NCBI RefSeq assembly: GCF_001573155.1
Contig: NZ_JRWG01000001.1
Coordinates: 310,001-374,000 of the forward strand
DNA: 64,000 nt
Origin: Aequorivita aquimaris
Lineage (GTDB): Bacteria; Bacteroidota; Bacteroidia; Flavobacteriales; Flavobacteriaceae
Direction: 5' to 3'
In this document: positions 1 through 64,000 of the stretch, piece by piece
Numbering within the stretch: position 1 is the stretch's first letter
Layout of the letters: each line of letters starts with the position of its first letter
Notes under the pieces: generated by a model
Seen by the model: the letters and a program-made list of their open reading frames with translations, nothing else
The model's database searches: none
Told to the model about the DNA's origin: nothing
Program-made: the position numbers and the translations under genes

Positions 1-735
1 GACCACTCTATAATCCTAACCGATTATTCGCAGGAAAAAGTGGATGAAGCCGTAGCAAAATTTTCAAAGGAAGGTTTTGATGTTTCGGGGATTGCCTGCG
101 ATATAACCGATAAGAACGATATAAAAAAACTGACGGACTACGTTGCCCAAAAAGGCCGCTTAAAAGCCCTGGTCCATACCGCCGGCGTTAGCGGAACGGT
201 AAAGGACATCAAAAAAGTATATACCATAGATTTGGTGGCGACTGAACTTTTGATTGATGCTTTTTACGAACTTGCCAACACGGGTTCGGTTGCAATCCTG
301 CTTTCTTCCATGATGGCGCACACGGTGCCCGAAAACAAGGAATACGACGCGGCGCTCGCAAACCCACAGGCATCGGGTTCTTTAGAAACCGTAGCCAAAT
401 TTGTGAATGACGATTCCGACACTATGTACAATTTCGCTAAACGGGGCGTGCAACTTCTCACACATAAAAACGCCGATAAATGGGGAGAAAAAGGTGCCAG
501 AATTGTATCGGTCTCGCCCGGAGTTATTGAAACCCCAATGGCGCTAAAAGCCGCAGAGGAACATCCCGAAAGAATGGAAATGATTAAACAGGCCACTCCC
601 CTAAAACGCAACGGACAGCCCGAGGACATCGCCGACGTAGTCCAATTTTTGGCGAGTGATGCCGCACGCTTTATTACAAGTACCGATATTTTGTTGGATG
701 GCGGCGTGGTCCACAATATTAAAAAAATGGCATAA
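1..735 (+). CDS. Short-chain dehydrogenase/reductase, 5' end missing
   Basis: The reading frame is open to the first base, so the gene begins upstream of the window; an internal GTG at 40 is not its real start. The visible 244 residues match the later part of an NAD(P)-dependent Rossmann-fold SDR. An acidic patch (ILTDYS) follows beta-2, a D-I-T motif marks the adenine-binding Asp, and HTAGVSG corresponds to the NNAG motif. The LLSSMMA strand precedes the catalytic region, where the usual YxxxK appears shifted to YNFAKRG. The end has the typical SPGVIETPM and FITSTDILLDGG motifs of classical SDRs. The glycine-rich cofactor loop lies outside the window. Substrate unknown. No promoter box of the type found elsewhere in the window is visible here. 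Confidence 0.85.
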   Translation, partial: DHSIILTDYSQEKVDEAVAKFSKEGFDVSGIACDITDKNDIKKLTDYVAQKGRLKALVHTAGVSGTVKDIKKVYTIDLVATELLIDAFYELANTGSVAILLSSMMAHTVPENKEYDAALANPQASGSLETVAKFVNDDSDTMYNFAKRGVQLLTHKNADKWGEKGARIVSVSPGVIETPMALKAAEEHPERMEMIKQATPLKRNGQPEDIADVVQFLASDAARFITSTDILLDGGVVHNIKKMA

Positions 736-809
736 AGGTATTTTGGTAGGGCACAAGAAAATTAAATGCCCCCTTTGCGATTTTAACTTAACAATTAAAA
801 AATATAATT

Positions 810-1448
810 ATGGAAACATCATTTTTAAAGAGCTTAAAACAAACCATTAAACACTGGTATATTCCGTTGCTCGTGGGTATTTTCTTTGTGGTGGTGAGCA
901 TCGTGGTATTTTCCTCGCCGGCGGGTTCGCTCGTGGCCTTATCGTTGCTGTTTGCGCTTTCCTTTTTGTTCAGCGGCCTGTCTGAAAGCATATTCGCGCT
1001 TGCCAACAAGGACCATTTGGACAACTGGGGCTGGTCCCTCGCATTGGGCATTATAACGTTGATTGTGGGATTTCTATTATTCTTAAATCCCACTTTGTCG
1101 TTAACCGTTCTCGCGTTCTATATCGGTTTTGTAATTCTCTTCCGCTCCATTTCCACAATCGGCTTTGCCATAGATGTCAAAAAATATGGCAGCAAAAATT
1201 GGGGCGGTCTTTTGGTATTGGGCATAATCGGTACAATTGTATCATTCATCTTGATATGGAATCCGTTATTCGCAGGCCTCAGTGTTGTAATTTTAGTAGC
1301 GCTAAGCTTCCTGTTTGCAGGACTTTTCAGCATTCTATTGGCTTTTCAATTGAGAAAACTCCACAAATCTTCCAAAAGAATATCAGCCAATTTGGTAGAA
1401 CGGTATGATGCGATTGTGAAAGAAATCCGTGCCGAGTGGGATGATTAA
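810..1448 (+). CDS. DUF308/HdeD-family membrane protein
   Basis: This 212-residue protein has six hydrophobic segments in three hairpins, which is the DUF308 repeat arrangement of the HdeD acid-resistance membrane proteins. Pairs of helices with recurring LFAGLF or LFSGLS-type turns are visible. The C-terminus is short and charged (about residues 175-212). The start ATG at 810 follows an A-rich stretch typical of Bacteroidota initiation sites. It sits 74 bp after the SDR gene and before cardiolipin synthase, in a group of envelope and stress genes. In enterobacteria HdeD contributes to acid resistance; a comparable stress role here is inference only. Confidence 0.8.
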   Translation: METSFLKSLKQTIKHWYIPLLVGIFFVVVSIVVFSSPAGSLVALSLLFALSFLFSGLSESIFALANKDHLDNWGWSLALGIITLIVGFLLFLNPTLSLTVLAFYIGFVILFRSISTIGFAIDVKKYGSKNWGGLLVLGIIGTIVSFILIWNPLFAGLSVVILVALSFLFAGLFSILLAFQLRKLHKSSKRISANLVERYDAIVKEIRAEWDD

Positions 1449-1518
1449 TCATTAGTTTAACAATTTTTGAAATATGTAGAATTTTGACAGCTTTTTTGAA
1501 ACCCATTTATCACGTTTT

Positions 1519-2973
1519 ATGAAGTGGATTTTACTCTTCGAGATTGCTTATATAATTTTGGTCATTTTGGTCATTCTTCGGGTGCTTTATGATACGCGCA
1601 GCAGTACCAAGGCATTGGCTTACATTCTGTTTATTTTATTTATTCCTTTCGTAGGAATAATCTTCTATTTTTCCTTCGGAATTAATTATAGAAAACGAAA
1701 ACTGTATTCCAAAAAAATTGTAGAGGATGAGCCGCTTCGGCAAAGCATCAAAAACCGAATGAACGCCTATTCTGAAACGATAAGCAATTCGGGATTAATC
1801 AAAAGAAAGAGTAAGACTTTGGTTGAATATTTACGGAATGCCGGCAACTGTCCGCTTACCGCAAATAACGATGTGAAACTCCTGATAAATGGCGAAGAAA
1901 AATTTCCGGAATTATTAAAAGCCATAGAAAACGCCAAATACCACATCCACATTGAATACTATATTTATGAGAATGATGTAACTGGAAAACAAGTGGCCGA
2001 CCTGCTAATCAAAAAAGCAAAGCAAGGGGTGGAAGTACGTTTTTTATACGATGATTTTGGAAGCCACCGGCTGGGAAAAAAGTTCATTAAAAAATTGCGC
2101 GATGCCGGGGTGCAGACCGCTCCTTTTTACAAAATAATTTGGTACGCCTTTGCCAGCCGCATCAATTATAGAAACCATAGAAAAATAGTCATCATTGACG
2201 GAATGGTCAGCTTTATCGGGGGCATCAACATGAGCGACAAATATAGAAACGATTTAAACAGGGAAAACCATCTGTTTTGGAGGGACACGCATTTAATGAT
2301 AAGAGGCCAGGCCAGTGCCTATCTGCAATATCTATTTATGTGCGATTGGAATTTTTGCAGTGCGTCGCATTTGGAATATTCAGAATATTATTTCCCGGAC
2401 AATACGAACCAGGAAAACTTAGACGATAAGATTGTACAGTTTGCAGCCTCCGGGCCAGACAGCGAGCAACCCGTCATCTTTTACTCCCTTTTGGAGGCCA
2501 TTAGCTCCGCGAAATCGAGTATCTTTATAACGAGTCCCTATTTTATTCCCGACGAAAGCCTTATGGATGCCTTGATTATTGCCGTGCAAGGGGGGCTAGA
2601 TGTAAAGATTATTATTCCGGGGGTTTCAGATTCAAGAATGGTGAATGCCGCGGCAAATTCCTATTATTCGGAATTGCTGCAATTCGGCGCAAAAATTTAT
2701 AGATATAACAAAGGCTTCGTTCACGCAAAGACGATGGTCATTGACGACGATTTGGCCATCGTGGGTTCCGCAAATATGGATTACCGCAGTTTTGACCTAA
2801 ATTTTGAAGTAAACGCAATGGTTTACAGTAAAGCTACCGCCGCCCAACTGAGGGAGGCTTTTGAAAAAGATTTACAAGAGTCTGAACTCATTGATGCCAA
2901 AACCTGGCTGGCTAGACCGACCTATATCCATTTATGGGAGAAGTTGGTGCGCTTGACGTCGCCATTCCTGTAA
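1519..2973 (+). CDS. cls: Cardiolipin synthase (phospholipase D superfamily)
   Basis: Cardiolipin synthase joins two phosphatidylglycerol molecules at the inner membrane to give cardiolipin and glycerol. The 484-residue product has two N-terminal membrane helices (about residues 3-22 and 33-54, the PLDc_N domain). Two HKD catalytic motifs follow: HRKIVIIDG near residue 221 and HAKTMVIDD near residue 401, each with the Gly/Ser-rich continuation (FIGGIN and VGSANMD). Length and order fit bacterial ClsA-type enzymes. The gene stands alone between the DUF308 gene and a universal stress protein gene. It carries none of the dyad-plus-23-bp promoters seen elsewhere in the window. Confidence 0.93.
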   Translation: MKWILLFEIAYIILVILVILRVLYDTRSSTKALAYILFILFIPFVGIIFYFSFGINYRKRKLYSKKIVEDEPLRQSIKNRMNAYSETISNSGLIKRKSKTLVEYLRNAGNCPLTANNDVKLLINGEEKFPELLKAIENAKYHIHIEYYIYENDVTGKQVADLLIKKAKQGVEVRFLYDDFGSHRLGKKFIKKLRDAGVQTAPFYKIIWYAFASRINYRNHRKIVIIDGMVSFIGGINMSDKYRNDLNRENHLFWRDTHLMIRGQASAYLQYLFMCDWNFCSASHLEYSEYYFPDNTNQENLDDKIVQFAASGPDSEQPVIFYSLLEAISSAKSSIFITSPYFIPDESLMDALIIAVQGGLDVKIIIPGVSDSRMVNAAANSYYSELLQFGAKIYRYNKGFVHAKTMVIDDDLAIVGSANMDYRSFDLNFEVNAMVYSKATAAQLREAFEKDLQESELIDAKTWLARPTYIHLWEKLVRLTSPFL

Positions 2974-3054
2974 TTTAAAGCAATTGAAAACTAAGAATGA
3001 GCTAAATAGAGCAATCTAAATTTATTAAAGTATAAACCATAAAAAATATAAAAA

Positions 3055-3873
3055 ATGAAAAACATTATTATTCCTGTGGATTTTTCAAAACAATCAGAAT
3101 TTGCGCTGGAAACCGGCGCCATTTTGGCAAAAGAACACGGTGCAACGCTTCACGTTTTGCATATGTTGGAGCTATCTGAATCCATTATTTCAAAATCTGA
3201 TTCCCAAAATATGAACAAAATGATGTTTATGCTGGCATTGGCAGAAAAGCAGCTCGAGCCGTTTTTGGACAAAAAGTATTTGGAAGGCGTTAACGTAATA
3301 CCCGTAATAAAGCGCCACAAAGTTTACAACGAAGTGGATGCCTTGGCCCACGAAATAAATGCCGATTTGATAATTATGGGGTCTCAAGGTCTTTCGTTAC
3401 AGGACGGAATTTTCGCAGGGTCCAATGCCGAAAAAATGGTGCGGAACAGTAGTACTCCAGTGCTCATTATAAAATCGCCGCCAGCGGATTTCAGCCTTAA
3501 AAAAGTAATTTTCGCGACGGATATGAGCGTAGAAAGTGTACCCGCCTACAAAAAGGCGAAGTCCCTTCTAACAAAATTGGGCTGTGAAATACAACCCGTT
3601 TATGTAAACCGTCCGTTCAATGATTTTCTCAGTTCCAAGCAATTTTCCGCCAAATTGAAAAAGTTTTCCGAAGCCGGGGGAGCAAATGAGGTGAAATTTA
3701 TTGCCGGACATTCCATCGAGGATGGGCTAATGCAGTATGCTGAAGAAACCAATGCCGACGTAATCGCCATAAGCACCAACGCCAGAAAAGGATTGAATAG
3801 GCTTTTGAGAGGAAGTATTTCTGAAGATTTGGCCAACCAATCAAAACTTCCGGTGATGACCTTTAAGTTATAA
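3055..3873 (+). CDS. Universal stress protein, tandem UspA domains
   Basis: This 272-residue cytoplasmic protein has two UspA-like domains. The first begins NIIIPVDFSKQSE and carries the ATP-binding signature G-2x-G-9x-G-S (MGSQG...AGSN, about residues 111-127), so this half is probably a nucleotide-binding Usp. The second domain (about 150-272) keeps the fold but has STNARKG in place of GSxG. It is one of eight universal stress protein genes in the window and is more like the partial copy at the right edge (both end PVMTFK) than the copies at 53-58 kb. No clear Fnr-type box was found upstream, unlike most of the other copies. Confidence 0.88.
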   Translation: MKNIIIPVDFSKQSEFALETGAILAKEHGATLHVLHMLELSESIISKSDSQNMNKMMFMLALAEKQLEPFLDKKYLEGVNVIPVIKRHKVYNEVDALAHEINADLIIMGSQGLSLQDGIFAGSNAEKMVRNSSTPVLIIKSPPADFSLKKVIFATDMSVESVPAYKKAKSLLTKLGCEIQPVYVNRPFNDFLSSKQFSAKLKKFSEAGGANEVKFIAGHSIEDGLMQYAEETNADVIAISTNARKGLNRLLRGSISEDLANQSKLPVMTFKL

Positions 3874-3915
3874 AATTGGGTCAGAAAAAGTAAACCTGGA
3901 ATCGGTCGTAAACTG

Positions 3916-3942
3916 GCAAGATGCTAAACCTTGCGTTTTTTA
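3916..3942 (+). terminator. Weak candidate terminator after the universal stress gene
   Basis: A short stem (GCAAG at 3916-3920 with CTTGC at 3930-3934) is followed by a run of T at 3936-3941. The stem is only five to six base pairs, so this is tentative. The rest of 3874-4129 holds no gene I can recognise. Confidence 0.35.
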
Positions 3943-4129
3943 AAATTCGATTAATTAAAGACCTCCCCTTCTGCACTTACTTTTCAAACTCATGAAAAAT
4001 TCAACAAAAAGTCTCATTTCAGAAGGCTGTAAACCTTAATCCTTTGGCAAATATTGAGAAGGGTCATACCGATTGACTAAGAAATTTCGTAAATTGATAA
4101 GCTATTTAATAACTTTAAAATCAAAAGCA

Positions 4130-5647
4130 ATGGAGGATAAAAAATCAAAACTCACAAGACAGACCGGCGCCCCAGTTGGTGATAACCAAAACTCACAAAC
4201 CGCAGGACCTCGCGGCCCGATGCTGATGCAGGATGCCTGGTTTCTTGAGAAAATGGCAAATTTTGACAGAGAGGTAATTCCCGAGAGAAGGATGCACGCC
4301 AAGGGCTCAGGTGCTTTCGGCACGTTTACCGTTACACACGATATTACCAAATACTCCAAGGCTAAGATTTTTAGCGAAGTGGGGAAAAAGACCGAAATGT
4401 TCAGCCGCTTTTCCACCGTTGCGGGAGAAAGGGGCGCAGCCGATGCGGAACGCGATATCAGGGGGTTTGCTCTAAAATTTTATACCGAGGAAGGTATTTG
4501 GGATATGGTGGGCAATAACACCCCCGTATTTTTTTTCCGCGACCCAATGAAATTCCCAGACTTGAACCACGCGGTAAAGCGCGACCCCAAAACCAATCTG
4601 AGAAGCGCAAACAACAACTGGGATTTCTGGACACTCCTTCCAGAAGCCTTGCACCAAGTTACCATTGTAATGAGCGACCGCGGAATCCCGAAAGGTTACA
4701 GGCATATGCACGGCTTTGGGAGCCATACCTATAGCTTCATCAACAAAGATAATGTGAGGCATTGGGTAAAATTTCATTTTATAACCCAGCAGGGTATCGA
4801 GAACCTAACTGACAAAGAAGCAGTGGAATTGGTGGGCATCGACCGCGAGTCTTCTCAAAGAGACCTTTTTGATGCCATTGAAAATAAAGATTTTCCTAAA
4901 TGGAAAATGTTCATTCAAGTAATGACTGAAGAAGAGGCAAAGACCTACCGCTTCCACCCTTTCGATTTGACCAAAGTGTGGTCCAAAAAAGATTTTCCGC
5001 TGATTCCGGTCGGTGAATTTGAGTTGAACAGAAATCCCGAAAATTATTTTCAGGATGTGGAGCAGGCTGCCTTCAACCCGACCAATATTGTTCCCGGCAT
5101 AGGCTTTTCACCAGACAAAATGCTTCAGGGAAGGTTGTTTTCCTACGGAGATGCGCAACGGTACAGATTGGGCGTAAACCATTATCAAATTCCCGTAAAT
5201 AAACCCACTTGTCCGTACCACGCCTTCCATCGCGATGGGGCAATGCGCGTGGACGGCAACTATGGCGGCACCAAACATTATGAACCAAACAGCTATGGCG
5301 AATGGCAGGAACAGCCAAAGGCAAAGGAGCCGCCGCTGGAATTGGACGGCACTGCCTATGCGCACAATTTCAGGGATGACGATGAGGACTACTTCACCCA
5401 GCCGGGCGATCTGTTCCGAATCATTAAGGCCGATGGAAAAGAGCAACAATTGTTTGACAATACGGCCGCCCAAATTGGCGGTGCCGAAAAATTTATTCAG
5501 ATACGCCATATCAGAAATTGCCATAAAGCCGATCCCGAATACGGAGAAGGCGTGGCAAAGGCACTGGGATTAAGTATGGAAGAAGTAAACAGCTTCGATA
5601 TGACGCCCTATAACAAATGGGCGCCAAAACCTTCTGACGAGACATAA
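4130..5647 (+). CDS. katA: Monofunctional haem catalase
   Basis: The enzyme converts hydrogen peroxide to water and oxygen. The ATG at 4130 ([13 protein letters not shown]) is preferred over an in-frame ATG at 4073, because only from 4130 does the protein match the usual clade 3 catalase N-terminus and length (505 residues). Visible motifs are the active-site region [17 protein letters not shown] with its catalytic His, the distal Asn in [11 protein letters not shown], and the proximal haem ligand region [14 protein letters not shown] with the Tyr ligand. The small-subunit size lacks the C-terminal flavodoxin-like domain of large catalases. It is monocistronic, ended by a strong hairpin. No dyad-type promoter is seen, so control differs from the neighbouring denitrification genes. 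Confidence 0.96.
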
Positions 5648-5706
5648 TATTTTTATAATTGGACAATACAGAGAAATAATTATAATAGTGACATTTCCTA
5701 TTTCAC

Positions 5707-5742
5707 AAATCCCCGTTAATCCAATGATTTTCGGGGATTTTT
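5707..5742 (+). terminator. Rho-independent terminator after katA
   Basis: Perfect nine-base arms AAATCCCCG (5707-5715) and CGGGGATTT (5732-5740) enclose a 16-base loop and run into further T residues. The position, 60 bp after the catalase stop, fits a factor-independent terminator that insulates katA from hemN. Confidence 0.8.
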
Positions 5743-5766
5743 ATTGAAGTCGACAATCTTTTAAAC

Positions 5767-5809
5767 TGATATTTATCATTTTATATTAAATGCTTCAAAA
5801 GTACTTTTG
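5767..5809 (+). promoter_or_regulatory. Crp/Fnr-type box plus -7 element, hemN promoter
   Basis: The dyad TGATATTTATCA (5767-5778) is followed after exactly 23 bp by TACTTTTG (5802-5809), a perfect Bacteroidota TAnnTTTG -7 element. If transcription starts about five bases after the element, the dyad is centred near -41.5, the class II activator position. The identical dyad is found upstream of norC. The hemN ATG lies 19 bp further on. Confidence 0.75.
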
Positions 5810-5828
5810 ACCCCAGAATTGACAAAAG

Positions 5829-7193
5829 ATGCAAAACAGTTTAGTTTCAAAATATAATGTCGCGGGCCCAAGATACACCAGCTATCCAACGGTTCCCTAT
5901 TGGAATAACGAAGGATTTTCCCTGAATGAATGGAAAAAAGGGGTAATCCAGAGTTTTTCGGAGAGCAATTCCAAAGAAGGCATAAGTCTATATATTCATC
6001 TGCCCTTCTGCGAAAGTCTTTGCACATTTTGTGGCTGCAACAAGCGCATTACAAAAAACCATAATGTAGAAACCCCCTACCTCGAATCGGTTTTAAAGGA
6101 ATGGCGACTTTATTTGGTAATGTTCCCCGAACGCCCAATTATAAAGGAATTACATCTTGGCGGTGGCACGCCTACTTTTTTTTCTTCCGAAAATTTAAGA
6201 CTGCTCATAAAAGGAATTTTTCGCGACGCCACCATGGCCGAAAATCCCTCCTTCAGTTTTGAAGGCCATCCCAACAATACCAAGGGCGACCATCTACAGA
6301 CGCTTTACGATTGTGGTTTTACCCGTGTAAGCTATGGCGTGCAGGATTACAACCCTACGGTGCAAGTAGCCATCCATAGGCTGCAACCCTTTGTAAACGT
6401 AAAAAATGTAACCGAAACCGCCCGCGAAATTGGCTACACTTCCGTGGGCCACGACATTATTTTCGGGCTTCCCTTTCAGAAAAAGGAACACGTTATTTAT
6501 TCCATAGAAAAAACCAAGGAATTGATGCCAGACCGCATTGCTTTCTACAGCTACGCCCACGTGCCGTGGATAAAAGGAAATGGCCAGCGCGGCTTTAAAG
6601 AGGAAGATTTGCCCAGTGCTGCTGAAAAGCGCGAAATGTACGAAACCGGCAAAAAAATGCTGGAAGAGGCTGGTTATATTGAAATCGGGATGGACCACTT
6701 TGCCCTTAAAACCGATAGCCTCTACCAAGCCGTGGAAAGCAAAAAACTGCACCGCAATTTTATGGGCTATACCGATAGCAAGACCCAACTCATGCTGGGG
6801 CTTGGCGTTTCTGCCATTGGCGACAGTTGGTACAGTTTTGGTCAAAATGTGAAAAACGTAGAGGAATATCAGGAATTGGTGGAACAAAATATTATTCCTG
6901 TATATCGCGGACATATCCTGAATGCTGAGGATTTAATTATCCGCAAACACATTCTCAATATGATGTGCAGGCTGGAAACTTCTTGGGAAGAAAAGGCAAT
7001 GCAATTTGAGGAACTGCCCGCAGCACTTTCCAAACTCAAGGAAATGGAAGACGACGGCCTGGTAAAAGTAGGTTCCAATCAACTTCAGATTACCGAAAAA
7101 GGAAGGCCTTACGTGCGAAACATCTGCATGGCGTTTGATGTGCTCCTGCAACGAAGCCAGCCCGAAACACAGTTGTTTTCAATGACGGTTTAG
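5829..7193 (+). CDS. hemN: Oxygen-independent coproporphyrinogen III dehydrogenase
   Basis: HemN is a radical SAM enzyme that oxidatively decarboxylates coproporphyrinogen III to protoporphyrinogen IX without oxygen, so haem can be made in anoxic cells. The 454-residue protein shows the family signature HLPFCESLCTFCGC (about residues 57-70), with the CxxxCxxC cluster cysteines and the extra Cys typical of HemN. LHLGGGTPTF near residue 108 and the C-terminal HemN domain are also present. Haem demand from the cbb3 oxidase, NorCB and cytochromes c explains its place next to nirK. It has its own Fnr-type promoter. Confidence 0.95.
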   Translation: MQNSLVSKYNVAGPRYTSYPTVPYWNNEGFSLNEWKKGVIQSFSESNSKEGISLYIHLPFCESLCTFCGCNKRITKNHNVETPYLESVLKEWRLYLVMFPERPIIKELHLGGGTPTFFSSENLRLLIKGIFRDATMAENPSFSFEGHPNNTKGDHLQTLYDCGFTRVSYGVQDYNPTVQVAIHRLQPFVNVKNVTETAREIGYTSVGHDIIFGLPFQKKEHVIYSIEKTKELMPDRIAFYSYAHVPWIKGNGQRGFKEEDLPSAAEKREMYETGKKMLEEAGYIEIGMDHFALKTDSLYQAVESKKLHRNFMGYTDSKTQLMLGLGVSAIGDSWYSFGQNVKNVEEYQELVEQNIIPVYRGHILNAEDLIIRKHILNMMCRLETSWEEKAMQFEELPAALSKLKEMEDDGLVKVGSNQLQITEKGRPYVRNICMAFDVLLQRSQPETQLFSMTV

Positions 7194-7229
7194 TCAATTT
7201 TACAAAAGATTGAGTTTTTTTTCATTTTG

Positions 7230-7272
7230 TGACTTACGTCATATTTTACCGCAAACACAATCCTGACCTTTG
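7230..7272 (+). promoter_or_regulatory. Crp/Fnr-type box plus -7 element, porin-nirK promoter
   Basis: The dyad TGACTTACGTCA (7230-7241) is followed after exactly 23 bp by GACCTTTG (7265-7272), one base from TAnnTTTG. The ATG of the porin gene follows 26 bp later, at 7298. This placement shows that the in-frame codons before 7298 would lie upstream of the transcript start. Confidence 0.7.
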
Positions 7273-7297
7273 TATCAGAAATCAAAAAAAACATTTT

Positions 7298-8581
7298 ATG
7301 AAGGTTTCAAAAAGTGTGTTTCTCTTCCTACTGATACTTAGTTTCACCAAGGGATTTTCACAGTTTACCATTGACGCCGAATTGCGTCCCCGCTTTGAAT
7401 ACAGGCACGGTTACAAAACCCTCTTTCCAGATAATGCAGACCCCGCGACCTTCGTTTCGCAGCGCACGCGATTGAACTTCGGTTACAAAACCGAAAAGCT
7501 TCATTTCTATTTAAGTCCCCAGGACGTGAGGGTTTGGGGCGATGTGCCACAGCTGAACGTTGCAGACGAAAACGGATTTTCATTGCACCAAGCCTGGGCA
7601 GATGTCTTGTTGATTTCAGAGCTTTCCCTAAAAATTGGCCGCCAGGAAATTATATACGATGACCAGCGTTTCTTCGGAAATGTGGGTTGGGCACAGCAAG
7701 GCAGAAGCCACGATGCCGCTATTTTAAAATATGAACCCAACTTTTTGAAGTTTCATTTTGGCGCAGCATACAATCAGGATGGGGAGGCCTTGACTGGAAA
7801 TATCCTTACCACAAATACCTATAAAAGTCTTCAATATCTATGGTTTCACAAGGAGTGGGAGCAACTTTCGGCGAGCTTCCTATTTGTGAACAATGGCTTG
7901 CAATATATAGACGAAATAGACGAATCAAAAAACGATACGCGCTATAGCCAAACTGCGGGACTACATTTAAAGGCTAATTTGAGTAAATTCAATTTTGCCT
8001 CAAATCTTTACTATCAATTCGGAAAGGATGTGGCAAATAATGATTTGAGCGCTTACCTCCTTTCACTTGAAGCAAATTATTCCGCATTGGAAAGTTTAAA
8101 AATTGGCTTAGGCGGCGAGTTACAGAGTGGAAATGATTACGGCGCCCCTTCCGATGGAGAAAACAAAGCTTTTAACCCATTGTATGGCACTAATCATAAA
8201 TTTAATGGGTTTATGGATTACTTCTATGTAGGCAACCACATCAACAATGTTGGCTTGCTGGACTTATATGGAAATGTGAAATATGCTTTCAATAAACAGT
8301 CTAACGTTCAATTGGCATTTCACCAGTTTTTCGCTGCCGCGGAAATAGATGACAATACGTCAAAAGATTTGGGCTTTGAATTAGATTTGGTAACTTCGCA
8401 CAAATTGAGCCAATTCGTGGGTATCCAAGCTGGGTATTCACACTTTTTTGCGGCAGAAGGTATAGAAATCGTAAAAAATAATTTTGACAAGAATACAAAT
8501 AATTGGGGTTGGGTAATGGTGACCATAGACCCTGTACTATTCACTTGGCAAAAACCAGAAACTGATAATAATAACCAATAA
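7298..8581 (+). CDS. Outer-membrane beta-barrel protein (alginate-export/porin family)
   Basis: The 427-residue product begins with a Sec signal peptide (KVSKSVFLFLLILSF, cleavage near GFSQ), followed by FTIDAELRPRFEYRHG, a hallmark start of the alginate_exp beta-barrel family. The rest alternates short amphipathic strands with loops (for example RTRLNFGYKT and KIGRQEIIYDDQRF) and contains no enzymatic motif. The ATG at 7298 is chosen because it opens directly on the signal peptide and lies correctly after the promoter. The gene is first in an operon with nirK (27 bp spacing). An outer-membrane channel for nitrite or another small anion is plausible from context but not shown. Confidence 0.75.
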   Translation: MKVSKSVFLFLLILSFTKGFSQFTIDAELRPRFEYRHGYKTLFPDNADPATFVSQRTRLNFGYKTEKLHFYLSPQDVRVWGDVPQLNVADENGFSLHQAWADVLLISELSLKIGRQEIIYDDQRFFGNVGWAQQGRSHDAAILKYEPNFLKFHFGAAYNQDGEALTGNILTTNTYKSLQYLWFHKEWEQLSASFLFVNNGLQYIDEIDESKNDTRYSQTAGLHLKANLSKFNFASNLYYQFGKDVANNDLSAYLLSLEANYSALESLKIGLGGELQSGNDYGAPSDGENKAFNPLYGTNHKFNGFMDYFYVGNHINNVGLLDLYGNVKYAFNKQSNVQLAFHQFFAAAEIDDNTSKDLGFELDLVTSHKLSQFVGIQAGYSHFFAAEGIEIVKNNFDKNTNNWGWVMVTIDPVLFTWQKPETDNNNQ

Positions 8582-8608
8582 AACAACCACATTTTAAAAA
8601 CCGAACCT

Positions 8609-10075
8609 ATGAAATTAGTTATCAAACAAAAATTAATTACCAATATGCTTCTGGGCCTTGGCGCGGTGGCATTTCTTTCGGGCTGCGTGAACGACCAGTC
8701 AGACAAAAAATATAACGACACGGTGGAAATTCCCGTAAATCAGGAAATGATTGCGGAACTTACCTCCCCACCCAACGTACCTACTCCCGTAGGAAAACGA
8801 ATGGCCAAAAAACTAATCGTGGACTTGGAAATACAAGAACGTGAGGGCGAAATGACCAATGGCGTAAAATATGTTTATTGGACTTTCGGGGGAACTGTTC
8901 CGGGAAGTTTTATCAGAACCCGCGTGGGCGACGAGGTGGAATTTCACCTGAAAAATCACCCTGACAACAAACTTCCGCACAACATTGACCTTCACGCCGT
9001 GAATGGTCCCGGTGGGGGTGCAGAATCTTCCTTTGTAGCTCCCGGCCACGAAAAAGTATTCTCCTTTAAGGTGCTTAACCCAGGACTTTATGTGTACCAC
9101 TGTGCTACCGCGCCCGTGGGAATGCACATTGCCAACGGAATGTACGGGCTTATTTTGGTAGAGCCGGAAGGTGGCTTACCTCCAGTGGACAAAGAATATT
9201 ACATTATGCAGGGTGATTTCTATACCGAAGGCAAATACGGCGATCGTGGCCTACAGGCGTTCGATATGCAAAAAGCCATCGATGAAAAGGCAGATTATGT
9301 GGTATTCAATGGTCACGTAGGTGCAATGACAGGCGACAATGCCATTACCGCGAAGGTTGGTGAAAAAGTCCGTCTTTTTGTTGGAAATGGCGGGCCTAAC
9401 TTGGTTTCATCTTTCCACGTTATTGGAGAAATTTTTGACAAAGTATATGTGGAAGGCGGTGACTTAGTAAACGATAATGTACAGACCACACTAATTCCTG
9501 CGGGTGGCGCGGCAATTGTGGAATTCCGCGTGGATGTTCCCGGTACATTTATACTTGTGGACCACTCCATTTTCAGAGCCTTTAATAAAGGTGCTTTAGC
9601 TATGTTAAAAGTAGAAGGTGAAGAAGACAAGCGTATCTATTCTGGTGAAATTCACGATGGAATTTACCTGCCGGAAGGTGGAGCTATCCAGTCTATGCCA
9701 AACGGAGCGAGAAAAGAACCCAAGGAAGAAGTAAAAGCCTTAAGTTTTGAGGAGCGTATGACCTTTGGTAAAGATAAATATATGGCTACCTGTTCTGCCT
9801 GTCACCAAGCTGATGGTAAAGGTATTGAAAACGCCTTTCCTCCATTGGCAAATTCAGACTATTTAAATGCTGATGTGGACAGGGCTATTGATATTGTTTT
9901 GCACGGAAAATCGGGCGAAATAACCGTAAACGGCAAAAAATACAATAGCGTGATGACTGCTCAGGCACTTACAGATGAAGAAGTATCAAACGTACTTACT
10001 TACGTTTATAATAGTTGGGGCAACTCCAAAAAAGAGGTTACTCCAGAAATGGTTAAAGCCGTTAGAAATAAATAA
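8609..10075 (+). CDS. nirK: Copper nitrite reductase with C-terminal cytochrome c domain
   Basis: NirK reduces nitrite to nitric oxide in the periplasm. The 488-residue protein has a lipoprotein signal (FLSGC) and two cupredoxin domains. Type 1 copper ligands are visible in PHNIDLHAV (His), [11 protein letters not shown] (Cys, His) and the following Met. Type 2 copper ligands are the second His of the first motif, SFHVIGE and ILVDHSIFR. From about residue 385 a class I cytochrome c domain is fused (CSACH, with a Met in YNSVMTA). The haem domain probably feeds electrons to the type 1 copper, removing the need for a separate donor. It is followed after 5 bp by the nirV-like gene. Confidence 0.96.
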
Positions 10076-10080
10076 TAAAT

Positions 10081-10857
10081 TTGATCAAATTGAAGTTTAA
10101 TAGCGCCGCCCTTTCCGTAGTCTTTTCTTTAATATTTTGTGGAGTTACCGCACAAAATAATAAGATGAGCTTAGTGAAGGGCGGTGTTTATTTACCGCTC
10201 TACGGTGCCGAGGACAGAACTGTAAAAGTGGAGCCATTTTTAATGGACGTATATCCAGTAACCAATGAAGATTTTCTAAAATTCGTTGAAGAAAATCCGC
10301 AATGGAAAAAGAGCAACGTAAAACCCCTATTTGCCGATAAAAGTTATTTGACCAATTGGAAAAATGACGAAACTTTTCAAGGGCTACCAAATGCCCCAGT
10401 AACTAACATTTCGTGGTTTGCTGCCAAAAAATACTGCGAATGCCAAGGCAAACGTTTACCGACCATGGACGAATGGGAATTCGCCGCCATGGCCAATGAA
10501 AAAGTGCAGGATGCGCGAAGGATAGAATCCTACAACCAGTTTATTTTAAACTGGTATGAAACCCCAAAAACATTTAAAAACCCCATAGGTGAAACCTTCA
10601 AAAATTATTGGGGAATCTATGATCTTCACGGTTTGGTATGGGAATGGACATTGGATTTTAATTCTGTCCTAATCTCAGGGGAATCCCGAAAAGACGGAGA
10701 CAAAGACTCAAATCTATTCTGCGGAAGCGCGGCCATCGGTGCTTCAGACTTAATGAATTACGCAGCTTTTATGCGCTATGCCTTTCGCGGAAGTATGAAA
10801 GCGCGCTATTCTTCCCAAAACTTAGGCTTTCGTTGTGCGAAGGATGTTGAAAACTAA
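10081..10857 (+). CDS. nirV: NirV-like formylglycine-generating-enzyme fold protein
   Basis: NirV genes accompany nirK in many denitrifiers and encode proteins of the FGE/sulfatase-modifying-factor fold; their exact job is not settled. The 258-residue product shows that fold: DVYPVTNEDFLKFV, ISWFAAKKYCECQGKRLPT, a DEWEFAA motif, GLVWEWT and a final RCA near the end. The first codon is TTG at 10081; the first in-frame ATG would remove the signal peptide (AALSVVFSLIFCGVTAQ), so TTG is the better start and the protein is probably exported. It lies 5 bp after nirK and 11 bp before the SCO gene, in one operon. Confidence 0.82.
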   Translation: MIKLKFNSAALSVVFSLIFCGVTAQNNKMSLVKGGVYLPLYGAEDRTVKVEPFLMDVYPVTNEDFLKFVEENPQWKKSNVKPLFADKSYLTNWKNDETFQGLPNAPVTNISWFAAKKYCECQGKRLPTMDEWEFAAMANEKVQDARRIESYNQFILNWYETPKTFKNPIGETFKNYWGIYDLHGLVWEWTLDFNSVLISGESRKDGDKDSNLFCGSAAIGASDLMNYAAFMRYAFRGSMKARYSSQNLGFRCAKDVEN

Positions 10858-10868
10858 AAAATAGCAAG

Positions 10869-11489
10869 ATGAAATATTTAAGATATATCGCAATTATAAT
10901 TGCATTGGTGGGTTTATTTTCCTGCAATAACAATTCAGAAAAAGATGCTGAAGCCATTACAGCTTCTAAAGTAAAAAAGGCAGAGAATGAAGCTATTCCG
11001 GAAATGTCCATCTATAACCTTCCCTCCCACTGGACTACACAGAATGGTGAAGAAATTGAACTAAAGGATTTGCAGGGAAAAGTTGTGGTTATGGTTATGA
11101 TCTATACCACCTGTAAGGCCGCTTGCCCGCGTTTGGTTGCAGATATGCGAAATATTGAAAAACAAGTGCCTGAGGAAAAAAAGGACGACGTACAATATGT
11201 TTTTGTAAGTATAGATCCAGAAACCGATACGCCTGAAAGACTTAAAGCTTTTAGTAAAGAAAATGAAATGGAAGATGAAAAATGGCTATTCCTGCGAGGC
11301 ACAGAAGCCGACACGCGCGAATTTGCGGCTGTCTTAGCGGTTAATTACAAAGAGATTTCGCCAATGGATTTTTCGCACTCAAACATTATAAGTGTTTTTG
11401 ACCAGCGCGGCGAAATGGTTCATCAGCAAGAAGGGCTGGGCGTGGACAACAAAGAAACCATTGCAGCAATTATTGAATTGGCAAAATAA
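10869..11489 (+). CDS. SCO1/SenC family copper-delivery lipoprotein
   Basis: SCO proteins are membrane-anchored thioredoxin-fold proteins that deliver copper or reduce cysteines during assembly of copper enzymes. The 206-residue product has a lipobox (LVGLFSC), a globular domain beginning around residue 55, the copper-binding CKAAC motif followed by Pro (about residues 81-86), and a downstream His in DFSHSN. It closes the porin-nirK-nirV operon. That context points to copper loading of NirK, although a role for the cbb3 oxidase encoded next door is also possible. Confidence 0.9.
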   Translation: MKYLRYIAIIIALVGLFSCNNNSEKDAEAITASKVKKAENEAIPEMSIYNLPSHWTTQNGEEIELKDLQGKVVVMVMIYTTCKAACPRLVADMRNIEKQVPEEKKDDVQYVFVSIDPETDTPERLKAFSKENEMEDEKWLFLRGTEADTREFAAVLAVNYKEISPMDFSHSNIISVFDQRGEMVHQQEGLGVDNKETIAAIIELAK

Positions 11490-11508
11490 AAATTATTGGC
11501 AATCCGTC

Positions 11509-11545
11509 AAAAAAGTCTGTTTCCATTATGAAGCAGACTTTTTTT
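11509..11545. terminator. Bidirectional terminator between the nir and cco operons
   Basis: The arms AAAAAAGTCTG (11509-11519) and CAGACTTTTTT (11534-11544) give T-runs in both directions. The hairpin lies between the convergent SCO gene and the last small gene of the cco operon, and touches the stop codon of the latter. Confidence 0.8.
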
Positions 11546-11732
11546 ACTTCAAATTCTCCGGGTGATCGTTCTTTTTAGGCTTGTTATGAACCATCCCTTT
11601 TTTGTTCCTGCGCTTTTTCTTAACATAAAAAAGCAGTCCGCCAATAATAGCAAAAGCTACAATTATGGAGATAATGGTAGCAATTACCCCTCCGGAATAG
11701 TCCACTAAGTAGATACTGTCTATATTTTGCAT
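11544..11732 (-). CDS. Very small single-span membrane protein, end of cco operon
   Basis: A 62-residue product has one membrane helix (about residues 15-37, GGVIATIISIIVAFAIIGGL) and a strongly basic cytoplasmic tail rich in Lys and Arg. It starts at an ATG 41 bp after another small membrane protein gene and ends at the terminator of the operon. I recognise no family. Size and topology resemble accessory subunits such as CcoQ or CcoS, so a small cbb3 oxidase companion is possible but unproven. Confidence 0.6.
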   Translation of the reverse strand: MQNIDSIYLVDYSGGVIATIISIIVAFAIIGGLLFYVKKKRRNKKGMVHNKPKKNDHPENLK

Positions 11733-11773
11733 AACGGTAATTTTAAATTTAAGTTACTAAAAAATAAAGAGAA

Positions 11774-11905
11774 TTACTCATTCTTTTTCCCTTTCATCAC
11801 AAAGTTTATTACCATCGCGCTCAGCACTACACAAACCACCGCGAAAACGATTATTAGTGCGGTACCTATGCCCCAATTTGCTAAAGGAATCATTGCACTT
11901 ATCAT
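11774..11905 (-). CDS. Very small membrane protein (43 residues), cco operon
   Basis: A 43-residue open frame on the minus strand (ATG at 11905, TAA at 11774) encodes one long helix (about residues 12-37, TALIIVFAVVCVVLSAMVIN) followed by MKGKKNE. It starts 12 bp after the SafE-type gene and precedes the 62-residue gene. Both proteins share the plan of one helix and a basic tail. Codon use and tight spacing favour a real gene, but there is no homology to confirm it. Confidence 0.55.
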   Translation of the reverse strand: MISAMIPLANWGIGTALIIVFAVVCVVLSAMVINFVMKGKKNE

Positions 11906-11917
11906 AATTTGAATATT

Positions 11918-12655
11918 TTATTGGTTACTGATTGTTTTATTTTCTGAGGCTACTGTCTTACATTCATAATTGGCCTCAACGTTTTCGGTCATTGGTTTGG
12001 GTGATACATAGGGAATTCCCAGCCCCAAGCCTCGAACTATAAAAAGACAGCCTATAATTACCACCAACACAGGAATGGCACGACGGATGCGCTGCCTTAC
12101 CTGAGCGTTTAAAAAATTGCCCAAATATATGGCGGAAGTCATTAAGGGAATGGTGCCCAGTCCGAAGACGGCCATATACAAACTTCCCTGTAGGGCATTG
12201 CCTGAAGCGATAGCTCCAAAAACTGCCATATAAACTAGACCACACGGCAGGAAACCGTTTAAGAAACCAATTGTAAGGAAAGTATCTGGGGTTTTCTTTT
12301 TGAGTTCCTTTCCCAGCGCCGATTTTACTTTGGGAATGACACGATAAATTGGTTTAGAAAAATTGTAATTGTTGAAAGCTTTCTGCGGAATAAATATTAC
12401 CGCAAGCATCAAAACTCCTATAAAAATAGAAAGTTGCTGCTGAAAACCGAAGAGATTCAAACTTTTTCCCACCAATCCGAAAACGAGCCCAATAATACTG
12501 TAAGCGAAAATTCTTCCGAAATGATAGAGAAAAATCTGCCCAACTTTCTTCACATTATTACTTCTGTCCACCGGCAACAGAAATGCTATGGGACCACACA
12601 TTCCCACGCAGTGAAAACTTCCCAATAATCCAAATATGAGGGCGGTGTATAGCAT
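11918..12655 (-). CDS. SafE/TauE-like membrane protein of the cbb3 cluster
   Basis: This 245-residue integral membrane protein has six hydrophobic helices. It opens with FGLLGSFHCVGMCGPIAF, the HCxGMCGP motif of the UreH/SafE-like branch related to the membrane domain of DsbD. A second GFLNGFLPCGLVYMA copy follows near residue 131. In Bacteroidota and Proteobacteria such genes often follow ccoGHIS and are thought to help copper or thiol handling during oxidase assembly. Here it follows ccoH after a gap of 127 bp that contains a heptanucleotide repeat. Confidence 0.82.
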   Translation of the reverse strand: MLYTALIFGLLGSFHCVGMCGPIAFLLPVDRSNNVKKVGQIFLYHFGRIFAYSIIGLVFGLVGKSLNLFGFQQQLSIFIGVLMLAVIFIPQKAFNNYNFSKPIYRVIPKVKSALGKELKKKTPDTFLTIGFLNGFLPCGLVYMAVFGAIASGNALQGSLYMAVFGLGTIPLMTSAIYLGNFLNAQVRQRIRRAIPVLVVIIGCLFIVRGLGLGIPYVSPKPMTENVEANYECKTVASENKTISNQ

Positions 12656-12674
12656 TTTTTTGTTTCAGGTTTCT

Positions 12675-12723
12675 GGGTTAAGGGTTAAGGGTTAAGGGTT
12701 AAGGGTTAAGGGTTAAGGGTTAA
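12675..12723. repeat. Seven tandem copies of GGGTTAA
   Basis: Seven uninterrupted copies of the 7-bp unit GGGTTAA occupy 49 bp between ccoH and the SafE-type gene. There is no length variation between units, which suggests recent expansion or active slippage. Confidence 0.97.
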
Positions 12724-12782
12724 TTTAATACATTTTCAAAATTTGAATGAAACCTAAACTTTTAAACTTCTCAACTCATCCA

Positions 12783-13229
12783 CTAATAAACTATTTCCTT
12801 TTTATATAAATAATCCTTTCCTTCATAACTCCATTGTACAATTGTGTTCCATCGTCCGGCTACCAATCGTTCATCGGGGATCAAAAGTCTGTTGGACGAA
12901 AGCTTTAAAGGCTCTTGAAAATCAAGCTTTTTATTGGACGGTCTATACAGAAAAACAGTACCTGTAATTTTGGAATAATCCAAGTTTCCGGGAAACGTGA
13001 GCATCCAGCCTTGGTCCGTTTTTTCACCTGTAATATTGACCGTTAGGGAGTTTGAATTGGCTCTATCATCAATTTCCTTTTGATAGACCAATTCCTTCTT
13101 ATAATATTCTTCGGTAACCAGATCGTAATCGTACTGCTTATCGGTACTTATTTTTATTACGAAAAATAGGATAAAGCCTATAAAAAGTACCATCCCAATC
13201 ACCAATCCTGTTCCCCAATTTATTTTCAT
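12783..13229 (-). CDS. ccoH: FixH/CcoH-type cbb3 oxidase assembly protein
   Basis: The 148-residue protein has one N-terminal helix (WGTGLVIGMVLFIGFILFFVI) followed by the conserved tail YDYDLVTEEYYKKELVYQKEID, typical of FixH. The remainder forms a small periplasmic beta domain. FixH works with the CcoI copper ATPase and CcoG in maturing cbb3 oxidase. It lies 13 bp after ccoG in the same operon. Confidence 0.9.
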   Translation of the reverse strand: MKINWGTGLVIGMVLFIGFILFFVIKISTDKQYDYDLVTEEYYKKELVYQKEIDDRANSNSLTVNITGEKTDQGWMLTFPGNLDYSKITGTVFLYRPSNKKLDFQEPLKLSSNRLLIPDERLVAGRWNTIVQWSYEGKDYLYKKEIVY

Positions 13230-13242
13230 AGCTCGTTCTTAA

Positions 13243-14664
13243 TTAATTGTAACTTCTAGGCCCAAGGAAAGTGACGCTTGTGGTCTCTATTAGATCCTCA
13301 CCACTATAAACCTCGATTACCGCACGGTTTTTATCGCCGCTCAAAGCTGCATTGTTAATTTCAATAAAAAGTGTTCCCTCAGCCAATCCCTGTGCGGGAA
13401 CTACTATTTCTCCTTGTTTTACGCTGTGGATGGTTCCCTTAGGCGATTTCAACTTAAAGTGGATGTTATCAATATTTTTCGTGGTTTTGTTGAGCAATTT
13501 ATAGGTGAAAACATTGCTGATAATATTGTTATCCTTGTGTTCGTAAAGCTGTCCTGGCAGTCTCAGAATATTTGCTTCCACATCACTTCTTAAAAATAAC
13601 ATCCCGGTAAGCACGCCGATTAGGATAACCAAAACTGCGGTGTATCCCTTCAATCTGGGAGTAAATTTGAAAGGTGCTTTCTTTTCAATATTTTCCTCAC
13701 TTGCATAGCGAATCAAGCCTTTGGGTAAGTTAACGGCCTCCATAATACTGTCGCAAGCGTCAATACAAGCCGTACAGTTTACGCACTCCAGTTGTGTACC
13801 GTTCCGTATGTCGATGCCGGTAGGACAAACGTGAACGCATTGAAAGCAATCTATACAATCTCCCTTTCCGGAAGCTTCGCGATCTTCGTTCTTTTTAAAC
13901 TTTGCGCGACCTACTTCCTTTTCCCCCCGTTTGTGGTCATACGCCACAATTATTGACTTATTGTCCAGCAACACGCCCTGTAATCTTCCATAGGGACAAG
14001 CTATAATACAGACTTGCTCTCGGAACCAAGCAAAGATGAAATAGAACACCGCCGTGAATATCAACAATGATATTAAGGTACTAATGTGCTCCAACGGTCC
14101 ATCAACAATATATTGAACCAACCGATCGCTACCTATCAAATAGGCAAGAAAAATATTGGCAATGAGGAATGAAATGATAAAAAAGATAAACCACTTAAGG
14201 GCACGCTTTTTTATTTTATCGGCATTCCAGGGTTGCTTATCCAAGCGGATCTGTGCCCCGCGATCTCCATCTATCCAATATTCAATTCTTCGAAAAACCA
14301 TTTCCATGAAAATGGTCTGGGGACAGATCCATCCGCAGAAAATTCTTCCAAAGGCGGCCGTAAAGAAAATAATGAATACGACCATTATAATCATCATGAT
14401 CACAAAAAGATAAAAATCCTGCGGCCAGAATGGAAATCCAAAAATATTGAAACGGCGCTCCAAAACGTTGAAGAGCAGAAATTGGTTCCCGTTAATTTTC
14501 ACAAACGGTGCTACGAACAGAAACGCGAGCAAGATATAGCTTACATATTTTCTGTACTGATACAGTTTTCCGGAAGGCTTTTTTGGGTAAACCCATGCTC
14601 TCTTGCCTTCTTCATCGATGGTGCCTATACTATCGCGGAAACGTTCGTTTTCGGGGGTATCCAA
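13243..14664 (-). CDS. ccoG: Cytochrome c oxidase accessory protein CcoG (FixG/RdxA)
   Basis: CcoG is a membrane-bound ferredoxin-like protein that reduces copper during cbb3 oxidase assembly. The 473-residue sequence has several N-terminal membrane helices. Cysteine motifs are FCGWICPQT, CIIACPYGR, and a pair of 4Fe-4S cluster motifs (CIDCFQCVHVCPTG and CVNCTACIDACD, about residues 268-308). A C-terminal beta domain follows. The start codon is TTG at 14664: an in-frame TAA lies four codons upstream and the sequence from this TTG matches the usual DTPENERFRD beginning. It follows ccoP after 34 bp. Confidence 0.93.
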   Translation of the reverse strand: MDTPENERFRDSIGTIDEEGKRAWVYPKKPSGKLYQYRKYVSYILLAFLFVAPFVKINGNQFLLFNVLERRFNIFGFPFWPQDFYLFVIMMIIMVVFIIFFTAAFGRIFCGWICPQTIFMEMVFRRIEYWIDGDRGAQIRLDKQPWNADKIKKRALKWFIFFIISFLIANIFLAYLIGSDRLVQYIVDGPLEHISTLISLLIFTAVFYFIFAWFREQVCIIACPYGRLQGVLLDNKSIIVAYDHKRGEKEVGRAKFKKNEDREASGKGDCIDCFQCVHVCPTGIDIRNGTQLECVNCTACIDACDSIMEAVNLPKGLIRYASEENIEKKAPFKFTPRLKGYTAVLVILIGVLTGMLFLRSDVEANILRLPGQLYEHKDNNIISNVFTYKLLNKTTKNIDNIHFKLKSPKGTIHSVKQGEIVVPAQGLAEGTLFIEINNAALSGDKNRAVIEVYSGEDLIETTSVTFLGPRSYN

Positions 14665-14698
14665 AATTTAATTTTTAATGGTTCCTATATATATAAAG

Positions 14699-15682
14699 TT
14701 ACTTTCCTTCTGCCTGTATATCATCAATAACCGGATCGTTGGTCATTTCAATTTTAATGGTAGTAGAGTCTATAACTTTTACATCTACGTTATCAACGGG
14801 GGCATTTTCATCTACCCAAATGTCTCCTTCAGGCTCCTTGGCATCCACCGGATTGGTGCCGTGAAGCGTCATAACATAACTTGCCACTTGGGCCATTTCG
14901 CTTGGTTTAAGGTCGGTCTTCCAAGCAATCATCCCTTTTCCGGCACGACCACCTTCGCTTATGGTATGGAAAATATTCTTTATTCCACCACCTAAAATCC
15001 AATAGTCATCGGTAAGGTTTGGACCTATACCTCCTCCCCCGGAATCCTTGTGACAAGCTACACAATTGGCAATATATATGCTTTTTCCTGCCTCAATATC
15101 GCCCGCATCGGTAAGTAATTCTACGGTATTGGCATCGATTAAGTCTTTATTGTTCTTTTTATATTCATCTACCTCCGCCTTGGCCTGCGCGATTTCTATT
15201 TCATATTCCTCTGTTTGGTTCGTGCCATCAAAAATGTGGTACCGAACTAAATAAACAGCTGCGAAGATGATGGTCGCATAAAACATATACACCCACCACG
15301 GTGGAAGGTTATTGTCCAATTCACGAATACCGTCATAGTTATGGTCCAATACAATTTCCTGCTCTTTTGCCACAGGTTTGGCATCGAGCATTTCCTTGTA
15401 TTTTCTTTTGAACCAACCGAAACGATTATCTTCCCGCATTTTCTCCGCTAAAAGATACCGTTCTTGGGCTTCACCGGTCAAGCCGTCAAATAATACACGT
15501 TGAAGGGCAGCAACAATAATTTCCAATGCAATTGCGAAGAAGAACAACATGCCCAGAACAGCCCAAATAATAGGATATTTTACGATGGCCCATTGGTCAC
15601 CGGAGTCAATGATTAATTCCAAGAGAAAAAAGGCGAGGATGATAAAGCCGATAACTCTTAAATATGATGCTGTGGTTTTCAT
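14699..15682 (-). CDS. ccoP: cbb3 oxidase subunit III, mono-haem CcoP
   Basis: CcoP passes electrons from the cytochrome bc1 or alternative complex to CcoO. The 327-residue protein has two N-terminal helices, a long linker, the conserved ELDNNLPPWWVYMFY segment with a further helix (about residues 120-146), and one cytochrome c domain with a single CVACH. The axial Met is in GKGMIAW. Proteobacterial CcoP normally has two CxxCH haem sites; only one is present here. The C-terminal extension after residue 285 is acidic. The gene overlaps ccoQ by 4 bp. Confidence 0.92.
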   Translation of the reverse strand: MKTTASYLRVIGFIILAFFLLELIIDSGDQWAIVKYPIIWAVLGMLFFFAIALEIIVAALQRVLFDGLTGEAQERYLLAEKMREDNRFGWFKRKYKEMLDAKPVAKEQEIVLDHNYDGIRELDNNLPPWWVYMFYATIIFAAVYLVRYHIFDGTNQTEEYEIEIAQAKAEVDEYKKNNKDLIDANTVELLTDAGDIEAGKSIYIANCVACHKDSGGGGIGPNLTDDYWILGGGIKNIFHTISEGGRAGKGMIAWKTDLKPSEMAQVASYVMTLHGTNPVDAKEPEGDIWVDENAPVDNVDVKVIDSTTIKIEMTNDPVIDDIQAEGK

Positions 15683-15876
15683 AGTAGTTCTTCGTTTTGG
15701 TTGTTAGTATCTAAGTCCAATGGAATATTGCTTACTTCCTTTATATGTTCTTTTTTGGCTGTAATTACCCAATAAAAGAGTACCACAAAAAAGATGAAGA
15801 ATATTAATAGCGAAATCAATGGATATATTTGAACGTTGTCTATGTTCTCGAGGTTTCCTTTTACAAATTTCAACAT
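15679..15876 (-). CDS. ccoQ: cbb3 oxidase small subunit CcoQ
   Basis: A 65-residue protein has one membrane helix (about residues 18-39, LISLLIFFIFFVVLFYWVIT) and a polar tail. It lies 2 bp after ccoNO and overlaps ccoP. This position and shape define CcoQ, a non-catalytic subunit thought to stabilise the complex. The sequence itself is poorly conserved, so the name rests mainly on context. Confidence 0.82.
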   Translation of the reverse strand: MLKFVKGNLENIDNVQIYPLISLLIFFIFFVVLFYWVITAKKEHIKEVSNIPLDLDTNNQNEELL

Positions 15877-15878
15877 AA

Positions 15879-18080
15879 CTATTCGTTTTTAGCCGAAGCA
15901 TCTTCGGTGTTCTGTACTTTAATATCAGTTCCCAAACGTTGCAGATAAGCAATAACGGCAACTATCTCACGGTTTTTCATTTCTACAAATGCTTCCCCAT
16001 TTTCCTCAGCGTATTTCTTGCTGGCTTCATACGTAGCCACAAAATCTGGATCGCTGTATAGATTCTGTTCAATTTTTGCACCTTGCTCATCCATCCATTG
16101 TTGCGCATTCGCTATTTCCTCTTCGGTATAGGGAACTCCCAAGGTTACCATCGTGCGCATTTTTGTTTCGGTGTCTGATTTATCCAATTCTGAATTTATC
16201 AACCATTTATAGGAAGGCATAATTGAACCTGAGGAAGTACTCTGCGGATCGTACATATGGTTCAAGTGCCAGTTATCTGAATACTTTCCACCCACGCGAT
16301 GCAAATCAGGACCGGTACGCTTACTTCCCCATAGGAATGGGTGATCGTATACATATTCCCCAGATTTTGAATATTCACCATAACGTTCCACTTCACTTCT
16401 AAATGGTCTAATCATCTGCGAATGGCAGCCTACGCAACCTTCACGGATATAGATATCCCTACCTTCCAATTCCAAAGGTGTGTATGGTTTCACACTTGAA
16501 ATTTTCGGCACATAATCATCTACCATTAGCGAAGGTATAATTTGCACCATACCTCCAATTAAAATGGCAATGGTTGCGTAAATGGTCAATTTAACAGGGC
16601 GACGCTCAAGCCAAGTGTGCCAACCTTCACCGGCAGCCTGCCTTTTCGTTACCGGGGCGAGTGGCGCAGCTTCGGCCAATTCATCAGTAACCTTGCTACC
16701 TTTTCTTGCCGTCATTACAACGTTATAAAGTAAAATGAAGGCTCCCGTAATATAGAGCGTTCCACCTATGGCGCGCATCCAGTACATTGGGATAATTTGG
16801 GTAACGGTTTCCAGGAAGTTTCCGTAGGTAAGCGTACCGTCTGGGTTGAATTGGTTCCACATAGAAGCTTGCATAAAACCTGCTACATACATAGGAAGGG
16901 CATACATTATAATACCTAATGTTCCAATCCAGAAATGGGCGTTTGCCAATTTCACGGAATATAATTTTGTTTTGAAAAGTCGCGGTACCAACCAATAGAT
17001 CATACCAAAGGTCAGGAATCCGTTCCAGGCCAGTGCCCCAACGTGAACGTGGGCAATAATCCAATCGCTAAAGTGGGCAATTGCATTTACGTTTTTAAGC
17101 GAAAGCATTGGACCTTCAAAAGTTGCCATCCCGTAACCGGTAATTGCCACTACCATAAATTTCAATACGGGGTCAACCCGAACTTTATCCCAAGCGCCGC
17201 GCAGGGTTAAAAGCCCGTTTATCATACCTCCCCAAGATGGAGCAATAAGCATTACGGAGAACGCAACGCCCAAGTTTTGGGCCCACTCCGGCAGTGCGGA
17301 ATACAACAAGTGGTGCGGTCCTGCCCAGATATAAATAAAAATCAACGACCAAAAGTGTACAATGGATAGTCGGTAGGAATATACCGGTCTATTGGCCGCT
17401 TTCGGCACAAAATAATACATTAAACCAAGGAAAGGCGTGGTAAGGAAGAACGCAACCGCATTATGCCCGTACCACCATTGCACCAGCGCATCCTGTACAC
17501 CGGAATACATGGAATAACTCTTCAGGGCGTTCACCGGAATGGCCATACTGTTCACGATATGCAAAACTGCTACCGTTACCCAAGTTCCCAGATAGAACCA
17601 CAAGGCAACGTATAAATGGCGTTGGCGTCTTTTTACCATCGTCATAATCAGGTTGATACCAAAGGCTACCCAGATTATTGCGATGGCAATATCAATTGGC
17701 CACTCAAGCTCGGCATATTCCTTTGAAGTTGTATAGCCCAACGGAAGCGTTATCGCAGCGCCAACAATGATCGCCTGCCAACCCCAAAAGTTTAGGTTAC
17801 TTAGAAAATCACTCCACATTCGCGCTTTCAGCAAACGCTGGGTGGAATAATAAACCCCTGCAAAAATGGCGTTACCCACAAAGGCGAAGATCACCGCGTT
17901 TGTATGCAGCGGACGTAAACGCCCGAAACTGAGCCACGAAATACCATCGGTCAGGTTTGGGAACAAAAACATAAAAGCGAGCAATAAGCCCACGCTCATA
18001 CCAATGAGGCCCCAAAAAATGGTTGCATTGATGAATTTTTTGACAATCTGGTTGTCGTAGTAAAACTGTTCTGTTTGCAT
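15879..18080 (-). CDS. ccoNO: Fused cbb3 oxidase subunits I and II (CcoNO)
   Basis: This 733-residue protein joins the catalytic haem-copper subunit CcoN (about residues 1-480) to the mono-haem CcoO (about 510-733). CcoN motifs are LRPLHTNAV (low-spin haem His), WWYGHNAVAFF (copper His), AGPHHLLY (copper His pair), and IAHVHVGALAWNG (haem ligands). CcoO shows the linking helix, EGCVGCHSQM, then GPDLHRVGGKYS and a Met in IMPSYKW. The fusion is characteristic of Bacteroidota. The complex is a high-affinity terminal oxidase for low oxygen. The gene follows ccoS by 13 bp. Confidence 0.96.
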   Translation of the reverse strand: MQTEQFYYDNQIVKKFINATIFWGLIGMSVGLLLAFMFLFPNLTDGISWLSFGRLRPLHTNAVIFAFVGNAIFAGVYYSTQRLLKARMWSDFLSNLNFWGWQAIIVGAAITLPLGYTTSKEYAELEWPIDIAIAIIWVAFGINLIMTMVKRRQRHLYVALWFYLGTWVTVAVLHIVNSMAIPVNALKSYSMYSGVQDALVQWWYGHNAVAFFLTTPFLGLMYYFVPKAANRPVYSYRLSIVHFWSLIFIYIWAGPHHLLYSALPEWAQNLGVAFSVMLIAPSWGGMINGLLTLRGAWDKVRVDPVLKFMVVAITGYGMATFEGPMLSLKNVNAIAHFSDWIIAHVHVGALAWNGFLTFGMIYWLVPRLFKTKLYSVKLANAHFWIGTLGIIMYALPMYVAGFMQASMWNQFNPDGTLTYGNFLETVTQIIPMYWMRAIGGTLYITGAFILLYNVVMTARKGSKVTDELAEAAPLAPVTKRQAAGEGWHTWLERRPVKLTIYATIAILIGGMVQIIPSLMVDDYVPKISSVKPYTPLELEGRDIYIREGCVGCHSQMIRPFRSEVERYGEYSKSGEYVYDHPFLWGSKRTGPDLHRVGGKYSDNWHLNHMYDPQSTSSGSIMPSYKWLINSELDKSDTETKMRTMVTLGVPYTEEEIANAQQWMDEQGAKIEQNLYSDPDFVATYEASKKYAEENGEAFVEMKNREIVAVIAYLQRLGTDIKVQNTEDASAKNE

Positions 18081-18093
18081 AGTTTTAATAGAA

Positions 18094-18321
18094 TTATTCC
18101 TGCCAGGTGGCAGGCTCGGTTTCTGGTTTGGTTATGGTTTTTTTTGAAGTGTTTTTTATGTTCGCGCTGCCTTCCTTTACCAGTTCATCCTCAAAAAGCA
18201 TACGGACGGAAGGCGTATAGGTATCGTCATACTGGCCTTTCTTTACGGAATAGATAAATAGCGCAAAAAAAATGAGCGCCACAAAAACGCTGATTGCCAA
18301 TAGCATATAAATTATTGTCAT
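18094..18321 (-). CDS. ccoS: cbb3 oxidase maturation protein CcoS
   Basis: The 75-residue CcoS/FixS-type protein has one helix (IIYMLLAISVFVALIFFALFIYSVKKGQYDD), where the helix runs into the conserved K-x-G-Q-Y/F-D motif. The D-x-D-related tail and a VRMLFEDE segment follow. CcoS is needed for cofactor insertion into CcoN. It is the first gene of the cco operon, 18 bp after its -7 element. Confidence 0.88.
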   Translation of the reverse strand: MTIIYMLLAISVFVALIFFALFIYSVKKGQYDDTYTPSVRMLFEDELVKEGSANIKNTSKKTITKPETEPATWQE

Positions 18322-18338
18322 ACCTGAAAATTATGATT

Positions 18339-18381
18339 CAAAAATATTATTGCAAACGCCCTTAAAATATGACATTCGTCA
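18339..18381 (-). promoter_or_regulatory. Crp/Fnr-type box plus -7 element, cco operon promoter
   Basis: Read on the minus strand, TGACGAATGTCA (18381-18370) is followed after exactly 23 bp by TATTTTTG (18346-18339), a perfect TAnnTTTG element. The ATG of ccoS is 17 bp further on. The architecture equals that of the hemN promoter. Confidence 0.75.
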
Positions 18382-18384
18382 ATT

Positions 18385-20790
18385 TTACTTATTTATATTC
18401 GTTCTTAATTTCTTTCCCACATATTGAGTAGCTATTGTTGTAAAAATAACAATACTTATTGAACTTAGGGGCATCAAAATAGCAGCAACCACTGGTTTTA
18501 AATGTCCCGTAACCGCAAATGTCAACCCTATTAGATTGTAAAATAGGGAAAATAAAAATGCCCATTTGATAATCTTTATACCCTTTTTCGAAAAATTCAA
18601 AAAATCACCTATTTTATTAAATCGGGTAGCGTGCAAGATCCCATCGCAAGCGGGGGAAAAAACGTTTGTGTTTTCCGAAATAACAAAACCTACATCGCTC
18701 TGTTTTAAGGCACCGGCGTCGTTCAAACCGTCACCAATCATAAGTACCTGCTTTCCATTTTGCTGAAGGGCTTTTATAAAATTCAACTTGTCGTCCGGTT
18801 TTTGGTTGAAATATAGTTTTGTGCCTTTGGGCAGTAATTCTTCAAGCCGTTCACGCTCGCCTTCGTTGTCGCCCGAAAGGACAACCACATCTTTATCGAT
18901 ACCCAACTGTTCAAAAATTTCGGCAACACCTTTTCTGTACTCACTGTTAAAAATGTAACAGCCTTTGTAAACTTGATTCGCACTGATGTGTACCGTAGTT
19001 CTATTTTTTACTTCCGAAGTCAATTCATCATAATACCCCACAAATTCATAGGATCCCACTTTTATGGAATTGTTTTTAGCAGTTGCGGAAATCCCCTTCC
19101 CTACTTCTTCTTCAAATTCATCCAAGGTTTGGATATTATTTTTGTCGAGCATATTATAAAGCGAGCGACTCAAGGGATGGCTCGACGCCCGAAGCGTACT
19201 CGTGAGCAATTGTTTTTCTTCCTCTGAAAGCGCAATGCCTTCATAGCTAATCATATTTTTTTGGTTGGTAGTGAGGGTTCCCGTTTTGTCAAAAACCACG
19301 GTATCCAGCTTCGCCATTTGTTCGATTACTGAGGCTTCCTTCAAATAGAGTTTTTCCCTTCCGAAGATGCGCAGCACATTGCCCAAAGTGAATGGCGCAG
19401 CAAGGGCAATAGCGCACGGACAGGCCACAATCAAAACCGAGGTAAACACATTAAAGGCTTTGGAAGGATCGACCACAAGCCAAAAAATGGTAGAAATAAA
19501 TGCTATGGTAAGCAGAACGACAGTGAATCGTTTGCTGATACTATCCGTAATCGATTCAAAAATGCCGAATTTATCCTTGCTGAAAACGTCGTTGCTCCAC
19601 AGTTGGGTAAGGTAGCTCTGGGCTACGGGTTTCAGAACTTCCACTTCCAAAATACCGGCTTGTTGCTTGCCGCCCGCAAAAAGTTTATCACCACTCTGTT
19701 TTGAAATAGGCTCCGCTTCACCGGTAACAAAACTGTAATCAATGAGTGCATTTCCCTTAATTAAAATAGCATCTACGGGAATTATTTCGTTGTTGCGAAT
19801 CAACAAGCGGTCGCCTTTCTGTACGGTATAAACCTCTGCTTGTTCCTCGATGGTATTTCCTTCGGCATTTTTAAAAAGTCTTGTAACGGCAATTGGGAAA
19901 TACGATTTGTAATCGCGCTCAAAGGAAAGATAGCTGTAGGTTTTCTGCTGAAAAAATTTCCCAAGCAATAAAAAGAAAACCAAGCCCGAGAGACTGTCAA
20001 AAAAGCCAGTGCCCAAGTCGAATACTATGTCTATCGTGCTTCGTATAAAAAGCACCGCGATGCCCAAAGCGATGGGAACGTCTATGTTTAGGATTTTAGA
20101 ACGAAGTCCTTTATATGCAGAAGTAAAATACCCGCTTCCTGAGTAAAAGACCACGGGCAGCGAAAACGCGAACATCAACCAGCGGAAAAACGGCTTGAAT
20201 TGGTCCAGCCAGAATTCGGAATGCTCAAAATATTCGGGAAATGAGAGGAACATAATATTTCCAAAGGCAAATCCCGCTATGCCAAGTTTGTAGATAAGGC
20301 TTCGGTTGATATATTTTTCCTTTTTTTCGGAATCGTCCAGCGAAATATAGGGTTCGTAACCTATTCGGCTTAAAAGAATTACTAAATTTTTAAGCGAATT
20401 CTCTTCAGTAGAAAAAGTAATCCGTACCGTTTTTTCGGGAAAGTTAACCTGTGAGGATTTAACGGAAGGATTTAGTTTATTGAGATTTTCCAATATCCAA
20501 ATGCAACTACTACAATGGATGGAAGGAATCAAAAAAGAAACAATCTGCGTATTGCCGTCGTTAAATTCCAGCAATTTTTCCACAATTGCCTCATTGTCTA
20601 AAAAATCAAATTTCCCCGCAATTTCTTTTGGGGAAATGCCGGGCGTATTTTCCAGATCGTAATAATAGCTTAAATGGTTGTCGTGCAGAATATCAAAAAC
20701 CGTCTTGCAGCCGTGACAGCAGAAGGATTTTTCCTCATGTTTGATTTCAACGTCCAAACACGCATCACCACAATGGAAACAGTTTACCAT
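18385..20790 (-). CDS. ccoI: Copper-exporting P-type ATPase for cbb3 oxidase (CcoI/FixI)
   Basis: CcoI pumps copper across the inner membrane for cbb3 oxidase assembly. The 801-residue P1B ATPase starts at ATG 20790. Its N-terminus has a Cys-rich zinc-ribbon-like domain (CFHCGDACLD, FCCHGCKTVF) and an HMA-like domain with SIHCSSCIW. Downstream are the CPC membrane motif (VACPCAIALA), the phosphorylation motif DKTGTLTT, and GDGLNDAGAL of the hinge. The order is that of FixI. Although it adjoins ccoS it carries its own Fnr-type promoter, and the ccoS promoter lies in the 63 bp that follow it. Confidence 0.95.
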   Translation of the reverse strand: MVNCFHCGDACLDVEIKHEEKSFCCHGCKTVFDILHDNHLSYYYDLENTPGISPKEIAGKFDFLDNEAIVEKLLEFNDGNTQIVSFLIPSIHCSSCIWILENLNKLNPSVKSSQVNFPEKTVRITFSTEENSLKNLVILLSRIGYEPYISLDDSEKKEKYINRSLIYKLGIAGFAFGNIMFLSFPEYFEHSEFWLDQFKPFFRWLMFAFSLPVVFYSGSGYFTSAYKGLRSKILNIDVPIALGIAVLFIRSTIDIVFDLGTGFFDSLSGLVFFLLLGKFFQQKTYSYLSFERDYKSYFPIAVTRLFKNAEGNTIEEQAEVYTVQKGDRLLIRNNEIIPVDAILIKGNALIDYSFVTGEAEPISKQSGDKLFAGGKQQAGILEVEVLKPVAQSYLTQLWSNDVFSKDKFGIFESITDSISKRFTVVLLTIAFISTIFWLVVDPSKAFNVFTSVLIVACPCAIALAAPFTLGNVLRIFGREKLYLKEASVIEQMAKLDTVVFDKTGTLTTNQKNMISYEGIALSEEEKQLLTSTLRASSHPLSRSLYNMLDKNNIQTLDEFEEEVGKGISATAKNNSIKVGSYEFVGYYDELTSEVKNRTTVHISANQVYKGCYIFNSEYRKGVAEIFEQLGIDKDVVVLSGDNEGERERLEELLPKGTKLYFNQKPDDKLNFIKALQQNGKQVLMIGDGLNDAGALKQSDVGFVISENTNVFSPACDGILHATRFNKIGDFLNFSKKGIKIIKWAFLFSLFYNLIGLTFAVTGHLKPVVAAILMPLSSISIVIFTTIATQYVGKKLRTNINK

Positions 20791-20821
20791 CAATCTAAAA
20801 AATTGCTCGTTATACCTGTTG

Positions 20822-20864
20822 CAAAGGTTGCAAGAGATTTGGTTTCGAGAAATGACAATTATCA
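20822..20864 (-). promoter_or_regulatory. Crp/Fnr-type box plus -7 element, ccoI promoter
   Basis: On the minus strand TGATAATTGTCA (20864-20853) is followed after exactly 23 bp by AACCTTTG (20829-20822), one base from TAnnTTTG. The same -7 variant occurs in the CoA transferase promoter. ATG of ccoI lies 31 bp downstream. Confidence 0.68.
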
Positions 20865-20909
20865 GCTTTTATCTTATTCTGAAATAACCGTTCGCACGAT
20901 TATTTTGCC

Positions 20910-22121
20910 TTAAGCAGAAAGATATGAACTTTTAATGTTTCTGAAAAATAAAATTCCCACCGCCAGCGGAAAGGCAAAGCTTAAAATGGCCAACAGCCAA
21001 TAATATTCAGCGAAAAAAGGCAGGCCCAGCCAAAGCGCAAAGGCTTTATAGAAAATAAGCAGCTCGGTGCTGATGAAAGCGAAAAAGAAAATCCACAAAA
21101 AGCTTTTGGACAGTTTTATCAATTTGAAATATTCCAAAAAGGCGAGCATTGCCATGATTACGATGCCGAGGAAAACCATATGCAAATAGCCGATTACAAA
21201 ATCCTTCAATCGAAAAGCTAAGTTTGCGATGTAGGGAAAAGCGGAGAAAACCTGCATCAAAATCTTAAGAGCGAGCAAGGCTCCGGCAAATTTCAAAAGA
21301 AAAAAACAAGCTGGGCCAAACTCAGTTCTCAAAACCGAAAAATGGTTTTTCAATAATGAATAAAGTTCAAAAAATGCCAAAAGCTGGGCCACGGCGCCGG
21401 CCAGTCCCAAAATATAAATGACCGTGGGCGGTACAAACCAAAGGAAAGAAAGAAAGACCGTAAGTATCACTCCAAAATTCAAAAGCAGAAAAAACGATTT
21501 CAATTTTTCGGAGTTGAAGTGGATTCCCTTTTCCTCAAAAACATAGAACAAAACGCTCAACAAAGCAATTAGGAACCAACCGTTATACTGAAAATGCAGA
21601 TAAAAATAAATAGAGGATTTGTACCAAATGGATTCCGGGCCGAGAGTTGCCATCACGCCGCCAATTGCCCACGGGCCAATACTGGAAATGACCAAATACC
21701 ACAGCGCGGTTTTTATGAGTTTCCAGGAAAATCGCTGTTTAAAATAATGCGGAATATATTTCATTGCAAACCAGGCAAACCAATAGGAAGCGAACAAAAA
21801 CAACGTGGAAAAAATGATGGAATACAACGCATACCCCTGAATGGGAAAAGTTACAAGCATTCCCACAATACAAAGATTTGTAAATAAAAAAATGCGTTTA
21901 TACAGTTTCGGCTTTTTTGCTTCGGAAAGGAAAATTTTATAGATTAAAGTGGTCAGCCCTAAATAAATCCAGCCCAGCAAAGCCGTGTGGGAATGTGCGT
22001 GGAGTATATATTTATAGTTAAGCGAAATGGGTGTTACAAAGAAAAACCGCAACAATACGCCCATAAGCGCCACGAGCAAAAAATATAGGAGCGCTGTGGC
22101 TATGTGTTTTCTTAAATCCAT
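20910..22121 (-). CDS. Polytopic membrane protein, distantly like haem-copper oxidase subunit I
   Basis: This 403-residue protein has about eleven to twelve membrane helices and no soluble domain. The second helix begins ILHAHSHTALLGWIYLG, and later helices contain YLHFQYNGWF and GYLHMVFLG. The placing of His residues recalls the helix II and helix X haem ligands of haem-copper oxidases and NorB, but the paired copper His of helix VII is not visible. A divergent, perhaps haem-binding, relative without a copper site is possible. It lies between ric and ccoI, has ATG 22121, and shows no convincing dyad promoter. A strong terminator precedes it. Confidence 0.6.
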   Translation of the reverse strand: MDLRKHIATALLYFLLVALMGVLLRFFFVTPISLNYKYILHAHSHTALLGWIYLGLTTLIYKIFLSEAKKPKLYKRIFLFTNLCIVGMLVTFPIQGYALYSIIFSTLFLFASYWFAWFAMKYIPHYFKQRFSWKLIKTALWYLVISSIGPWAIGGVMATLGPESIWYKSSIYFYLHFQYNGWFLIALLSVLFYVFEEKGIHFNSEKLKSFFLLLNFGVILTVFLSFLWFVPPTVIYILGLAGAVAQLLAFFELYSLLKNHFSVLRTEFGPACFFLLKFAGALLALKILMQVFSAFPYIANLAFRLKDFVIGYLHMVFLGIVIMAMLAFLEYFKLIKLSKSFLWIFFFAFISTELLIFYKAFALWLGLPFFAEYYWLLAILSFAFPLAVGILFFRNIKSSYLSA

Positions 22122-22133
22122 CAAGCTTCAAAA

Positions 22134-22194
22134 TTAAAAAAACAGTCCGGATTTTTGGCAGCAAACATTCAAAGTTGCCAATTTTCCGAACTGT
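22134..22194 (-). terminator. Strong hairpin terminator after ric
   Basis: On the minus strand ACAGTTCGGA (22194-22185) and TTGGCAA pair with TTGCTGCCAA and TCCGGACTGT (ending 22142). The stem is long, broken by one mismatch and an internal loop, and is followed by seven T. It ends only 13 bp before the next ATG, so it could also act as an attenuator for that gene. Confidence 0.75.
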
Positions 22195-22256
22195 CCTAAA
22201 AACCAATCAAATAAAAAAATCTACGATTTGGGGCCGGGGATAATTTTAAAAGCAGG

Positions 22257-22982
22257 TTAATTTTTTTTAAGCTTTTTCTCCAAATTCAAGGCTTTTGGAA
22301 ACAGAATGTTGTTTTCCAAATGTACGTGCTGGTGCAGATCCTGTTCAAATTCATCAAGTTTCGCGTAAAATGCACGATAGGTATTGCAAGCGCCCTGGGG
22401 CGGGGTGAAATTGTTACTTAACTTCGCTATATGTCTAAGTATTTCCCCGGCTTCCTCGTGTTCCGCCTCCATCATTTTTATAGGATTTTCAACGGTTCCG
22501 AAATGGATTGCAGGAATGTCTCCACCTTCGCGTTCAGCCTTGACCAGCTTTTTGATAAAGGGGAAAAGAATCAATTCTTCCTTTTTCATATGCGAAGCCA
22601 ATTCTTGCACAACTTGTTTTACCAAAGCCTCGATTTCTCCAAGTTCGGTATAATGATGGCCGTGAACATGGTTTACTCGTTGCGCGTATTGTAACAGCAT
22701 TGGGCTGTTTTCCTCCACGTAAGTATGGTGTACATTTATAATATGGTCTGTTAAGAAATCCAGTTTCCAACTGTTGTAGTCTTTGGCCCGGTCCTGTACC
22801 GCATCAAGGCTCAAAAGCTCAGCTTCCAGAATAGCGGGATCTATTTTTGCCTTTTCACAAGCTCTTTTAATGCTAATGCCACCACCACAGCAAAAATCGA
22901 TGCCGTGTTTTTTGAAAATGTGGGCTGCCTTTATGTTCTCTGTAACCACATCGGCTACGGTTTTTTCTTGAAGTGTTGTCAT
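22257..22982 (-). CDS. ric: Iron-sulfur cluster repair di-iron protein (Ric/ScdA/YtfE)
   Basis: Ric proteins restore iron-sulfur clusters damaged by nitric oxide or oxygen. From ATG 22982 the product has 241 residues. The N-terminal ScdA_N domain carries HGIDFCCGGG (about residues 25-34). The C-terminal hemerythrin-like domain has His and Glu ligands spread over four helices (for example HHTYVEE, HGHHYTEL, HMKKEELILFPF and HEEAGEIL). The upstream in-frame ATG at 23015 is rejected because it overlaps the -7 element. Its promoter has the same dyad as the nir, nor and nos operons, fitting a role against self-made NO. Confidence 0.93.
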   Translation of the reverse strand: MTTLQEKTVADVVTENIKAAHIFKKHGIDFCCGGGISIKRACEKAKIDPAILEAELLSLDAVQDRAKDYNSWKLDFLTDHIINVHHTYVEENSPMLLQYAQRVNHVHGHHYTELGEIEALVKQVVQELASHMKKEELILFPFIKKLVKAEREGGDIPAIHFGTVENPIKMMEAEHEEAGEILRHIAKLSNNFTPPQGACNTYRAFYAKLDEFEQDLHQHVHLENNILFPKALNLEKKLKKN

Positions 22983-23012
22983 GGTATCAATCTTTTTATG
23001 AATAGTATGGGG

Positions 23013-23055
23013 CAAATTTCAGTATAAAATAACACCCAAAATATGACCTAAATCA
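23013..23055 (-). promoter_or_regulatory. Crp/Fnr-type box plus -7 element, ric promoter
   Basis: On the minus strand TGATTTAGGTCA (23055-23044) is followed after exactly 23 bp by GAAATTTG (23020-23013), one base from TAnnTTTG. The ATG at 22982 follows 30 bp later. Confidence 0.7.
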
Positions 23056-23093
23056 TAAAAGGATGTTTTTATCTTAAAATATTTGAAAAAAGA

Positions 23094-23561
23094 TCAATTC
23101 TCCCAAAATGGATCGGAATATTCCGGGGGCGTTTCGGTTTCGGAATGGATTTCCGCAATTTTTTCAAGTTGGCTTTCGGTAGCCACTTTTTGGATTTCAT
23201 TGAAGAGGATACGTTCCTCAAAACGAATGTGCGCATCCAGTTCTTCTTCCAGTTGGCTCAGGGATTTCTCGGGATTGTCTGCTTCTTTAAAAAGCCGTTC
23301 CAAGCGCCTGTGTTCCTTCAAGGCGCGCACTATCAACTCATTGTTTTCATCCAAAACGGGAAAGACATACTTTTCCTCGGCTTCAAAATGTGGCTTTATT
23401 TCTTCCTCAAAAAACCAGGCGGCATATTTTTGAAGTCTTTCCGGAGCAATATTCTTGCTGAAACCTTTGCGCAATTTCCAACTAAAAAGTAGGCCAAAAT
23501 GATGCTGGCGGCTCAAGGGCTGCAAGGCTTTGTGTCTTTTAATCGGTTTTTTCTTTTCCAT
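23094..23561 (-). CDS. Hemerythrin-domain protein
   Basis: The 155-residue protein is a four-helix hemerythrin-like domain. Candidate di-iron ligands are in QHHFGLLF, HFEAEEKYVFP, EHRRLE and HIRFEERILF. It begins PIKRHKALQPLSRQHHFGL, a common start for this subgroup of small cytoplasmic hemerythrins. It is last in an operon of Rrf2 regulator, truncated haemoglobin and hemerythrin (TAATG overlap with the globin). Binding of oxygen or NO, or iron storage, is plausible; the exact role is unknown. Confidence 0.85.
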   Translation of the reverse strand: MEKKKPIKRHKALQPLSRQHHFGLLFSWKLRKGFSKNIAPERLQKYAAWFFEEEIKPHFEAEEKYVFPVLDENNELIVRALKEHRRLERLFKEADNPEKSLSQLEEELDAHIRFEERILFNEIQKVATESQLEKIAEIHSETETPPEYSDPFWEN

Positions 23562-23953
23562 TATTGAACGTATTTAGACCCAGATTTCTCGCGGATATAA
23601 TTAATTTTAAACTGAAACATTTCAGCCATCTTTGATGCCCGCCATTTTGCCTCGTCGGCTATTTCACCCGTAAAATTTTCGTCTATGGTTTCAAACCATA
23701 ATTGCAGCCACCGGTCAAAGTGTTCTTTATCAATGGGCATTTTTGCGTGTGGTGGAAATGGACTGCCATAGTAAGTATGCTCACTCAATAAAACAGTCTG
23801 CCAAAAAGTGTACATCTTTTCCAAATGTTGCGGCCAGCGGTCTTGGATATTACTGTTGAAAATTTCTTTCAGTAACTTATCCTCTCGTATTTTTCCATAA
23901 AAGGAATCTACCAAATGCTTTACGTCATCTAATTTCAGTATATCCTTCGTCAT
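23561..23953 (-). CDS. Group III truncated haemoglobin
   Basis: The 130-residue protein matches group III truncated globins. Visible are VDSFYGKIREDKLL in helix B, the conserved Trp and Phe in MYTFWQTVLL, the proximal His in PIDKEHFDRWLQLWFETID, and the C-terminal helix KMAEMFQF. These globins lack the Gly-Gly motifs of groups I and II. In other bacteria they are linked to microaerobic growth and NO stress. Its place between an Rrf2 regulator (9 bp) and a hemerythrin supports NO handling. Confidence 0.92.
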   Translation of the reverse strand: MTKDILKLDDVKHLVDSFYGKIREDKLLKEIFNSNIQDRWPQHLEKMYTFWQTVLLSEHTYYGSPFPPHAKMPIDKEHFDRWLQLWFETIDENFTGEIADEAKWRASKMAEMFQFKINYIREKSGSKYVQ

Positions 23954-23962
23954 TGTATAATT

Positions 23963-24391
23963 CTAAATTTTCAAAAATGTTTCGCCTTCTTCCAAATTAG
24001 CCGCAAGTTTCATCACCAAGGTATTTTCGCACATTTGCTTCAAACCATTCCGCACGTCCATGAATTGATCGTGAACAGGACAGGGATGTTCCGATGAGCA
24101 TTCGCGCAGGCCGAGGCTGCACCCGGTAAAGATTTGGTCACCGTCTATTTCAGAAACGATATCGGCCAATCTCAAAGTTGAATCCTTTTCCAAATAAAAT
24201 CCACCATTCGGCCCCTTCTTGGATAGGATTATTCCGGCCCGCGCCAACTGTTGGCAAACTTTGGCCGTAAAAGGTTCGGGTGAATCAACTGCTTTGGCTA
24301 TTTCCGTAATATTGGGACGCAAATCCTTTTGTGATTGTTTTGCGATAAAGAGCACCGCCCTTATACCATATTCACACGCTTTTGAAAACAT
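23963..24391 (-). CDS. Rrf2-family regulator with cluster-binding cysteines
   Basis: This 142-residue winged-helix regulator begins FSKACEYGIRAVLFIA, the conserved Rrf2 N-terminus. It has a recognition helix around residues 40-55 and three cysteines in GCSLGLRECSSEHPCPVHD (about residues 91-105), spaced as in the Fe-S regulators NsrR, IscR and RsrR. A nitric-oxide-sensitive cluster that derepresses the globin and hemerythrin genes is the natural hypothesis (NsrR-like), but IscR-like or other sensing cannot be excluded. It is first in its operon. Confidence 0.88.
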   Translation of the reverse strand: MFSKACEYGIRAVLFIAKQSQKDLRPNITEIAKAVDSPEPFTAKVCQQLARAGIILSKKGPNGGFYLEKDSTLRLADIVSEIDGDQIFTGCSLGLRECSSEHPCPVHDQFMDVRNGLKQMCENTLVMKLAANLEEGETFLKI

Positions 24392-24407
24392 ACAGATTTA
24401 TTTTTTT

Positions 24408-24451
24408 CAAAAGTAAGTAATAACAAATTTATTCAAGGATAAATCTATCTT
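24408..24451 (-). promoter_or_regulatory. Rrf2-globin operon promoter with imperfect dyad
   Basis: On the minus strand TACTTTTG (24415-24408) is a perfect -7 element. About 20 bp upstream lies the imperfect inverted repeat AAGATAGATTTATCCTT (24451-24435), which resembles the AAGAT-type dyads of Rrf2 regulators and may be an operator. The TGAY-N4-RTCA box is absent. Confidence 0.45.
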
Positions 24452-24498
24452 AAAAAATGCCAGCCCCCTCTTTCGGTTTGGCAAGCAGGTTGAATTTT

Positions 24499-25767
24499 CT
24501 AATTGTGAAAACGCTTTTTAGCCTCGCGCTCCAAGGCTTCCCGATGATCTGGGTGTGCTATGGAAATAAGCGCTTTGGCACGTTGCTCCAATCCCTTTCC
24601 GAAGAGATTCACCACTCCGTACTCCGTAACCACATAATGCACGTGTGCCCTAGTGGTTGTAACGCTGGCGCCTTCCTTTAAAAAGGGGGTGATTTTGGAA
24701 ATTCCTTTATTGGTAATCGAAGGCATCGCAATTATAGGTTTTCCGCCTTCCGAAAGCGAGGCGCCACGGATAAAATCCATCTGTCCGCCCACCCCGGAAT
24801 ATTGGTACATCCCGATGCTATCGGCACAGACCTGGCCAGTCAAATCAATCTCAATGGCGCTGTTGATGGCCGTAACTTTCGGGTTTCGGCGAATAATGGC
24901 AGTATCATTGGTATAACCTGCTTCCTTGAAATGCACAATCGGGTTGTCGTCAATAAAGTCGTATAATTTTTTGGTTCCCATTGCGAAACAGGTAACTATT
25001 TTTCCGGTTTTTATTTCCTTATCCTCTCCGGTAATTATTCCTTTTTCTACCAAAGGAAGGATGCCGTCGCTGAACATTTCAGTATGGATTCCCAATCGTT
25101 TATGGTTGCCCAGGTTGTGTAGCACCGCATTGGGAATATTGCCGATGCCCATTTGCAGAGTGGCGCCATCTTCCACCAATTCAGCAACATTTCTTCCTAT
25201 GGTAGCCTCGATTTCAGAAGTTTCTCCTAAAATTGAAGCGTAAATAGGCGTATCTATTTCGACCCCGAAATCTACATTATTTATATGAATAATGCCATCG
25301 CCATGGGTTCTTGGAACGTTCGGATTGATGAGGGCAACCACACGTTTTGCAGTCTGGATAGCGGGCAGGGTAACATCAACCGAAACGCCAAGCGAACAAT
25401 ACCCGTGCTTATCCGGCGGTGAAACCTGAATGAAAGCTACATCCAACGGAAGAATATTTCTTCTGAAAAGCCAATGGATTTCACTTAAAAAGACTGGAAT
25501 ATAATCGCCGTGAATCGTGTTGACCCCTTTGCGAACATTATTGCCCACAAAACAACTGGAAAGCTTAAAAGCCTCCGTGTAAGGCGCTTGGGTGTATTTG
25601 GCTTCCCCGTGGGTATGGATTTGGATTATTTCAACATTTTTCAGCTCGCGATAACGCTCACACAAAGTGTCTATCAACAAGTTGGGCGTCATTGCCGCGC
25701 CCTGAAAAAATACGCGATTATTTGATTTTACTATGGATACGGCCTCTTGGGCGGAAACGATTTGCAT
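24499..25767 (-). CDS. Acetyl-CoA hydrolase/transferase family (4-hydroxybutyrate CoA-transferase-like)
   Basis: Members move CoA between acyl-CoA and a free acid such as acetate, butyrate or succinate. The product is 422 residues from ATG 25767; an upstream TTG lies inside the -7 element and is rejected. Motifs include the N-terminal QEAVSIVKSNNRVFFQG, the Gly-rich MGIGNIPNAV, and the region around SDGILPLVEKGIITG with a candidate catalytic Glu (HTEMFSDG). GVGGQMDFIRGAS is the C-terminal CoA-binding hallmark. It is a single gene with its own Fnr-type promoter, which suggests use under low oxygen, perhaps with the acyl-CoA synthetase at 30962. Substrate cannot be read from sequence. Confidence 0.88.
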   Translation of the reverse strand: MQIVSAQEAVSIVKSNNRVFFQGAAMTPNLLIDTLCERYRELKNVEIIQIHTHGEAKYTQAPYTEAFKLSSCFVGNNVRKGVNTIHGDYIPVFLSEIHWLFRRNILPLDVAFIQVSPPDKHGYCSLGVSVDVTLPAIQTAKRVVALINPNVPRTHGDGIIHINNVDFGVEIDTPIYASILGETSEIEATIGRNVAELVEDGATLQMGIGNIPNAVLHNLGNHKRLGIHTEMFSDGILPLVEKGIITGEDKEIKTGKIVTCFAMGTKKLYDFIDDNPIVHFKEAGYTNDTAIIRRNPKVTAINSAIEIDLTGQVCADSIGMYQYSGVGGQMDFIRGASLSEGGKPIIAMPSITNKGISKITPFLKEGASVTTTRAHVHYVVTEYGVVNLFGKGLEQRAKALISIAHPDHREALEREAKKRFHN

Positions 25768-25782
25768 AATTTTATTTTTATG

Positions 25783-25825
25783 CAAAGGTTGGGAATCTTA
25801 TCTGCTTCTAAAATGATTTTAGTCA
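25783..25825 (-). promoter_or_regulatory. Crp/Fnr-type box plus -7 element, CoA transferase promoter
   Basis: On the minus strand TGACTAAAATCA (25825-25814) is followed after exactly 23 bp by AACCTTTG (25790-25783), one base from TAnnTTTG and equal to the ccoI element. The ATG at 25767 follows 15 bp downstream. Confidence 0.7.
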
Positions 25826-25853
25826 GATTTTAACGATTTAAAACGCAATATCA

Positions 25854-25942
25854 CTCTGTGCCCTCTGTGCAATTCTTGGCGTTCTTTGTGGTTTTTTTCG
25901 TCGATACTTTTAACCACAAAGTTCACAGAGGGAGGCACGGAG
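25854..25942. repeat. Long imperfect inverted repeat (possible dispersed element)
   Basis: The left arm (25854-25893) begins CTCTGTGCC and ends TTTGTGGTT; the right arm (25912-25942) begins AACCACAAAG and ends GGCACGGAG. They pair over about 30 bases with small gaps around an 18-bp T-rich loop. The TGTG/CACA-rich composition differs from the flanks. It lies between the thioredoxin-like gene and the CoA transferase promoter and could serve as transcription end of the nor-nad unit. Confidence 0.75.
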
Positions 25943-25965
25943 AACACCCAAATGTTCTTGTAAAA

Positions 25966-26562
25966 TCAGACCGAAACCTTGATGCACTCGGTAAGTTCAT
26001 TTACTATTGAAATTCCCTTATCATTATTGTACCACACCTGTAGCATTTCCTTAAAGGCGTCGTCAATTTTTCCATGATGTTCCTTGTAATCAGCAACCAA
26101 TTTTGTCGCAGCCCTCGAGCGCGGACCAAAAGTATTAATTACGTTGAAATCTTCATCAAGGATAATAACCACGGGAATGGAACGCGAACCATTGGTCAAA
26201 AATTCATCCATCAATTCCGGATTTTCATCGCGAAGTACGATTTTCAACTCGATGTTTTCCGAAAGTTGCGCAATCTTGTTTAGGAATGGAAGCGTTTGCG
26301 CCGCATCCCCGCACCACGATTCGCTGATTACCAGCCACGTCTGTTTTTCAGAAATGTTTTTGAAAACCTCCAAACTTTCTTCTGGAATTTCAGCGGTTTT
26401 GTCCAGTCGCTTGGTTCGGCTAAAATTCAGTTTTGTATAATCAATCTTTTCTTGGGTTTCTTCGCCAGTGGTGCGGTCTTCCGCCACCAATTGTTTGAAA
26501 AGCAAGTTGTATTCGGAATAATCCATTGCTTTTTTTACGGAGTTTTCTATTAAATTTTTCAT
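25966..26562 (-). CDS. Thioredoxin-fold protein with single active-site Cys
   Basis: The 198-residue protein contains a thioredoxin-like domain: WLVISESWCGDAAQTLPFL (about residues 75-93) and SRSIPVVIILDED with the cis-Pro. The usual CxxC is reduced to WCGDA, so the second Cys is missing and classic disulfide exchange is not expected. The N-terminal 60 residues are helical. It is the last gene of the norCB-nadA-nadB unit, 1 bp after nadB. Function unknown; related proteins are annotated only as thioredoxin family. Confidence 0.75.
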   Translation of the reverse strand: MKNLIENSVKKAMDYSEYNLLFKQLVAEDRTTGEETQEKIDYTKLNFSRTKRLDKTAEIPEESLEVFKNISEKQTWLVISESWCGDAAQTLPFLNKIAQLSENIELKIVLRDENPELMDEFLTNGSRSIPVVIILDEDFNVINTFGPRSRAATKLVADYKEHHGKIDDAFKEMLQVWYNNDKGISIVNELTECIKVSV

Positions 26563-26563
26563 C

Positions 26564-28129
26564 TTATTTTTTTACTTTTTTATAATCTTCATTGAAATAT
26601 CCCCCACGATTTTCCTTTCGTTTCAGGGATTGCTGAATAATCAAATGCGCCACATTTACCATATTGCGAAGCTCTGAGAGCGCCGTATTCAATTTGTGTT
26701 TTTGGTAGAGTGCTTCCATTTCGAAATACAAAATTTCCAGTTGTGCCGACGCTTTTTCTAAATCGCTATTGTTCCGAACCACGCCTGCATATCTTCGCAT
26801 CAACCGTTGCAATTGCTCCGTTTTTTGCTGAAGGATTTCAGAGCCTTTCAATAAAACTGTGCCTTCGTCATTCCATTCCGGAATGGCTTTGGTCGTGCGG
26901 GATGGCTTATGTTTACAAAGATACTGAAAAATGCAGTCCGCATATACCAAAGCTTCCAGCAACGAGTTGGATGCCAACCGATTGGCGCCGTGCAAACCTG
27001 TATATGAACATTCGCCACAGGCAAAAAGATTTTTCACCGAAGTCTTTCCATCCATATCCACAACCACCCCGCCGCACAAATAATGCGATGCGGGCACTAC
27101 GGGAATCCAATCATTTGCCACATTGATGGTTCGCTGCAAACAAGTTTCGTAAATAGTTGGGAAGTGTTTTTTGAAATCGTCACTATCCAAATGCGTACAA
27201 TCCAGAAAAACACACTCGTCGCCCGATTTTTTCATCTCGGAATCTATGGCGCGCGAAACGATATCGCGGGAAGCCAATTCGCCGCGTTCGTCATATTTCA
27301 ACATAAACCGTTCGCCCTTTTTATTCCGAAGAAATGCTCCAAAGCCACGCACCGCTTCCGAAATCAAAAAGGAAGCGCCGTTGTTTCCGTCGTAAAGCGC
27401 GGTGGGGTGAAACTGTATAAACTCCATATTTTGGATGCGCGCCTTTGCGCGATAGGCCATCGCTATGCCATCGCCCGTTGCAACGGCCGGATTGGTGGTG
27501 TGCCCATAAACCCGCCCCATTCCGCCGGAAGCCAGCGTGGTGCAGTCGGCCTTTATCGTAAAAATATTCCCGGAAATCTGGTCCAAAACATAGGCGCCGT
27601 AACACGAAAGGTTCTCAGTTTTGTTTTCTGAAAAATGGTGTTCCGTAATCAAATCTATCGCAAAATGATGTGGCAGCAAAGTTATATTCGGCAGTTGATT
27701 GGCGCGTTCCAAAAGCGTGCGCTCTATCTCGTTGCCCGTGGTGTCTTTATGGTGTATTACCCTAAATTCGGAATGGCCCCCTTCCCTGCCGAGCGTCAGT
27801 TCGCCGTCGGCGTCGGTGTCAAATTTGGCGCCCCACGCCATCAGTTCCCGCAACCTTTTTGGGCCTTCTTTTATGACCATTTCCACAACAGCTCTGTCGC
27901 AAAGTCCGTCGCCCGCAATCAGCGTATCCTCAATGTGTTTTTGAAAGGAATCTTCTTTTAAGTCGAAAACTGCCGCCACACCGCCCTGCGCATATTTGGT
28001 GTTCGATTCCGATTGGTGCGCTTTGGTTACAACGGTGATTTTTTTCTTTGGAAATTCCGCCGCAAGTTTCACCGCAAGCGTCAAGCCCGCAGCGCCCGAA
28101 CCGATAATCAAAAAATTGGTTTCCAGCAT
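26564..28129 (-). CDS. nadB: L-aspartate oxidase
   Basis: NadB oxidises L-aspartate to iminoaspartate, the first step of NAD synthesis, passing electrons to oxygen or fumarate. The 521-residue flavoprotein has the FAD-binding N-terminus NFLIIGSGAAGLTLAVKLA, then NTKYAQGGVAAVF, EGGHSEFRVIHHKDTTG, QFHPTALY, REVVSRA-like RDIVSRAID, and GECSYTGLHGANRLASNS near residue 371. These distinguish aspartate oxidase from fumarate reductase. It overlaps nadA by one base (ATGA-type junction). Confidence 0.95.
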   Translation of the reverse strand: MLETNFLIIGSGAAGLTLAVKLAAEFPKKKITVVTKAHQSESNTKYAQGGVAAVFDLKEDSFQKHIEDTLIAGDGLCDRAVVEMVIKEGPKRLRELMAWGAKFDTDADGELTLGREGGHSEFRVIHHKDTTGNEIERTLLERANQLPNITLLPHHFAIDLITEHHFSENKTENLSCYGAYVLDQISGNIFTIKADCTTLASGGMGRVYGHTTNPAVATGDGIAMAYRAKARIQNMEFIQFHPTALYDGNNGASFLISEAVRGFGAFLRNKKGERFMLKYDERGELASRDIVSRAIDSEMKKSGDECVFLDCTHLDSDDFKKHFPTIYETCLQRTINVANDWIPVVPASHYLCGGVVVDMDGKTSVKNLFACGECSYTGLHGANRLASNSLLEALVYADCIFQYLCKHKPSRTTKAIPEWNDEGTVLLKGSEILQQKTEQLQRLMRRYAGVVRNNSDLEKASAQLEILYFEMEALYQKHKLNTALSELRNMVNVAHLIIQQSLKRKENRGGYFNEDYKKVKK

Positions 28130-29055
28130 TATTTCGATAGTTCCAGCATCCGCTCAATGGGCAGAATGGCTTTTTTCCGTATTTCCTCCGAAACTTCTAT
28201 CTGCGGGGTTTCGTGCAACAGACAGTCGTAGAGTTTCTGCAAAGTATTCATCTTCATAAACGCACATTCGCTGCATGCACAGGTGTTGTCCTCTTCCGCA
28301 GGCGCGGGAATCAACACGGCTTGCGGTACTTCCTGTTGCATTTTATGAAGGATTCCTGCTTCGGTGGCGACTATAAATTTTTCCGCAGGGTGTTTTTTCA
28401 CATAATCAATCATGCCCGCCGTGGAACCGATATAGGTAGCGGTCTCCAAAATATGGCTCTCACTTTCGGGGTGCGCAATGATTTTCGAACCGGGGTGCTC
28501 TTTGTAAAGTTTCAGCAATTTATCCATCGAAAACGCTTCGTGCACAATGCAGGCGCCGTCCCAAAGCAGCATTTTCCGACCGGTTTTTTTCTGAATGTAT
28601 TTTCCCAGATTTTTATCGGGCGCAAAAATAATCGGAACGTCCTTCGGCACGGAATTCACGATTTTTTCGGCATTGGAAGAGGTACAGATAATATGGCTCA
28701 AGGCCTTCACTTCCGCAGAACAATTCACATAGGTTATCACCACATGGTCCGGATGCGCCTCCACCAATTTCCGGAAAGCGTCTGGCGGACACGAATCTGC
28801 CAGCGAGCAACCGGCCATTAAATCGGGCAACAAAACTTTTTTGTCGGGGTTCAAAACTTTTGCCGTCTCGGCCATAAAATGTACGCCAGCAAAAACTATC
28901 ATTTCGGCATCCGTTTCCGCAGCTTTTTGCGAAAGGCCCAAACTGTCGCCCACATAATCTGCCACTTCCTGAATTTCGGGCACTTGATAGTAGTGCGCTA
29001 GGATTACGGCGTTTTTCTGCTTTTTCAATTCGGTTATTTTTTGATGTAAATCCAT
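28129..29055 (-). CDS. nadA: Quinolinate synthase A
   Basis: NadA condenses iminoaspartate with dihydroxyacetone phosphate to quinolinate and needs an oxygen- and NO-sensitive 4Fe-4S cluster. The 308-residue protein shows [23 protein letters not shown] in parts, GVHFMAET, the cluster Cys in [31 protein letters not shown] and the last cluster region [14 protein letters not shown]. Length fits the family. It begins only 6 bp after the norB-like stop, so nad genes share the nor transcript. Confidence 0.95.
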
Positions 29056-29061
29056 CGGGAA

Positions 29062-30387
29062 TCAAGTTTTAATTTTTTGAAGAAATGCTTTGAAAATAGG
29101 CGTTGCAACAATCAATAGCGAAACAAAAATCCCTATTCCAAAGATGAAAAATGAAATATAGTACGGCACGATTGAATCCTGCATTTCCGCAAACGATCCT
29201 TCCTTAGAAACGTACATCCAGTAGCTGCGCTTGGCCCCAGCAATTATCAAGGAAACGAAAAAGATAAACAGCGAAATGTTAAAGGCCACAAAACCCCGCA
29301 TTACCCAACGGGTGTCCATTTTCAGCTTTGGCCGCAAATGTTGCGCGATAAAGAACAGCGCCGAAAAAAGTATCGTCGTGTTGATGCCGATCGTGGTCCC
29401 CATAGAATGCGCCACCGTAATATGCGTGCCGTGGGTAAAGAAATTGATGGCGGGAATGGAGAACAACAGCGCCAAAATAATGTTTATAAAAATCCAAAAA
29501 TCGGTGGCCAGCAAAAACCGATAGGCCATGGGGTGGTTTTCCTTTTCTACCTTTAAAACAGAGCGTTTCCAATTGTAAATGATCGACGCCAAAACAATCC
29601 ACTCGGTCATACTTATCGCATAGGCAACGTAGCGGATCCACGGCTGTGTGGGCAGTAAATAAGTGTGGTGCGCCCAGCCGAACATCAAATTGGTGAGTCC
29701 CAAAAAGTAGAAGAAAAACGCCATTTTATTGGTAGCCACGTCGGTATCCTTTTTGATTTTGGACATCAAATAAATTGAAATACCGTAAACCAGCATATTC
29801 CACGAACCCGTAAACGAGCCGGTTGATTTCCATTGTACGGCGAAATCTTTGATGAAATTCAACCTAAAAAAATCGAACAGCCAAAAATGCGCCTCCATCA
29901 AATGGTAGCACATAAAGGCGATGCCCGTGCCCCACATCCAAAAATAGACGGGCCAGCCTTTCATATTGGTGTAAAGCGTTTTGAAATAATTGATGCCGAA
30001 AAGTACCCAGCCCAGTAAAATCGGGATCATCAAAATGGGTTTAAATGCGAAATATTCGCGCCCCTCGGTATAATCGAAAGCAAAAGAGAAATAAATGGCA
30101 ACACCCGTCAACAGGAAAAGTATGAAATGCAGCGATTGCAATTTGCGCGAAAAAAGCTCAAATTTTTCAACCGAAGCGATAAAGAAATAGATGCTGCCAG
30201 TGGCGGCGAGCACAATCCACGAAGTTTCCGAAGTAACGTGAAAGGGCCGCAGTTTGGAGAAGGGCACCGTTTCCTTTAAAAAATCGGGCAAGAGGTATTG
30301 AAACGATGCGGTTAACCCAAAAAGCATCCCCAAAAACAGGGCCGTTAGCGCAAACAACAAGAAATAGAGCGGCACTTTATTCTTCAT
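29062..30387 (-). CDS. Nitric oxide reductase-like catalytic subunit with unusual ligands
   Basis: This 441-residue protein with twelve membrane helices belongs to the haem-copper superfamily near NorB. Low-spin haem His50 lies in LRPFHVTSETSW. GWAHHTYLLPTQPW gives the metal His pair 240-241. INFFTHGTHITVAHSMG holds His327 for the active-site haem. Compared with Pseudomonas cNOR as I recall it, the helix VI HLWVEG segment with its FeB His and Glu is replaced by a segment around TGSFTGSWNM. The second His of AHGH is Met329. Helix V instead has YHLMEAH (162-167). It overlaps the cytochrome c gene by 11 bp. NO reduction is likely from context; another reaction is possible. Confidence 0.85.
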   Translation of the reverse strand: MKNKVPLYFLLFALTALFLGMLFGLTASFQYLLPDFLKETVPFSKLRPFHVTSETSWIVLAATGSIYFFIASVEKFELFSRKLQSLHFILFLLTGVAIYFSFAFDYTEGREYFAFKPILMIPILLGWVLFGINYFKTLYTNMKGWPVYFWMWGTGIAFMCYHLMEAHFWLFDFFRLNFIKDFAVQWKSTGSFTGSWNMLVYGISIYLMSKIKKDTDVATNKMAFFFYFLGLTNLMFGWAHHTYLLPTQPWIRYVAYAISMTEWIVLASIIYNWKRSVLKVEKENHPMAYRFLLATDFWIFINIILALLFSIPAINFFTHGTHITVAHSMGTTIGINTTILFSALFFIAQHLRPKLKMDTRWVMRGFVAFNISLFIFFVSLIIAGAKRSYWMYVSKEGSFAEMQDSIVPYYISFFIFGIGIFVSLLIVATPIFKAFLQKIKT

Positions 30388-30808
30388 TTCGATACTTTAT
30401 TTTAACCCAGCCCGTGGCCTCGATCTCGGCGTCATAATTGGGGTAAATGCCCGTTTCATCCACCTGTTTCAGGTATTCCACGAGGGCATCCTTTTCTTCT
30501 TCGGTAAAATGAAACTGCGGCATACTCTTCACTCCGCTGTTCAAAAACGCTTTAATATAATTTGGGCCTTTGCCTTCTGTAGAATAAACGTTGGTTAAAT
30601 CGGGGCCCAAATACCCGCCCAAACCGTACAATTGGTGACAGGACCAACAACGGTTGCTTTGGAACAGCTGCTGGCCTTTCACTGCCACTGGGGATAACTT
30701 TTCGACGGCCACGTAGCCGTCGGTATTATAGATTACATAGTTATAAAAGCCGAAAAGGGCGAGCAAAATCGCCATAATAAAAATATAAGGCCTTGGATTG
30801 GAGACCAT
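30377..30808 (-). CDS. norC: NorC-like membrane-anchored cytochrome c
   Basis: The 143-residue protein has one N-terminal anchor (YIFIMAILLALFGFYNYVIY) and a class I cytochrome c domain with CWSCH, GGYLGPDLTNV and an axial Met in SMPQFHF. This matches NorC, the electron-donating subunit of cytochrome c-dependent NO reductase. ATG 30808 is chosen over the in-frame GTG at 30847, because the -7 element (30838-30831) lies between them and the longer form would start upstream of the transcript. Confidence 0.9.
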   Translation of the reverse strand: MVSNPRPYIFIMAILLALFGFYNYVIYNTDGYVAVEKLSPVAVKGQQLFQSNRCWSCHQLYGLGGYLGPDLTNVYSTEGKGPNYIKAFLNSGVKSMPQFHFTEEEKDALVEYLKQVDETGIYPNYDAEIEATGWVKIKYRNEE

Positions 30809-30830
30809 TTCAATTTGAATTATTTGGGCA

Positions 30831-30873
30831 TAAAAATACCTTTTCACTGCTGTGCGAAATATGATATTTATCA
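30831..30873 (-). promoter_or_regulatory. Crp/Fnr-type box plus -7 element, norCB-nadAB promoter
   Basis: On the minus strand TGATAAATATCA (30873-30862) is followed after exactly 23 bp by TATTTTTA (30838-30831), one base from TAnnTTTG. The dyad is the same sequence as at hemN. The ATG at 30808 is 22 bp downstream. Confidence 0.7.
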
Positions 30874-30904
30874 GTTTTTAGGACTTAAACATCTTTTAAT
30901 TTCG
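30862..30904 (+). promoter_or_regulatory. Same box read divergently, acyl-CoA synthetase promoter
   Basis: In the plus direction the dyad TGATATTTATCA (30862-30873) is followed after exactly 23 bp by TAATTTCG (30897-30904), one base from TAnnTTTG. The single dyad may therefore serve both norC and the synthetase gene at 30962. Confidence 0.55.
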
Positions 30905-30961
30905 TACTTCCCAAAAATCCCTCGAATTCACTTTGCATTTCAACTTCATTTCTAAAAAAAT

Positions 30962-33019
30962 ATGGTCAACAACCAACTACTAAATCCGAAAAGTATCGCC
31001 ATAATCGGTGCTTCGAATGACACCAGAAAACCCGGTGGCAATATGCTTAAAAATATTCTCGCCGGAGGGTTTGCGGGAAATCTTTACGCGGTGAATCCAA
31101 AGGAAGAAAGAGTTCAGGGCATAAAAAGTTTTTCTGAAGTAATGGAAATTCCCCAAACCGACCTCGCCATTCTTGCCATTCCCGCAAAATACTGTCCCGA
31201 AACGGTTAAAATTTTAGCTGAAGAAAAAAATACGAAGGCTTTTATAATCATTTCCGCAGGTTTTGGCGAAGCTGGTGAACAAGGAAAACAATGGGAGCAG
31301 CAGATAGTTTCTACGGTCAATTCGGTTGATGGTTGCCTGATTGGCCCAAACTGCATCGGCGTAATCACCGAAAATTACAAAGGCGTTTTTACCGCTCCCG
31401 TGCCGCAATTCAACCCAAAGGGATGCGACCTCATCTCGGGGTCGGGCGCCACGGCAGTCTTTATTATGGAGGCAGGCATGGCGCTTGGCGTTTCCTTCGC
31501 GAACGTATTTTCCGTTGGAAATGCAGCCCAGACGGGCGTTGAGGATATTTTGGAATATATGGACGAAAACTTCGATGCCGAAAAAGACCCGTTTATAAAA
31601 CTGTTGTATCTCGAAACCATTTCCAACCCGCAAAAGCTGTTGAAACACTCTTCGTCCCTCATAAAAAAAGGTGCGAAAATTGCAGCAATTAAAGCAGGAA
31701 GCACCGCCGAAGGCAGCCGCGCCGCCACTTCGCACACGGGCGCCATTGCCAGTAGCGATATGACGGTGCGCGCGCTGTTCCACAAAGCGGGGATTGTGTA
31801 TTGCAGCAGCCGCGAGGAACTGCTGAGCGTGGCCTCCATTTTCAACTACAAAAAACTGGAGGGGAAAAACATTGCCATCATTACCCACGCCGGCGGTTCG
31901 GCGGTGATGCTGGCCGATGAGCTTTCAAAAGGCGGCCTAAAAGTTCCCGAAATATCCGGGCCTGATGCCGAAAAGCTGAAAACCTTCCTCTACCCCGGCT
32001 CTTCCGTAGCCAACCCCATCGATTTTTTGGCCACGGGCACTGCCGAACAATTGGGCATCATCATCGATTATTGCGAACACAAATTTGACAACATAGACGC
32101 GATGGCCGTGGTTTTCGGCAGTCCGGGACTTTTTGATGTGGAAAATGTTTATAATGTATTGAGCGTGAAGCTCGAAATCTGCAACAAGCCCATTTTTCCC
32201 GTGCTGCCTTCCGTGATAAACGCACAGCGCGAAATCCAATCGTTTTTGAAGAAAGGACACATCAACTTCCCCGATGAAGTGGTTTTGGGGAAAGCCCTCT
32301 CCCAGGTTTTCAATACGCCCGAACCTGTTTCCGAAGCAATTTCACTCCCGAAAATTGACATCGAAAAAATACGAGGCGTTATCAATACGGCTTCCGAAGG
32401 TTATTTGGATGCCGCCCAAACGCAGAAGCTGTTGGATGCGGCAGGAATTCCACGGGTTACGGAACTGGTGGAAAATTCAAAGGAAAAAATGCTCGCCGCG
32501 ATGGATTCCCTGGAATTTCCTGTGGTGATGAAGGTCGTGGGCCCGCTCCACAAAAGCGACGCAAAAGGCGTGGTGCTGAACATTACTTCAAAAGAAGAAG
32601 TTTCGGAAACCTTTGATAGGCTAATGCAAATAGATTCAGCAACGGCGGTAATGGTGCAGCCGCAACTGGCGGGACTGGAATTGTTTGTGGGCGTAATGAA
32701 GGAGCCGGGTTTCAACCACACCATTCTATGCGGTTTGGGCGGGATTTTTATAGAAGTGCTAAACGATGTTTCGGCAGGTTTAAGCCCTATTTCAAACAAC
32801 GAAGCCCAGCAAATGGTACAATCGCTTCGCGGGTATAAACTCATTCAGGGTGCGAGGGGCCGAGAGGGCGTTAACGAAAACCAGTTTGTGGAAATCATCC
32901 AACGGCTTTCGGCTTTGGTGGAGGCCGCCCCGGAAATTACCGAAATGGACATCAATCCGTTGATTGGCACCCGGAAAAATATTGTTGCCGTGGATGCGCG
33001 GGTGCGGGTGGGTCATTAA
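30962..33019 (+). CDS. ADP-forming acetate/acyl-CoA synthetase, fused alpha-beta
   Basis: ADP-forming acyl-CoA synthetases convert acyl-CoA, ADP and phosphate into acid, CoA and ATP, conserving energy by substrate-level phosphorylation. The 685-residue protein has an N-terminal CoA-binding Rossmann domain (LNPKSIAIIGASNDTRKPGG) and succinyl-CoA-ligase-like domains with the phosphohistidine loop TSHTGAIASSD (about residue 258). The C-terminal ATP-grasp domain shows FPVVMKVVGPLHKSDAKGV, then GGIFIEVLNDVS. Direction in the cell (acetate formation or activation) cannot be told from sequence. A shared regulatory dyad with norC suggests use when oxygen is low. Confidence 0.9.
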   Translation: MVNNQLLNPKSIAIIGASNDTRKPGGNMLKNILAGGFAGNLYAVNPKEERVQGIKSFSEVMEIPQTDLAILAIPAKYCPETVKILAEEKNTKAFIIISAGFGEAGEQGKQWEQQIVSTVNSVDGCLIGPNCIGVITENYKGVFTAPVPQFNPKGCDLISGSGATAVFIMEAGMALGVSFANVFSVGNAAQTGVEDILEYMDENFDAEKDPFIKLLYLETISNPQKLLKHSSSLIKKGAKIAAIKAGSTAEGSRAATSHTGAIASSDMTVRALFHKAGIVYCSSREELLSVASIFNYKKLEGKNIAIITHAGGSAVMLADELSKGGLKVPEISGPDAEKLKTFLYPGSSVANPIDFLATGTAEQLGIIIDYCEHKFDNIDAMAVVFGSPGLFDVENVYNVLSVKLEICNKPIFPVLPSVINAQREIQSFLKKGHINFPDEVVLGKALSQVFNTPEPVSEAISLPKIDIEKIRGVINTASEGYLDAAQTQKLLDAAGIPRVTELVENSKEKMLAAMDSLEFPVVMKVVGPLHKSDAKGVVLNITSKEEVSETFDRLMQIDSATAVMVQPQLAGLELFVGVMKEPGFNHTILCGLGGIFIEVLNDVSAGLSPISNNEAQQMVQSLRGYKLIQGARGREGVNENQFVEIIQRLSALVEAAPEITEMDINPLIGTRKNIVAVDARVRVGH

Positions 33020-33052
33020 ATAAATTCAGCAAATTATTCAATAAAAATTTTG

Positions 33053-33075
33053 TAGTTTTGTATCCGAATAGATAC
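33053..33075 (+). promoter_or_regulatory. higBA promoter and candidate operator
   Basis: TAGTTTTG (33053-33060) is a perfect -7 element. The inverted repeat GTATC-N6-GATAC (33060-33075) overlaps its last base and the expected transcript start. That is where an autorepressing antitoxin such as HigA would bind. Confidence 0.6.
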
Positions 33076-33087
33076 ACTGTTTTCAAG

Positions 33088-33387
33088 ATGTATTTTATTG
33101 AAAAGACTATTGAATTTGATAAATGGCTTGGATAGTTGAAAGACCTTAAAGCTAAGTCAAAAATACTTTTCCGAATTCAAAAAATTGAAAGCGATGGCCA
33201 TTTTGGCGATTGTAAATCTGTGGGCGAAGGAATAATGGAAATGCGGATAAATTACGCGAAAGGCTACAGGGTCTATTTCAAAGAAGTCGATGGCAAAATA
33301 ATTCTTTTACTTATCGGTGGCAGTAAATCAACCCAACAAAGAGATATTGCAAAGGCAAAAACAATTTGGAAAAAATTAAACCAGTAG
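33088..33387 (+). pseudogene. higB: HigB/RelE-type toxin interrupted by an in-frame TAG
   Basis: From ATG 33088 the frame reads MYFIEKTIEFDKWLG, then TAG at 33133-33135, then LKDLKAKSKILFRIQKIE and the rest of a HigB-like toxin (GHFGDCKSVGEGIMEMRI, GYRVYFKE, LLLIGGSKSTQQRDI). Toxins of this family start with just such an EFxxWL...LKD segment, so the stop splits one gene. The remaining 83 codons could only be translated from TTG 33136 without the first helix. The antitoxin follows after 4 bp. Either the toxin is inactivated, or reinitiation or readthrough occurs; a sequencing error is the other option. Confidence 0.75.
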
Positions 33388-33391
33388 CACA

Positions 33392-33673
33392 ATGGACACT
33401 TCACGATTTGACATTGCAGATTATTTAGACAATAACGAGATGATTGCGGAATATCTCAATACTGTATTGGAAGAAGGAGATACAGACGATATGATTACCG
33501 CGATCGGACAAATTGCAAAAGCTATTGGAATGACAAAAATAGCCGAGGAAACTGGCCTGAGCAGACCCAGCCTGTACAAGGCGTTATCAGATGGAGCCAA
33601 ACCACAGTTTGCAACGGTTATGAAAGTATTAAAAGCGATTGGAGGACAGATACAGATTAATCCGGTTCAATAA
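33392..33673 (+). CDS. higA: HigA-family antitoxin
   Basis: The 93-residue DNA-binding antitoxin has a helix-turn-helix (MTKIAEETGLSRPSLYKAL, about residues 52-70) followed by FATVMKVLKAIGGQIQI, the standard end of the addiction-module antidote (HigA) family. It pairs with the interrupted toxin gene just upstream and probably represses their shared promoter at 33053-33075. The helix-turn-helix looks intact. Confidence 0.88.
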   Translation: MDTSRFDIADYLDNNEMIAEYLNTVLEEGDTDDMITAIGQIAKAIGMTKIAEETGLSRPSLYKALSDGAKPQFATVMKVLKAIGGQIQINPVQ

Positions 33674-33699
33674 GATGGCATTTTAATGGATAATAATTT

Positions 33700-33840
33700 C
33701 TAAACCGCCCAAACCACAACAAGCAATAGCGTCAAAAACGCCACGAGCAGCACCTTCCAAAAAGCATTCGCCTTTTTAAGCTCCATAAAAAAGAATGCCA
33801 CGCCAATAAATTTAAAAATTACAATACCAAAATAATGACG
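33700..33840 (-). pseudogene. Remnant of a cytochrome oxidase subunit IV/NorF-like gene
   Basis: Between nosY and the higBA pair, the minus strand keeps 46 codons ending at TAG 33700-33702. They read like the second half of a small subunit IV family protein: GIVIFKFIGVAFFFMELKKA, then FWKVLLVAFLTLLLVVVW. The motif FxFMELKxA before a second helix is typical. No start codon precedes it (the only ATG, at 33786, would give 28 residues), in-frame stops lie just upstream, and the first helix is missing. I read this as a 5'-deleted relic. The rest of 33674-33873 holds no gene. Confidence 0.6.
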
Positions 33841-33873
33841 GCAATCTATGCCAAACTAAATTTATCGCGCTTC

Positions 33874-34656
33874 TTAAAAATCCTTCCGCTTCGCTATGCG
33901 CCAAATAAAGAAGGTCGGCACAACTACCCAAACAATTAGCATCGCAAAGGAAAGCAACAGTCCAAAACTGGTGCCGAAGAATTTTTGGAATACCGCACCG
34001 GTATAGCCCAATAATGCCGAAATGTCGAGTTTTAAAAGTATCAAAACCCGCGACAGATCTACTGGGTTCAGCATGGTTGCGATGAGTGAAAACTTATCCA
34101 GCGGATAATCCTCAAAATATAAAAGCGACATCAAAAAGATACCGTCATAAATTACGGCCATAAACAACCAAAGCAGAATGGCATAACCAAAACCTTTGAT
34201 TTTGTTTTCATTGGAAAGGGCTATAACGAAAGCCAGTGCGGTAAAAATAAAGGTTAGAAATCCGCCTGTAACCAGCAGAAGTGTAAAATCCCAAATGGCA
34301 TTGCTGTTGAAAATTCCGTAGAAAACAAAAGGGAGGCCCAAGCCAATCACCAAGCTCATCGCCAACGAGGTGGCGACTCCAAAATATTGCCCCAAAAAGA
34401 TGGAGCTCCGTTTTACGGGCTGTGCCAAGAGCAGCTCCGTAAATTCACGGGAATTGTAATAATACATCACCCCGAAAATAGTGCCGATTAACGGTACCAA
34501 AATGATAATTACGTTCATTAGGGTTATCACCGCTTTTGAGAGGTCGTTGTTCAAAAATAAGAGCACCACGCCCAGCAGTAAATAGAACAGAAAATATACG
34601 TAGCTCCAGCGGCTTCGCATTAAATCGTAAAAACTGTATTTTAGTATCTTAAGCAT
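33874..34656 (-). CDS. nosY: NosY-type ABC transporter permease
   Basis: The 260-residue protein has six membrane helices in the ABC-2 pattern and no soluble domain. The first soluble turn FYDLMRSRW and the later YYNSREFTELLLAQPVKRSS are typical of NosY. With NosF it forms the transporter that, together with NosD, delivers sulfur and/or copper for the CuZ centre of nitrous oxide reductase. It overlaps nosF by 8 bp and is the last intact gene of the nos operon. Confidence 0.88.
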   Translation of the reverse strand: MLKILKYSFYDLMRSRWSYVYFLFYLLLGVVLLFLNNDLSKAVITLMNVIIILVPLIGTIFGVMYYYNSREFTELLLAQPVKRSSIFLGQYFGVATSLAMSLVIGLGLPFVFYGIFNSNAIWDFTLLLVTGGFLTFIFTALAFVIALSNENKIKGFGYAILLWLFMAVIYDGIFLMSLLYFEDYPLDKFSLIATMLNPVDLSRVLILLKLDISALLGYTGAVFQKFFGTSFGLLLSFAMLIVWVVVPTFFIWRIAKRKDF

Positions 34657-35359
34657 AACTTGAGGATAAAATGGAGGCTATGGCGTGTTCAAAATCGGGT
34701 TGTTCGGTCTTGGTTTTCAGTTCGGTAATGGTTCCCTTAAAATAAATTTTTCCTTCCAAAAGAAAAACTATCTCGTCGGCAATTTCTTCTACAAAACTCA
34801 AAATGTGCGAGGTGACCAAAATGGTTTTTCCCTTTTCCCTTTCGGAAAAAATCAAGTTCTTCAACCGCAGATGCGAGATGGGATCGAGGCCGCTCGTTGG
34901 TTCATCGAGAATTATCAGAGGACTGTCAAACATAAACGTAAGCACCAAATTCACTTTCTGTTTTGTGCCGCCCGAAAGGTTTGCCAATTTTTTATTGAGA
35001 AAGGGTTGCAACTTGAAAAGCTCAATCAACTCTTCATCCTTGGTAGCTTTTGAATCGCGCAGATCCTTGATCATCGCGATAAGCTCATTCACTTTCAGGT
35101 TGCCGGGGAAATTGGCTATTTGCGGTAAATAGTCAATTTCATTTCGGTATTTGAAATTGTTTTTCAACGGTTTTCCATCTACGGAAATCGCTCCGGAATC
35201 TGGCAGTACCATTCCCAAAATACATTTGATGAGGGTGGTCTTTCCCGAGCCGTTTGGCCCAAGGACAGAGAAAATTCCACCGCGCTCAATATTGAGGTCG
35301 ATGCCCTTGAGCACTTCGTTCTTGCCAAATTTTTTATGTAAATCCTTAACTTCTATCAT
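34649..35359 (-). CDS. nosF: NosF-type ABC transporter ATPase
   Basis: The 236-residue ATPase shows Walker A GPNGSGKTTLIK, the signature LSGGTKQKV, Walker B LIILDEPTSGLDP and the H-loop LVTSHILSF. It powers the NosDFY system for maturation of nitrous oxide reductase. It overlaps nosD by 14 bp and nosY by 8 bp, which implies translational coupling of the three genes. Confidence 0.92.
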   Translation of the reverse strand: MIEVKDLHKKFGKNEVLKGIDLNIERGGIFSVLGPNGSGKTTLIKCILGMVLPDSGAISVDGKPLKNNFKYRNEIDYLPQIANFPGNLKVNELIAMIKDLRDSKATKDEELIELFKLQPFLNKKLANLSGGTKQKVNLVLTFMFDSPLIILDEPTSGLDPISHLRLKNLIFSEREKGKTILVTSHILSFVEEIADEIVFLLEGKIYFKGTITELKTKTEQPDFEHAIASILSSSYA

Positions 35360-36599
35360 GTTTTATGGGCTTCATTTTTGGGTTTTCATCCACCAAATTA
35401 TCGGGCGTGAAAACGGGGGAAACTTTTTCTGAAAAATCAATAATGTCTATAAAAAGGCTTCGCAATAGAATGATGGTTTCCGGAGTACGGTTAACAATAT
35501 ATGAAAACAGTTTTACCGGACGGTAGGGCACATCGCCAATTCCGTCTTTGTTAAGGTCGTAACCCGTATAATTGCTCCAATAATTATTGTCGAACTCATT
35601 GTCGTTTATATTGCTGTTATAGGAAATATCGAAAGAGTTGTAAAGAAAGTTGTTCTCTTTAAAGGAATTGGCATAACAAGCACCACGCACCTTTATGGCC
35701 CAACCGTTGCTTATAAAATCGTTGTTGTGATAGGTTACCCTGTTGCTGCCCTCAAGATTGATTCCCACGGTATTTTCCTTAAAAACATTGTTGGAGATAG
35801 TGGCATCGTTTATTTCTTTTAGCAAAAGACCGAATGCTGCGGTGCCCCAGTTCTCCTTAAAGACGTTGTTCTTCATTTCTATAAACTTCGAAAACATCAC
35901 GGCCACGCCCGCTCCATTGTTCTCAAAAGTATTGTACTCGTAAATATCGTTGTTGCTGAACATAAAGTGCAGCCCATATCGCAGGTTGTTCCGACTGAGA
36001 TTGTGGCTGATTCTTATATTGTCTGAAAATTCCAAATAAATCCCGTCGCGAACGTTCTGCACGTCATTACCGCGCACCTCAACATCGTTGCAATACCAAA
36101 GTTGGATGCCGTTGCCGGAATTGTATTCGTTAATGGCATCGCCTTTTATGGTGTTGTTTAACACTTTTCCGTTATCGGACCTTTCCAGATAAATTCCGAA
36201 GAAAAGTTTCTCAAGCTGGAGATTTTGGATGAGATACCCATTCTTTTTAATTACGCGAATGGCGGCGTAATCCGAGGTATAGCTGGTGCCGACATTTATA
36301 ATTTTGAAACCGTCCACCGTAACGTTGTCGGCCACTATCTTAATGATTTCACCTTTGTCTTCTCCGTCGATGGTTGGCAGGTTTTCGCCTAGTAGAATAA
36401 TGCTTTTGTCCACTATAATATTTACTTCCTTGTAAATTCCCTTTTTCACCAAAACTGTATCGCCATCTGAGGCTTGGTTTATACCTTCCTGAATTGTTTT
36501 AGCCTCACAGGTACTGCAAACATTTATGGTCTTGCCCATAGCGGCAGCGGTTGCAAAAAGCAAAATAACCAGCGTAAATATGTGAAGTGTTTTTTTCAA
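35346..36599 (-). CDS. nosD: NosD, periplasmic beta-helix maturation factor
   Basis: NosD is a periplasmic right-handed beta-helix protein needed to build the CuZ cluster of NosZ. The sequence has the family start INVCSTCEAKTIQEGINQAS and many parallel beta-helix turns with Asn ladders (such as NKVLNNTIKG, DVEVRGNDVQNV, NDATISNNVF). I place the start at TTG 36599, giving a signal peptide KKTLHIFTLVILLFATAAA and 417 residues; no ATG precedes the signal and the first in-frame ATG would remove it. It overlaps nosF. Confidence 0.88.
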   Translation of the reverse strand: MKKTLHIFTLVILLFATAAAMGKTINVCSTCEAKTIQEGINQASDGDTVLVKKGIYKEVNIIVDKSIILLGENLPTIDGEDKGEIIKIVADNVTVDGFKIINVGTSYTSDYAAIRVIKKNGYLIQNLQLEKLFFGIYLERSDNGKVLNNTIKGDAINEYNSGNGIQLWYCNDVEVRGNDVQNVRDGIYLEFSDNIRISHNLSRNNLRYGLHFMFSNNDIYEYNTFENNGAGVAVMFSKFIEMKNNVFKENWGTAAFGLLLKEINDATISNNVFKENTVGINLEGSNRVTYHNNDFISNGWAIKVRGACYANSFKENNFLYNSFDISYNSNINDNEFDNNYWSNYTGYDLNKDGIGDVPYRPVKLFSYIVNRTPETIILLRSLFIDIIDFSEKVSPVFTPDNLVDENPKMKPIKHDRS

Positions 36600-36726
36600 A
36601 ATAGTTTCAAAATTTGGCAATACCGGAGCATTTGCCGTGAACGGGTTTTATAAAAATAACGGAAGATACTGAATTTAAAGGAAACGGAACAAGTTGAAAA
36701 AACGTTCCGCGCAATAGACGGACTGT

Positions 36727-36785
36727 TAGATTCCAGCAAGTTTCTTCGGGGAATAAAGTTTTGAAGAAACTCGCTGACATCCTAA
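36727..36785. repeat. Inverted repeat between nosL and nosD
   Basis: AGCAAGTTTCTTC (36735-36747) pairs with GAAGAAACTCGCT (36763-36775) with one mismatch, and the pairing extends outward to 36727 and 36785 with a few mismatches. The mRNA would fold into a long stem of more than 20 pairs with a 15-base loop. No T-run follows on the minus strand, so an mRNA-processing or stability element is likelier than a terminator. Confidence 0.65.
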
Positions 36786-36797
36786 CTTTACTAATTG

Positions 36798-37235
36798 TTA
36801 TTGCTTTAAGTGAATTTGGATTTCTTCCCAAGAGAAAAGTTCTCCCGTGAATTTTTCCTGTGCTTTTTGTCCAGAATTTTCATTTTCAAAAGCCGAAAGA
36901 TTCGCACCCATCGGGCTCGCAATCTGATCGCTCACAAGGTAGGAGGCCATTGTGGCGTCCATCAATTGTCCGGGTTGGTTGAAATCTGCAACCAGATACA
37001 GGGCCATTTCGGTGTCTTTCATCTCATCCTGTAAGGAATGGACCATACACTCTATGGCGTCATATTTATAGGCCTTGCCCTTTGTTGTTACCAACTGAGC
37101 GGAATGTTGCCTGTCCACGATTGTCATATTGCAGTAATGGCAGGCATCTGTTCCGTATTCAATCTGTTGCGGGCTTATATTGCACGAAACCAAGATTGAA
37201 GAAAAGATTATACCCAAGAAAATGAAATATTTCAT
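36798..37235 (-). CDS. nosL: NosL copper-chaperone lipoprotein
   Basis: NosL binds copper(I) in the periplasm and supplies NosZ maturation. The 145-residue lipoprotein has a lipobox (ILVSC), the copper motif ACHYCNMTIVD (about residues 37-47), and a KYDAIECMVH segment, all typical. It lies 26 bp downstream of the conserved membrane-protein gene at 37262, and is separated from nosD by a long inverted repeat. Confidence 0.9.
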   Translation of the reverse strand: MKYFIFLGIIFSSILVSCNISPQQIEYGTDACHYCNMTIVDRQHSAQLVTTKGKAYKYDAIECMVHSLQDEMKDTEMALYLVADFNQPGQLMDATMASYLVSDQIASPMGANLSAFENENSGQKAQEKFTGELFSWEEIQIHLKQ

Positions 37236-37261
37236 AATACTATTGTTTTAGTGCTGAATTT

Positions 37262-37873
37262 TTAAGCTTTTTTATATTCCTTTTTTCCAACAAAAAAGGC
37301 TACTACGGTAAGCATCATTCCCGCAAAGATCATATAGGCACCTGTTCCTGGCCACGAATCCACATCAAAATTCAGCATTTTTTGATACCCTAATAAGGGT
37401 GGTTTGTAGGTCATTGGTGTGCCATCGGGATTCAAAAGTTTCATGATTGCTTTTGGATCTAGATCAGTTCCGTATTCCAAAAGCCATTGGTTAAAATCGT
37501 ACATTCCTAAAATGCCCAATACAGACATTAACACGAACCAGCCAAGGAACCATTTATAACTGATTTTTCCGAAGAAACCCAGTATTCCTATAATTACGCC
37601 CAGAGCGACCATCGCGCCTATTACGATAGGAAAGACTTCAAATTCCCACATATCTTCTGCTTTTGGGATGGTCTTCATTCCGATATAATGGTTTAGGCCA
37701 TCAATGTTCTGAATGTCAAATTCCTTTACGCCTTCTATTCCTTCAATATAAATATCCATTCCCAGCGGTTCGGGATATTGGGGGGCGCCCAGCATAATAT
37801 TCCACAATGGAAATTTAAAGAGACCCAATAGCAGCAAGGAGCCAATTATCATTATTATTCCTGCTTTTTTCAT
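37262..37873 (-). CDS. Unknown membrane protein of the nos cluster
   Basis: This 203-residue protein has four predicted helices: near residues 5-22, 80-98 (IGAMVALGVIIGILGFF), 106-125 and about 178-197. A periplasmic loop containing NIDGLNHYIGMKTIP and a second loop with PDGTPMTYKPPLLGYQKMLNF are also visible. I do not recognise a named family. It sits between nosZ and nosL, and genes of this appearance are usual at this position in clade II nos clusters of Bacteroidota (from memory). A role in NosZ maturation or electron supply is a guess from context. The start ATG at 37873 follows an A-rich leader. Confidence 0.7.
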   Translation of the reverse strand: MKKAGIIMIIGSLLLLGLFKFPLWNIMLGAPQYPEPLGMDIYIEGIEGVKEFDIQNIDGLNHYIGMKTIPKAEDMWEFEVFPIVIGAMVALGVIIGILGFFGKISYKWFLGWFVLMSVLGILGMYDFNQWLLEYGTDLDPKAIMKLLNPDGTPMTYKPPLLGYQKMLNFDVDSWPGTGAYMIFAGMMLTVVAFFVGKKEYKKA

Positions 37874-37993
37874 TTTTTTGAATTTTAAATCTTAAACGTC
37901 CGTGCGGTTGGTTTTTGGGTTTAAGCATTTGTGCAGATAGTGCGATGCTGATTTTATATTGAATGGAAGAAAGACTGCTTCGTCAATTTTTTT

Positions 37994-38027
37994 TAAAAGA
38001 CGGGGGAAATCAACAACCCCCGTCTTT
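37994..38027 (-). terminator. GC-rich hairpin after nosZ
   Basis: AAAGACGGGGG (37996-38006) and CCCCCGTCTTT (38017-38027) are a perfect 11-bp inverted repeat. On the minus strand the second arm ends in four T followed by A. It lies 58 bp after the nosZ stop and may terminate part of the transcript or protect the nosZ message. Confidence 0.7.
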
Positions 38028-38084
38028 CCTTTGAAAATACTATCAATCACTAATCTAGTATTTCCACAACTAAAAACTTCTTAA

Positions 38085-40052
38085 TTAATCTTCACCTAAA
38101 GACCAACTCAGTTCCATATTGGAATTTGCCGGGCTTACGCGAACATATCCTTGCATTTCCTGGTGAAGTGCAGAACAGAAATCTGTACAATAGAACGGCC
38201 ATACTCCCACCTGTTTTGGTTCCCAAACCAAGGTTTTGGTCTGTCCAGGCATTATCAACAATTCAGCGTTATTTGCGCCTATCATTGCAAACCCGTGTGG
38301 TACATCAAAATCCTGTTCGTGGTTTGTTATGTGGAAGAATACCTTGTCCCCTACTTTTACGCCCTCAATGTTGTCTGGGGTAAAGTGGCTACGGATGGTA
38401 GTCATATAAATGTGAACCTCATTGCCCTTGCGCTCTACACGAGCATCAGCTTCAGAAAGTGTGGCGTATGGGTTTTTATTGTCTGCCAATTTGTAAAACT
38501 GTTTAGAGTTTTTCTTCAGGATGTCTGCTCGAATACCGGCAGCGTAGTGTGGCTCTCCGTGCGTTGGGAAATCCAGCAACAGTTCCATTTTGTCGCCTGA
38601 AATATCAAACAACTGTGCGGAGTGCTCTAATTCTGGTCCTGTAGGCAAGTAACGGTCTTTTGTAATCTTGTTCATTGCAACAAAATACTTTCCAAATGGC
38701 TCCCTCGAGTTTCCACCGGGGATCATCCCGTGACCTACGGAGTAGAAAACTGGCTGGCGGTCCAATACTTCCCAAGTTCCGAGTTTCCATTTTACAACTT
38801 CAGAAGAGATAAAGAAAGTGGTATAAGCATTTCCCTTGCCGTCAAACTCAGTGTGCAATGGGCCTAAGCCTGGCTGCTTCACGGTACCTGCAAGTACGTC
38901 CTCAAATTTTAAGATTGGAATGCCGTAAGCTTCGCCGTCAAATTTCTTGTTTTCGATAGCATCAAGCATTTTGGTGAAAGAGTGTACTGTAAGGTCGGCA
39001 GAAAGTTTACCGTTACCTATTATATATTCTCCTGTTGGATCTACGTCGCAACCATGTGGAGATTTTGGTGTTGGCAAAAAGAATACTGCACCGGGAACCT
39101 TGGTAGGATCTACCGTCAACACCTCTTTTTCCATAGTACTTGTGGCCAAGTGTGTGTCGTGATCGTACACGTTGTGAGCGTAGTTGGCAGGCATTTTAGT
39201 TCCTCCTCCGTTATTCACATAGTCTTCAATTACCTTCCAGTTTACGGCGGCAATGAAATCTTTATCATTTTGTGATGAATTTACCTCCATCAATGTATTC
39301 GCTTCTTCGGTGTTATAGGTAGTAAAGAAGAACCAACCGTGGGATTTATCACGTCCAGGGTGCGAAAGGTCATAGTTAAAACCGGGCATCATCAATTGGA
39401 ACTTAATACCCATACGACCAGTTTCCTGATCAACGCTAATGAAAGATAGCGCTCCCTTAAAGTTTCCTTTATAATCTTTAATCGGCATATCGCGTTGTGG
39501 TACCGGCACTGAGAAACGGGTTCCGGCTACAACGTATTCTGTATTTTCAGTAATGAAGGAAGAACTGTGGTTACCTGCACTGTTTGGCAACTCAATAATT
39601 TCTACTGTTTCAAAAGTTTCCAAATCAATACGGGCGATACGTGGAGTATTGTTACCGTTGATAAAAATCCATCGGCCGTCCAGTTTACCACCAGTTTGTG
39701 AAATATCGGGGTGGTGGGAATCGTCCCAAGGCACAAACCCGAATGATGTATTAAACATAGGCTTTGTTTCCTCAGAATATCCGTAACCACTGGTTGGGAA
39801 TTGCGAGAATACCGGAATCTCCTTGAACATACGTCCAGAAGGAAGTCCATAAACCGTTAAGTTACCGCTATACCCTCCAGAGAAGAACGCGTAGTACTCA
39901 TCGTGTTCGCCCGGGGCTACGTAAACTTTTTCAGCGGCATTGGTGGCCAGACCGCCTTGCCCCTTACTGCCTTTTTTGTTTTCCCCATTATTACAGCTCA
40001 CCAAACCGGCGACCATAACAAGGGAAACTAAAATATTAATTGCTTTTTTCAT
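38085..40052 (-). CDS. nosZ: Nitrous oxide reductase, clade II lipoprotein form
   Basis: NosZ reduces nitrous oxide to dinitrogen in the periplasm. The 655-residue protein has a Sec lipoprotein signal (VAGLVSC) rather than a Tat signal, which defines clade II. CuZ histidines appear in WDDSHHPDIS, DKSHGWFF, PKSPHGCDVD, LGPLHTEFDG and HGEPHYA. The C-terminal cupredoxin domain holds the CuA site: HGFAMIG, and YCTDFCSALHQEMQGY with Cys, Cys, His and Met ligands. It lies in a unit with the fasciclin and cytochrome c genes upstream (34 and 70 bp gaps). Confidence 0.97.
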   Translation of the reverse strand: MKKAINILVSLVMVAGLVSCNNGENKKGSKGQGGLATNAAEKVYVAPGEHDEYYAFFSGGYSGNLTVYGLPSGRMFKEIPVFSQFPTSGYGYSEETKPMFNTSFGFVPWDDSHHPDISQTGGKLDGRWIFINGNNTPRIARIDLETFETVEIIELPNSAGNHSSSFITENTEYVVAGTRFSVPVPQRDMPIKDYKGNFKGALSFISVDQETGRMGIKFQLMMPGFNYDLSHPGRDKSHGWFFFTTYNTEEANTLMEVNSSQNDKDFIAAVNWKVIEDYVNNGGGTKMPANYAHNVYDHDTHLATSTMEKEVLTVDPTKVPGAVFFLPTPKSPHGCDVDPTGEYIIGNGKLSADLTVHSFTKMLDAIENKKFDGEAYGIPILKFEDVLAGTVKQPGLGPLHTEFDGKGNAYTTFFISSEVVKWKLGTWEVLDRQPVFYSVGHGMIPGGNSREPFGKYFVAMNKITKDRYLPTGPELEHSAQLFDISGDKMELLLDFPTHGEPHYAAGIRADILKKNSKQFYKLADNKNPYATLSEADARVERKGNEVHIYMTTIRSHFTPDNIEGVKVGDKVFFHITNHEQDFDVPHGFAMIGANNAELLIMPGQTKTLVWEPKQVGVWPFYCTDFCSALHQEMQGYVRVSPANSNMELSWSLGED

Positions 40053-40086
40053 TTTTCTATTGTTTTAATTTAAGTTTTTCGATTGT

Positions 40087-40665
40087 TTAGTTTGCAGGCA
40101 AGATTACCTTATCAACTACATGTATAATTCCGTTACCGGCGGGCACGCTCGCTATAATCTTGGCGCCGCCTACATATACGTCATCTCCTTTTGTTTCAAC
40201 GGTTACATCATGTCCTCCAGCCTGCCCCAATTTTTTAAACTTTTTCAAAAAGTCTTTGGAGTAGTTGCCTGGCGTAACGTGATTTTTCAAGATAGCGGCA
40301 AGTTGATCCTTATTTTCAGGCTTAAGCAAATTCTCAACAGTTCCCGCAGGAAGTGCCTCAAAAGCAGCATTTGTAGGCGCAAAGACCATTAACGGACCTG
40401 CGTTTACCAAAGCATTTTCCAAGTTGGCTGCCTGTACCGCTGCCACAAGTGTGGTGTGGTCTGGGGAGTCAATGGCTATCTGAAGAATATTGGGCGTAGA
40501 TTCATCACCTTCTATAAAGGCCTGACCTTGTCGTTCAGAAGCGGAATTGGCAGTTGCGGAATTTTCTACAACGGTTGTATCCCCTTCGGTTTTAGTTTCG
40601 TTTTTGCAAGCTGAAAACACGAGCATTGCAGCTGAAACAAATAGCAGTTTAATTGTTGTTTTCAT
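40087..40665 (-). CDS. Fasciclin-domain lipoprotein in the nos cluster
   Basis: The 192-residue protein has a lipobox (LVFSAC) and one FAS1 domain: NILQIAIDSPDHTTLVAA, LMVFAPTNAAFEALP, LAAILKNHVTPG and the final GNGIIHVVDKVILP. Fasciclin domains mediate adhesion or protein contact and are not known as redox proteins. The place between a cytochrome c gene and nosZ is unusual for such a protein; it might hold periplasmic partners together. The role is unproven. Confidence 0.87.
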   Translation of the reverse strand: MKTTIKLLFVSAAMLVFSACKNETKTEGDTTVVENSATANSASERQGQAFIEGDESTPNILQIAIDSPDHTTLVAAVQAANLENALVNAGPLMVFAPTNAAFEALPAGTVENLLKPENKDQLAAILKNHVTPGNYSKDFLKKFKKLGQAGGHDVTVETKGDDVYVGGAKIIASVPAGNGIIHVVDKVILPAN

Positions 40666-40735
40666 TTTGATCTTGGTTTTTAACCCTTGCAGGACCGTAA
40701 GCCCTGCAAGGGGGTTGGTTGTTTAAGTATATATA

Positions 40736-41245
40736 TTAAAGAGTTCTAAAATATTCCAATACTTGTCTTGCCTCTTCCTCCGTCAAATTTTGGTTGGCCA
40801 TTGGCGATCCGTTGAATTCTATCAAAAGTGCTTTTGCCAGTGGGTCATTTTTGGTCATTTCCTCAGGATTTAGGATCATGTTCATAATCCACTCTGGGGT
40901 ACGTCTTTCCAAAATACCTGTTGGCGCAGGACCAATGAATTTTTTGTCCGGTTTATGGCAGGCCATACATTTTGTCTTGTAAACCTCCATTCCCTTTGCT
41001 GCCATCGCTTGATCAATTTCAGCGGGAAGTTCTAAGTTCTTAATAGGCCCAATCCCCTTGTTGGTAAGATCCACCGATTCTGATGGTTTTACATCAGATG
41101 AAGCATTGGTAGTTTCAGTAGAAGCTTCGGTTGCCGCTGGCTTCTGTCCAATCTGGATATCATTGCTTTTCTTTTCTTCTTTTCCGCCACAGCTTATCAA
41201 GGTTACGATTGCAATTGCGGCCAGTGATTTCATTATAATTTTCAT
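40736..41245 (-). CDS. Cytochrome c lipoprotein, first gene of nos operon
   Basis: The 169-residue lipoprotein (lipobox VTLISC) has an acidic and Ser/Thr-rich linker and a small class I cytochrome c domain with CMACH, FIGPAP and an axial Met in GSPMANQNLTEEEA. It probably carries electrons to NosZ. ATG 41245 is selected: the in-frame start at 41281 would lie upstream of the -7 element (41277-41270). It leads the nos operon. Confidence 0.88.
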   Translation of the reverse strand: MKIIMKSLAAIAIVTLISCGGKEEKKSNDIQIGQKPAATEASTETTNASSDVKPSESVDLTNKGIGPIKNLELPAEIDQAMAAKGMEVYKTKCMACHKPDKKFIGPAPTGILERRTPEWIMNMILNPEEMTKNDPLAKALLIEFNGSPMANQNLTEEEARQVLEYFRTL

Positions 41246-41269
41246 AGTTGTTTGAATTAATTTATGGGA

Positions 41270-41312
41270 CAAAATTAGCACGCAAGAGAGAGATATAATA
41301 TGATTTTTGTCA
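41270..41312 (-). promoter_or_regulatory. Crp/Fnr-type box plus -7 element, nos operon promoter
   Basis: On the minus strand TGACAAAAATCA (41312-41301) is followed after exactly 23 bp by TAATTTTG (41277-41270), a perfect TAnnTTTG. The ATG at 41245 is 24 bp downstream. Confidence 0.75.
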
Positions 41313-41410
41313 TATACGGGATAATTTAATCTCTTTTTTTTGCTTCGAAGTAAGCTATTAAAAAATCCTCTTAGCAGTACAAAGATTCTTGTACTCTACG
41401 GTTTAAAATA

Positions 41411-41453
41411 TGAGGAAAATCATTTTACATGTCACCCATAAAAATTAATTTTG
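41411..41453 (+). promoter_or_regulatory. Crp/Fnr-type box plus -7 element, universal stress gene promoter
   Basis: TGAGGAAAATCA (41411-41422), with one altered half-site, is followed after exactly 23 bp by TAATTTTG (41446-41453), a perfect TAnnTTTG. The ATG at 41470 is 16 bp downstream. The divergent nos box lies 98 bp upstream. Confidence 0.65.
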
Positions 41454-41469
41454 AAGAAACCCTAAAAAG

Positions 41470-42297
41470 ATGAAAAATATACTTTTGCCCACTGATTTTT
41501 CGAAAAACTCAAAGAATGCAATTAAGTATGCGCTGAAGTTTTTTGAAGGCGAAAAGTGTACATTTCACGTTCTCAATTCGCAAAAACCTTCTGGGTATAT
41601 AACTGCCGATGTGCTTTACGGCGCTCCCGGCACATCGGTCTATGAAGGTATTTTGAACGACAATAAAAAGGAGCTTGAAAAATTGGTCCAATTTTGTAAA
41701 TCAATTTCTGAAGGAGAGGATTTCACTTTTATTCCTAAAATAGATTTTGACAATATCGTTGATGCTGTTAACCAAGCCGTAGCGCTAAACAATATTGAAT
41801 TAATACTGATGGGCTCTAACGGTGCCACAGGTGCTGCAGAAGTTATTTTCGGAAGTAACACCTTAAAAATTATACGAAACGTTGATTGTCCCGTTCTCAT
41901 AGTTCCCGAAGCCTATACATTTGAAAAAATTAATGCAATCTTGCTCTCGCTAAACTATCAATATGATGTAGCGAACAAATCGTTCAACATTATTTCTGAA
42001 ATACTAAAGAAAAACAATGCCTCGTTGAAAATTCTTGAAATTGAGGAAGAAGATATAGAACTATCCTCACAACGAAACCATACCGAGGAAGTTTTTAAAG
42101 AAATAGGTTTTGAACGTTATTCCATTAAAAATATTCCTGCCTCAATGGCCATCAATGCTTTTGAGCAGTTAATTCCCGTTCAACTTCACGCCTTGATTGT
42201 GGAGCGCAAAAGTTTTTTTGACCGCTTTATCTTTGGTTCAGAGACTTCAAAAATAAATTACGGTTCCCTTGTACCGCTTTTGGTACTTCATGAGTAG
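41470..42297 (+). CDS. Universal stress protein, tandem UspA domains
   Basis: The 275-residue protein has a first UspA domain starting NILLPTDFSKNSKNAI and the ATP-binding signature in MGSNGATGAAEVIFGSN (about residues 115-131). The second domain is degenerate. It is divergent from the nos operon and has its own Fnr-type promoter. Its stop codon directly abuts the stop of the convergent lipoprotein gene. It resembles the cluster at 53-58 kb (VLLPTDFSKNA-type start, LLVLHE end). Confidence 0.88.
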   Translation: MKNILLPTDFSKNSKNAIKYALKFFEGEKCTFHVLNSQKPSGYITADVLYGAPGTSVYEGILNDNKKELEKLVQFCKSISEGEDFTFIPKIDFDNIVDAVNQAVALNNIELILMGSNGATGAAEVIFGSNTLKIIRNVDCPVLIVPEAYTFEKINAILLSLNYQYDVANKSFNIISEILKKNNASLKILEIEEEDIELSSQRNHTEEVFKEIGFERYSIKNIPASMAINAFEQLIPVQLHALIVERKSFFDRFIFGSETSKINYGSLVPLLVLHE

Positions 42298-42930
42298 TTA
42301 TTTCACAATCAAAAGATTATTCTTTTTAAGCGTTTGCACGAGTGTTTTTACATAATCGCGAATGGTGGAAGAAGCTCCGGGCGGATTCACAATGTCTATC
42401 TTTCCGCGCCATATTAAATCGCGCTCCTTGCCGGGGCAGAGACAATACAATGATGTTTCCGTATTATAAACAGGGTAATCCTCAATCTGTTCATTACCGT
42501 AAACGGGCCTATTTTCAGTATAATAATCACTGAAAGATTCAAATGACTTTGTAAGATTTCGGTAGGATTGCCCAATGGTTACCTTGCTTTCCTGCCCGGT
42601 AACTTTTGAAAAGAGCACAGCATCAAACCCCGCGGTGAGAAGTTCATTTTCAATGTTTTTTAAATTTTCTTCAGTTTGATTATTTTCAGAAAAGGTACTT
42701 TCAAAATAATCAACGCTTTTTACCGCAATCACATCTTCCGTTTCCAAGGCTTGTTGCAAGCTGTACTCAAATTGCCGCTGCAATACCGGGTCTGATGTTA
42801 AACCAACCACCAACACTTTATTGGCTTGAAAATTTGGAGTTTCTGCATTTCTATATTCATCAACCAAACGGCTGCTGGAACAACCGTATAGAGAAAAAAT
42901 AAAAAATGCTGTGGCCAATAATTTATTCAT
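42298..42930 (-). CDS. Unknown lipoprotein
   Basis: The 210-residue protein has a lipobox (FSLYGC) and a globular part beginning with ANKVLVVGLTSDPVLQRQFEYSL, a motif seen in bacterial lipoproteins related to DUF4136-like or CsgG-like folds (resemblance only). Two Cys occur in LYCLCPGKERDLIW. Its transcript appears to start near 43034, with a leader of about 100 bases, under a box of the same type as those of the denitrification genes. I do not know its function. Confidence 0.7.
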   Translation of the reverse strand: MNKLLATAFFIFSLYGCSSSRLVDEYRNAETPNFQANKVLVVGLTSDPVLQRQFEYSLQQALETEDVIAVKSVDYFESTFSENNQTEENLKNIENELLTAGFDAVLFSKVTGQESKVTIGQSYRNLTKSFESFSDYYTENRPVYGNEQIEDYPVYNTETSLYCLCPGKERDLIWRGKIDIVNPPGASSTIRDYVKTLVQTLKKNNLLIVK

Positions 42931-43039
42931 GATATTTTATTAATTATTTAATAAACAGTATTATACACCCTCTTAATAACCTATTCGTAAATATACGTTT
43001 CTCTTTTTTCAAATTTTGAAATATTCCCAAAAGAAGCTA

Positions 43040-43082
43040 TAAACTTAAAGTATTTCAGAAAATTCAGATATGACATTCATCA
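43040..43082 (-). promoter_or_regulatory. Crp/Fnr-type box plus -7 element, lipoprotein promoter
   Basis: On the minus strand TGATGAATGTCA (43082-43071) is followed after exactly 23 bp by TAAGTTTA (43047-43040), one base from TAnnTTTG. The lipoprotein ATG at 42930 is 109 bp downstream, so the leader would be unusually long for this set. Confidence 0.55.
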
Positions 43083-43142
43083 ATCTCTAACGAATAATTT
43101 TAAATTTTTTTTAGAAAACAACTTGTGTAAAGATATATTATG

Positions 43143-43166
43143 TATTTTTGTTAACCAAATGGTTAA
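43143..43166 (+). promoter_or_regulatory. tetR promoter with palindromic operator
   Basis: TATTTTTG (43143-43150) is a perfect -7 element. It is followed at once by the perfect palindrome TTAACCAAATGGTTAA (43151-43166; 7-bp arms, 2-bp centre). The palindrome covers the expected transcript start, the classical place for TetR autorepression. Confidence 0.75.
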
Positions 43167-43182
43167 ACCATAAAGTTGAAAT

Positions 43183-43797
43183 ATGGCAAAGACAAATAAA
43201 AATCAAGACACCGAAGGACAGATATTGGACGCTGCAAAAAACGTGTTCCAAAAAAAGGGAATGGACGGCGCACGAATGCAGGAAATTGCGGATGCGGCAG
43301 GCATCAACAAAGCGATGCTGCACTATTACTACCGAAGCAAACAATTGCTTTTTGAAGCGGTTTTCAGCAATGCCTTTTCCCTTTTGGCACCGCAGCTCAA
43401 TAAAATTCTGAACGATGATTCCTCGATTGAAGAGAAGGTGAAAAACTTCACGCACAATTACATTTCTTTTATAATAAAGCATCCTTACCTGCCAAATTTT
43501 ATAATTCAGGAATTAAACAGAAACCCAAAGTTTTTTGAAAAAATTCAACAAAACGCTGCTTTTCCAACACTGGAAAAATTTAAAAATCAAGTGAACGAAG
43601 AAGTGGAAAAGGGCATTTTGAAACCAATAAATGGAGAGCAACTTTTCATCAATATTATATCGTTGAATATTTTTCCTTTTGTGGCTACTCCTTTGATAAA
43701 AGGATTTTTAAAATTTGACGATAAAGGCTTTAAACAATTGATGGAGCAGCGCAAAACCGCGGTTTCGGAGTTTATTATCAATTCAATTAAAAAATGA
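43183..43797 (+). CDS. TetR-family repressor of the export operon
   Basis: The 204-residue regulator has an N-terminal TetR helix-turn-helix: ILDAAKNVFQKKGMDGARMQ, then EIADAAGINKAMLHYYYRSK (to about residue 48). The variable C-terminal ligand domain follows. A perfect palindrome lies 16 bp before its ATG. It overlaps the following outer-membrane channel gene by 4 bp, so it almost certainly controls the whole export operon that runs to 51320. The inducer is unknown. Confidence 0.92.
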   Translation: MAKTNKNQDTEGQILDAAKNVFQKKGMDGARMQEIADAAGINKAMLHYYYRSKQLLFEAVFSNAFSLLAPQLNKILNDDSSIEEKVKNFTHNYISFIIKHPYLPNFIIQELNRNPKFFEKIQQNAAFPTLEKFKNQVNEEVEKGILKPINGEQLFINIISLNIFPFVATPLIKGFLKFDDKGFKQLMEQRKTAVSEFIINSIKK

Positions 43798-45056
43798 AAA
43801 ACTTTCTATTTCTATTTTTTGCTATCACTCCCCTTGTGGCATTTGCTCAGCAAACACTCACCCTGCAAGAGTGCTACGTTCTAGCGGAAAAAAATTATCC
43901 ATTGGCAAAACAGACGGTTTTATTGGAAGAAAAAACACAGTCTGAAATTGCAATCTTGGAGAAAGGAAAACTCCCAAAGTTAGACCTGAACGCGCAGGCA
44001 ACCTACCAATCGGATGTTATTGAATTGCCGCTTGCAATACCGAATTCCACAATAGAGCCGCCCAACAAAGACCAGTACCGCGCCACGCTGGACGCCAACC
44101 AATTGATTTATAACGGCGGAAATATCGCCGCAAACTCAAAACTAAAAACCGCCGAACTCGCCGCACAGCAACAGCAGGTAGCGGTAAATCTTTACACTTT
44201 AAAAAACCGCATCAACCAAAATTATTTCAGTGTTTTGCTCTTTCAGGAACAGGAAAAATTGCTCCTTTCAAAGATGGAGGTGCTCGATGCGCGTTTAAAA
44301 GAAATAAATACAGGCGTAAAATACGGCGCGGTCCTTCCCGCTTCCGAACAACTGTTGAAAGCGGAACAGCTCAAGTTAGAGCAACAACTTTCGCAGATTA
44401 ATTTCGATAAACAAAAAGCGTTGAAAAACCTATCGCTATTGGTTTTTCAGGATTTGGACAGCAACACAATCTTGGCCAAGCCAGCCATTTTCATAGCTCC
44501 CGAAATCGAGTCGCAGCGACCCGAATTGGAGCTTTTCAATCTGCAGGAAAAGCAACTGGAAACTTCAAAAGAAGTCATTTCAAAAAGCAACTTCCCAAAA
44601 TTGTTGGGGTTTGCACAGGCTGGCTATGGCAATCCGGGACTGAATATGTTGGACAATTCCTTTCAGGATTTCTATATGGTCGGTCTAAAATTGAATTGGA
44701 ACATATTTGATTGGGGCAAAACCAAGGAACAAAAACAGACCGTCGATATTTCAAAGGAAATTGTTTCCACCGAAAAAGAAACTTTTTTACTCAACAACGA
44801 AATGCAGCAGAAAGAGGCCGAAAGCGATATCGATAAATACGAGGCCATGCTTCGGAAAGACTCAGAAATTATTGAACTGCGCGAAAAAGTTTTACAGGCT
44901 ACCACTTCACAATTACAAAATGGCGCCATCACTTCTTCGGAATATATCACGGAACTGAACAATCTATTCGAAGCAAAAATCGACCAACAATTGCACGAGT
45001 TACAACTGGCGCTGGCGAAGGCAAATTATAGAATAATAAAAGGGGATTTTAAATAA
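43794..45056 (+). CDS. TolC-type outer-membrane efflux protein
   Basis: The 420-residue protein has a signal peptide (FLFLFFAITPLVAFAQQ) and two OEP repeats with long coiled-coil helices. Each starts with a LQECYVLAEKNYPLAKQ-like helix, and SRPELELFNLQEKQLETSK-like sequence opens the second. It forms the outer-membrane channel of the tripartite exporter encoded with it, between the TetR gene and the membrane-fusion gene (9 bp). Confidence 0.9.
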   Translation: MKNFLFLFFAITPLVAFAQQTLTLQECYVLAEKNYPLAKQTVLLEEKTQSEIAILEKGKLPKLDLNAQATYQSDVIELPLAIPNSTIEPPNKDQYRATLDANQLIYNGGNIAANSKLKTAELAAQQQQVAVNLYTLKNRINQNYFSVLLFQEQEKLLLSKMEVLDARLKEINTGVKYGAVLPASEQLLKAEQLKLEQQLSQINFDKQKALKNLSLLVFQDLDSNTILAKPAIFIAPEIESQRPELELFNLQEKQLETSKEVISKSNFPKLLGFAQAGYGNPGLNMLDNSFQDFYMVGLKLNWNIFDWGKTKEQKQTVDISKEIVSTEKETFLLNNEMQQKEAESDIDKYEAMLRKDSEIIELREKVLQATTSQLQNGAITSSEYITELNNLFEAKIDQQLHELQLALAKANYRIIKGDFK

Positions 45057-45065
45057 ATATTTAGG

Positions 45066-45953
45066 GTGAAAAATATAAAAACAATGGTTTTGGCAGGCTT
45101 GGTCGGAAGTTTATTCTCTTGCTCCAACGGCGAAAAAGCCGATGGATACGGCAATTTTGAAGCTACGGAAATCACAATCTCTTCCGAAGCAAACGGAAAA
45201 CTGGAATATCTGAACGTGGAGGAAGGACAGGTTCTCGAAAAAGGAACCGCGGTAGGCCTTGTTGATACCCTTCAACTTTATTTGAACAAGCAACAACTGC
45301 TTGCCCAAAAAGAAACGGTGGCATCAAAATCGGGAGGCGTTTGGTCGCAAGTAAGCGTTTTGAACGAGCAATTGCAGACCGCCAAAACCGAACAGGAACG
45401 CATCCAAAATATGTTTGCCGAAAACGCTGCCACCAAGCGCCAATTGGACCAGGCCAACAGCCAAGTGGACGTTTTGAAAAAGCAAATACAAAACGTGGAA
45501 ACCCAAAATGCGCCTATCGTGAATGAGGTAAAATCCATAGATGCCAAAGTAGCGCAAATTGAAGAGCAGATTGCTAAAAGCAAAATCACAAACCCGATAA
45601 AAGGCACGGTCCTGACCAAATATGCCGAGCCGGGCGAAATTGTCTCCTTTGGAAAACCGCTGTACAAAATCGCCGATTTGGAAGAAATGACCCTGCGCGT
45701 TTATGTAAGTGAAACGCAGCTCCCAAACATTAAAATTGGGCAGGAAATAAAAGTAAAAATTGATTCCGGTGAAGAAATGAAAGATTACCAAGGAACCATA
45801 AGTTGGATTTCGGCTTCGGCAGAGTTTACCCCCAAAATAATCCAGACCAAGGAGGAGCGGGTAAATTTGGTTTATGCGGTAAAGGTAACGGTAAAAAACG
45901 ACGGTAGTCTAAAAATCGGGATGCCGGCGGAGATGTGGATTGATAGTCGGTAG
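45066..45953 (+). CDS. HlyD-family membrane-fusion lipoprotein
   Basis: The start is probably GTG 45066, which gives the lipoprotein signal KNIKTMVLAGLVGSLFSC; ATG 45084 would shorten the basic N-region. The 295-residue protein has a biotinyl-lipoyl-like half motif (SSEANGKLEYLNVEEGQVLEK in part), a coiled-coil hairpin (about residues 80-170), the second lipoyl half (ITNPIKGTVLTKYAEPGEIV) and a beta-barrel domain. It links the inner-membrane ABC permeases to the TolC channel, as YbhG does in Escherichia coli. Confidence 0.9.
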   Translation: MKNIKTMVLAGLVGSLFSCSNGEKADGYGNFEATEITISSEANGKLEYLNVEEGQVLEKGTAVGLVDTLQLYLNKQQLLAQKETVASKSGGVWSQVSVLNEQLQTAKTEQERIQNMFAENAATKRQLDQANSQVDVLKKQIQNVETQNAPIVNEVKSIDAKVAQIEEQIAKSKITNPIKGTVLTKYAEPGEIVSFGKPLYKIADLEEMTLRVYVSETQLPNIKIGQEIKVKIDSGEEMKDYQGTISWISASAEFTPKIIQTKEERVNLVYAVKVTVKNDGSLKIGMPAEMWIDSR

Positions 45954-45975
45954 TCGGTTGAGAAAATATAAAATT

Positions 45976-46359
45976 ATGGAAACAATTGAATTTATTCTTT
46001 ATGTCGCTGATCAGGCCCGGAGCGCGGAATTTTACGAGGGACTCCTCAAAACAAGTCCGAGTTTGAACGTGCCGGGAATGACGGAATTCAACCTTTCGGA
46101 AACCGTCAAACTGGGGGTGATGCCGGAAAGTGGTATTTCGAACATTCTTGGCCCGGCAATGCCGCATCCCAAAAAAGCTAACGGCATCCCGCGTTGTGAA
46201 TTATATTTAAAGGTATCAAACCCCGCAGACTTTATTGAGCGGGCAATCCAATTGGGCGGAAAGAAGATTAGTGAACTGCAAGCACGTAATTGGGGCGATA
46301 CCGTGGGATACATCGCCGATTTGGACGGGCATGTAATCGCTTTCGCCACAAAAAAATAA
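45976..46359 (+). CDS. Glyoxalase/VOC-fold protein
   Basis: The 127-residue protein starts METIEFILYVADQARSAEFYEGLL, the usual VOC opening, and ends WGDTVGYIADLDGHVIAFA. Possible metal ligands are few (Glu in CELYLKV, and the final acidic cluster), so enzymatic activity is uncertain. Many VOC proteins bind antibiotics or act as resistance proteins, which would suit its place inside an exporter operon. Start ATG 45976 gives the conserved N-terminus. Confidence 0.82.
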   Translation: METIEFILYVADQARSAEFYEGLLKTSPSLNVPGMTEFNLSETVKLGVMPESGISNILGPAMPHPKKANGIPRCELYLKVSNPADFIERAIQLGGKKISELQARNWGDTVGYIADLDGHVIAFATKK

Positions 46360-46391
46360 ATCCTAAACTATAAACCCTAAACATTTATACT

Positions 46392-46892
46392 ATGAAAAAA
46401 ACAATCTTATCATTAGCAATTCTTTCAGCTTTATTAATAAGCTGCAACGAAACAAAACACAAGCACGAAAATACTGACACCGTTGAAACGACTGAAGGAG
46501 TCCACGAACATGAATTGGAAGAAATGGCTGCTGAAACCCACGCGATGGGCAATGCCTGGGTAAACGAGATAAAACTGAACAATGGCAACAAATGGGAAGC
46601 CAATCTGGAAACAACTGAAGGGGTGGACAAAATGCTCAATTTGGTAAAATCCAGCGACCCCAAAACCGTGGAAGATTACCACGCGCTTGCTTCAAAACTG
46701 AACGAGGAAAAAAATTATGTGGTAAAAAAATGTACCATGGAAGGTCCCTCGCACGACAACCTACACGTTTTTCTACATCCACTTATCGAAAAAATTGAGG
46801 CTTTAGGAAAGGTTTCAAGCACAGATGAAGGGGCTGAAGTTACCGCGAACATTCAAGAAAATCTGGAAGGATATTACGATTATTTTCAATAA
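46392..46892 (+). CDS. His-rich lipoprotein of unknown function
   Basis: The 166-residue protein has a lipobox (SALLISC) and then a His/Glu-rich stretch (KHKHENTDTVETTEGVHEHE, about residues 23-42) that could bind metal. The rest is helical with LHVFLHPLIEKIEALGKV near residue 120. I do not recognise a family. It lies 32 bp after the VOC gene and 12 bp before the OsmC gene in the exporter operon. Confidence 0.75.
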   Translation: MKKTILSLAILSALLISCNETKHKHENTDTVETTEGVHEHELEEMAAETHAMGNAWVNEIKLNNGNKWEANLETTEGVDKMLNLVKSSDPKTVEDYHALASKLNEEKNYVVKKCTMEGPSHDNLHVFLHPLIEKIEALGKVSSTDEGAEVTANIQENLEGYYDYFQ

Positions 46893-46904
46893 GAAATATT
46901 TAGA

Positions 46905-47366
46905 ATGATGGAAAAACACAGTTATAACGTAGATATTACCTGGCACGAGGACCGGAAGGGAATGATGTGCTCGCCCGAATTAGCTGAGGGCAATGCGCAT
47001 TCGGCCAATTGCATCGAGGTGGCCACTCCACCCGAATTCCCAAAGGGAATGCCCAATATCTGGTCGCCCGAACATCTTTTTACAGCCTCTGTGAGCAGTT
47101 GTTTGATGACCACTTTCTTGGCAATTGCCGAAAACTCAAAATTGGAATTTTCGGGTTTCAGCTGCAAATCGAAAGGCGTACTGGAAAGAGTAGACGGTAA
47201 ATATGCAATGACCGAAGTAATTCTGGAACCCACCGTAACCATTAAAGACGAAAAGGATCGCGAACGCGCGGAGCGTATCCTTCAAAAATCGGAGTCGGCT
47301 TGTTTGATCTCTAATTCAATAAAATCGAAGGTTACGATGGAAGTCACCGTCAAAGTTGAAGCGTAA
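46905..47366 (+). CDS. OsmC-family protein
   Basis: OsmC/Ohr proteins are thiol peroxidases that remove organic hydroperoxides. The 153-residue protein shows NIWSPEHLFTASVSSCLMTTF (first catalytic Cys, about residue 66) and ILQKSESACLISNSI (second Cys, about residue 130). This is the two-Cys arrangement of the family. It overlaps the next ATPase gene by one base (TAATG), so it is firmly in the exporter operon, which suggests a link between exported compounds and oxidative stress. Confidence 0.9.
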   Translation: MMEKHSYNVDITWHEDRKGMMCSPELAEGNAHSANCIEVATPPEFPKGMPNIWSPEHLFTASVSSCLMTTFLAIAENSKLEFSGFSCKSKGVLERVDGKYAMTEVILEPTVTIKDEKDRERAERILQKSESACLISNSIKSKVTMEVTVKVEA

Positions 47367-48268
47367 TGGGTATTTCCCTCAGCAATATCAGCAAATCCTA
47401 TAAAAAGGTAAAAGCGGTACAGGACATTTCGTTTGATGTGAATCCGGGCGAACTCTTTGGCCTAATCGGGCCCGATGGCGCTGGGAAAACCACCATTTTC
47501 AGGATTTTGACCACGCTGTTGATTCCCGATGAAGGCACGGCCACCGTTGCCGGATTTGATGTCGTAAAAGATTATAAGGTCATTCGCAAGGCCGTGGGCT
47601 ATATGCCCGGGCGCTTTTCGCTTTACCAAGATTTGACGGTGGAGGAAAACCTGACGTTTTTCGCCACTATTTTTGGGACAACGATTGAAGAGAACTACGA
47701 TCTGATCGAGGATATTTACGTTCAAATAAAACCCTTTAAAGATAGGCGCGCAGGAAAACTCTCCGGCGGGATGAAGCAAAAACTCGCCCTTTCCTGCGCC
47801 TTGATCCACAAACCGAAAGTGCTTTTTTTGGACGAACCCACTACTGGCGTAGATCCCGTTTCGCGAAAGGAATTTTGGGAAATGTTGAAACGCTTGCAAA
47901 AAAAGGGAATTACCATATTGGTTTCAACCCCATATATGGACGAGGCTGCATTATGCGATAGGATTGCCTTGATACAGAGCGGTGAGATTTTGGAAATCGA
48001 CACCCCCAAAGCCATTGTAAGCCAATTCCCAAAAACCATTTACAATGTTGGCGCAGATAATATGTACAAATTGATACAGTCGCTGCAACAATACGAGCAC
48101 GTATATAGCGTCTTTCCGTTTGGCGAATTTGTGCACTACACCGACAAGAGGGATTCATTTGAAATGGCCGATTTGCAATCCTATCTGGAAAAAGAAGGCC
48201 TAACAGCTATTCACATAGAATCTACCAAAGCAAATATAGAGGATGCCTTTATGGAGTTAGCGCGGTAA
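47366..48268 (+). CDS. ABC exporter ATPase, first of two
   Basis: The 300-residue ATPase has Walker A GPDGAGKTTIFR, signature LSGGMKQKLALS, Walker B VLFLDEPTTGVDP and an additional C-terminal domain (about residues 215-300). It corresponds to the first half of Escherichia coli YbhF, in which two ATPase modules are fused; here they are separate genes. It overlaps the following ATPase gene by one base (ATGA-type junction). Confidence 0.92.
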   Translation: MGISLSNISKSYKKVKAVQDISFDVNPGELFGLIGPDGAGKTTIFRILTTLLIPDEGTATVAGFDVVKDYKVIRKAVGYMPGRFSLYQDLTVEENLTFFATIFGTTIEENYDLIEDIYVQIKPFKDRRAGKLSGGMKQKLALSCALIHKPKVLFLDEPTTGVDPVSRKEFWEMLKRLQKKGITILVSTPYMDEAALCDRIALIQSGEILEIDTPKAIVSQFPKTIYNVGADNMYKLIQSLQQYEHVYSVFPFGEFVHYTDKRDSFEMADLQSYLEKEGLTAIHIESTKANIEDAFMELAR

Positions 48269-49044
48269 TGAAAGAAGAAAATGTAATAGAAGTCAATCAA
48301 TTAACCAAAACATTTGGTGATTTCACAGCTGTAAACACAATCAGTTTTGAAGTCAAAAAAGGTGAAATCTTTGGGTTTTTGGGAGCGAACGGCGCAGGAA
48401 AAACCACGGCTATGAAAATGCTTATAGGAATCTCAAAGCCTTCCTCGGGTGAAGCTACTGTTGCGGGTTTTGACGTGTATTCCCAACCGGAATCCATCAA
48501 GAAGAACATTGGCTACATGAGCCAGAAATTTGCGCTTTACGACGATTTAACCGTAAAGGAAAACATCACATTCTTTGGAGGGATCTATGGGTTGTCGAGA
48601 AAAAAAATAAAAGAGAAAAGGGAGCAATTGATTTCAGAATTGGGCCTGGAAAATATCAGCAACAAATTGGTGGGCTCCCTACCCTTGGGTTGGAAACAAA
48701 AGCTGTCGTTTTCGGTTTCGCTTTTGCACGACCCCAAGATTGTTTTTTTGGATGAGCCCACGGGCGGTGTGGACCCCATTACCCGAAGACAGTTTTGGGA
48801 AATGATCTATAAAGCCGCCGACCAAGGCACGACCATTTTCGTGACCACGCATTACATGGACGAGGCCGAATACTGCGACCGCGTTTCAATAATGGTGGAA
48901 GGAAAAATTGAAGCCCTGGACACACCGAAGAAACTGAAGGAACAATTTAAAGTTGATTCGATGAACGATGTGTTTTTGAAATTAGCGAGAATCCCATCCC
49001 CGACCCTTCCCAAAGGAAAAAGAGAAAATACCGATTGCAATTAA
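48268..49044 (+). CDS. ABC exporter ATPase, second of two
   Basis: The 258-residue ATPase has Walker A GANGAGKTTAMK, Walker B IVFLDEPTGGVDP and an H-loop FVTTHYMDE. Its signature is altered to SLPLGWKQKLSF, as in the second half of YbhF-like proteins, so the two ATPases probably work as a heterodimer. A short tail ends the frame, and a hairpin-like repeat follows before the first permease. Confidence 0.92.
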   Translation: MKEENVIEVNQLTKTFGDFTAVNTISFEVKKGEIFGFLGANGAGKTTAMKMLIGISKPSSGEATVAGFDVYSQPESIKKNIGYMSQKFALYDDLTVKENITFFGGIYGLSRKKIKEKREQLISELGLENISNKLVGSLPLGWKQKLSFSVSLLHDPKIVFLDEPTGGVDPITRRQFWEMIYKAADQGTTIFVTTHYMDEAEYCDRVSIMVEGKIEALDTPKKLKEQFKVDSMNDVFLKLARIPSPTLPKGKRENTDCN

Positions 49045-49065
49045 AAATTAACAGTGAAATAAGTT

Positions 49066-49080
49066 CTCCCCTTTGGGGAG
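49066..49080. repeat. Short palindrome of the CTCCCC/GGGGAG type
   Basis: CTCCCCTTTGGGGAG (49066-49080) is a perfect 6-bp-arm palindrome, followed by AGAGGGG. Short hairpins of this type are frequent between Bacteroidota genes (from memory). It lies within the exporter operon. Confidence 0.6.
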
Positions 49081-49092
49081 TTAGAGGGGAAA

Positions 49093-50199
49093 ATGAAACG
49101 ATTTATAGGTTTTATAAAAAAGGAATTCTACCATATCTTTCGGGATAGGCGGTCGTTGTTTATACTTTTCGGGATGCCCATTGCGCAAATTTTGCTTTTT
49201 GGCTTCGCCATTACCAATGAAATAAACAATGTGGATATCGCCATTTTGGACCATTCAAAAGATGCTTCAACCGAAGAGGTCATCAATAAGATCTCAGCTT
49301 CAAAATATTTCACCGTAAAACAGATTCTAACCCGGGAAGCCGATATAGAGACCGCCTTCAAAAAAGGAAAAATAAAAGCGGTACTGAATTTTGAAAAGCA
49401 TTTCAGCAGAAATCTAATCAAGCAAAACCAGGCAACCATCCAGATTATTACAGATGCCACGGACCCCAACACGGCCAATTCCATCACCAATTACATCAAT
49501 GCAATACTTCAAAATTATCAGCAGGAAAAAAATAGGGCGATAGTTGTGGAGTATCAGATAATTCCGCAGGCACGGATGGTTTACAACCCGGAACTCAAAA
49601 GTGTGTTTATGTTCGTCCCCGGCGTGATGACAATTATTTTGATGTTGGTTTCGGCTATGATGACTTCCATCTCCATCACCCGCGAAAAGGAATTGGGCAC
49701 CATGGAGATTCTTTTGGTTTCGCCCTTAAAACCTTTTCAGGTTATTATCGGGAAAGTGGTGCCGTACATTTTCCTATCGGTTATAAATGCAGTGGTCATC
49801 GTGCTTTTGAGCATTTTCATCTTTAAGATGCCACTGCAAGGAAGTCTGATTTTACTCGCCCTGGAGAGTGTGCTGTTTATTATCACTTCCCTTGCTTTGG
49901 GAATATTAATTTCCACCATCGCAGAAACGCAGCAATCGGCCATGATGATTTCTCTGATGGGCTTGATGCTGCCCGTAATACTGCTATCTGGGTTTATTTT
50001 TCCAATATCGAGTATGCCGGTTCCGCTTCAAATAATAAGTAACATAATTCCTGCAAAATGGTTTATCATCATCATTAAAGGCATTATGCTGAAAGGGGTG
50101 GGAATGGCCTTTATTTGGAAGGAAACGCTGATCTTGATGGGGATGACGCTTTTCTTTATTGGCTTGAGTGTAAAGAAATATAAAATACGGCTGGAATAA
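49093..50199 (+). CDS. ABC-2 type exporter permease, first of two
   Basis: The 368-residue protein has an N-terminal helix after RFIGFIKKEFYHIFRDRRS, a large periplasmic domain (about residues 40-170), and five C-terminal helices with SITREKELGTMEILLVSPL, the hallmark of YbhS/YbhR/YhiI permeases. Known relatives export drugs and cations. It ends overlapping the start of the second permease (TAATG). Confidence 0.92.
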   Translation: MKRFIGFIKKEFYHIFRDRRSLFILFGMPIAQILLFGFAITNEINNVDIAILDHSKDASTEEVINKISASKYFTVKQILTREADIETAFKKGKIKAVLNFEKHFSRNLIKQNQATIQIITDATDPNTANSITNYINAILQNYQQEKNRAIVVEYQIIPQARMVYNPELKSVFMFVPGVMTIILMLVSAMMTSISITREKELGTMEILLVSPLKPFQVIIGKVVPYIFLSVINAVVIVLLSIFIFKMPLQGSLILLALESVLFIITSLALGILISTIAETQQSAMMISLMGLMLPVILLSGFIFPISSMPVPLQIISNIIPAKWFIIIIKGIMLKGVGMAFIWKETLILMGMTLFFIGLSVKKYKIRLE

Positions 50200-51320
50200 T
50201 GAAGACCATCGGCTACATAATACAAAAGGAATTCAAGCAGATCTTTAGAAATAAAGGGATGTTGCCTATTATATTTATCCTTCCGATTTTGCAGCTCGTT
50301 ATTCTCTCCAATGCGGCCACCTACGAGGTGAAAAACATAAAATTTGCGTACGTAGATTACGACCGTACCTCAACCTCCCGTGCGCTTATTGAGAAATTTA
50401 ACGCCTCTAACTTTTTCAAGGTTCTGACCGATTTTCCCTCGCAGGAAAAAGCCAGTGCCGCGATGCTTTCAGGCGAAGTGGATGTGGTAATGGAAATTCC
50501 CAACCATTTTGAACGAAATCTGCTAAAGGAAAAAACCGCCGATCTTTCCATCACCATAAACGCCATCGATGGGGCCGCTGCTGGGGTGGAAAGCGGTTAC
50601 GTAAACCAGATTGTGCACAGTTTTAACCAAGGCGTGAAAATGACCATATTGGACACTTCAAAAAAAGTGGCGCAGCCCGTGACCATTCAGGCGATTCCCT
50701 CCTTTTGGTACAATACCACGCTGGATTATAAAACCTTTATGGTACCGGGGATTTTGGTTTTGTTGGTAACGATGATAACCCTATTTCTCTCCGGGATGAA
50801 CATCGTTCGCGAAAAGGAAATAGGCACTTTGGAGCAAATAAACGTAACGCCCATCCGCAAAAGTCAGTTTATTATCGGTAAACTTTTTCCGTTTTGGATT
50901 ATTGGAATGGGGCTGCTGACCATAGGGTTGATTCTCGCAAAACTGATCTTCAACACGCCCATGTTGGGGAGCCTGCTACTGCTGTACACCTATACTTCCA
51001 TTTATATTTTGGTAATTCTCGGGATGGGACTGCTCATTTCAAATTTTACCGACACGCAGCAGCAGGCCATGTTTATTGCCTGGTTTTTTGTCGTTATCTT
51101 TATTTTGATGAGCGGCCTTTTCACACCTATTGAAAGCATGCCAAAATGGGCGCAGATCGTTACCGAATTCAACCCTATAAAATATTTTGTCGAGATCGTG
51201 CGGATGGTTCTGCTGAAAGGATCCGGCTTGGGCGACATTTTGCCACAACTGTTAAAGACGCTGCTTTTTGCAATACTTATGAACGTATTGGCGGTTTGGA
51301 GTTATAGAAAGGTGAATTAA
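50199..51320 (+). CDS. ABC-2 type exporter permease, second of two
   Basis: The 373-residue partner permease has the same layout: IGYIIQKEFKQIFRNKGML, a periplasmic domain, and MNIVREKEIGTLEQINVTPI before the helices. With the first permease and the two ATPases it makes an inner-membrane ABC exporter that works through the HlyD-type adaptor and TolC channel. The gene ends 6 bp from the convergent RNase gene. Confidence 0.92.
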   Translation: MKTIGYIIQKEFKQIFRNKGMLPIIFILPILQLVILSNAATYEVKNIKFAYVDYDRTSTSRALIEKFNASNFFKVLTDFPSQEKASAAMLSGEVDVVMEIPNHFERNLLKEKTADLSITINAIDGAAAGVESGYVNQIVHSFNQGVKMTILDTSKKVAQPVTIQAIPSFWYNTTLDYKTFMVPGILVLLVTMITLFLSGMNIVREKEIGTLEQINVTPIRKSQFIIGKLFPFWIIGMGLLTIGLILAKLIFNTPMLGSLLLLYTYTSIYILVILGMGLLISNFTDTQQQAMFIAWFFVVIFILMSGLFTPIESMPKWAQIVTEFNPIKYFVEIVRMVLLKGSGLGDILPQLLKTLLFAILMNVLAVWSYRKVN

Positions 51321-51326
51321 AAAGCC

Positions 51327-52697
51327 TTAAACCAAAATTTCCCTTATTTCATACAACTTCGGAATACTTACTTTCCAACCATAACTATCCCGCAATTTAA
51401 CCCGCAGGGCATCCTGGGCCGTGGGTTCCCCGTGAATAAGAAAGGTTTCCTCGGGTATGTTTTTTATATTGCTTGTCCAATCCAAAAGCCCCTGCTGGTC
51501 TGCGTGTGCCGAAAGACTTTCAATATGGTGTATTTCAGCTTTTACGGGATAGTATTTTCCGAAGAATTTCAACTCATATGCACCTTCCAAAAGTTGTCTT
51601 CCACGCGTGCCTTCAGCTTGGTAACCGACTAATAAAACAGTAGTATTTTCTTTGTCAATCATCTGTTTCAAATAGGTCAAAACCCTTCCGCCAGTAACCA
51701 TTCCACTACCGGCAATCACCACTTTTGGCTGCGGATTGTCAATGGTTTTCCAAGTATCTTTATAGGAAGAAATAATGGTCATCCGATTGGTCATGGTATT
51801 GAACTCCTTCACCGACATTTTATGCCAATCCGGAAAATTTTGAAATACCGAAAGCACATTATTGCCCATTGGGCTATCAATAAATATGGGGATATTTGGA
51901 ATACGGTTTTCGTTGTATAATTTCCAAAGCAAAAACATCAGCGTCTGTAAGCGTTCCACCGCAAAGGATGGAATTATCAAATTGCCACGATTGTGAATGG
52001 TTTTGGTGATGAGCTCCACCAATTTATCTGAAACGCTTTCCTGCGGATGGAGTTTGTTTCCGTAGGTGCTTTCCATAAAAAGATAATCTGCCCATTCCGG
52101 TTTTTCGGGTGGATAAAGCAGTAAATCGTGCTCCCTGCCAATATCTCCGGAATAGACGAAAGTTTTGCCGAAAATTTCCAGCTCGATAAAAGTAGCGCCG
52201 ATAATATGCCCGTTATACCTGAAACGATATTTGATGTTTTCCGAAAGTTCAAACCATTCATCTCTTGCGTTAGATTGAAAAAATCCCAAAGTCACTTCGG
52301 CTTCCTGCACGCTATAAAACGGTTCGGCGGGTTTGTGTTTTGAATAGCCTTCCTCATTGGCTTTTTCGGCTTCCTCTTCGTGGATTTTAGCACTGTCCAA
52401 CAAAATTATTTTAGTGATTGCAAGCGTGGGTGCCGTGCCAATAATTTTTCCGCGGAAACCATGCTTTACCAATCGCGGCAGATAGCCTGTATGGTCCAAA
52501 TGGCCGTGGGTTAACAATACGACATCTATTTCTGAAACATCAATTGGCAGTTGTCCCCAATTTTTTTCGCGCAGCTCTTTTAGACCTTGGAACATGCCGC
52601 AGTCTATCAATAAATTCTTTTCCGAAGTTTCAATTAAAAACTTTGAACCTGTTACGGTTCCCGCAGCTCCGAGGAAATGTATTTTTACTTTTTGCAT
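51327..52697 (-). CDS. Beta-CASP metallo-beta-lactamase ribonuclease
   Basis: The 456-residue protein has the metallo-beta-lactamase motifs LTHGHLDHTGYLPRL (His and Asp ligands), GHIIGA, VYSGDIG, then a beta-CASP domain (about residues 200-380) and the RMMBL end with HIESLSAHADQQGLLDW and FLIHGEPTAQ. Relatives include CPSF73-like bacterial RNases (TTHA0252 type). ATG 52697 lies 3 bp after the ATP-cone gene, so it is the last gene of the universal-stress operon. RNA cleavage is likely; substrates are unknown. Confidence 0.9.
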   Translation of the reverse strand: MQKVKIHFLGAAGTVTGSKFLIETSEKNLLIDCGMFQGLKELREKNWGQLPIDVSEIDVVLLTHGHLDHTGYLPRLVKHGFRGKIIGTAPTLAITKIILLDSAKIHEEEAEKANEEGYSKHKPAEPFYSVQEAEVTLGFFQSNARDEWFELSENIKYRFRYNGHIIGATFIELEIFGKTFVYSGDIGREHDLLLYPPEKPEWADYLFMESTYGNKLHPQESVSDKLVELITKTIHNRGNLIIPSFAVERLQTLMFLLWKLYNENRIPNIPIFIDSPMGNNVLSVFQNFPDWHKMSVKEFNTMTNRMTIISSYKDTWKTIDNPQPKVVIAGSGMVTGGRVLTYLKQMIDKENTTVLLVGYQAEGTRGRQLLEGAYELKFFGKYYPVKAEIHHIESLSAHADQQGLLDWTSNIKNIPEETFLIHGEPTAQDALRVKLRDSYGWKVSIPKLYEIREILV

Positions 52698-52699
52698 AA

Positions 52700-53542
52700 T
52701 CAGTTCTTTTTGCACAAAATGTTTATTTCCTCTAAAATTCGCGCTTTCCGCTTTTCCGAAACTCCCAAATGGTCGAGATAAAATTGGTCGTCTATCAACT
52801 GTTTGCAAAGCACCACATCGCGACTCAGGAGAAATTGCTTTTCGCGCTGACTGAGCAAGGTGGAAACGGTTACAGGATAAAGCCCCAAACGGTCTATGCG
52901 GTCCTTGATGCCGTTATCTTTCGGGAAATCCCAACTTAAAAGGTAAAGGCCCACACATTTGCCGTAGGTCAAAGCGTCTTCGGTGAATCGGGTATTGGTG
53001 ACCACCCAGCCTTCATTCGGCTTTTCCCCCTTGTTGCCGTCACCGTAATTGTTGAGGATATCACGATAACGGGAATGTATATAGAGCGGCACCTTTACAT
53101 TGCAATTTCGCCCTTCATCACTGTGGAACTTACATTCGGCAACTATATATTGGCCGTTTTTGTGCGCTACCACATCTACCTCGTGGGTTACGCACTTACC
53201 GTTCAAAAATTGGCCCGTCTTTACATCATAACCGCTGTAATATAGGATGGCGCCCACAAACTTCTCAAATGGAAATCCCGTGGGACCCAACTCATAAATT
53301 GCTTTCTTCAACTTGTATTTTGAAGCGTAGCCTTTTTTCTTTTTCTTCAGAAGTGCAAAGGCGCGATTGTAGATTTCCTTGGTTGAAATACCCTGGTAAA
53401 GCTCATCGCGGACGTTATTGGCTATTTCGTTGACCAAGGCTTCCTCTGCGCCGCTTTTCCGAAGGGAGTTTTTCAGTTTTTCAATTGAAAATATGGCCCG
53501 TTCACCCGAATGCTTTATTACTTCAATGGCATTGTTCTTCAT
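52700..53542 (-). CDS. ATP-cone domain fused to a Mrr-like nuclease domain
   Basis: The 280-residue protein starts with an ATP-cone (VIKHSGERAIFSIEKLKNSL to about residue 85), the allosteric nucleotide-binding module of ribonucleotide reductases and NrdR. Next comes a PD-(D/E)xK nuclease-like domain: THEVDVVAHKNGQYIVAECK (about residues 126-145) has the spaced Asp, Glu and Lys of the active site. The C-terminal 60 residues are helical. It lies 9 bp after a universal stress gene and 3 bp before the beta-CASP RNase. A nucleotide-gated nuclease is suggested; function unknown. Confidence 0.78.
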   Translation of the reverse strand: MKNNAIEVIKHSGERAIFSIEKLKNSLRKSGAEEALVNEIANNVRDELYQGISTKEIYNRAFALLKKKKKGYASKYKLKKAIYELGPTGFPFEKFVGAILYYSGYDVKTGQFLNGKCVTHEVDVVAHKNGQYIVAECKFHSDEGRNCNVKVPLYIHSRYRDILNNYGDGNKGEKPNEGWVVTNTRFTEDALTYGKCVGLYLLSWDFPKDNGIKDRIDRLGLYPVTVSTLLSQREKQFLLSRDVVLCKQLIDDQFYLDHLGVSEKRKARILEEINILCKKN

Positions 53543-53550
53543 AATTAAGG

Positions 53551-54402
53551 TTAGTTTCTGGTATCGTGGAGTGCTAGGATGGGTACTTTGGAGTGGACGC
53601 CGAGACTTTTAACCAACGGATTTGAAAAAACACTGCCAAAGAACCAGTGTTTTCTATTCACAAATGCTATCATCCCGCTATTTTGCTGGTCTGCGAAGGA
53701 CAGCACGCCCTCCTTTACGCCCTTATGTTCAAGCCAGTGGTAGGTATATTTTACTTCGCTGAAATGATTTTCCAATTCCTTCCGATTGTTCCTTTGCCTT
53801 TCCGAAAGGTCCTTCTCCTTGCCAATGTGAAGGATTTGGATTTCTGAATTTCCGAGCTGTGCAATCTTCACAAAGGTTTTCATTTCCCGCTTGTTAAAAT
53901 GGGTCTTAAAGTTGGTGGGAAAAACGATGCTACCTATCTTTTTATAGGAAACATTGGCGGGCACGGCAAGTACGGCACAGCCTCTGATGTTTTCCATTAC
54001 GTTTACGGAGTTTCGGCCGTAGGCTACCTTCGTATCATCTGTTATACCGCGGGTTCCCATAACGATAAGGTCTATTTTATCGCGCATTACCTTTTCTTCC
54101 AACAACTCGATAAGGGTTCCAAATTTGTGGTCGAAATAAATGGTATGTTTAGGATTGTCTGCCAATAAGCCCACCTTCTTTTTCAACCATTCCATTCTTT
54201 CGCCCGAAAGCCTTGCCGCCCTGTCATAATCAGCCGGTTCGGGTTCAGGAAACAATACGTTGCCCTTGGCCGAACGCGCTAAAAAATAGGAATGGAAAAT
54301 GTGAAACGTACAATCTTCCTCCGCAAAAAGCTCGAACGCATAAACAATGGCATTGAAGGCACTTTTTGAATAATCGGTAGGGATTAAAACTTGCTTTTGC
54401 AT
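53551..54402 (-). CDS. Universal stress protein, tandem UspA domains
   Basis: The 283-residue protein from ATG 54402 begins QVLIPTDYSKSAFNAIVYA. The first-domain ATP signature is MGTRGITDDTKVAYGRNS, where the final Ser/Thr of G-2x-G-9x-GS is Arg, so nucleotide binding may be altered. A second degenerate domain follows, with RKHWFFGSVFSNPLVKSLG near the end, nearly the same as in the next gene. It is the fourth of four tandem universal stress genes in one operon. Confidence 0.86.
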   Translation of the reverse strand: MQKQVLIPTDYSKSAFNAIVYAFELFAEEDCTFHIFHSYFLARSAKGNVLFPEPEPADYDRAARLSGERMEWLKKKVGLLADNPKHTIYFDHKFGTLIELLEEKVMRDKIDLIVMGTRGITDDTKVAYGRNSVNVMENIRGCAVLAVPANVSYKKIGSIVFPTNFKTHFNKREMKTFVKIAQLGNSEIQILHIGKEKDLSERQRNNRKELENHFSEVKYTYHWLEHKGVKEGVLSFADQQNSGMIAFVNRKHWFFGSVFSNPLVKSLGVHSKVPILALHDTRN

Positions 54403-54446
54403 AACCAACTTTTTTGTTTTGATTCACATTAAATTTTTATAAGGAC

Positions 54447-55298
54447 TCAATTTCTCAAATCGTGCATTGCCAACAACGGTACATTAGCGTGCTTTCCGAG
54501 TTCTTTGACCATAGGGTTGGAAAAAACACTCCCAAAGAAATTGTGCTTTTTGTTCACAATGGCAATCATCTCGCTCTGTCGGCTCTGTACAAAACAGCGC
54601 ACCCCGTCGTTTATGTCAACGTCGTAGAGCGTATGGTGGGTAAAACTGGCGGCTTCCAAAATTTTCTCCAGCAACACCTTATTTTCCTGCTGGGCTTTGG
54701 TCAAGCCTTTATTGTTCTGAATATGTAAGATACGGATTGGGGAATTGGTACAGCGCGAAATATCTACCAAAGTGGCCAGTTCCCTCTCTTTATAGTGCGT
54801 TCTAAAACTTGTGGGGAAGACAATTTCATTCGGGTCCTTGAACAACACATTTGAAGGAATGGCGAGTACCGGGCAATTCCTGATTTTTTCCATCGCATTT
54901 ACCGCATTGCTGCCCAAAATCACGGTCTTATTGTCCGTTTCGCCCTGGGTTCCCATAATTACCAATTCTATGTCCTGTTTTTCAACCGTTTTCTTCATTA
55001 CGTCGAAAAAGGAACCAAATTCGCTTAAATAATGAAAGCTGTGGCTGTCATTTTCTTCGTAAAAAGCCATTTGCACCTTTAGTTTCTCCATATTTTTCTC
55101 CGAAGCTTCCCGAACTTTTTGCAGGGCTTCTTCCGTAGGCTCGGGGCTCAAAAGGTTCTCTTTTGAATACCCGGAAAGATAATAGGTGTGCAGCAGAAAA
55201 AATTCCGCAGGTTCCCTTTTATAGAGCTCCATGGCATATTTTATGGCGTTCCAGGCGTTTCTTGAAAAATCTGTGGGTATCAATATTCGCTTTTTCAT
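54447..55298 (-). CDS. Universal stress protein, tandem UspA domains
   Basis: The 283-residue protein begins KKRILIPTDFSRNAWNAIKYA, with ATP signature MGTQGETDNKTVILGSNA complete (about residues 119-136). The C-terminal segment KKHNFFGSVFSNPMVKELG is close to that of the downstream gene, so the two are recent duplicates. Gaps are 12 bp from the upstream gene and 44 bp to the next start. Confidence 0.88.
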   Translation of the reverse strand: MKKRILIPTDFSRNAWNAIKYAMELYKREPAEFFLLHTYYLSGYSKENLLSPEPTEEALQKVREASEKNMEKLKVQMAFYEENDSHSFHYLSEFGSFFDVMKKTVEKQDIELVIMGTQGETDNKTVILGSNAVNAMEKIRNCPVLAIPSNVLFKDPNEIVFPTSFRTHYKERELATLVDISRCTNSPIRILHIQNNKGLTKAQQENKVLLEKILEAASFTHHTLYDVDINDGVRCFVQSRQSEMIAIVNKKHNFFGSVFSNPMVKELGKHANVPLLAMHDLRN

Positions 55299-55309
55299 CT
55301 TCTGAAATT

Positions 55310-56158
55310 TTAATTTTTAATAGGAATTACCAACGTTGGAACGTGAGTATGCTTCCCTACCCTACTTACAACAGGTTCCCTAAAAAGTTTCTTTAGGAAA
55401 GCGTGCTTGTGGTACACGAGGGCCAATAAATCCATATTCCGTCCATCAATAAAGTTATGAAGGGTTTTTGAGATATTATCCTTTTTCGGAATAAAATGGA
55501 ACTCGGTATCATATTCCGTAAGGTCATTTTTATAATGTTCCAGATTTTGCTGCTGCAGCACGTTCAAATCTCCTTCCGCACCTACGTGGACCACGTGCAA
55601 ATTTGAATTGTACTGTCGCACCAACCGAACGATGGGCCGCAGTTTTGAAAGTTGGTAAAAATCGTTAAAGTCCGTTGCAAACGCAATGTTTGTGGGGATT
55701 ACGTAATCCACTTCGCGCGGAACAATGAGCAACGGGCAACCTTCCAACGATTTGGTGATTTTTACCGTTGTGCTCCCCACGAGTACATCCTCGGCACCCG
55801 TGCGGCCCTTGCTGCCCATAACCACGAGGTCTATTCCTTCGGTGGAAACCAATTTATTGATGGTTTTTGACAGGGTTGCCGGCGTGGAAATCACTTCAAA
55901 TTTGTGTGCAACTTTGGAAGAATCCAGTTTTATTTGATGCACCAATTGCTGGCCGTCCTCATCAGATTGTCGATACAATTTTTCAATTATATTTTCAGAA
56001 CGGCCTATGTCTACACGGCTCGTTAGCTTCCCCACTTCTTCCCCAAAAGAATGGAGAATGGTTATTTGCAGTGCTTCATCGCTAAAAAGTTTTGTGGCAT
56101 AAAACAAGGCCGCATAGGCGTTTTTGGAGAAATCGGTTGGAACGAGGATTTTTTTCAT
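55310..56158 (-). CDS. Universal stress protein, tandem UspA domains
   Basis: The 282-residue protein from ATG 56158 begins KKILVPTDFSKNAYAALFYA and carries a complete ATP signature, MGSKGRTGAEDVLVGSTT (about residues 117-134). The second domain ends HKHAFLKKLFREPVVSRVG and PTLVIP. It is the second gene of the operon, 22 bp after the first, and less similar to its neighbours than they are to each other. Confidence 0.87.
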   Translation of the reverse strand: MKKILVPTDFSKNAYAALFYATKLFSDEALQITILHSFGEEVGKLTSRVDIGRSENIIEKLYRQSDEDGQQLVHQIKLDSSKVAHKFEVISTPATLSKTINKLVSTEGIDLVVMGSKGRTGAEDVLVGSTTVKITKSLEGCPLLIVPREVDYVIPTNIAFATDFNDFYQLSKLRPIVRLVRQYNSNLHVVHVGAEGDLNVLQQQNLEHYKNDLTEYDTEFHFIPKKDNISKTLHNFIDGRNMDLLALVYHKHAFLKKLFREPVVSRVGKHTHVPTLVIPIKN

Positions 56159-56180
56159 TGTCAATATGTATTTAAAAGGT

Positions 56181-57026
56181 TTATCTCGGTAAATTTTGAA
56201 GTACTAGAAAGGGGATGTCAATTTTCAACCCAATCTTTTCAATGGTTGACTGGTAAAGTATGTTTTCCAGATAGGAATGGCGCGTATTGACCATCACCAG
56301 CATATCTATGGGATTTTCAATTATGAAAGTGTTGATGGCTTTGGTAACATTTGTCCCGCCTTTTTGATGGAAATTTATTTGGTTGTCGCAGAAGGCCGCT
56401 TCCAAAAATTTCCTGTTATCCTGCTGTCGCAAGGAAAGGGTTGGAAATGTTGAAACGTAGAGAAAATCTACTTTGGTAGCGAAGCATTTTGCAATGGTGC
56501 TCACCAGTTTCAGTTCGCGGCGTTTGTAGGGCAACAAATAATCTGTAGGAAACAACAAGTTTTTAGGATGCACATCGCCATAAACGGCAGGAATGGCGAG
56601 CACGGGGCATTTCACATATTTTATTACCTGCAGCGTGTTGCTACCGAAGGTTATTTTTTTATCGGCGGTTTCACCTTTGGTGCCCATAACCACCACATCT
56701 ATATTCTCCTTCTCCACCCAATCGTTTACCGAATCCACCAACAGGCCAAATTCGGCAATGGTATGCAAAGTATGCTTTGGATTCGGGGAAAAGCTGAGAA
56801 TCTGTTTACGGGTTTCCTCAAGATTTTCCTTTGCTTTTTGAAGCGCTTTTTCCTGCAGTTCCTCAAAAACAGCATCGGCCAAGCGGGCCTTGTCTTCATA
56901 CACCGAATCGGAAAAAGCGTGGAGCAAATATATCTCGGTGGGGCCGTGCTTAAATAGCTCAGTAGCGTATTTAATGGCGTTCATTGCATTATCCGAAAAG
57001 TCTGTGGGAATCAATATTTTTCGCAT
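56181..57026 (-). CDS. Universal stress protein, tandem UspA domains, first of operon
   Basis: The 281-residue protein begins RKILIPTDFSDNAMNAIKYA with signature MGTKGETADKKITFGSNT (complete). ATG 57026 is chosen since the in-frame codons before it (to 57095) run through the regulatory dyad and -7 element. It heads the operon of four universal stress genes, the ATP-cone nuclease and the beta-CASP RNase. Confidence 0.88.
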   Translation of the reverse strand: MRKILIPTDFSDNAMNAIKYATELFKHGPTEIYLLHAFSDSVYEDKARLADAVFEELQEKALQKAKENLEETRKQILSFSPNPKHTLHTIAEFGLLVDSVNDWVEKENIDVVVMGTKGETADKKITFGSNTLQVIKYVKCPVLAIPAVYGDVHPKNLLFPTDYLLPYKRRELKLVSTIAKCFATKVDFLYVSTFPTLSLRQQDNRKFLEAAFCDNQINFHQKGGTNVTKAINTFIIENPIDMLVMVNTRHSYLENILYQSTIEKIGLKIDIPFLVLQNLPR

Positions 57027-57051
57027 GGCGGTTTGTTTTTGAATGATTACG

Positions 57052-57094
57052 TAAATATAACCATTACAGTACAGTAAAACTATGATAAATATCA
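57052..57094 (-). promoter_or_regulatory. Crp/Fnr-type box plus -7 element, universal-stress operon promoter
   Basis: On the minus strand TGATATTTATCA (57094-57083) is followed after exactly 23 bp by TATATTTA (57059-57052), one base from TAnnTTTG. The ATG at 57026 is 25 bp downstream. The dyad is the one also found at hemN and norC. Confidence 0.7.
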
Positions 57095-57168
57095 ATCAAC
57101 AGCCTGATTTTTAAGGAATCCTTAAGAGTGCGCAAGCCGTTTATTTCGTAATTTAAAATTAAAAAGCT

Positions 57169-57393
57169 ATGAAACTTTCCGCTATCACATATCTCGTACT
57201 AACAACATTCGTGCTCGTTACGGTCGCAATTTTTGCGGCTATGGATTTTCCGTTCGGGTGGGTATTTTATTTGACCGTTTTGGGCCAAGCGCTTTTAATC
57301 TTCTCGGTCTTTAAGGTTTTAAGAGACAGCTATACCACCGATAAAACCTTTAAGGATTTTTATGAAGACCATCCTATTGGCCAAGAGGAATGA
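57169..57393 (+). CDS. Small two-helix membrane protein
   Basis: The 74-residue protein has two hydrophobic helices (about residues 4-24, TYLVLTTFVLVTVAIFAAMD, and 29-49) and an acidic tail ending PIGQEE. I recognise no named family. It is divergent from the universal-stress operon and convergent with the next stress gene. No clear -7 element with a dyad was found for it. Confidence 0.65.
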   Translation: MKLSAITYLVLTTFVLVTVAIFAAMDFPFGWVFYLTVLGQALLIFSVFKVLRDSYTTDKTFKDFYEDHPIGQEE

Positions 57394-57428
57394 TTTGGTA
57401 TTCAGTATTTTGAATTTTGAATTTCAAC

Positions 57429-58268
57429 TCACTCGTGGAGCACCAAAAAAGGCACATTCACCGAATAGCTCACCGATTTTACGGCAGGCCGCAACAGTAA
57501 CCGCTGGATAAGGTTTAAGTTTTTTGCCACGATGGAAACAAGACTGATATCCCAAGTCTCCACAAAATCCTGTATGCCTATTTCCAAGTCTTTATTTTCC
57601 ACAAAATGGAAGCTGTGCTTTTTATCCTTGAAAAAGTAATGCAAAAACCCCTTGTTGTCGGTCTGTGCCGCGGTAAGCCCCGTATTTTGGGCTTTAATAT
57701 GAAGCACCCTCAGCGGCGAACGATGCAGATCCAACGTCTCTGAAAGTCTAGTGATTATTTTGTTACGATAAATGCAGTTGTAATCGGTTAAAAAGGCGAT
57801 GTTTTTAATGCCGTTAAACTTGGCGTTTTCGGGAATCACGAGAATGGGACATTTCACCTTGGTAATCACATCGCAGGTATTGCTGCCCATTTCCCCGCCA
57901 TTAATTTTAGTAGTTCCCTTGGTGCCCATCAAAATATAATCGATTTCCTTTTCAATTACATTTTTTCTAATGGCCTCTAGCAAGTTAAGGTTTTCGTGAA
58001 GGGGGAAAAAGCTATGGGCTGGGTTTTGGGAACGGATTTGGTATTTCCGTATTTCTTCCCGCAACGTGGCAGAAGTGCTTTGAACCGTCTGCATTTCAGT
58101 ATCAAAGTCAGAAAAAAGCTCCTGTTCCTCTTCCTTAGTACTTGTATGTGTATGCGAAACATGAAGGATATAAAAATTCACCGCAACATCGGAAAAATAT
58201 GCAAGTGCATACGCAATGGCGTTCTGTGCATTTTCTGAAAAATCCGTCGGGATTAGTATATTCATCAT
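57429..58268 (-). CDS. Universal stress protein, tandem UspA domains
   Basis: The 279-residue protein (start at one of two adjacent ATGs, 58268 or 58265) begins NILIPTDFSENAQNAIAYALAYF and has the signature MGTKGTTKINGGEMGSNT. The second domain is degenerate and ends FLVLHE, like the copy at 41470. It is a single gene with its own Fnr-type promoter. Confidence 0.88.
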   Translation of the reverse strand: MMNILIPTDFSENAQNAIAYALAYFSDVAVNFYILHVSHTHTSTKEEEQELFSDFDTEMQTVQSTSATLREEIRKYQIRSQNPAHSFFPLHENLNLLEAIRKNVIEKEIDYILMGTKGTTKINGGEMGSNTCDVITKVKCPILVIPENAKFNGIKNIAFLTDYNCIYRNKIITRLSETLDLHRSPLRVLHIKAQNTGLTAAQTDNKGFLHYFFKDKKHSFHFVENKDLEIGIQDFVETWDISLVSIVAKNLNLIQRLLLRPAVKSVSYSVNVPFLVLHE

Positions 58269-58287
58269 AGCATCATAATCTTACAGA

Positions 58288-58330
58288 CAAAAATATCTTT
58301 ATGGGTCGGGACAGAAAATGATAAAAATCA
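58288..58330 (-). promoter_or_regulatory. Crp/Fnr-type box plus -7 element, universal stress gene promoter
   Basis: On the minus strand TGATTTTTATCA (58330-58319) is followed after exactly 23 bp by TATTTTTG (58295-58288), a perfect TAnnTTTG. The first ATG at 58268 is 19 bp downstream. Confidence 0.75.
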
Positions 58331-58356
58331 GCTTTGGGAAAAAAGAGCTCGGAGTC

Positions 58357-59409
58357 TCAATCTATATCGCGCAGACTTTCCAAATCTACAATGCGGATGT
58401 CGCGGCCCTCAATTTCAATGATGCCATCTTTCTTAAAATCTGAAAGGGTCCTGATAAGGCTTTCCGTAGCAATCCCGGCAGTAGTGGCGAGGTCGTTCCT
58501 TGAAATTCGGAGCGGCGCCTCAGGCTTTTTATCCATAATCTCCACAAATTGAAGAATGGTGCTCGCCGTCTTTTTCCTGACTGAACTGTAGGCCATTTTA
58601 ACCAATTGCTGCTTTATCTCGGAAAGGTTATCGGTCAAAAGATTCATCAATTCCAAGGAAACATCTTGACTTTTCTTGAGAATATCGCGCACATAGGTTT
58701 TTGAAATTCCCACAACCTCGGTTTCTTCCACGGCAGTGGCGGTCTCGTTATAGGGAATGTTATCGTCAAAGGAAGTGAAGCCTAAAAAGTCATCGGCTTT
58801 GTAGAGTCCCGTAATAAGTTCCTTTGCATTGGCATCCATCGTATGTGTTTTTACTACGCCTTTCAAAATTAGGAACATACTGTTTGAGTGGTCGCCTTTT
58901 CGGTAAATTGTTTCTCCCTTTTTATAGTTGGACACTTCGCCTTCATCACAAAAAAAGTTCTTTAGCTGGTTTAGGTTTTGGGGGTTTTCATCGTCCTCGG
59001 CATTGTCCTTTTCCTTATTGCTTTCGCGCATGGCCAGAATACTTGCCTTGGCCAACCTGCTTTCAATGGCGCTCAGCAATTCCTGCTCGTCAAAGGGTTT
59101 GGTGAGGTAATCGTCCGCGCCCATGTCCATGCCCTTGCGTATTTCCTTATGCTCCGTTTTTGCGGATAGAAAGATAAAGGGAATATGTTTCGTTTTTTCT
59201 TCCGAAGCAACACTCTCAAGCACACCGTAGCCATCAATTTCCGGCATCATTATGTCGCAAATAATAATGTTCGGGTTTTCGCTTTTAGCCTTTTGAATGC
59301 CAATTTTGCCGTTTGGCGCCGTAAAAACCTTGTATCCGGAAAGCTCCAAAAGTTCGGCGGTGTTTTCTCTTAATGCAGTGTCGTCTTCAATAAGAAGTAT
59401 TGTCTTCAT
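58357..59409 (-). CDS. Response regulator: receiver fused to Crp/Fnr-type output
   Basis: The 350-residue regulator has a receiver domain (residues 1-120; acidic pair ED9-10, phosphorylation site Asp52 in CDIMMPEIDG, Lys104 in LTKPF). A linker to about 145 and a cyclic-nucleotide-type beta-roll (150-260) follow, and then a Crp helix-turn-helix (300-335). The recognition helix has Glu316 and Arg320 spaced as Glu209 and Arg213 of FNR; Ser212 of FNR is Ile here. Only two Cys are present (51 and 154), so an FNR-type Fe-S cluster is excluded. It starts 1 bp after the kinase stop. It is the likely activator of the TGAY-N4-RTCA promoters; that link is inference. Confidence 0.9.
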   Translation of the reverse strand: MKTILLIEDDTALRENTAELLELSGYKVFTAPNGKIGIQKAKSENPNIIICDIMMPEIDGYGVLESVASEEKTKHIPFIFLSAKTEHKEIRKGMDMGADDYLTKPFDEQELLSAIESRLAKASILAMRESNKEKDNAEDDENPQNLNQLKNFFCDEGEVSNYKKGETIYRKGDHSNSMFLILKGVVKTHTMDANAKELITGLYKADDFLGFTSFDDNIPYNETATAVEETEVVGISKTYVRDILKKSQDVSLELMNLLTDNLSEIKQQLVKMAYSSVRKKTASTILQFVEIMDKKPEAPLRISRNDLATTAGIATESLIRTLSDFKKDGIIEIEGRDIRIVDLESLRDID

Positions 59410-59410
59410 A

Positions 59411-60646
59411 TTATTCGGTAGTGTTTTTGTTGGGGAAAGTAATGGTAAACGTGCTGCCCTTGCCCTCCTCGCTTTCAAAGATAATGGTGCCGCCGAGACT
59501 TTCCAAGTGGCTTTTCACGATGTTCAGGCCAATGCCGGTGCCTTGGTCCAGCAACGCATTTTCAGCCCTAAAATATCTGTTGAAAATATATTTCTGCTCC
59601 TTTTCGGGAATGCCCATGCCCTCATCACTAATCTTTATGGTGAGCGCCTCCTTTTCCTTTATAACTTCCACATCAATCAAAGTGTGCGCAGGCGAATATT
59701 TTATGGCGTTGTTTATAAGATTGGTAAGCGATAGCTCAAGGATTTTTTCATCAAAATTAACCGAGATATCATCAATATTCTGCGGATAATTTATTCGCTG
59801 GCCTTCCTTTAAGAGCATGTTTGCGTTGTAGATTACCTCGTTCACCACTTTGCTCAGCGGGAAGGTATCAAATTTATAAGTGGCCTTCCCTGATTCCAGA
59901 CGTTCAATGGAAAGGAAGTCATTCAAAATATTATTCAAGTATTTAACTTTACTCTGGATGGTTTTTAAGTGCTTTTCACGCTTGTCCTGTTGATCGGTTT
60001 CGGTGTATTTTCCCGCAAGGGTAGCCGAGGTAAGAATGCCGCTCAACGGCGTTTTAAATTCGTGGGAAACCAAGGATAGGAATTTCGTTTTCAATTCGTT
60101 CAGCTCCCGCTCCTTGCGCAGTGATTCCAGAATTTTGTATTCCGCCTCCTTGCGTTTGGCCACTTCTTCCTTTAGTTCTTTGATGGTCTGTTTCAGTTCC
60201 TTTGTGCGGGCCTCAACTTTTTGCTCCAATTGCATGTTGAGCTCAATAATTTCCCGCTCCTGGCCTTTGCGCACGGAAATATCGGTTACCAGCGCCATCA
60301 CGTATTTGCTCCCGTAAATCTCAAACGGGTTAAGCCCTGCCTCCACGGGAAAAACGCTGCCATCTTTGCGCCGTCCGTACAGGTCGCGCCCGTGGCCCAT
60401 TTGGCGCGGGTCGCTTTTTTCCAGGTATTCTTCCACTTGTTGGGTATGGCTGTGCCTGTATTCCCGCGGAATCAACAGATTGATATTCTCGCCCAAAAGC
60501 TCTTTGGGGCCATAGCCAAACATGCGGTCGGCAGCCTCATTGGAGGTTACTATTTCCTGCTTTTCGTTAACGATGACTATGCCTTCGGAAATGGCTTCGG
60601 AAAGAATCCTAAAAATATTTCCCTTTTTTTCCTCAAATACTTTCAC
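59411..60646 (-). CDS. PAS-domain histidine kinase, FixL-like
   Basis: The 411-residue soluble kinase has a PAS domain (about 8-125), a coiled coil (128-185), HisKA with phosphorylated His195 in SHEFKTPL, and a HATPase domain (N box NLINNAIKYSP, G boxes DEGMGIPE and GTGIGL). The PAS domain contains YRHSH (His65, His67), aligned with the RHEH of FixL whose second His binds haem, and GRDLYGRRKDGS, in which Arg87 aligns with the FixL signalling Arg. These residues occur also in some non-haem PAS domains, so haem is a hypothesis. No membrane helix is present. The start codon is GTG 60646. Confidence 0.9.
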   Translation of the reverse strand: MKVFEEKKGNIFRILSEAISEGIVIVNEKQEIVTSNEAADRMFGYGPKELLGENINLLIPREYRHSHTQQVEEYLEKSDPRQMGHGRDLYGRRKDGSVFPVEAGLNPFEIYGSKYVMALVTDISVRKGQEREIIELNMQLEQKVEARTKELKQTIKELKEEVAKRKEAEYKILESLRKERELNELKTKFLSLVSHEFKTPLSGILTSATLAGKYTETDQQDKREKHLKTIQSKVKYLNNILNDFLSIERLESGKATYKFDTFPLSKVVNEVIYNANMLLKEGQRINYPQNIDDISVNFDEKILELSLTNLINNAIKYSPAHTLIDVEVIKEKEALTIKISDEGMGIPEKEQKYIFNRYFRAENALLDQGTGIGLNIVKSHLESLGGTIIFESEEGKGSTFTITFPNKNTTE

Positions 60647-60684
60647 GACGCTAAAATACGCAAATTAAACAGTTTTGGAATAAC

Positions 60685-60727
60685 TGATTTATATCATAGA
60701 TTAATACAGCTTGGTCTTCTATTTTTA
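60685..60727 (+). promoter_or_regulatory. Crp/Fnr-type box plus -7 element, TerB-like gene promoter
   Basis: TGATTTATATCA (60685-60696) is followed after exactly 23 bp by TATTTTTA (60720-60727), one base from TAnnTTTG. ATG 60760 follows 32 bp on. The box also lies 38 bp upstream of the divergent kinase gene, where it could give autoregulation. Confidence 0.65.
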
Positions 60728-60759
60728 CCCTCTAAAACAACCTTGAAAAATTTAATCCT

Positions 60760-61164
60760 ATGGGAACCATGGAGAAGCCACAACTGCTTTTTTACCAAAA
60801 AATGGGCGAGCTGTTTTATGCCATAGCCGCCGCCGACAAAGTGGTACGGAAGACTGAATACGATATGTTGAAGAAAATCGTTTCCGAGCAATGGAAAGAC
60901 CTCGACGATTATGAAGACCCCTTCCATACCGATGCCGCCTACCAAATAGAAGTGGTCTTTGACTGGTTTGATTATGAACAATTGGACGCCAACGACTGCT
61001 TTTACAGCTTTGCCGATTATAAAAAGGACAATCCGCAACTCTTTACCGACGAGCGGAAAAAACTGATCTGGAAAACGGCCAACGCCATTGCGGGCTCGTT
61101 CGCTGGGAAGAACAAAAGCGAATTGATCATGCTCGCCAAATTGAAAAACTTGCTGAGCCAGTAA
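60760..61164 (+). CDS. Small TerB-like helical protein
   Basis: The 134-residue protein is all-helical. It starts PQLLFYQKMGELFYAIAAADKVVRKTE, which recalls the TerB/DjlA-type fold with its acidic DKVV...E motif. It continues with helical pairs to LIMLAKLKNLLSQ. I cannot assign a function; some TerB-like proteins bind metal. Its promoter belongs to the dyad set and is shared with the divergent kinase intergenic region, which suggests it takes part in the same response. Confidence 0.7.
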   Translation: MGTMEKPQLLFYQKMGELFYAIAAADKVVRKTEYDMLKKIVSEQWKDLDDYEDPFHTDAAYQIEVVFDWFDYEQLDANDCFYSFADYKKDNPQLFTDERKKLIWKTANAIAGSFAGKNKSELIMLAKLKNLLSQ

Positions 61165-61235
61165 TCCTAAAAATTTCCTGCCTGTTTTCGGTATAAAAAA
61201 GGTTTGCGTATTTTTAAACGATAAATCGAATTAAA

Positions 61236-62099
61236 ATGAAAAACCTACTGCCCTATCTCTTGCTCCTCCTTTTTTTTGGGTGTAAAAACGATCCCAAAAA
61301 AGAGGAACCGGACAATGATACCGACTCAATTGAGGAAATAACGGATTCCCTAAAAGTTTCCGACAAAAACCTGGAAAGTCAGCAACAGACGCTCATCCTA
61401 AAGCGCAAGGAACTGTTGGAAAAAACAGATTCGCGCGCCGAAATGGAAAATCTTTTGATTTCCAAATCGTTCAAAAAGCAGGGCGACCATTATCTTTTGG
61501 ATTTTAAATACCCCTACCTCAACGAGAAGATCAAACCGCAGTTTGAAAATTTCAACGAATACATCAGTAAATATTATCTGGATGCCAAAGGTGTGGAGAA
61601 ACAGATTTTAGAGGAAAAACGGCTCTGCGATTCCTTGGGAATTCCCAAACAGAACGAATTGCGGAAGGTGGATTACAAAATATACAACCTCAACGACCGG
61701 CTCATCAGCGTGCTTTTTTACAAAGAAAACCACTACACAGGTGCCGCCCACGCGGCCTATACGTTTGAGACCATGAATTTTGATCTGGAAAGGGCGGTAT
61801 TTATGAATTATGAGGATTTTTTCAACAATGGTTCCGAGGAAGAATTGCGCGAGATTTTAAATACGCTTTTAAAGGAAAAAATCAATTCCGGCGAAATGTA
61901 CTACGATTGCTGGGCCATTTCCGCAGATGATTTCTTCGATGCAAAAAACAATTTTGTAATCAACGACGATGTAGTAGAGTTCTATTTTGACGACTGCGTA
62001 ATCTGCCCCTCCTATACGGGAACCTATTCCATCCAGATTCCGATGGAAATGCTGATGCCCGTTTTGCGAAAGTATAAAAAGAATCCGTTGATTGGTTGA
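61236..62099 (+). CDS. DUF3298-type lipoprotein
   Basis: The 287-residue protein has a lipobox (LLFFGC) and an acidic, Asp/Glu-rich linker. The DUF4163/DUF3298 pattern follows: ISVLFYKENHYTGAAHAAYT (about residues 158-177), FDLERAVFMNYEDFF, and FYFDDCVICPSYTGTYSIQIP. Such domains occur in RsiV-like lysozyme-binding proteins and in periplasmic lipoproteins of unknown role. It stands alone between the TerB-like gene and trxA. Confidence 0.8.
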   Translation: MKNLLPYLLLLLFFGCKNDPKKEEPDNDTDSIEEITDSLKVSDKNLESQQQTLILKRKELLEKTDSRAEMENLLISKSFKKQGDHYLLDFKYPYLNEKIKPQFENFNEYISKYYLDAKGVEKQILEEKRLCDSLGIPKQNELRKVDYKIYNLNDRLISVLFYKENHYTGAAHAAYTFETMNFDLERAVFMNYEDFFNNGSEEELREILNTLLKEKINSGEMYYDCWAISADDFFDAKNNFVINDDVVEFYFDDCVICPSYTGTYSIQIPMEMLMPVLRKYKKNPLIG

Positions 62100-62161
62100 T
62101 TTATTAGAAAAGAGAAGAAAGAGGAAAGAGAAAAGAAATAAAATTTATAATAATTGTTCCA

Positions 62162-62464
62162 ATGAAAAGCAATTTTAAAGACATCATAAATTCGGAAACG
62201 CCCGTCCTTGTCGACTTTTTTGCCGATTGGTGCGGTCCTTGCAAAATGCTGGCGCCCATTCTGAAACAGGTGAAGGATGAATTAGGCGACGACGTAAAAA
62301 TCGTAAAAATAGACGTTGACAAAAACCAGCCCCTGGCTGCCCAATTTCAGGTGCGTGGGGTGCCCACGATGATTCTTTTTAAAAACGGCAAGCAACTTTG
62401 GCGACAGAGCGGCGTCCTGCAGAAAAACGAACTGGTTTCCATCATCAATCAACATAAAAATTGA
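62162..62464 (+). CDS. trxA: Thioredoxin
   Basis: The 100-residue protein is a classic cytoplasmic thioredoxin with FFADWCGPCKMLAPIL (active-site CGPC, about residues 21-24) and the cis-Pro in RGVPTMILFKNG. There is no signal peptide. It reduces protein disulfides. Its last base overlaps the deoC start (TGATG), so it shares a transcript with the deo genes, an uncommon partner. Confidence 0.95.
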   Translation: MKSNFKDIINSETPVLVDFFADWCGPCKMLAPILKQVKDELGDDVKIVKIDVDKNQPLAAQFQVRGVPTMILFKNGKQLWRQSGVLQKNELVSIINQHKN

Positions 62465-63135
62465 TGGAACTGAGCCAATATATAGACCACACCCTACTAA
62501 AAGCCACTGCTACGCCCGAAGACATTATAAACCTTTGCAATGAAGCAAAAGAACACAACTTTTATGCGGTTTGCGTAAACAGTTGTTACGTATCCTTAGC
62601 TGCAGAAAAATTAAAAAATAGCGACGTAAAAGTAGCTTCGGTCGTGGGTTTTCCTTTGGGTGCAAGCAGCCTTCACGCCAAGGTTTGCGAGGTCGAACAA
62701 ACTATAAAGGACGGTGCCGATGAAATTGATATGGTGCTGAACATCGGTTTTTTAAAAGCCGAAAGGTACGACGAGGTGCAGAATGAAATCGCCGGTGTAA
62801 AAAAAGCCATTGGCGACCGAACCTTAAAGGTAATTCTGGAAACCTGCTATTTAACCGATGCCGAAATACGGACAGCCTGCCATATTTCAAAAAAGGCAGG
62901 TGCCGATTTTGTAAAAACCTCCACAGGCTTCGGATCCGGCGGTGCCACGGAAGAGGCCGTGAAAATAATGGTTGCCGAAGTAGGCGATAGTTTAAAAGTA
63001 AAAGCCTCCGGCGGAATAAAAGATGCTGCCACCGCCAAGAAATATATAAAATTGGGCGTGAGCAGAATCGGCACTTCCTCGGGAATCGAGATTGTAACGG
63101 CCACCAAAAAAGACACAGATGAGCACACATATTGA
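62464..63135 (+). CDS. deoC: Deoxyribose-phosphate aldolase
   Basis: DeoC cleaves 2-deoxyribose 5-phosphate to glyceraldehyde 3-phosphate and acetaldehyde. The 223-residue TIM barrel shows IDHTLLKATATPEDI, the catalytic Asp in DEIDMVLNIG, the Schiff-base Lys in GADFVKTSTGFG and the second Lys in LKVKASGGI. ATG 62464 is used. It overlaps deoD by 17 bp, giving a compact nucleoside-salvage pair. Confidence 0.96.
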   Translation: MELSQYIDHTLLKATATPEDIINLCNEAKEHNFYAVCVNSCYVSLAAEKLKNSDVKVASVVGFPLGASSLHAKVCEVEQTIKDGADEIDMVLNIGFLKAERYDEVQNEIAGVKKAIGDRTLKVILETCYLTDAEIRTACHISKKAGADFVKTSTGFGSGGATEEAVKIMVAEVGDSLKVKASGGIKDAATAKKYIKLGVSRIGTSSGIEIVTATKKDTDEHTY

Positions 63136-63820
63136 AGCCAAGCCCGGAGAAATTGCAGAATCCGTTCTGCTGCCCGGCGACCCGTTGCGCGCCAAATGGA
63201 TTGCGGAAACCTTTCTCGAAAACCCCAAATGTTACAATGACGTGCGCGGTATGTTGGGCTATACCGGAACTTTTAAGGGAAAACCTATTTCAGTACAGGG
63301 AACGGGCATGGGTATTCCTTCGGCTTTGATTTACTGTCACGAACTTATAAACGATTACGGCGTAAAAAACCTGATACGCGTTGGTTCGGCGGGAAGCTAT
63401 CAAAAAGATATCAATATTCGCGATATTGTGATTGCGATGGCGGCATCCTCCACTTCGGGCATCAACAACACCCGCTTTGTAAACTGCGACTACTCGCCCA
63501 CCGCCGATTTTGACCTGTTTATGAAAGCCGCGCTTTACGCACGGGAAAAAAACATTCCCATTAAGGCCGGAAACATACTTTCCAGCGACCAGTTTTATGA
63601 GGATGACTTCAACAATTATAAGAAATGGGCCGAGTTCGGCGTGCTTTGCGTAGAAATGGAAGCTGCCGGACTTTACACCATAGCGGCAAAATTCAATGTG
63701 AAGGCCTTGGCCATTTTGACCATATCAGATAGTCTGGTAACGGGGGAAAGCACCACAGCCGATGAACGCGAGGGCAGTTTTTCAAAAATGATTGAAATTG
63801 CCTTGAATACCGTTCTTTAA
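63119..63820 (+). CDS. deoD: Purine nucleoside phosphorylase, DeoD type
   Basis: DeoD phosphorolyses purine (deoxy)nucleosides. The 233-residue hexameric-type enzyme has SVLLPGDPLRAKWIAETFL, GTGMGIPSALIYCHELI, IRVGSAGSYQ, the Glu in VEMEAAGLYTIA and the catalytic Asp in TISDSLVTGE. It produces the deoxyribose 1-phosphate that, after isomerisation, feeds DeoC, so the two enzymes form a salvage route. A strong terminator follows. Confidence 0.96.
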   Translation: MSTHIEAKPGEIAESVLLPGDPLRAKWIAETFLENPKCYNDVRGMLGYTGTFKGKPISVQGTGMGIPSALIYCHELINDYGVKNLIRVGSAGSYQKDINIRDIVIAMAASSTSGINNTRFVNCDYSPTADFDLFMKAALYAREKNIPIKAGNILSSDQFYEDDFNNYKKWAEFGVLCVEMEAAGLYTIAAKFNVKALAILTISDSLVTGESTTADEREGSFSKMIEIALNTVL

Positions 63821-63827
63821 AAAATAA

Positions 63828-63860
63828 AAAACAGGAACCCAAAATTAGAGTTCCTGTTTT
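63828..63860. terminator. Bidirectional terminator after deoD
   Basis: AAAACAGGAAC (63828-63838) and GTTCCTGTTTT (63850-63860) form a perfect 11-bp stem with an 11-base loop and T-runs in both directions. It separates deoD from the convergent partial stress gene. Confidence 0.85.
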
Positions 63861-63899
63861 AAATCGTTAATTGTTGTCGATAGCAATTAACTAAATTAA

Positions 63900-64000
63900 C
63901 TATACTTTAAAGGTCATTACCGGCAAGTCGGAATGGTTTACCACATCCTCACCTATGCTGCCTGAGAAGAAGTGCGCCAGCCCTTGGCGGCCCTGTGTGG
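63900..64000 (-). CDS. Universal stress protein, C-terminal end only
   Basis: The minus strand from the right edge reads TQGRQGLAHFFSGSIGEDVV, then NHSDLPVMTFKV and TAG at 63902-63900. This is the end of a UspA domain: the G...G-S segment and a final PVMTFK, as in the protein at 3055-3873 (RKGLNRLLRGSISEDL, PVMTFKL). The start lies outside the window. Confidence 0.8.
   Translation of the reverse strand, partial: TQGRQGLAHFFSGSIGEDVVNHSDLPVMTFKV

Follow-up and report, generated by a model that had tools for sequence, protein, structure and literature searches.

A PAS histidine kinase and a receiver-Crp/Fnr fusion regulator in Aequorivita aquimaris: a candidate condensed FixL-FixJ-FixK-like system

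Introduction

The FixL-FixJ-FixK2 system of rhizobia comprises a soluble haem-PAS kinase, a phosphorelay and a Crp/Fnr protein that acts on an FNR-type dyad, with cbb3 oxidase and denitrification genes among its targets. In the hFixL-FxkR-FixK system of Rhizobium leguminosarum, FxkR, which is not a FixJ homologue, binds the K-box and induces fixK, and FixK acts on the anaerobox TTGAT-N4-ATCAA (PMC7888657). Two other described proteins bear on the locus presented here. DosP (EcDOS) has a comparable PAS domain, and bacterial FNR (5cvr) is represented in Flavobacteriaceae by a stand-alone protein with an N-terminal cysteine cluster, referred to below as Cys-FNR.

The window analysed is a stretch of 64,000 nucleotides from the marine bacterium Aequorivita aquimaris (Flavobacteriaceae; contig NZ_JRWG01000001.1). 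To judge from its sequence, it has a soluble haem-PAS-type kinase, a phosphorelay, a Crp/Fnr protein on an FNR-type dyad and cbb3 and denitrification targets, as does FixL-FixJ-FixK2. The phylum and the promoter type differ, however, and a single protein takes the place of both FixJ and FixK, with a Crp helix-turn-helix (HTH) rather than a FixJ-type HTH as its output; because of this merger, there is no step in which FixJ activates transcription of fixK. The locus also resembles hFixL-FxkR-FixK in its FixL variant, its two-component step and its FixK/anaerobox-type site, but where the FixJ and FxkR systems induce fixK first (PMC7888657), in this locus the Crp/Fnr protein and the response regulator are one and the same. 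The initial annotation of this DNA knew of no characterised system of this form, and a literature search, in which most subscription papers were beyond reach, likewise found no account of such a receiver-Crp/Fnr fusion. The system is a well-supported candidate for an apparently undescribed variant of FixL-type oxygen signalling. We consider it probable that it is a low-oxygen two-component system, in which a haem-PAS kinase phosphorylates the fusion and the phosphorylated fusion acts at dyad promoters, standing in for the iron-sulphur (Fe-S) FNR.

The kinase and its PAS domain

59411..60646, minus strand: soluble PAS histidine kinase, 411 aa from a GTG start, with PAS, HisKA and HATPase_c domains
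60275..60598, minus strand: PAS domain (residues 17-124 of the kinase), with FixL and DosP haem PAS domains as top PDB matches
60446..60448, minus strand: codon of His67, aligned with the haem-ligating (proximal) His of FixL and DosP
60392..60394, minus strand: codon of His85, where DosP has its distal ligand Met95
60386..60388, minus strand: codon of Arg87, aligned with FixL Arg220 and DosP Arg97
59426..60091, minus strand: HisKA and HATPase_c transmitter, with the phospho-acceptor His195 at 60062-60064

The coordinates and domain anatomy initially assigned to the kinase and the fusion, and the one-base gap between them, were borne out by domain matches and an open reading frame check: the kinase stop codon (59411-59413) and the regulator ATG (59407-59409) are separated only by base 59410. 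No membrane segment was seen in the kinase, and its catalytic motifs (H-box His195, N box and G box) are intact. The two genes adjoin in all fusion-bearing members of the genus; in G007 the locus ends at the contig end, and in G022 the kinase gene contains a stop. This stop (locus L010) is in frame in the linker before HisKA (KER*LNEL), with the regulator intact, and reflects either a pseudogene or a sequencing error.

Thirteen PDB sequences match the PAS domain at E<=1e-8, and every one is FixL or DosP. Foldseek, run with an AlphaFold model of the domain that is of low certainty at the pocket (residues 61-84), also places FixL and EcDOS/DosP at the top and LOV domains lower. The domain appears to have the FixL arrangement of a haem-ligating His (His67) and a distal Arg (Arg87), and the same proximal His and distal Arg would be common to DosP. 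In DosP, however, a c-di-GMP phosphodiesterase, the distal ligand is Met95, whereas the window protein has His85 at that position and a kinase transmitter. In a 13-member PAS alignment, His67, Gly84, Gly86 and Arg87 are invariant. Among partner kinases of the His-PAS type, His67 is invariant except in one distant relative (L131), and Arg87 is nearly so (Leu in L019, Gln in L104 and L122). The haem-pocket assignment of the initial annotation thus stands for His67 and, with these few exceptions, for Arg87. It does not stand for His65, which varies among relatives and was rejected as a haem residue for its lack of conservation. His85 is invariant within the genus and found in only some relatives beyond it; since a number of these have K, Q, I, E, V or Y instead, it was rejected as an essential ligand. 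As a sixth ligand, it could change the chemistry.

A His67-type His and PAS motif are also carried by many annotated PAS kinases that may or may not bind haem. Against the curated FixL equivalog NF041777, the window kinase scores 101.7 bits, below the 850-bit cut-off. On its residues and matches the kinase probably contains haem, and we infer that its PAS domain binds haem with O2 as the ligand and that the kinase is active at low O2. In homologous pairs from Mucilaginibacter, Arcticibacter, Sphingobacterium and a Flavobacterium MAG, the PAS comes close to canonical FixL, and for the Mucilaginibacter pair the best PDB match of the kinase PAS is FixL (8js5, 1.4e-30). Outside Flavobacteriaceae, the kinase PAS often looks like nearly canonical FixL, and because these pairs carry it, the FixL analogy is stronger than the initial annotation could know.

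It may be that the regulator works as proposed and that the PAS domain senses NO or redox state through its haem, or binds another cofactor or a small molecule. NO-related genes (norCB, ric and nirK) are abundant in the region, and with His85 where DosP has its distal ligand, the domain could tend towards six-coordinate sensing of redox state or NO. Some relatives lack Arg87, the O2-stabilising residue in FixL, and the sensors at the kinase position are exchangeable, LOV domains alternating with His-PAS domains. However, the closest solved relatives of the domain are O2 sensors, the homologous pairs of other families have a nearly canonical FixL pocket, and hemN and cbb3 oxidase are typical low-O2 targets. 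Sensing of a signal other than O2 is accordingly rather unlikely.

The receiver-Crp/Fnr fusion regulator

58357..59409, minus strand: fusion response regulator (receiver-Crp/Fnr) of 350 aa, starting at the ATG 59407-59409, with Response_reg, cNMP_binding and HTH_Crp_2 domains
59062..59400, minus strand: receiver domain, with the phospho-acceptor Asp52 at 59254-59256
58672..58929, minus strand: Crp-type beta-roll (cNMP_binding fold), without the FNR cysteine cluster
58363..58566, minus strand: Crp-type HTH, with Glu316 (58462-58464) and Arg320 (58450-58452), both invariant

A longer open reading frame with a TTG start was dismissed as an artefact, and a 350-residue match at 100% identity is found in A. 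todarodis. The receiver catalytic residues D9, D10, D52, S82 and K104 are present and conserved; with this intact receiver (D/D/S/K) beside a kinase gene, the fusion qualifies as a two-component response regulator. FixJ proteins, in comparison, join a receiver to a LuxR/FixJ-type HTH, and the output here is cNMP_binding plus HTH_Crp_2. The beta-roll matches cNMP_binding, but the phosphate-binding consensus GE..L...R.A expected of a cAMP-sensing CRP was not seen by inspection.

Two features of FNR had been singled out in the initial annotation, and both observations were correct. The FNR-like Glu316 and Arg320 are present and invariant, and the FNR-type cysteine cluster is absent, the fusion having just two scattered cysteines (Cys51 and Cys154). 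Its fold and residues would make the protein FNR-like, with a Crp fold and a Glu/Arg recognition helix suited to TGA half-sites. This helix (GIATESLIRTLSDF) is nearly the same as that of Cys-FNR (GTATESCIRLLSDF), with the common pattern ATES.IR.LSDF. The two regulators would also have the dyad and the 23-bp promoter in common, and they fall in adjoining clades. They differ in that Cys-FNR stands alone with its N-terminal cysteine cluster, whereas the fusion lacks the cluster and would receive its signal via the receiver. Phosphotransfer from the kinase, phosphorylation-driven DNA binding and class II activation are predicted for this arrangement.

Promoter signature and predicted regulon

The promoter signature consists of TGA(Y)N4(R)TCA, exactly 23 bp and TAnnTTTG. 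When the window was searched for TGAN6TCA and then for NAnnTTTR at 10-40 bp, the 23-bp combination was found 15 times, against 0.17 expected from first-order Markov shuffles, with no more than 3 cases at any other spacing. Fourteen of the 15 precede a correctly oriented gene. The whole genome has 22 matches to the TGAYN4RTCA form and none of the reversed-pattern control, and the 23-bp peak recurs in independent Flavobacteriaceae loci and is absent from unrelated loci. With TAnnTTTG taken to cover roughly -12 to -5, the centre of the dyad would fall near -41.5, where CRP/FNR activators sit at class II promoters.

Genes in the window include hemN, nirK, a bifunctional ccoNO, nosZ and ric, together with a norC-like cytochrome c, ccoP, universal stress protein (usp) genes and a COX1-family norB-like subunit; a ccoS-like open reading frame lies upstream of ccoN. 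Promoters with the signature are as follows.

5767..5809, plus strand: dyad-N23-TACTTTTG of hemN
7230..7272, plus strand: alginate-export porin - nirK operon
18339..18381, minus strand: ccoS-ccoNO-ccoP cluster (ccoS-like open reading frame start at 18322)
20822..20864, minus strand: heavy-metal P-type ATPase gene (ccoI-like)
23013..23055, minus strand: ric (FeS_repair_RIC)
25783..25825, minus strand: CoA-transferase family gene
30831..30873, minus strand: norCB (cytochrome c and COX1-family subunit)
41270..41312, minus strand: cytochrome c - nosZ cluster (second dyad at 41380-41422)
41411..41453, plus strand: usp gene at 41470
57052..57094, minus strand: dyad-N23-TATATTTA of the usp gene at 56181-57026
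58288..58330, minus strand: TGATTTTTATCA-N23-TATTTTTG, before the usp gene that follows the fusion

These sites support the prediction that cbb3, denitrification and haem genes form a coherent regulon with a single type of dyad. The box at 58288-58330 is kept in all fusion-bearing members of the genus and has the clearest geometry at the fusion. Outside the window, sites precede by inspection an HPF-like gene, a cation P-type ATPase gene and a ferredoxin reductase-like gene, among others; the HPF-like target suggests that dormancy is part of the regulon.

Five usp genes lie in a row beside the pair (53551-58268), at least two of them with a 23-bp promoter, and two further usp genes occur elsewhere in the window. 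A dyad promoter at G000:C1:375074-375116 (minus strand) precedes a 99-aa gene resembling a ribosome hibernation factor.

The box between the kinase and the divergent gene

60685..60727, plus strand: promoter with dyad at 60685-60696, between the kinase and a 134-aa gene, its 23-bp geometry facing the latter

A regulon box had initially been placed in the promoter region of the kinase-regulator pair. The box at 60685-60696 is indeed conserved, being present in every genus member that has the stretch, but its 23-bp geometry faces the divergent 134-aa gene. A class II role at the kinase promoter was rejected for this box, since the spacing is 23 only in that direction. On the kinase-facing side, TACTTTTG stands at 25 bp in 22 matches among 26 relatives' loci; in the window, the -7 element on this side is degenerate (TATTTTAG at 26 bp). 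Autoregulation of the pair through this box is possible. In L011-L034, the 25-bp spacing to TACTTTTG is followed by a very short leader ahead of the kinase start codon. The 134-aa protein gene (60760-61164, plus strand), divergent from the kinase, has a dyad promoter that is conserved in the genus. A Pfam search of its product returned zero matches, and a TerB identity was rejected on this basis.

Which protein reads the dyads

Strict sites occur in 27 of the 28 Aequorivita genomes (5-17 each, with 0-1 per strand in reversed controls). The one genome without them, counted irrespective of target-gene presence, is G026, and no other genome of the genus lacks the fusion. At the order level, the strict promoter is found in 199 of 298 genomes and a fusion match in just 47, and the inspected site-bearing genomes without the fusion have a stand-alone Cys-rich FNR (MSKCEQCIVR...). 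Because these relatives use the dyads with Cys-FNR, the dyads do not identify the fusion, and their use as a marker of the fusion alone was rejected on the order counts. The initial annotation had named, as evidence against its reading, dyads that persist in fusion-less relatives with another Crp/Fnr protein, and at the order level such dyads do occur, alongside Cys-FNR. The association survives in a narrower form, in that dyads and the fusion go together among genomes lacking Cys-FNR.

Cys-FNR is absent from 13 of 74 genomes in the family sample. Eleven of these have a close fusion and 3-10 sites each; of the remaining two, one has only a distant fusion and the other neither regulator, with 1 site apiece. 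When the 13 were pooled with 26 genus members and G026, at least three sites were present in 37/37 genomes with a close fusion and 0-1 in 3/3 without, the group without either regulator comprising three genomes only. The 26 genus members were counted as FNR-less, Crp inventories having been checked in G000, G002, G012, G015 and G026 only. The Fisher value of 1e-4 for this table overstates independence, because the genomes are related by descent.

Another Crp/Fnr protein might read the dyads, leaving the pair to control something else or only the adjacent usp genes. Dyads do occur in genomes without the fusion, and one such protein, FNR-B (C3:224726-225310), stands alone, has no Cys and carries FNR-like recognition residues (helix VETVIR); it is present in 24 of 28 genus members and missing from the site-less G026. 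However, G002, a single contig, lacks FNR-B and yet has 9 strict sites, on which ground FNR-B was rejected as a necessary binder. Most of the remaining Crp families of G002 also occur in G026, which has zero sites, and the fusion helix is nearly identical to that of the Cys-FNR that co-occurs with dyads in relatives. A different stand-alone Crp protein at C1:464817 was also rejected, as its helix has no Glu and its family occurs in G026 too. Reading by a protein other than the fusion is quite improbable. Because Cys-FNR-less genomes have at least three sites only with a close fusion, and because G002 has its sites without FNR-B, the fusion is the best candidate for the dyad binder in Aequorivita.

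Distribution and evolution

Adjacent kinase-fusion pairs were found across Bacteroidota; by its genes, the system is widespread in the phylum and not peculiar to the window locus. A FastTree phylogeny of Crp domains places the fusions from across Bacteroidota in a single clade that adjoins the Cys-FNR group, and the Crp half therefore looks related to Bacteroidota FNR. The description of the locus as a condensed FixL-FixJ-FixK, put forward in the initial annotation, holds for the FixL/DosP-like PAS and for the kinase beside a receiver-Crp/Fnr fusion; it falls short in that there is no FixJ-type output and that the Crp half adjoins Cys-FNR. Second fusion copies, 40-52% identical to that of the window, occur at G014:C104:20119-21174, G017:C1:2746834-2747883 and G034:C5:222335-223363.

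In the partner kinases of five family members (L107, L110, L111, L118 and L120), a LOV domain replaces the haem-type PAS. These kinases have the motif NCRFLQ, L111 has LOV photoreceptors as its top PDB matches, and all occur in genomes that retain Cys-FNR. The His-PAS kinase is retained in 11/11 Cys-FNR-less fusion genomes of the order sample, whereas the 13 that keep Cys-FNR have 8 His-PAS and 5 LOV kinases. The Fisher test on this table (p = 0.03) is suggestive only of a tie between LOV kinases and Cys-FNR retention.

Proposed mechanism

In the proposed low-oxygen system, the kinase PAS would bind haem via His67, and loss of the haem ligand (O2) would switch the kinase on. The kinase would autophosphorylate at His195 and pass the phosphate to Asp52 of the fusion, which would then dimerise as a Crp/Fnr protein and bind TGA(C/T)N4(A/G)TCA dyads whose centres lie 29 bp upstream of where the TAnnTTTG -7 element begins. 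There, it would activate, in class II fashion, the genes for cbb3 oxidase, denitrification, haem, NO repair and stress proteins. Two proteins would thus combine the jobs of FixL, FixJ and FixK, and the fusion, whose recognition helix is almost unchanged and whose promoters would be the same, would substitute for the Fe-S FNR used by most of the family.

Some response regulators bind DNA unphosphorylated, and FNR-B co-occurs with the fusion in most genus members, but that the fusion is phosphorylation-independent or repressing, or that the pair only tunes promoters shared with a second regulator, is highly improbable given the conserved receiver and transmitter catalytic residues, the consistent adjacency of the two genes and a dyad position compatible with class II activation. 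Most likely, the locus encodes a FixL-FixJ-FixK-like system in condensed form, which has taken the place of Fe-S FNR.

Implications

Somewhat more tentatively, and with the odds slightly against it, several Flavobacteriaceae lineages may have replaced Fe-S FNR with the haem-PAS/fusion system as the master switch of anaerobic respiration, with the DNA site and the geometry of the promoters unchanged. Where sister lineages have kept FNR, the module may have been rewired to a LOV photosensor, so that light and oxygen feed the same promoters. To our knowledge, the oxygen regulation of marine Bacteroidota has been little studied. If the proposed reading is true, a second phylum would have its own FixL-FixJ-FixK cascade, reduced to two proteins, and a global regulator would have exchanged an iron-sulphur cluster for a kinase as its input with the DNA code unchanged. 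For denitrification and N2O reduction (nosZ) in marine Bacteroidota, the locus would also provide a regulon and a promoter rule that can be tested.
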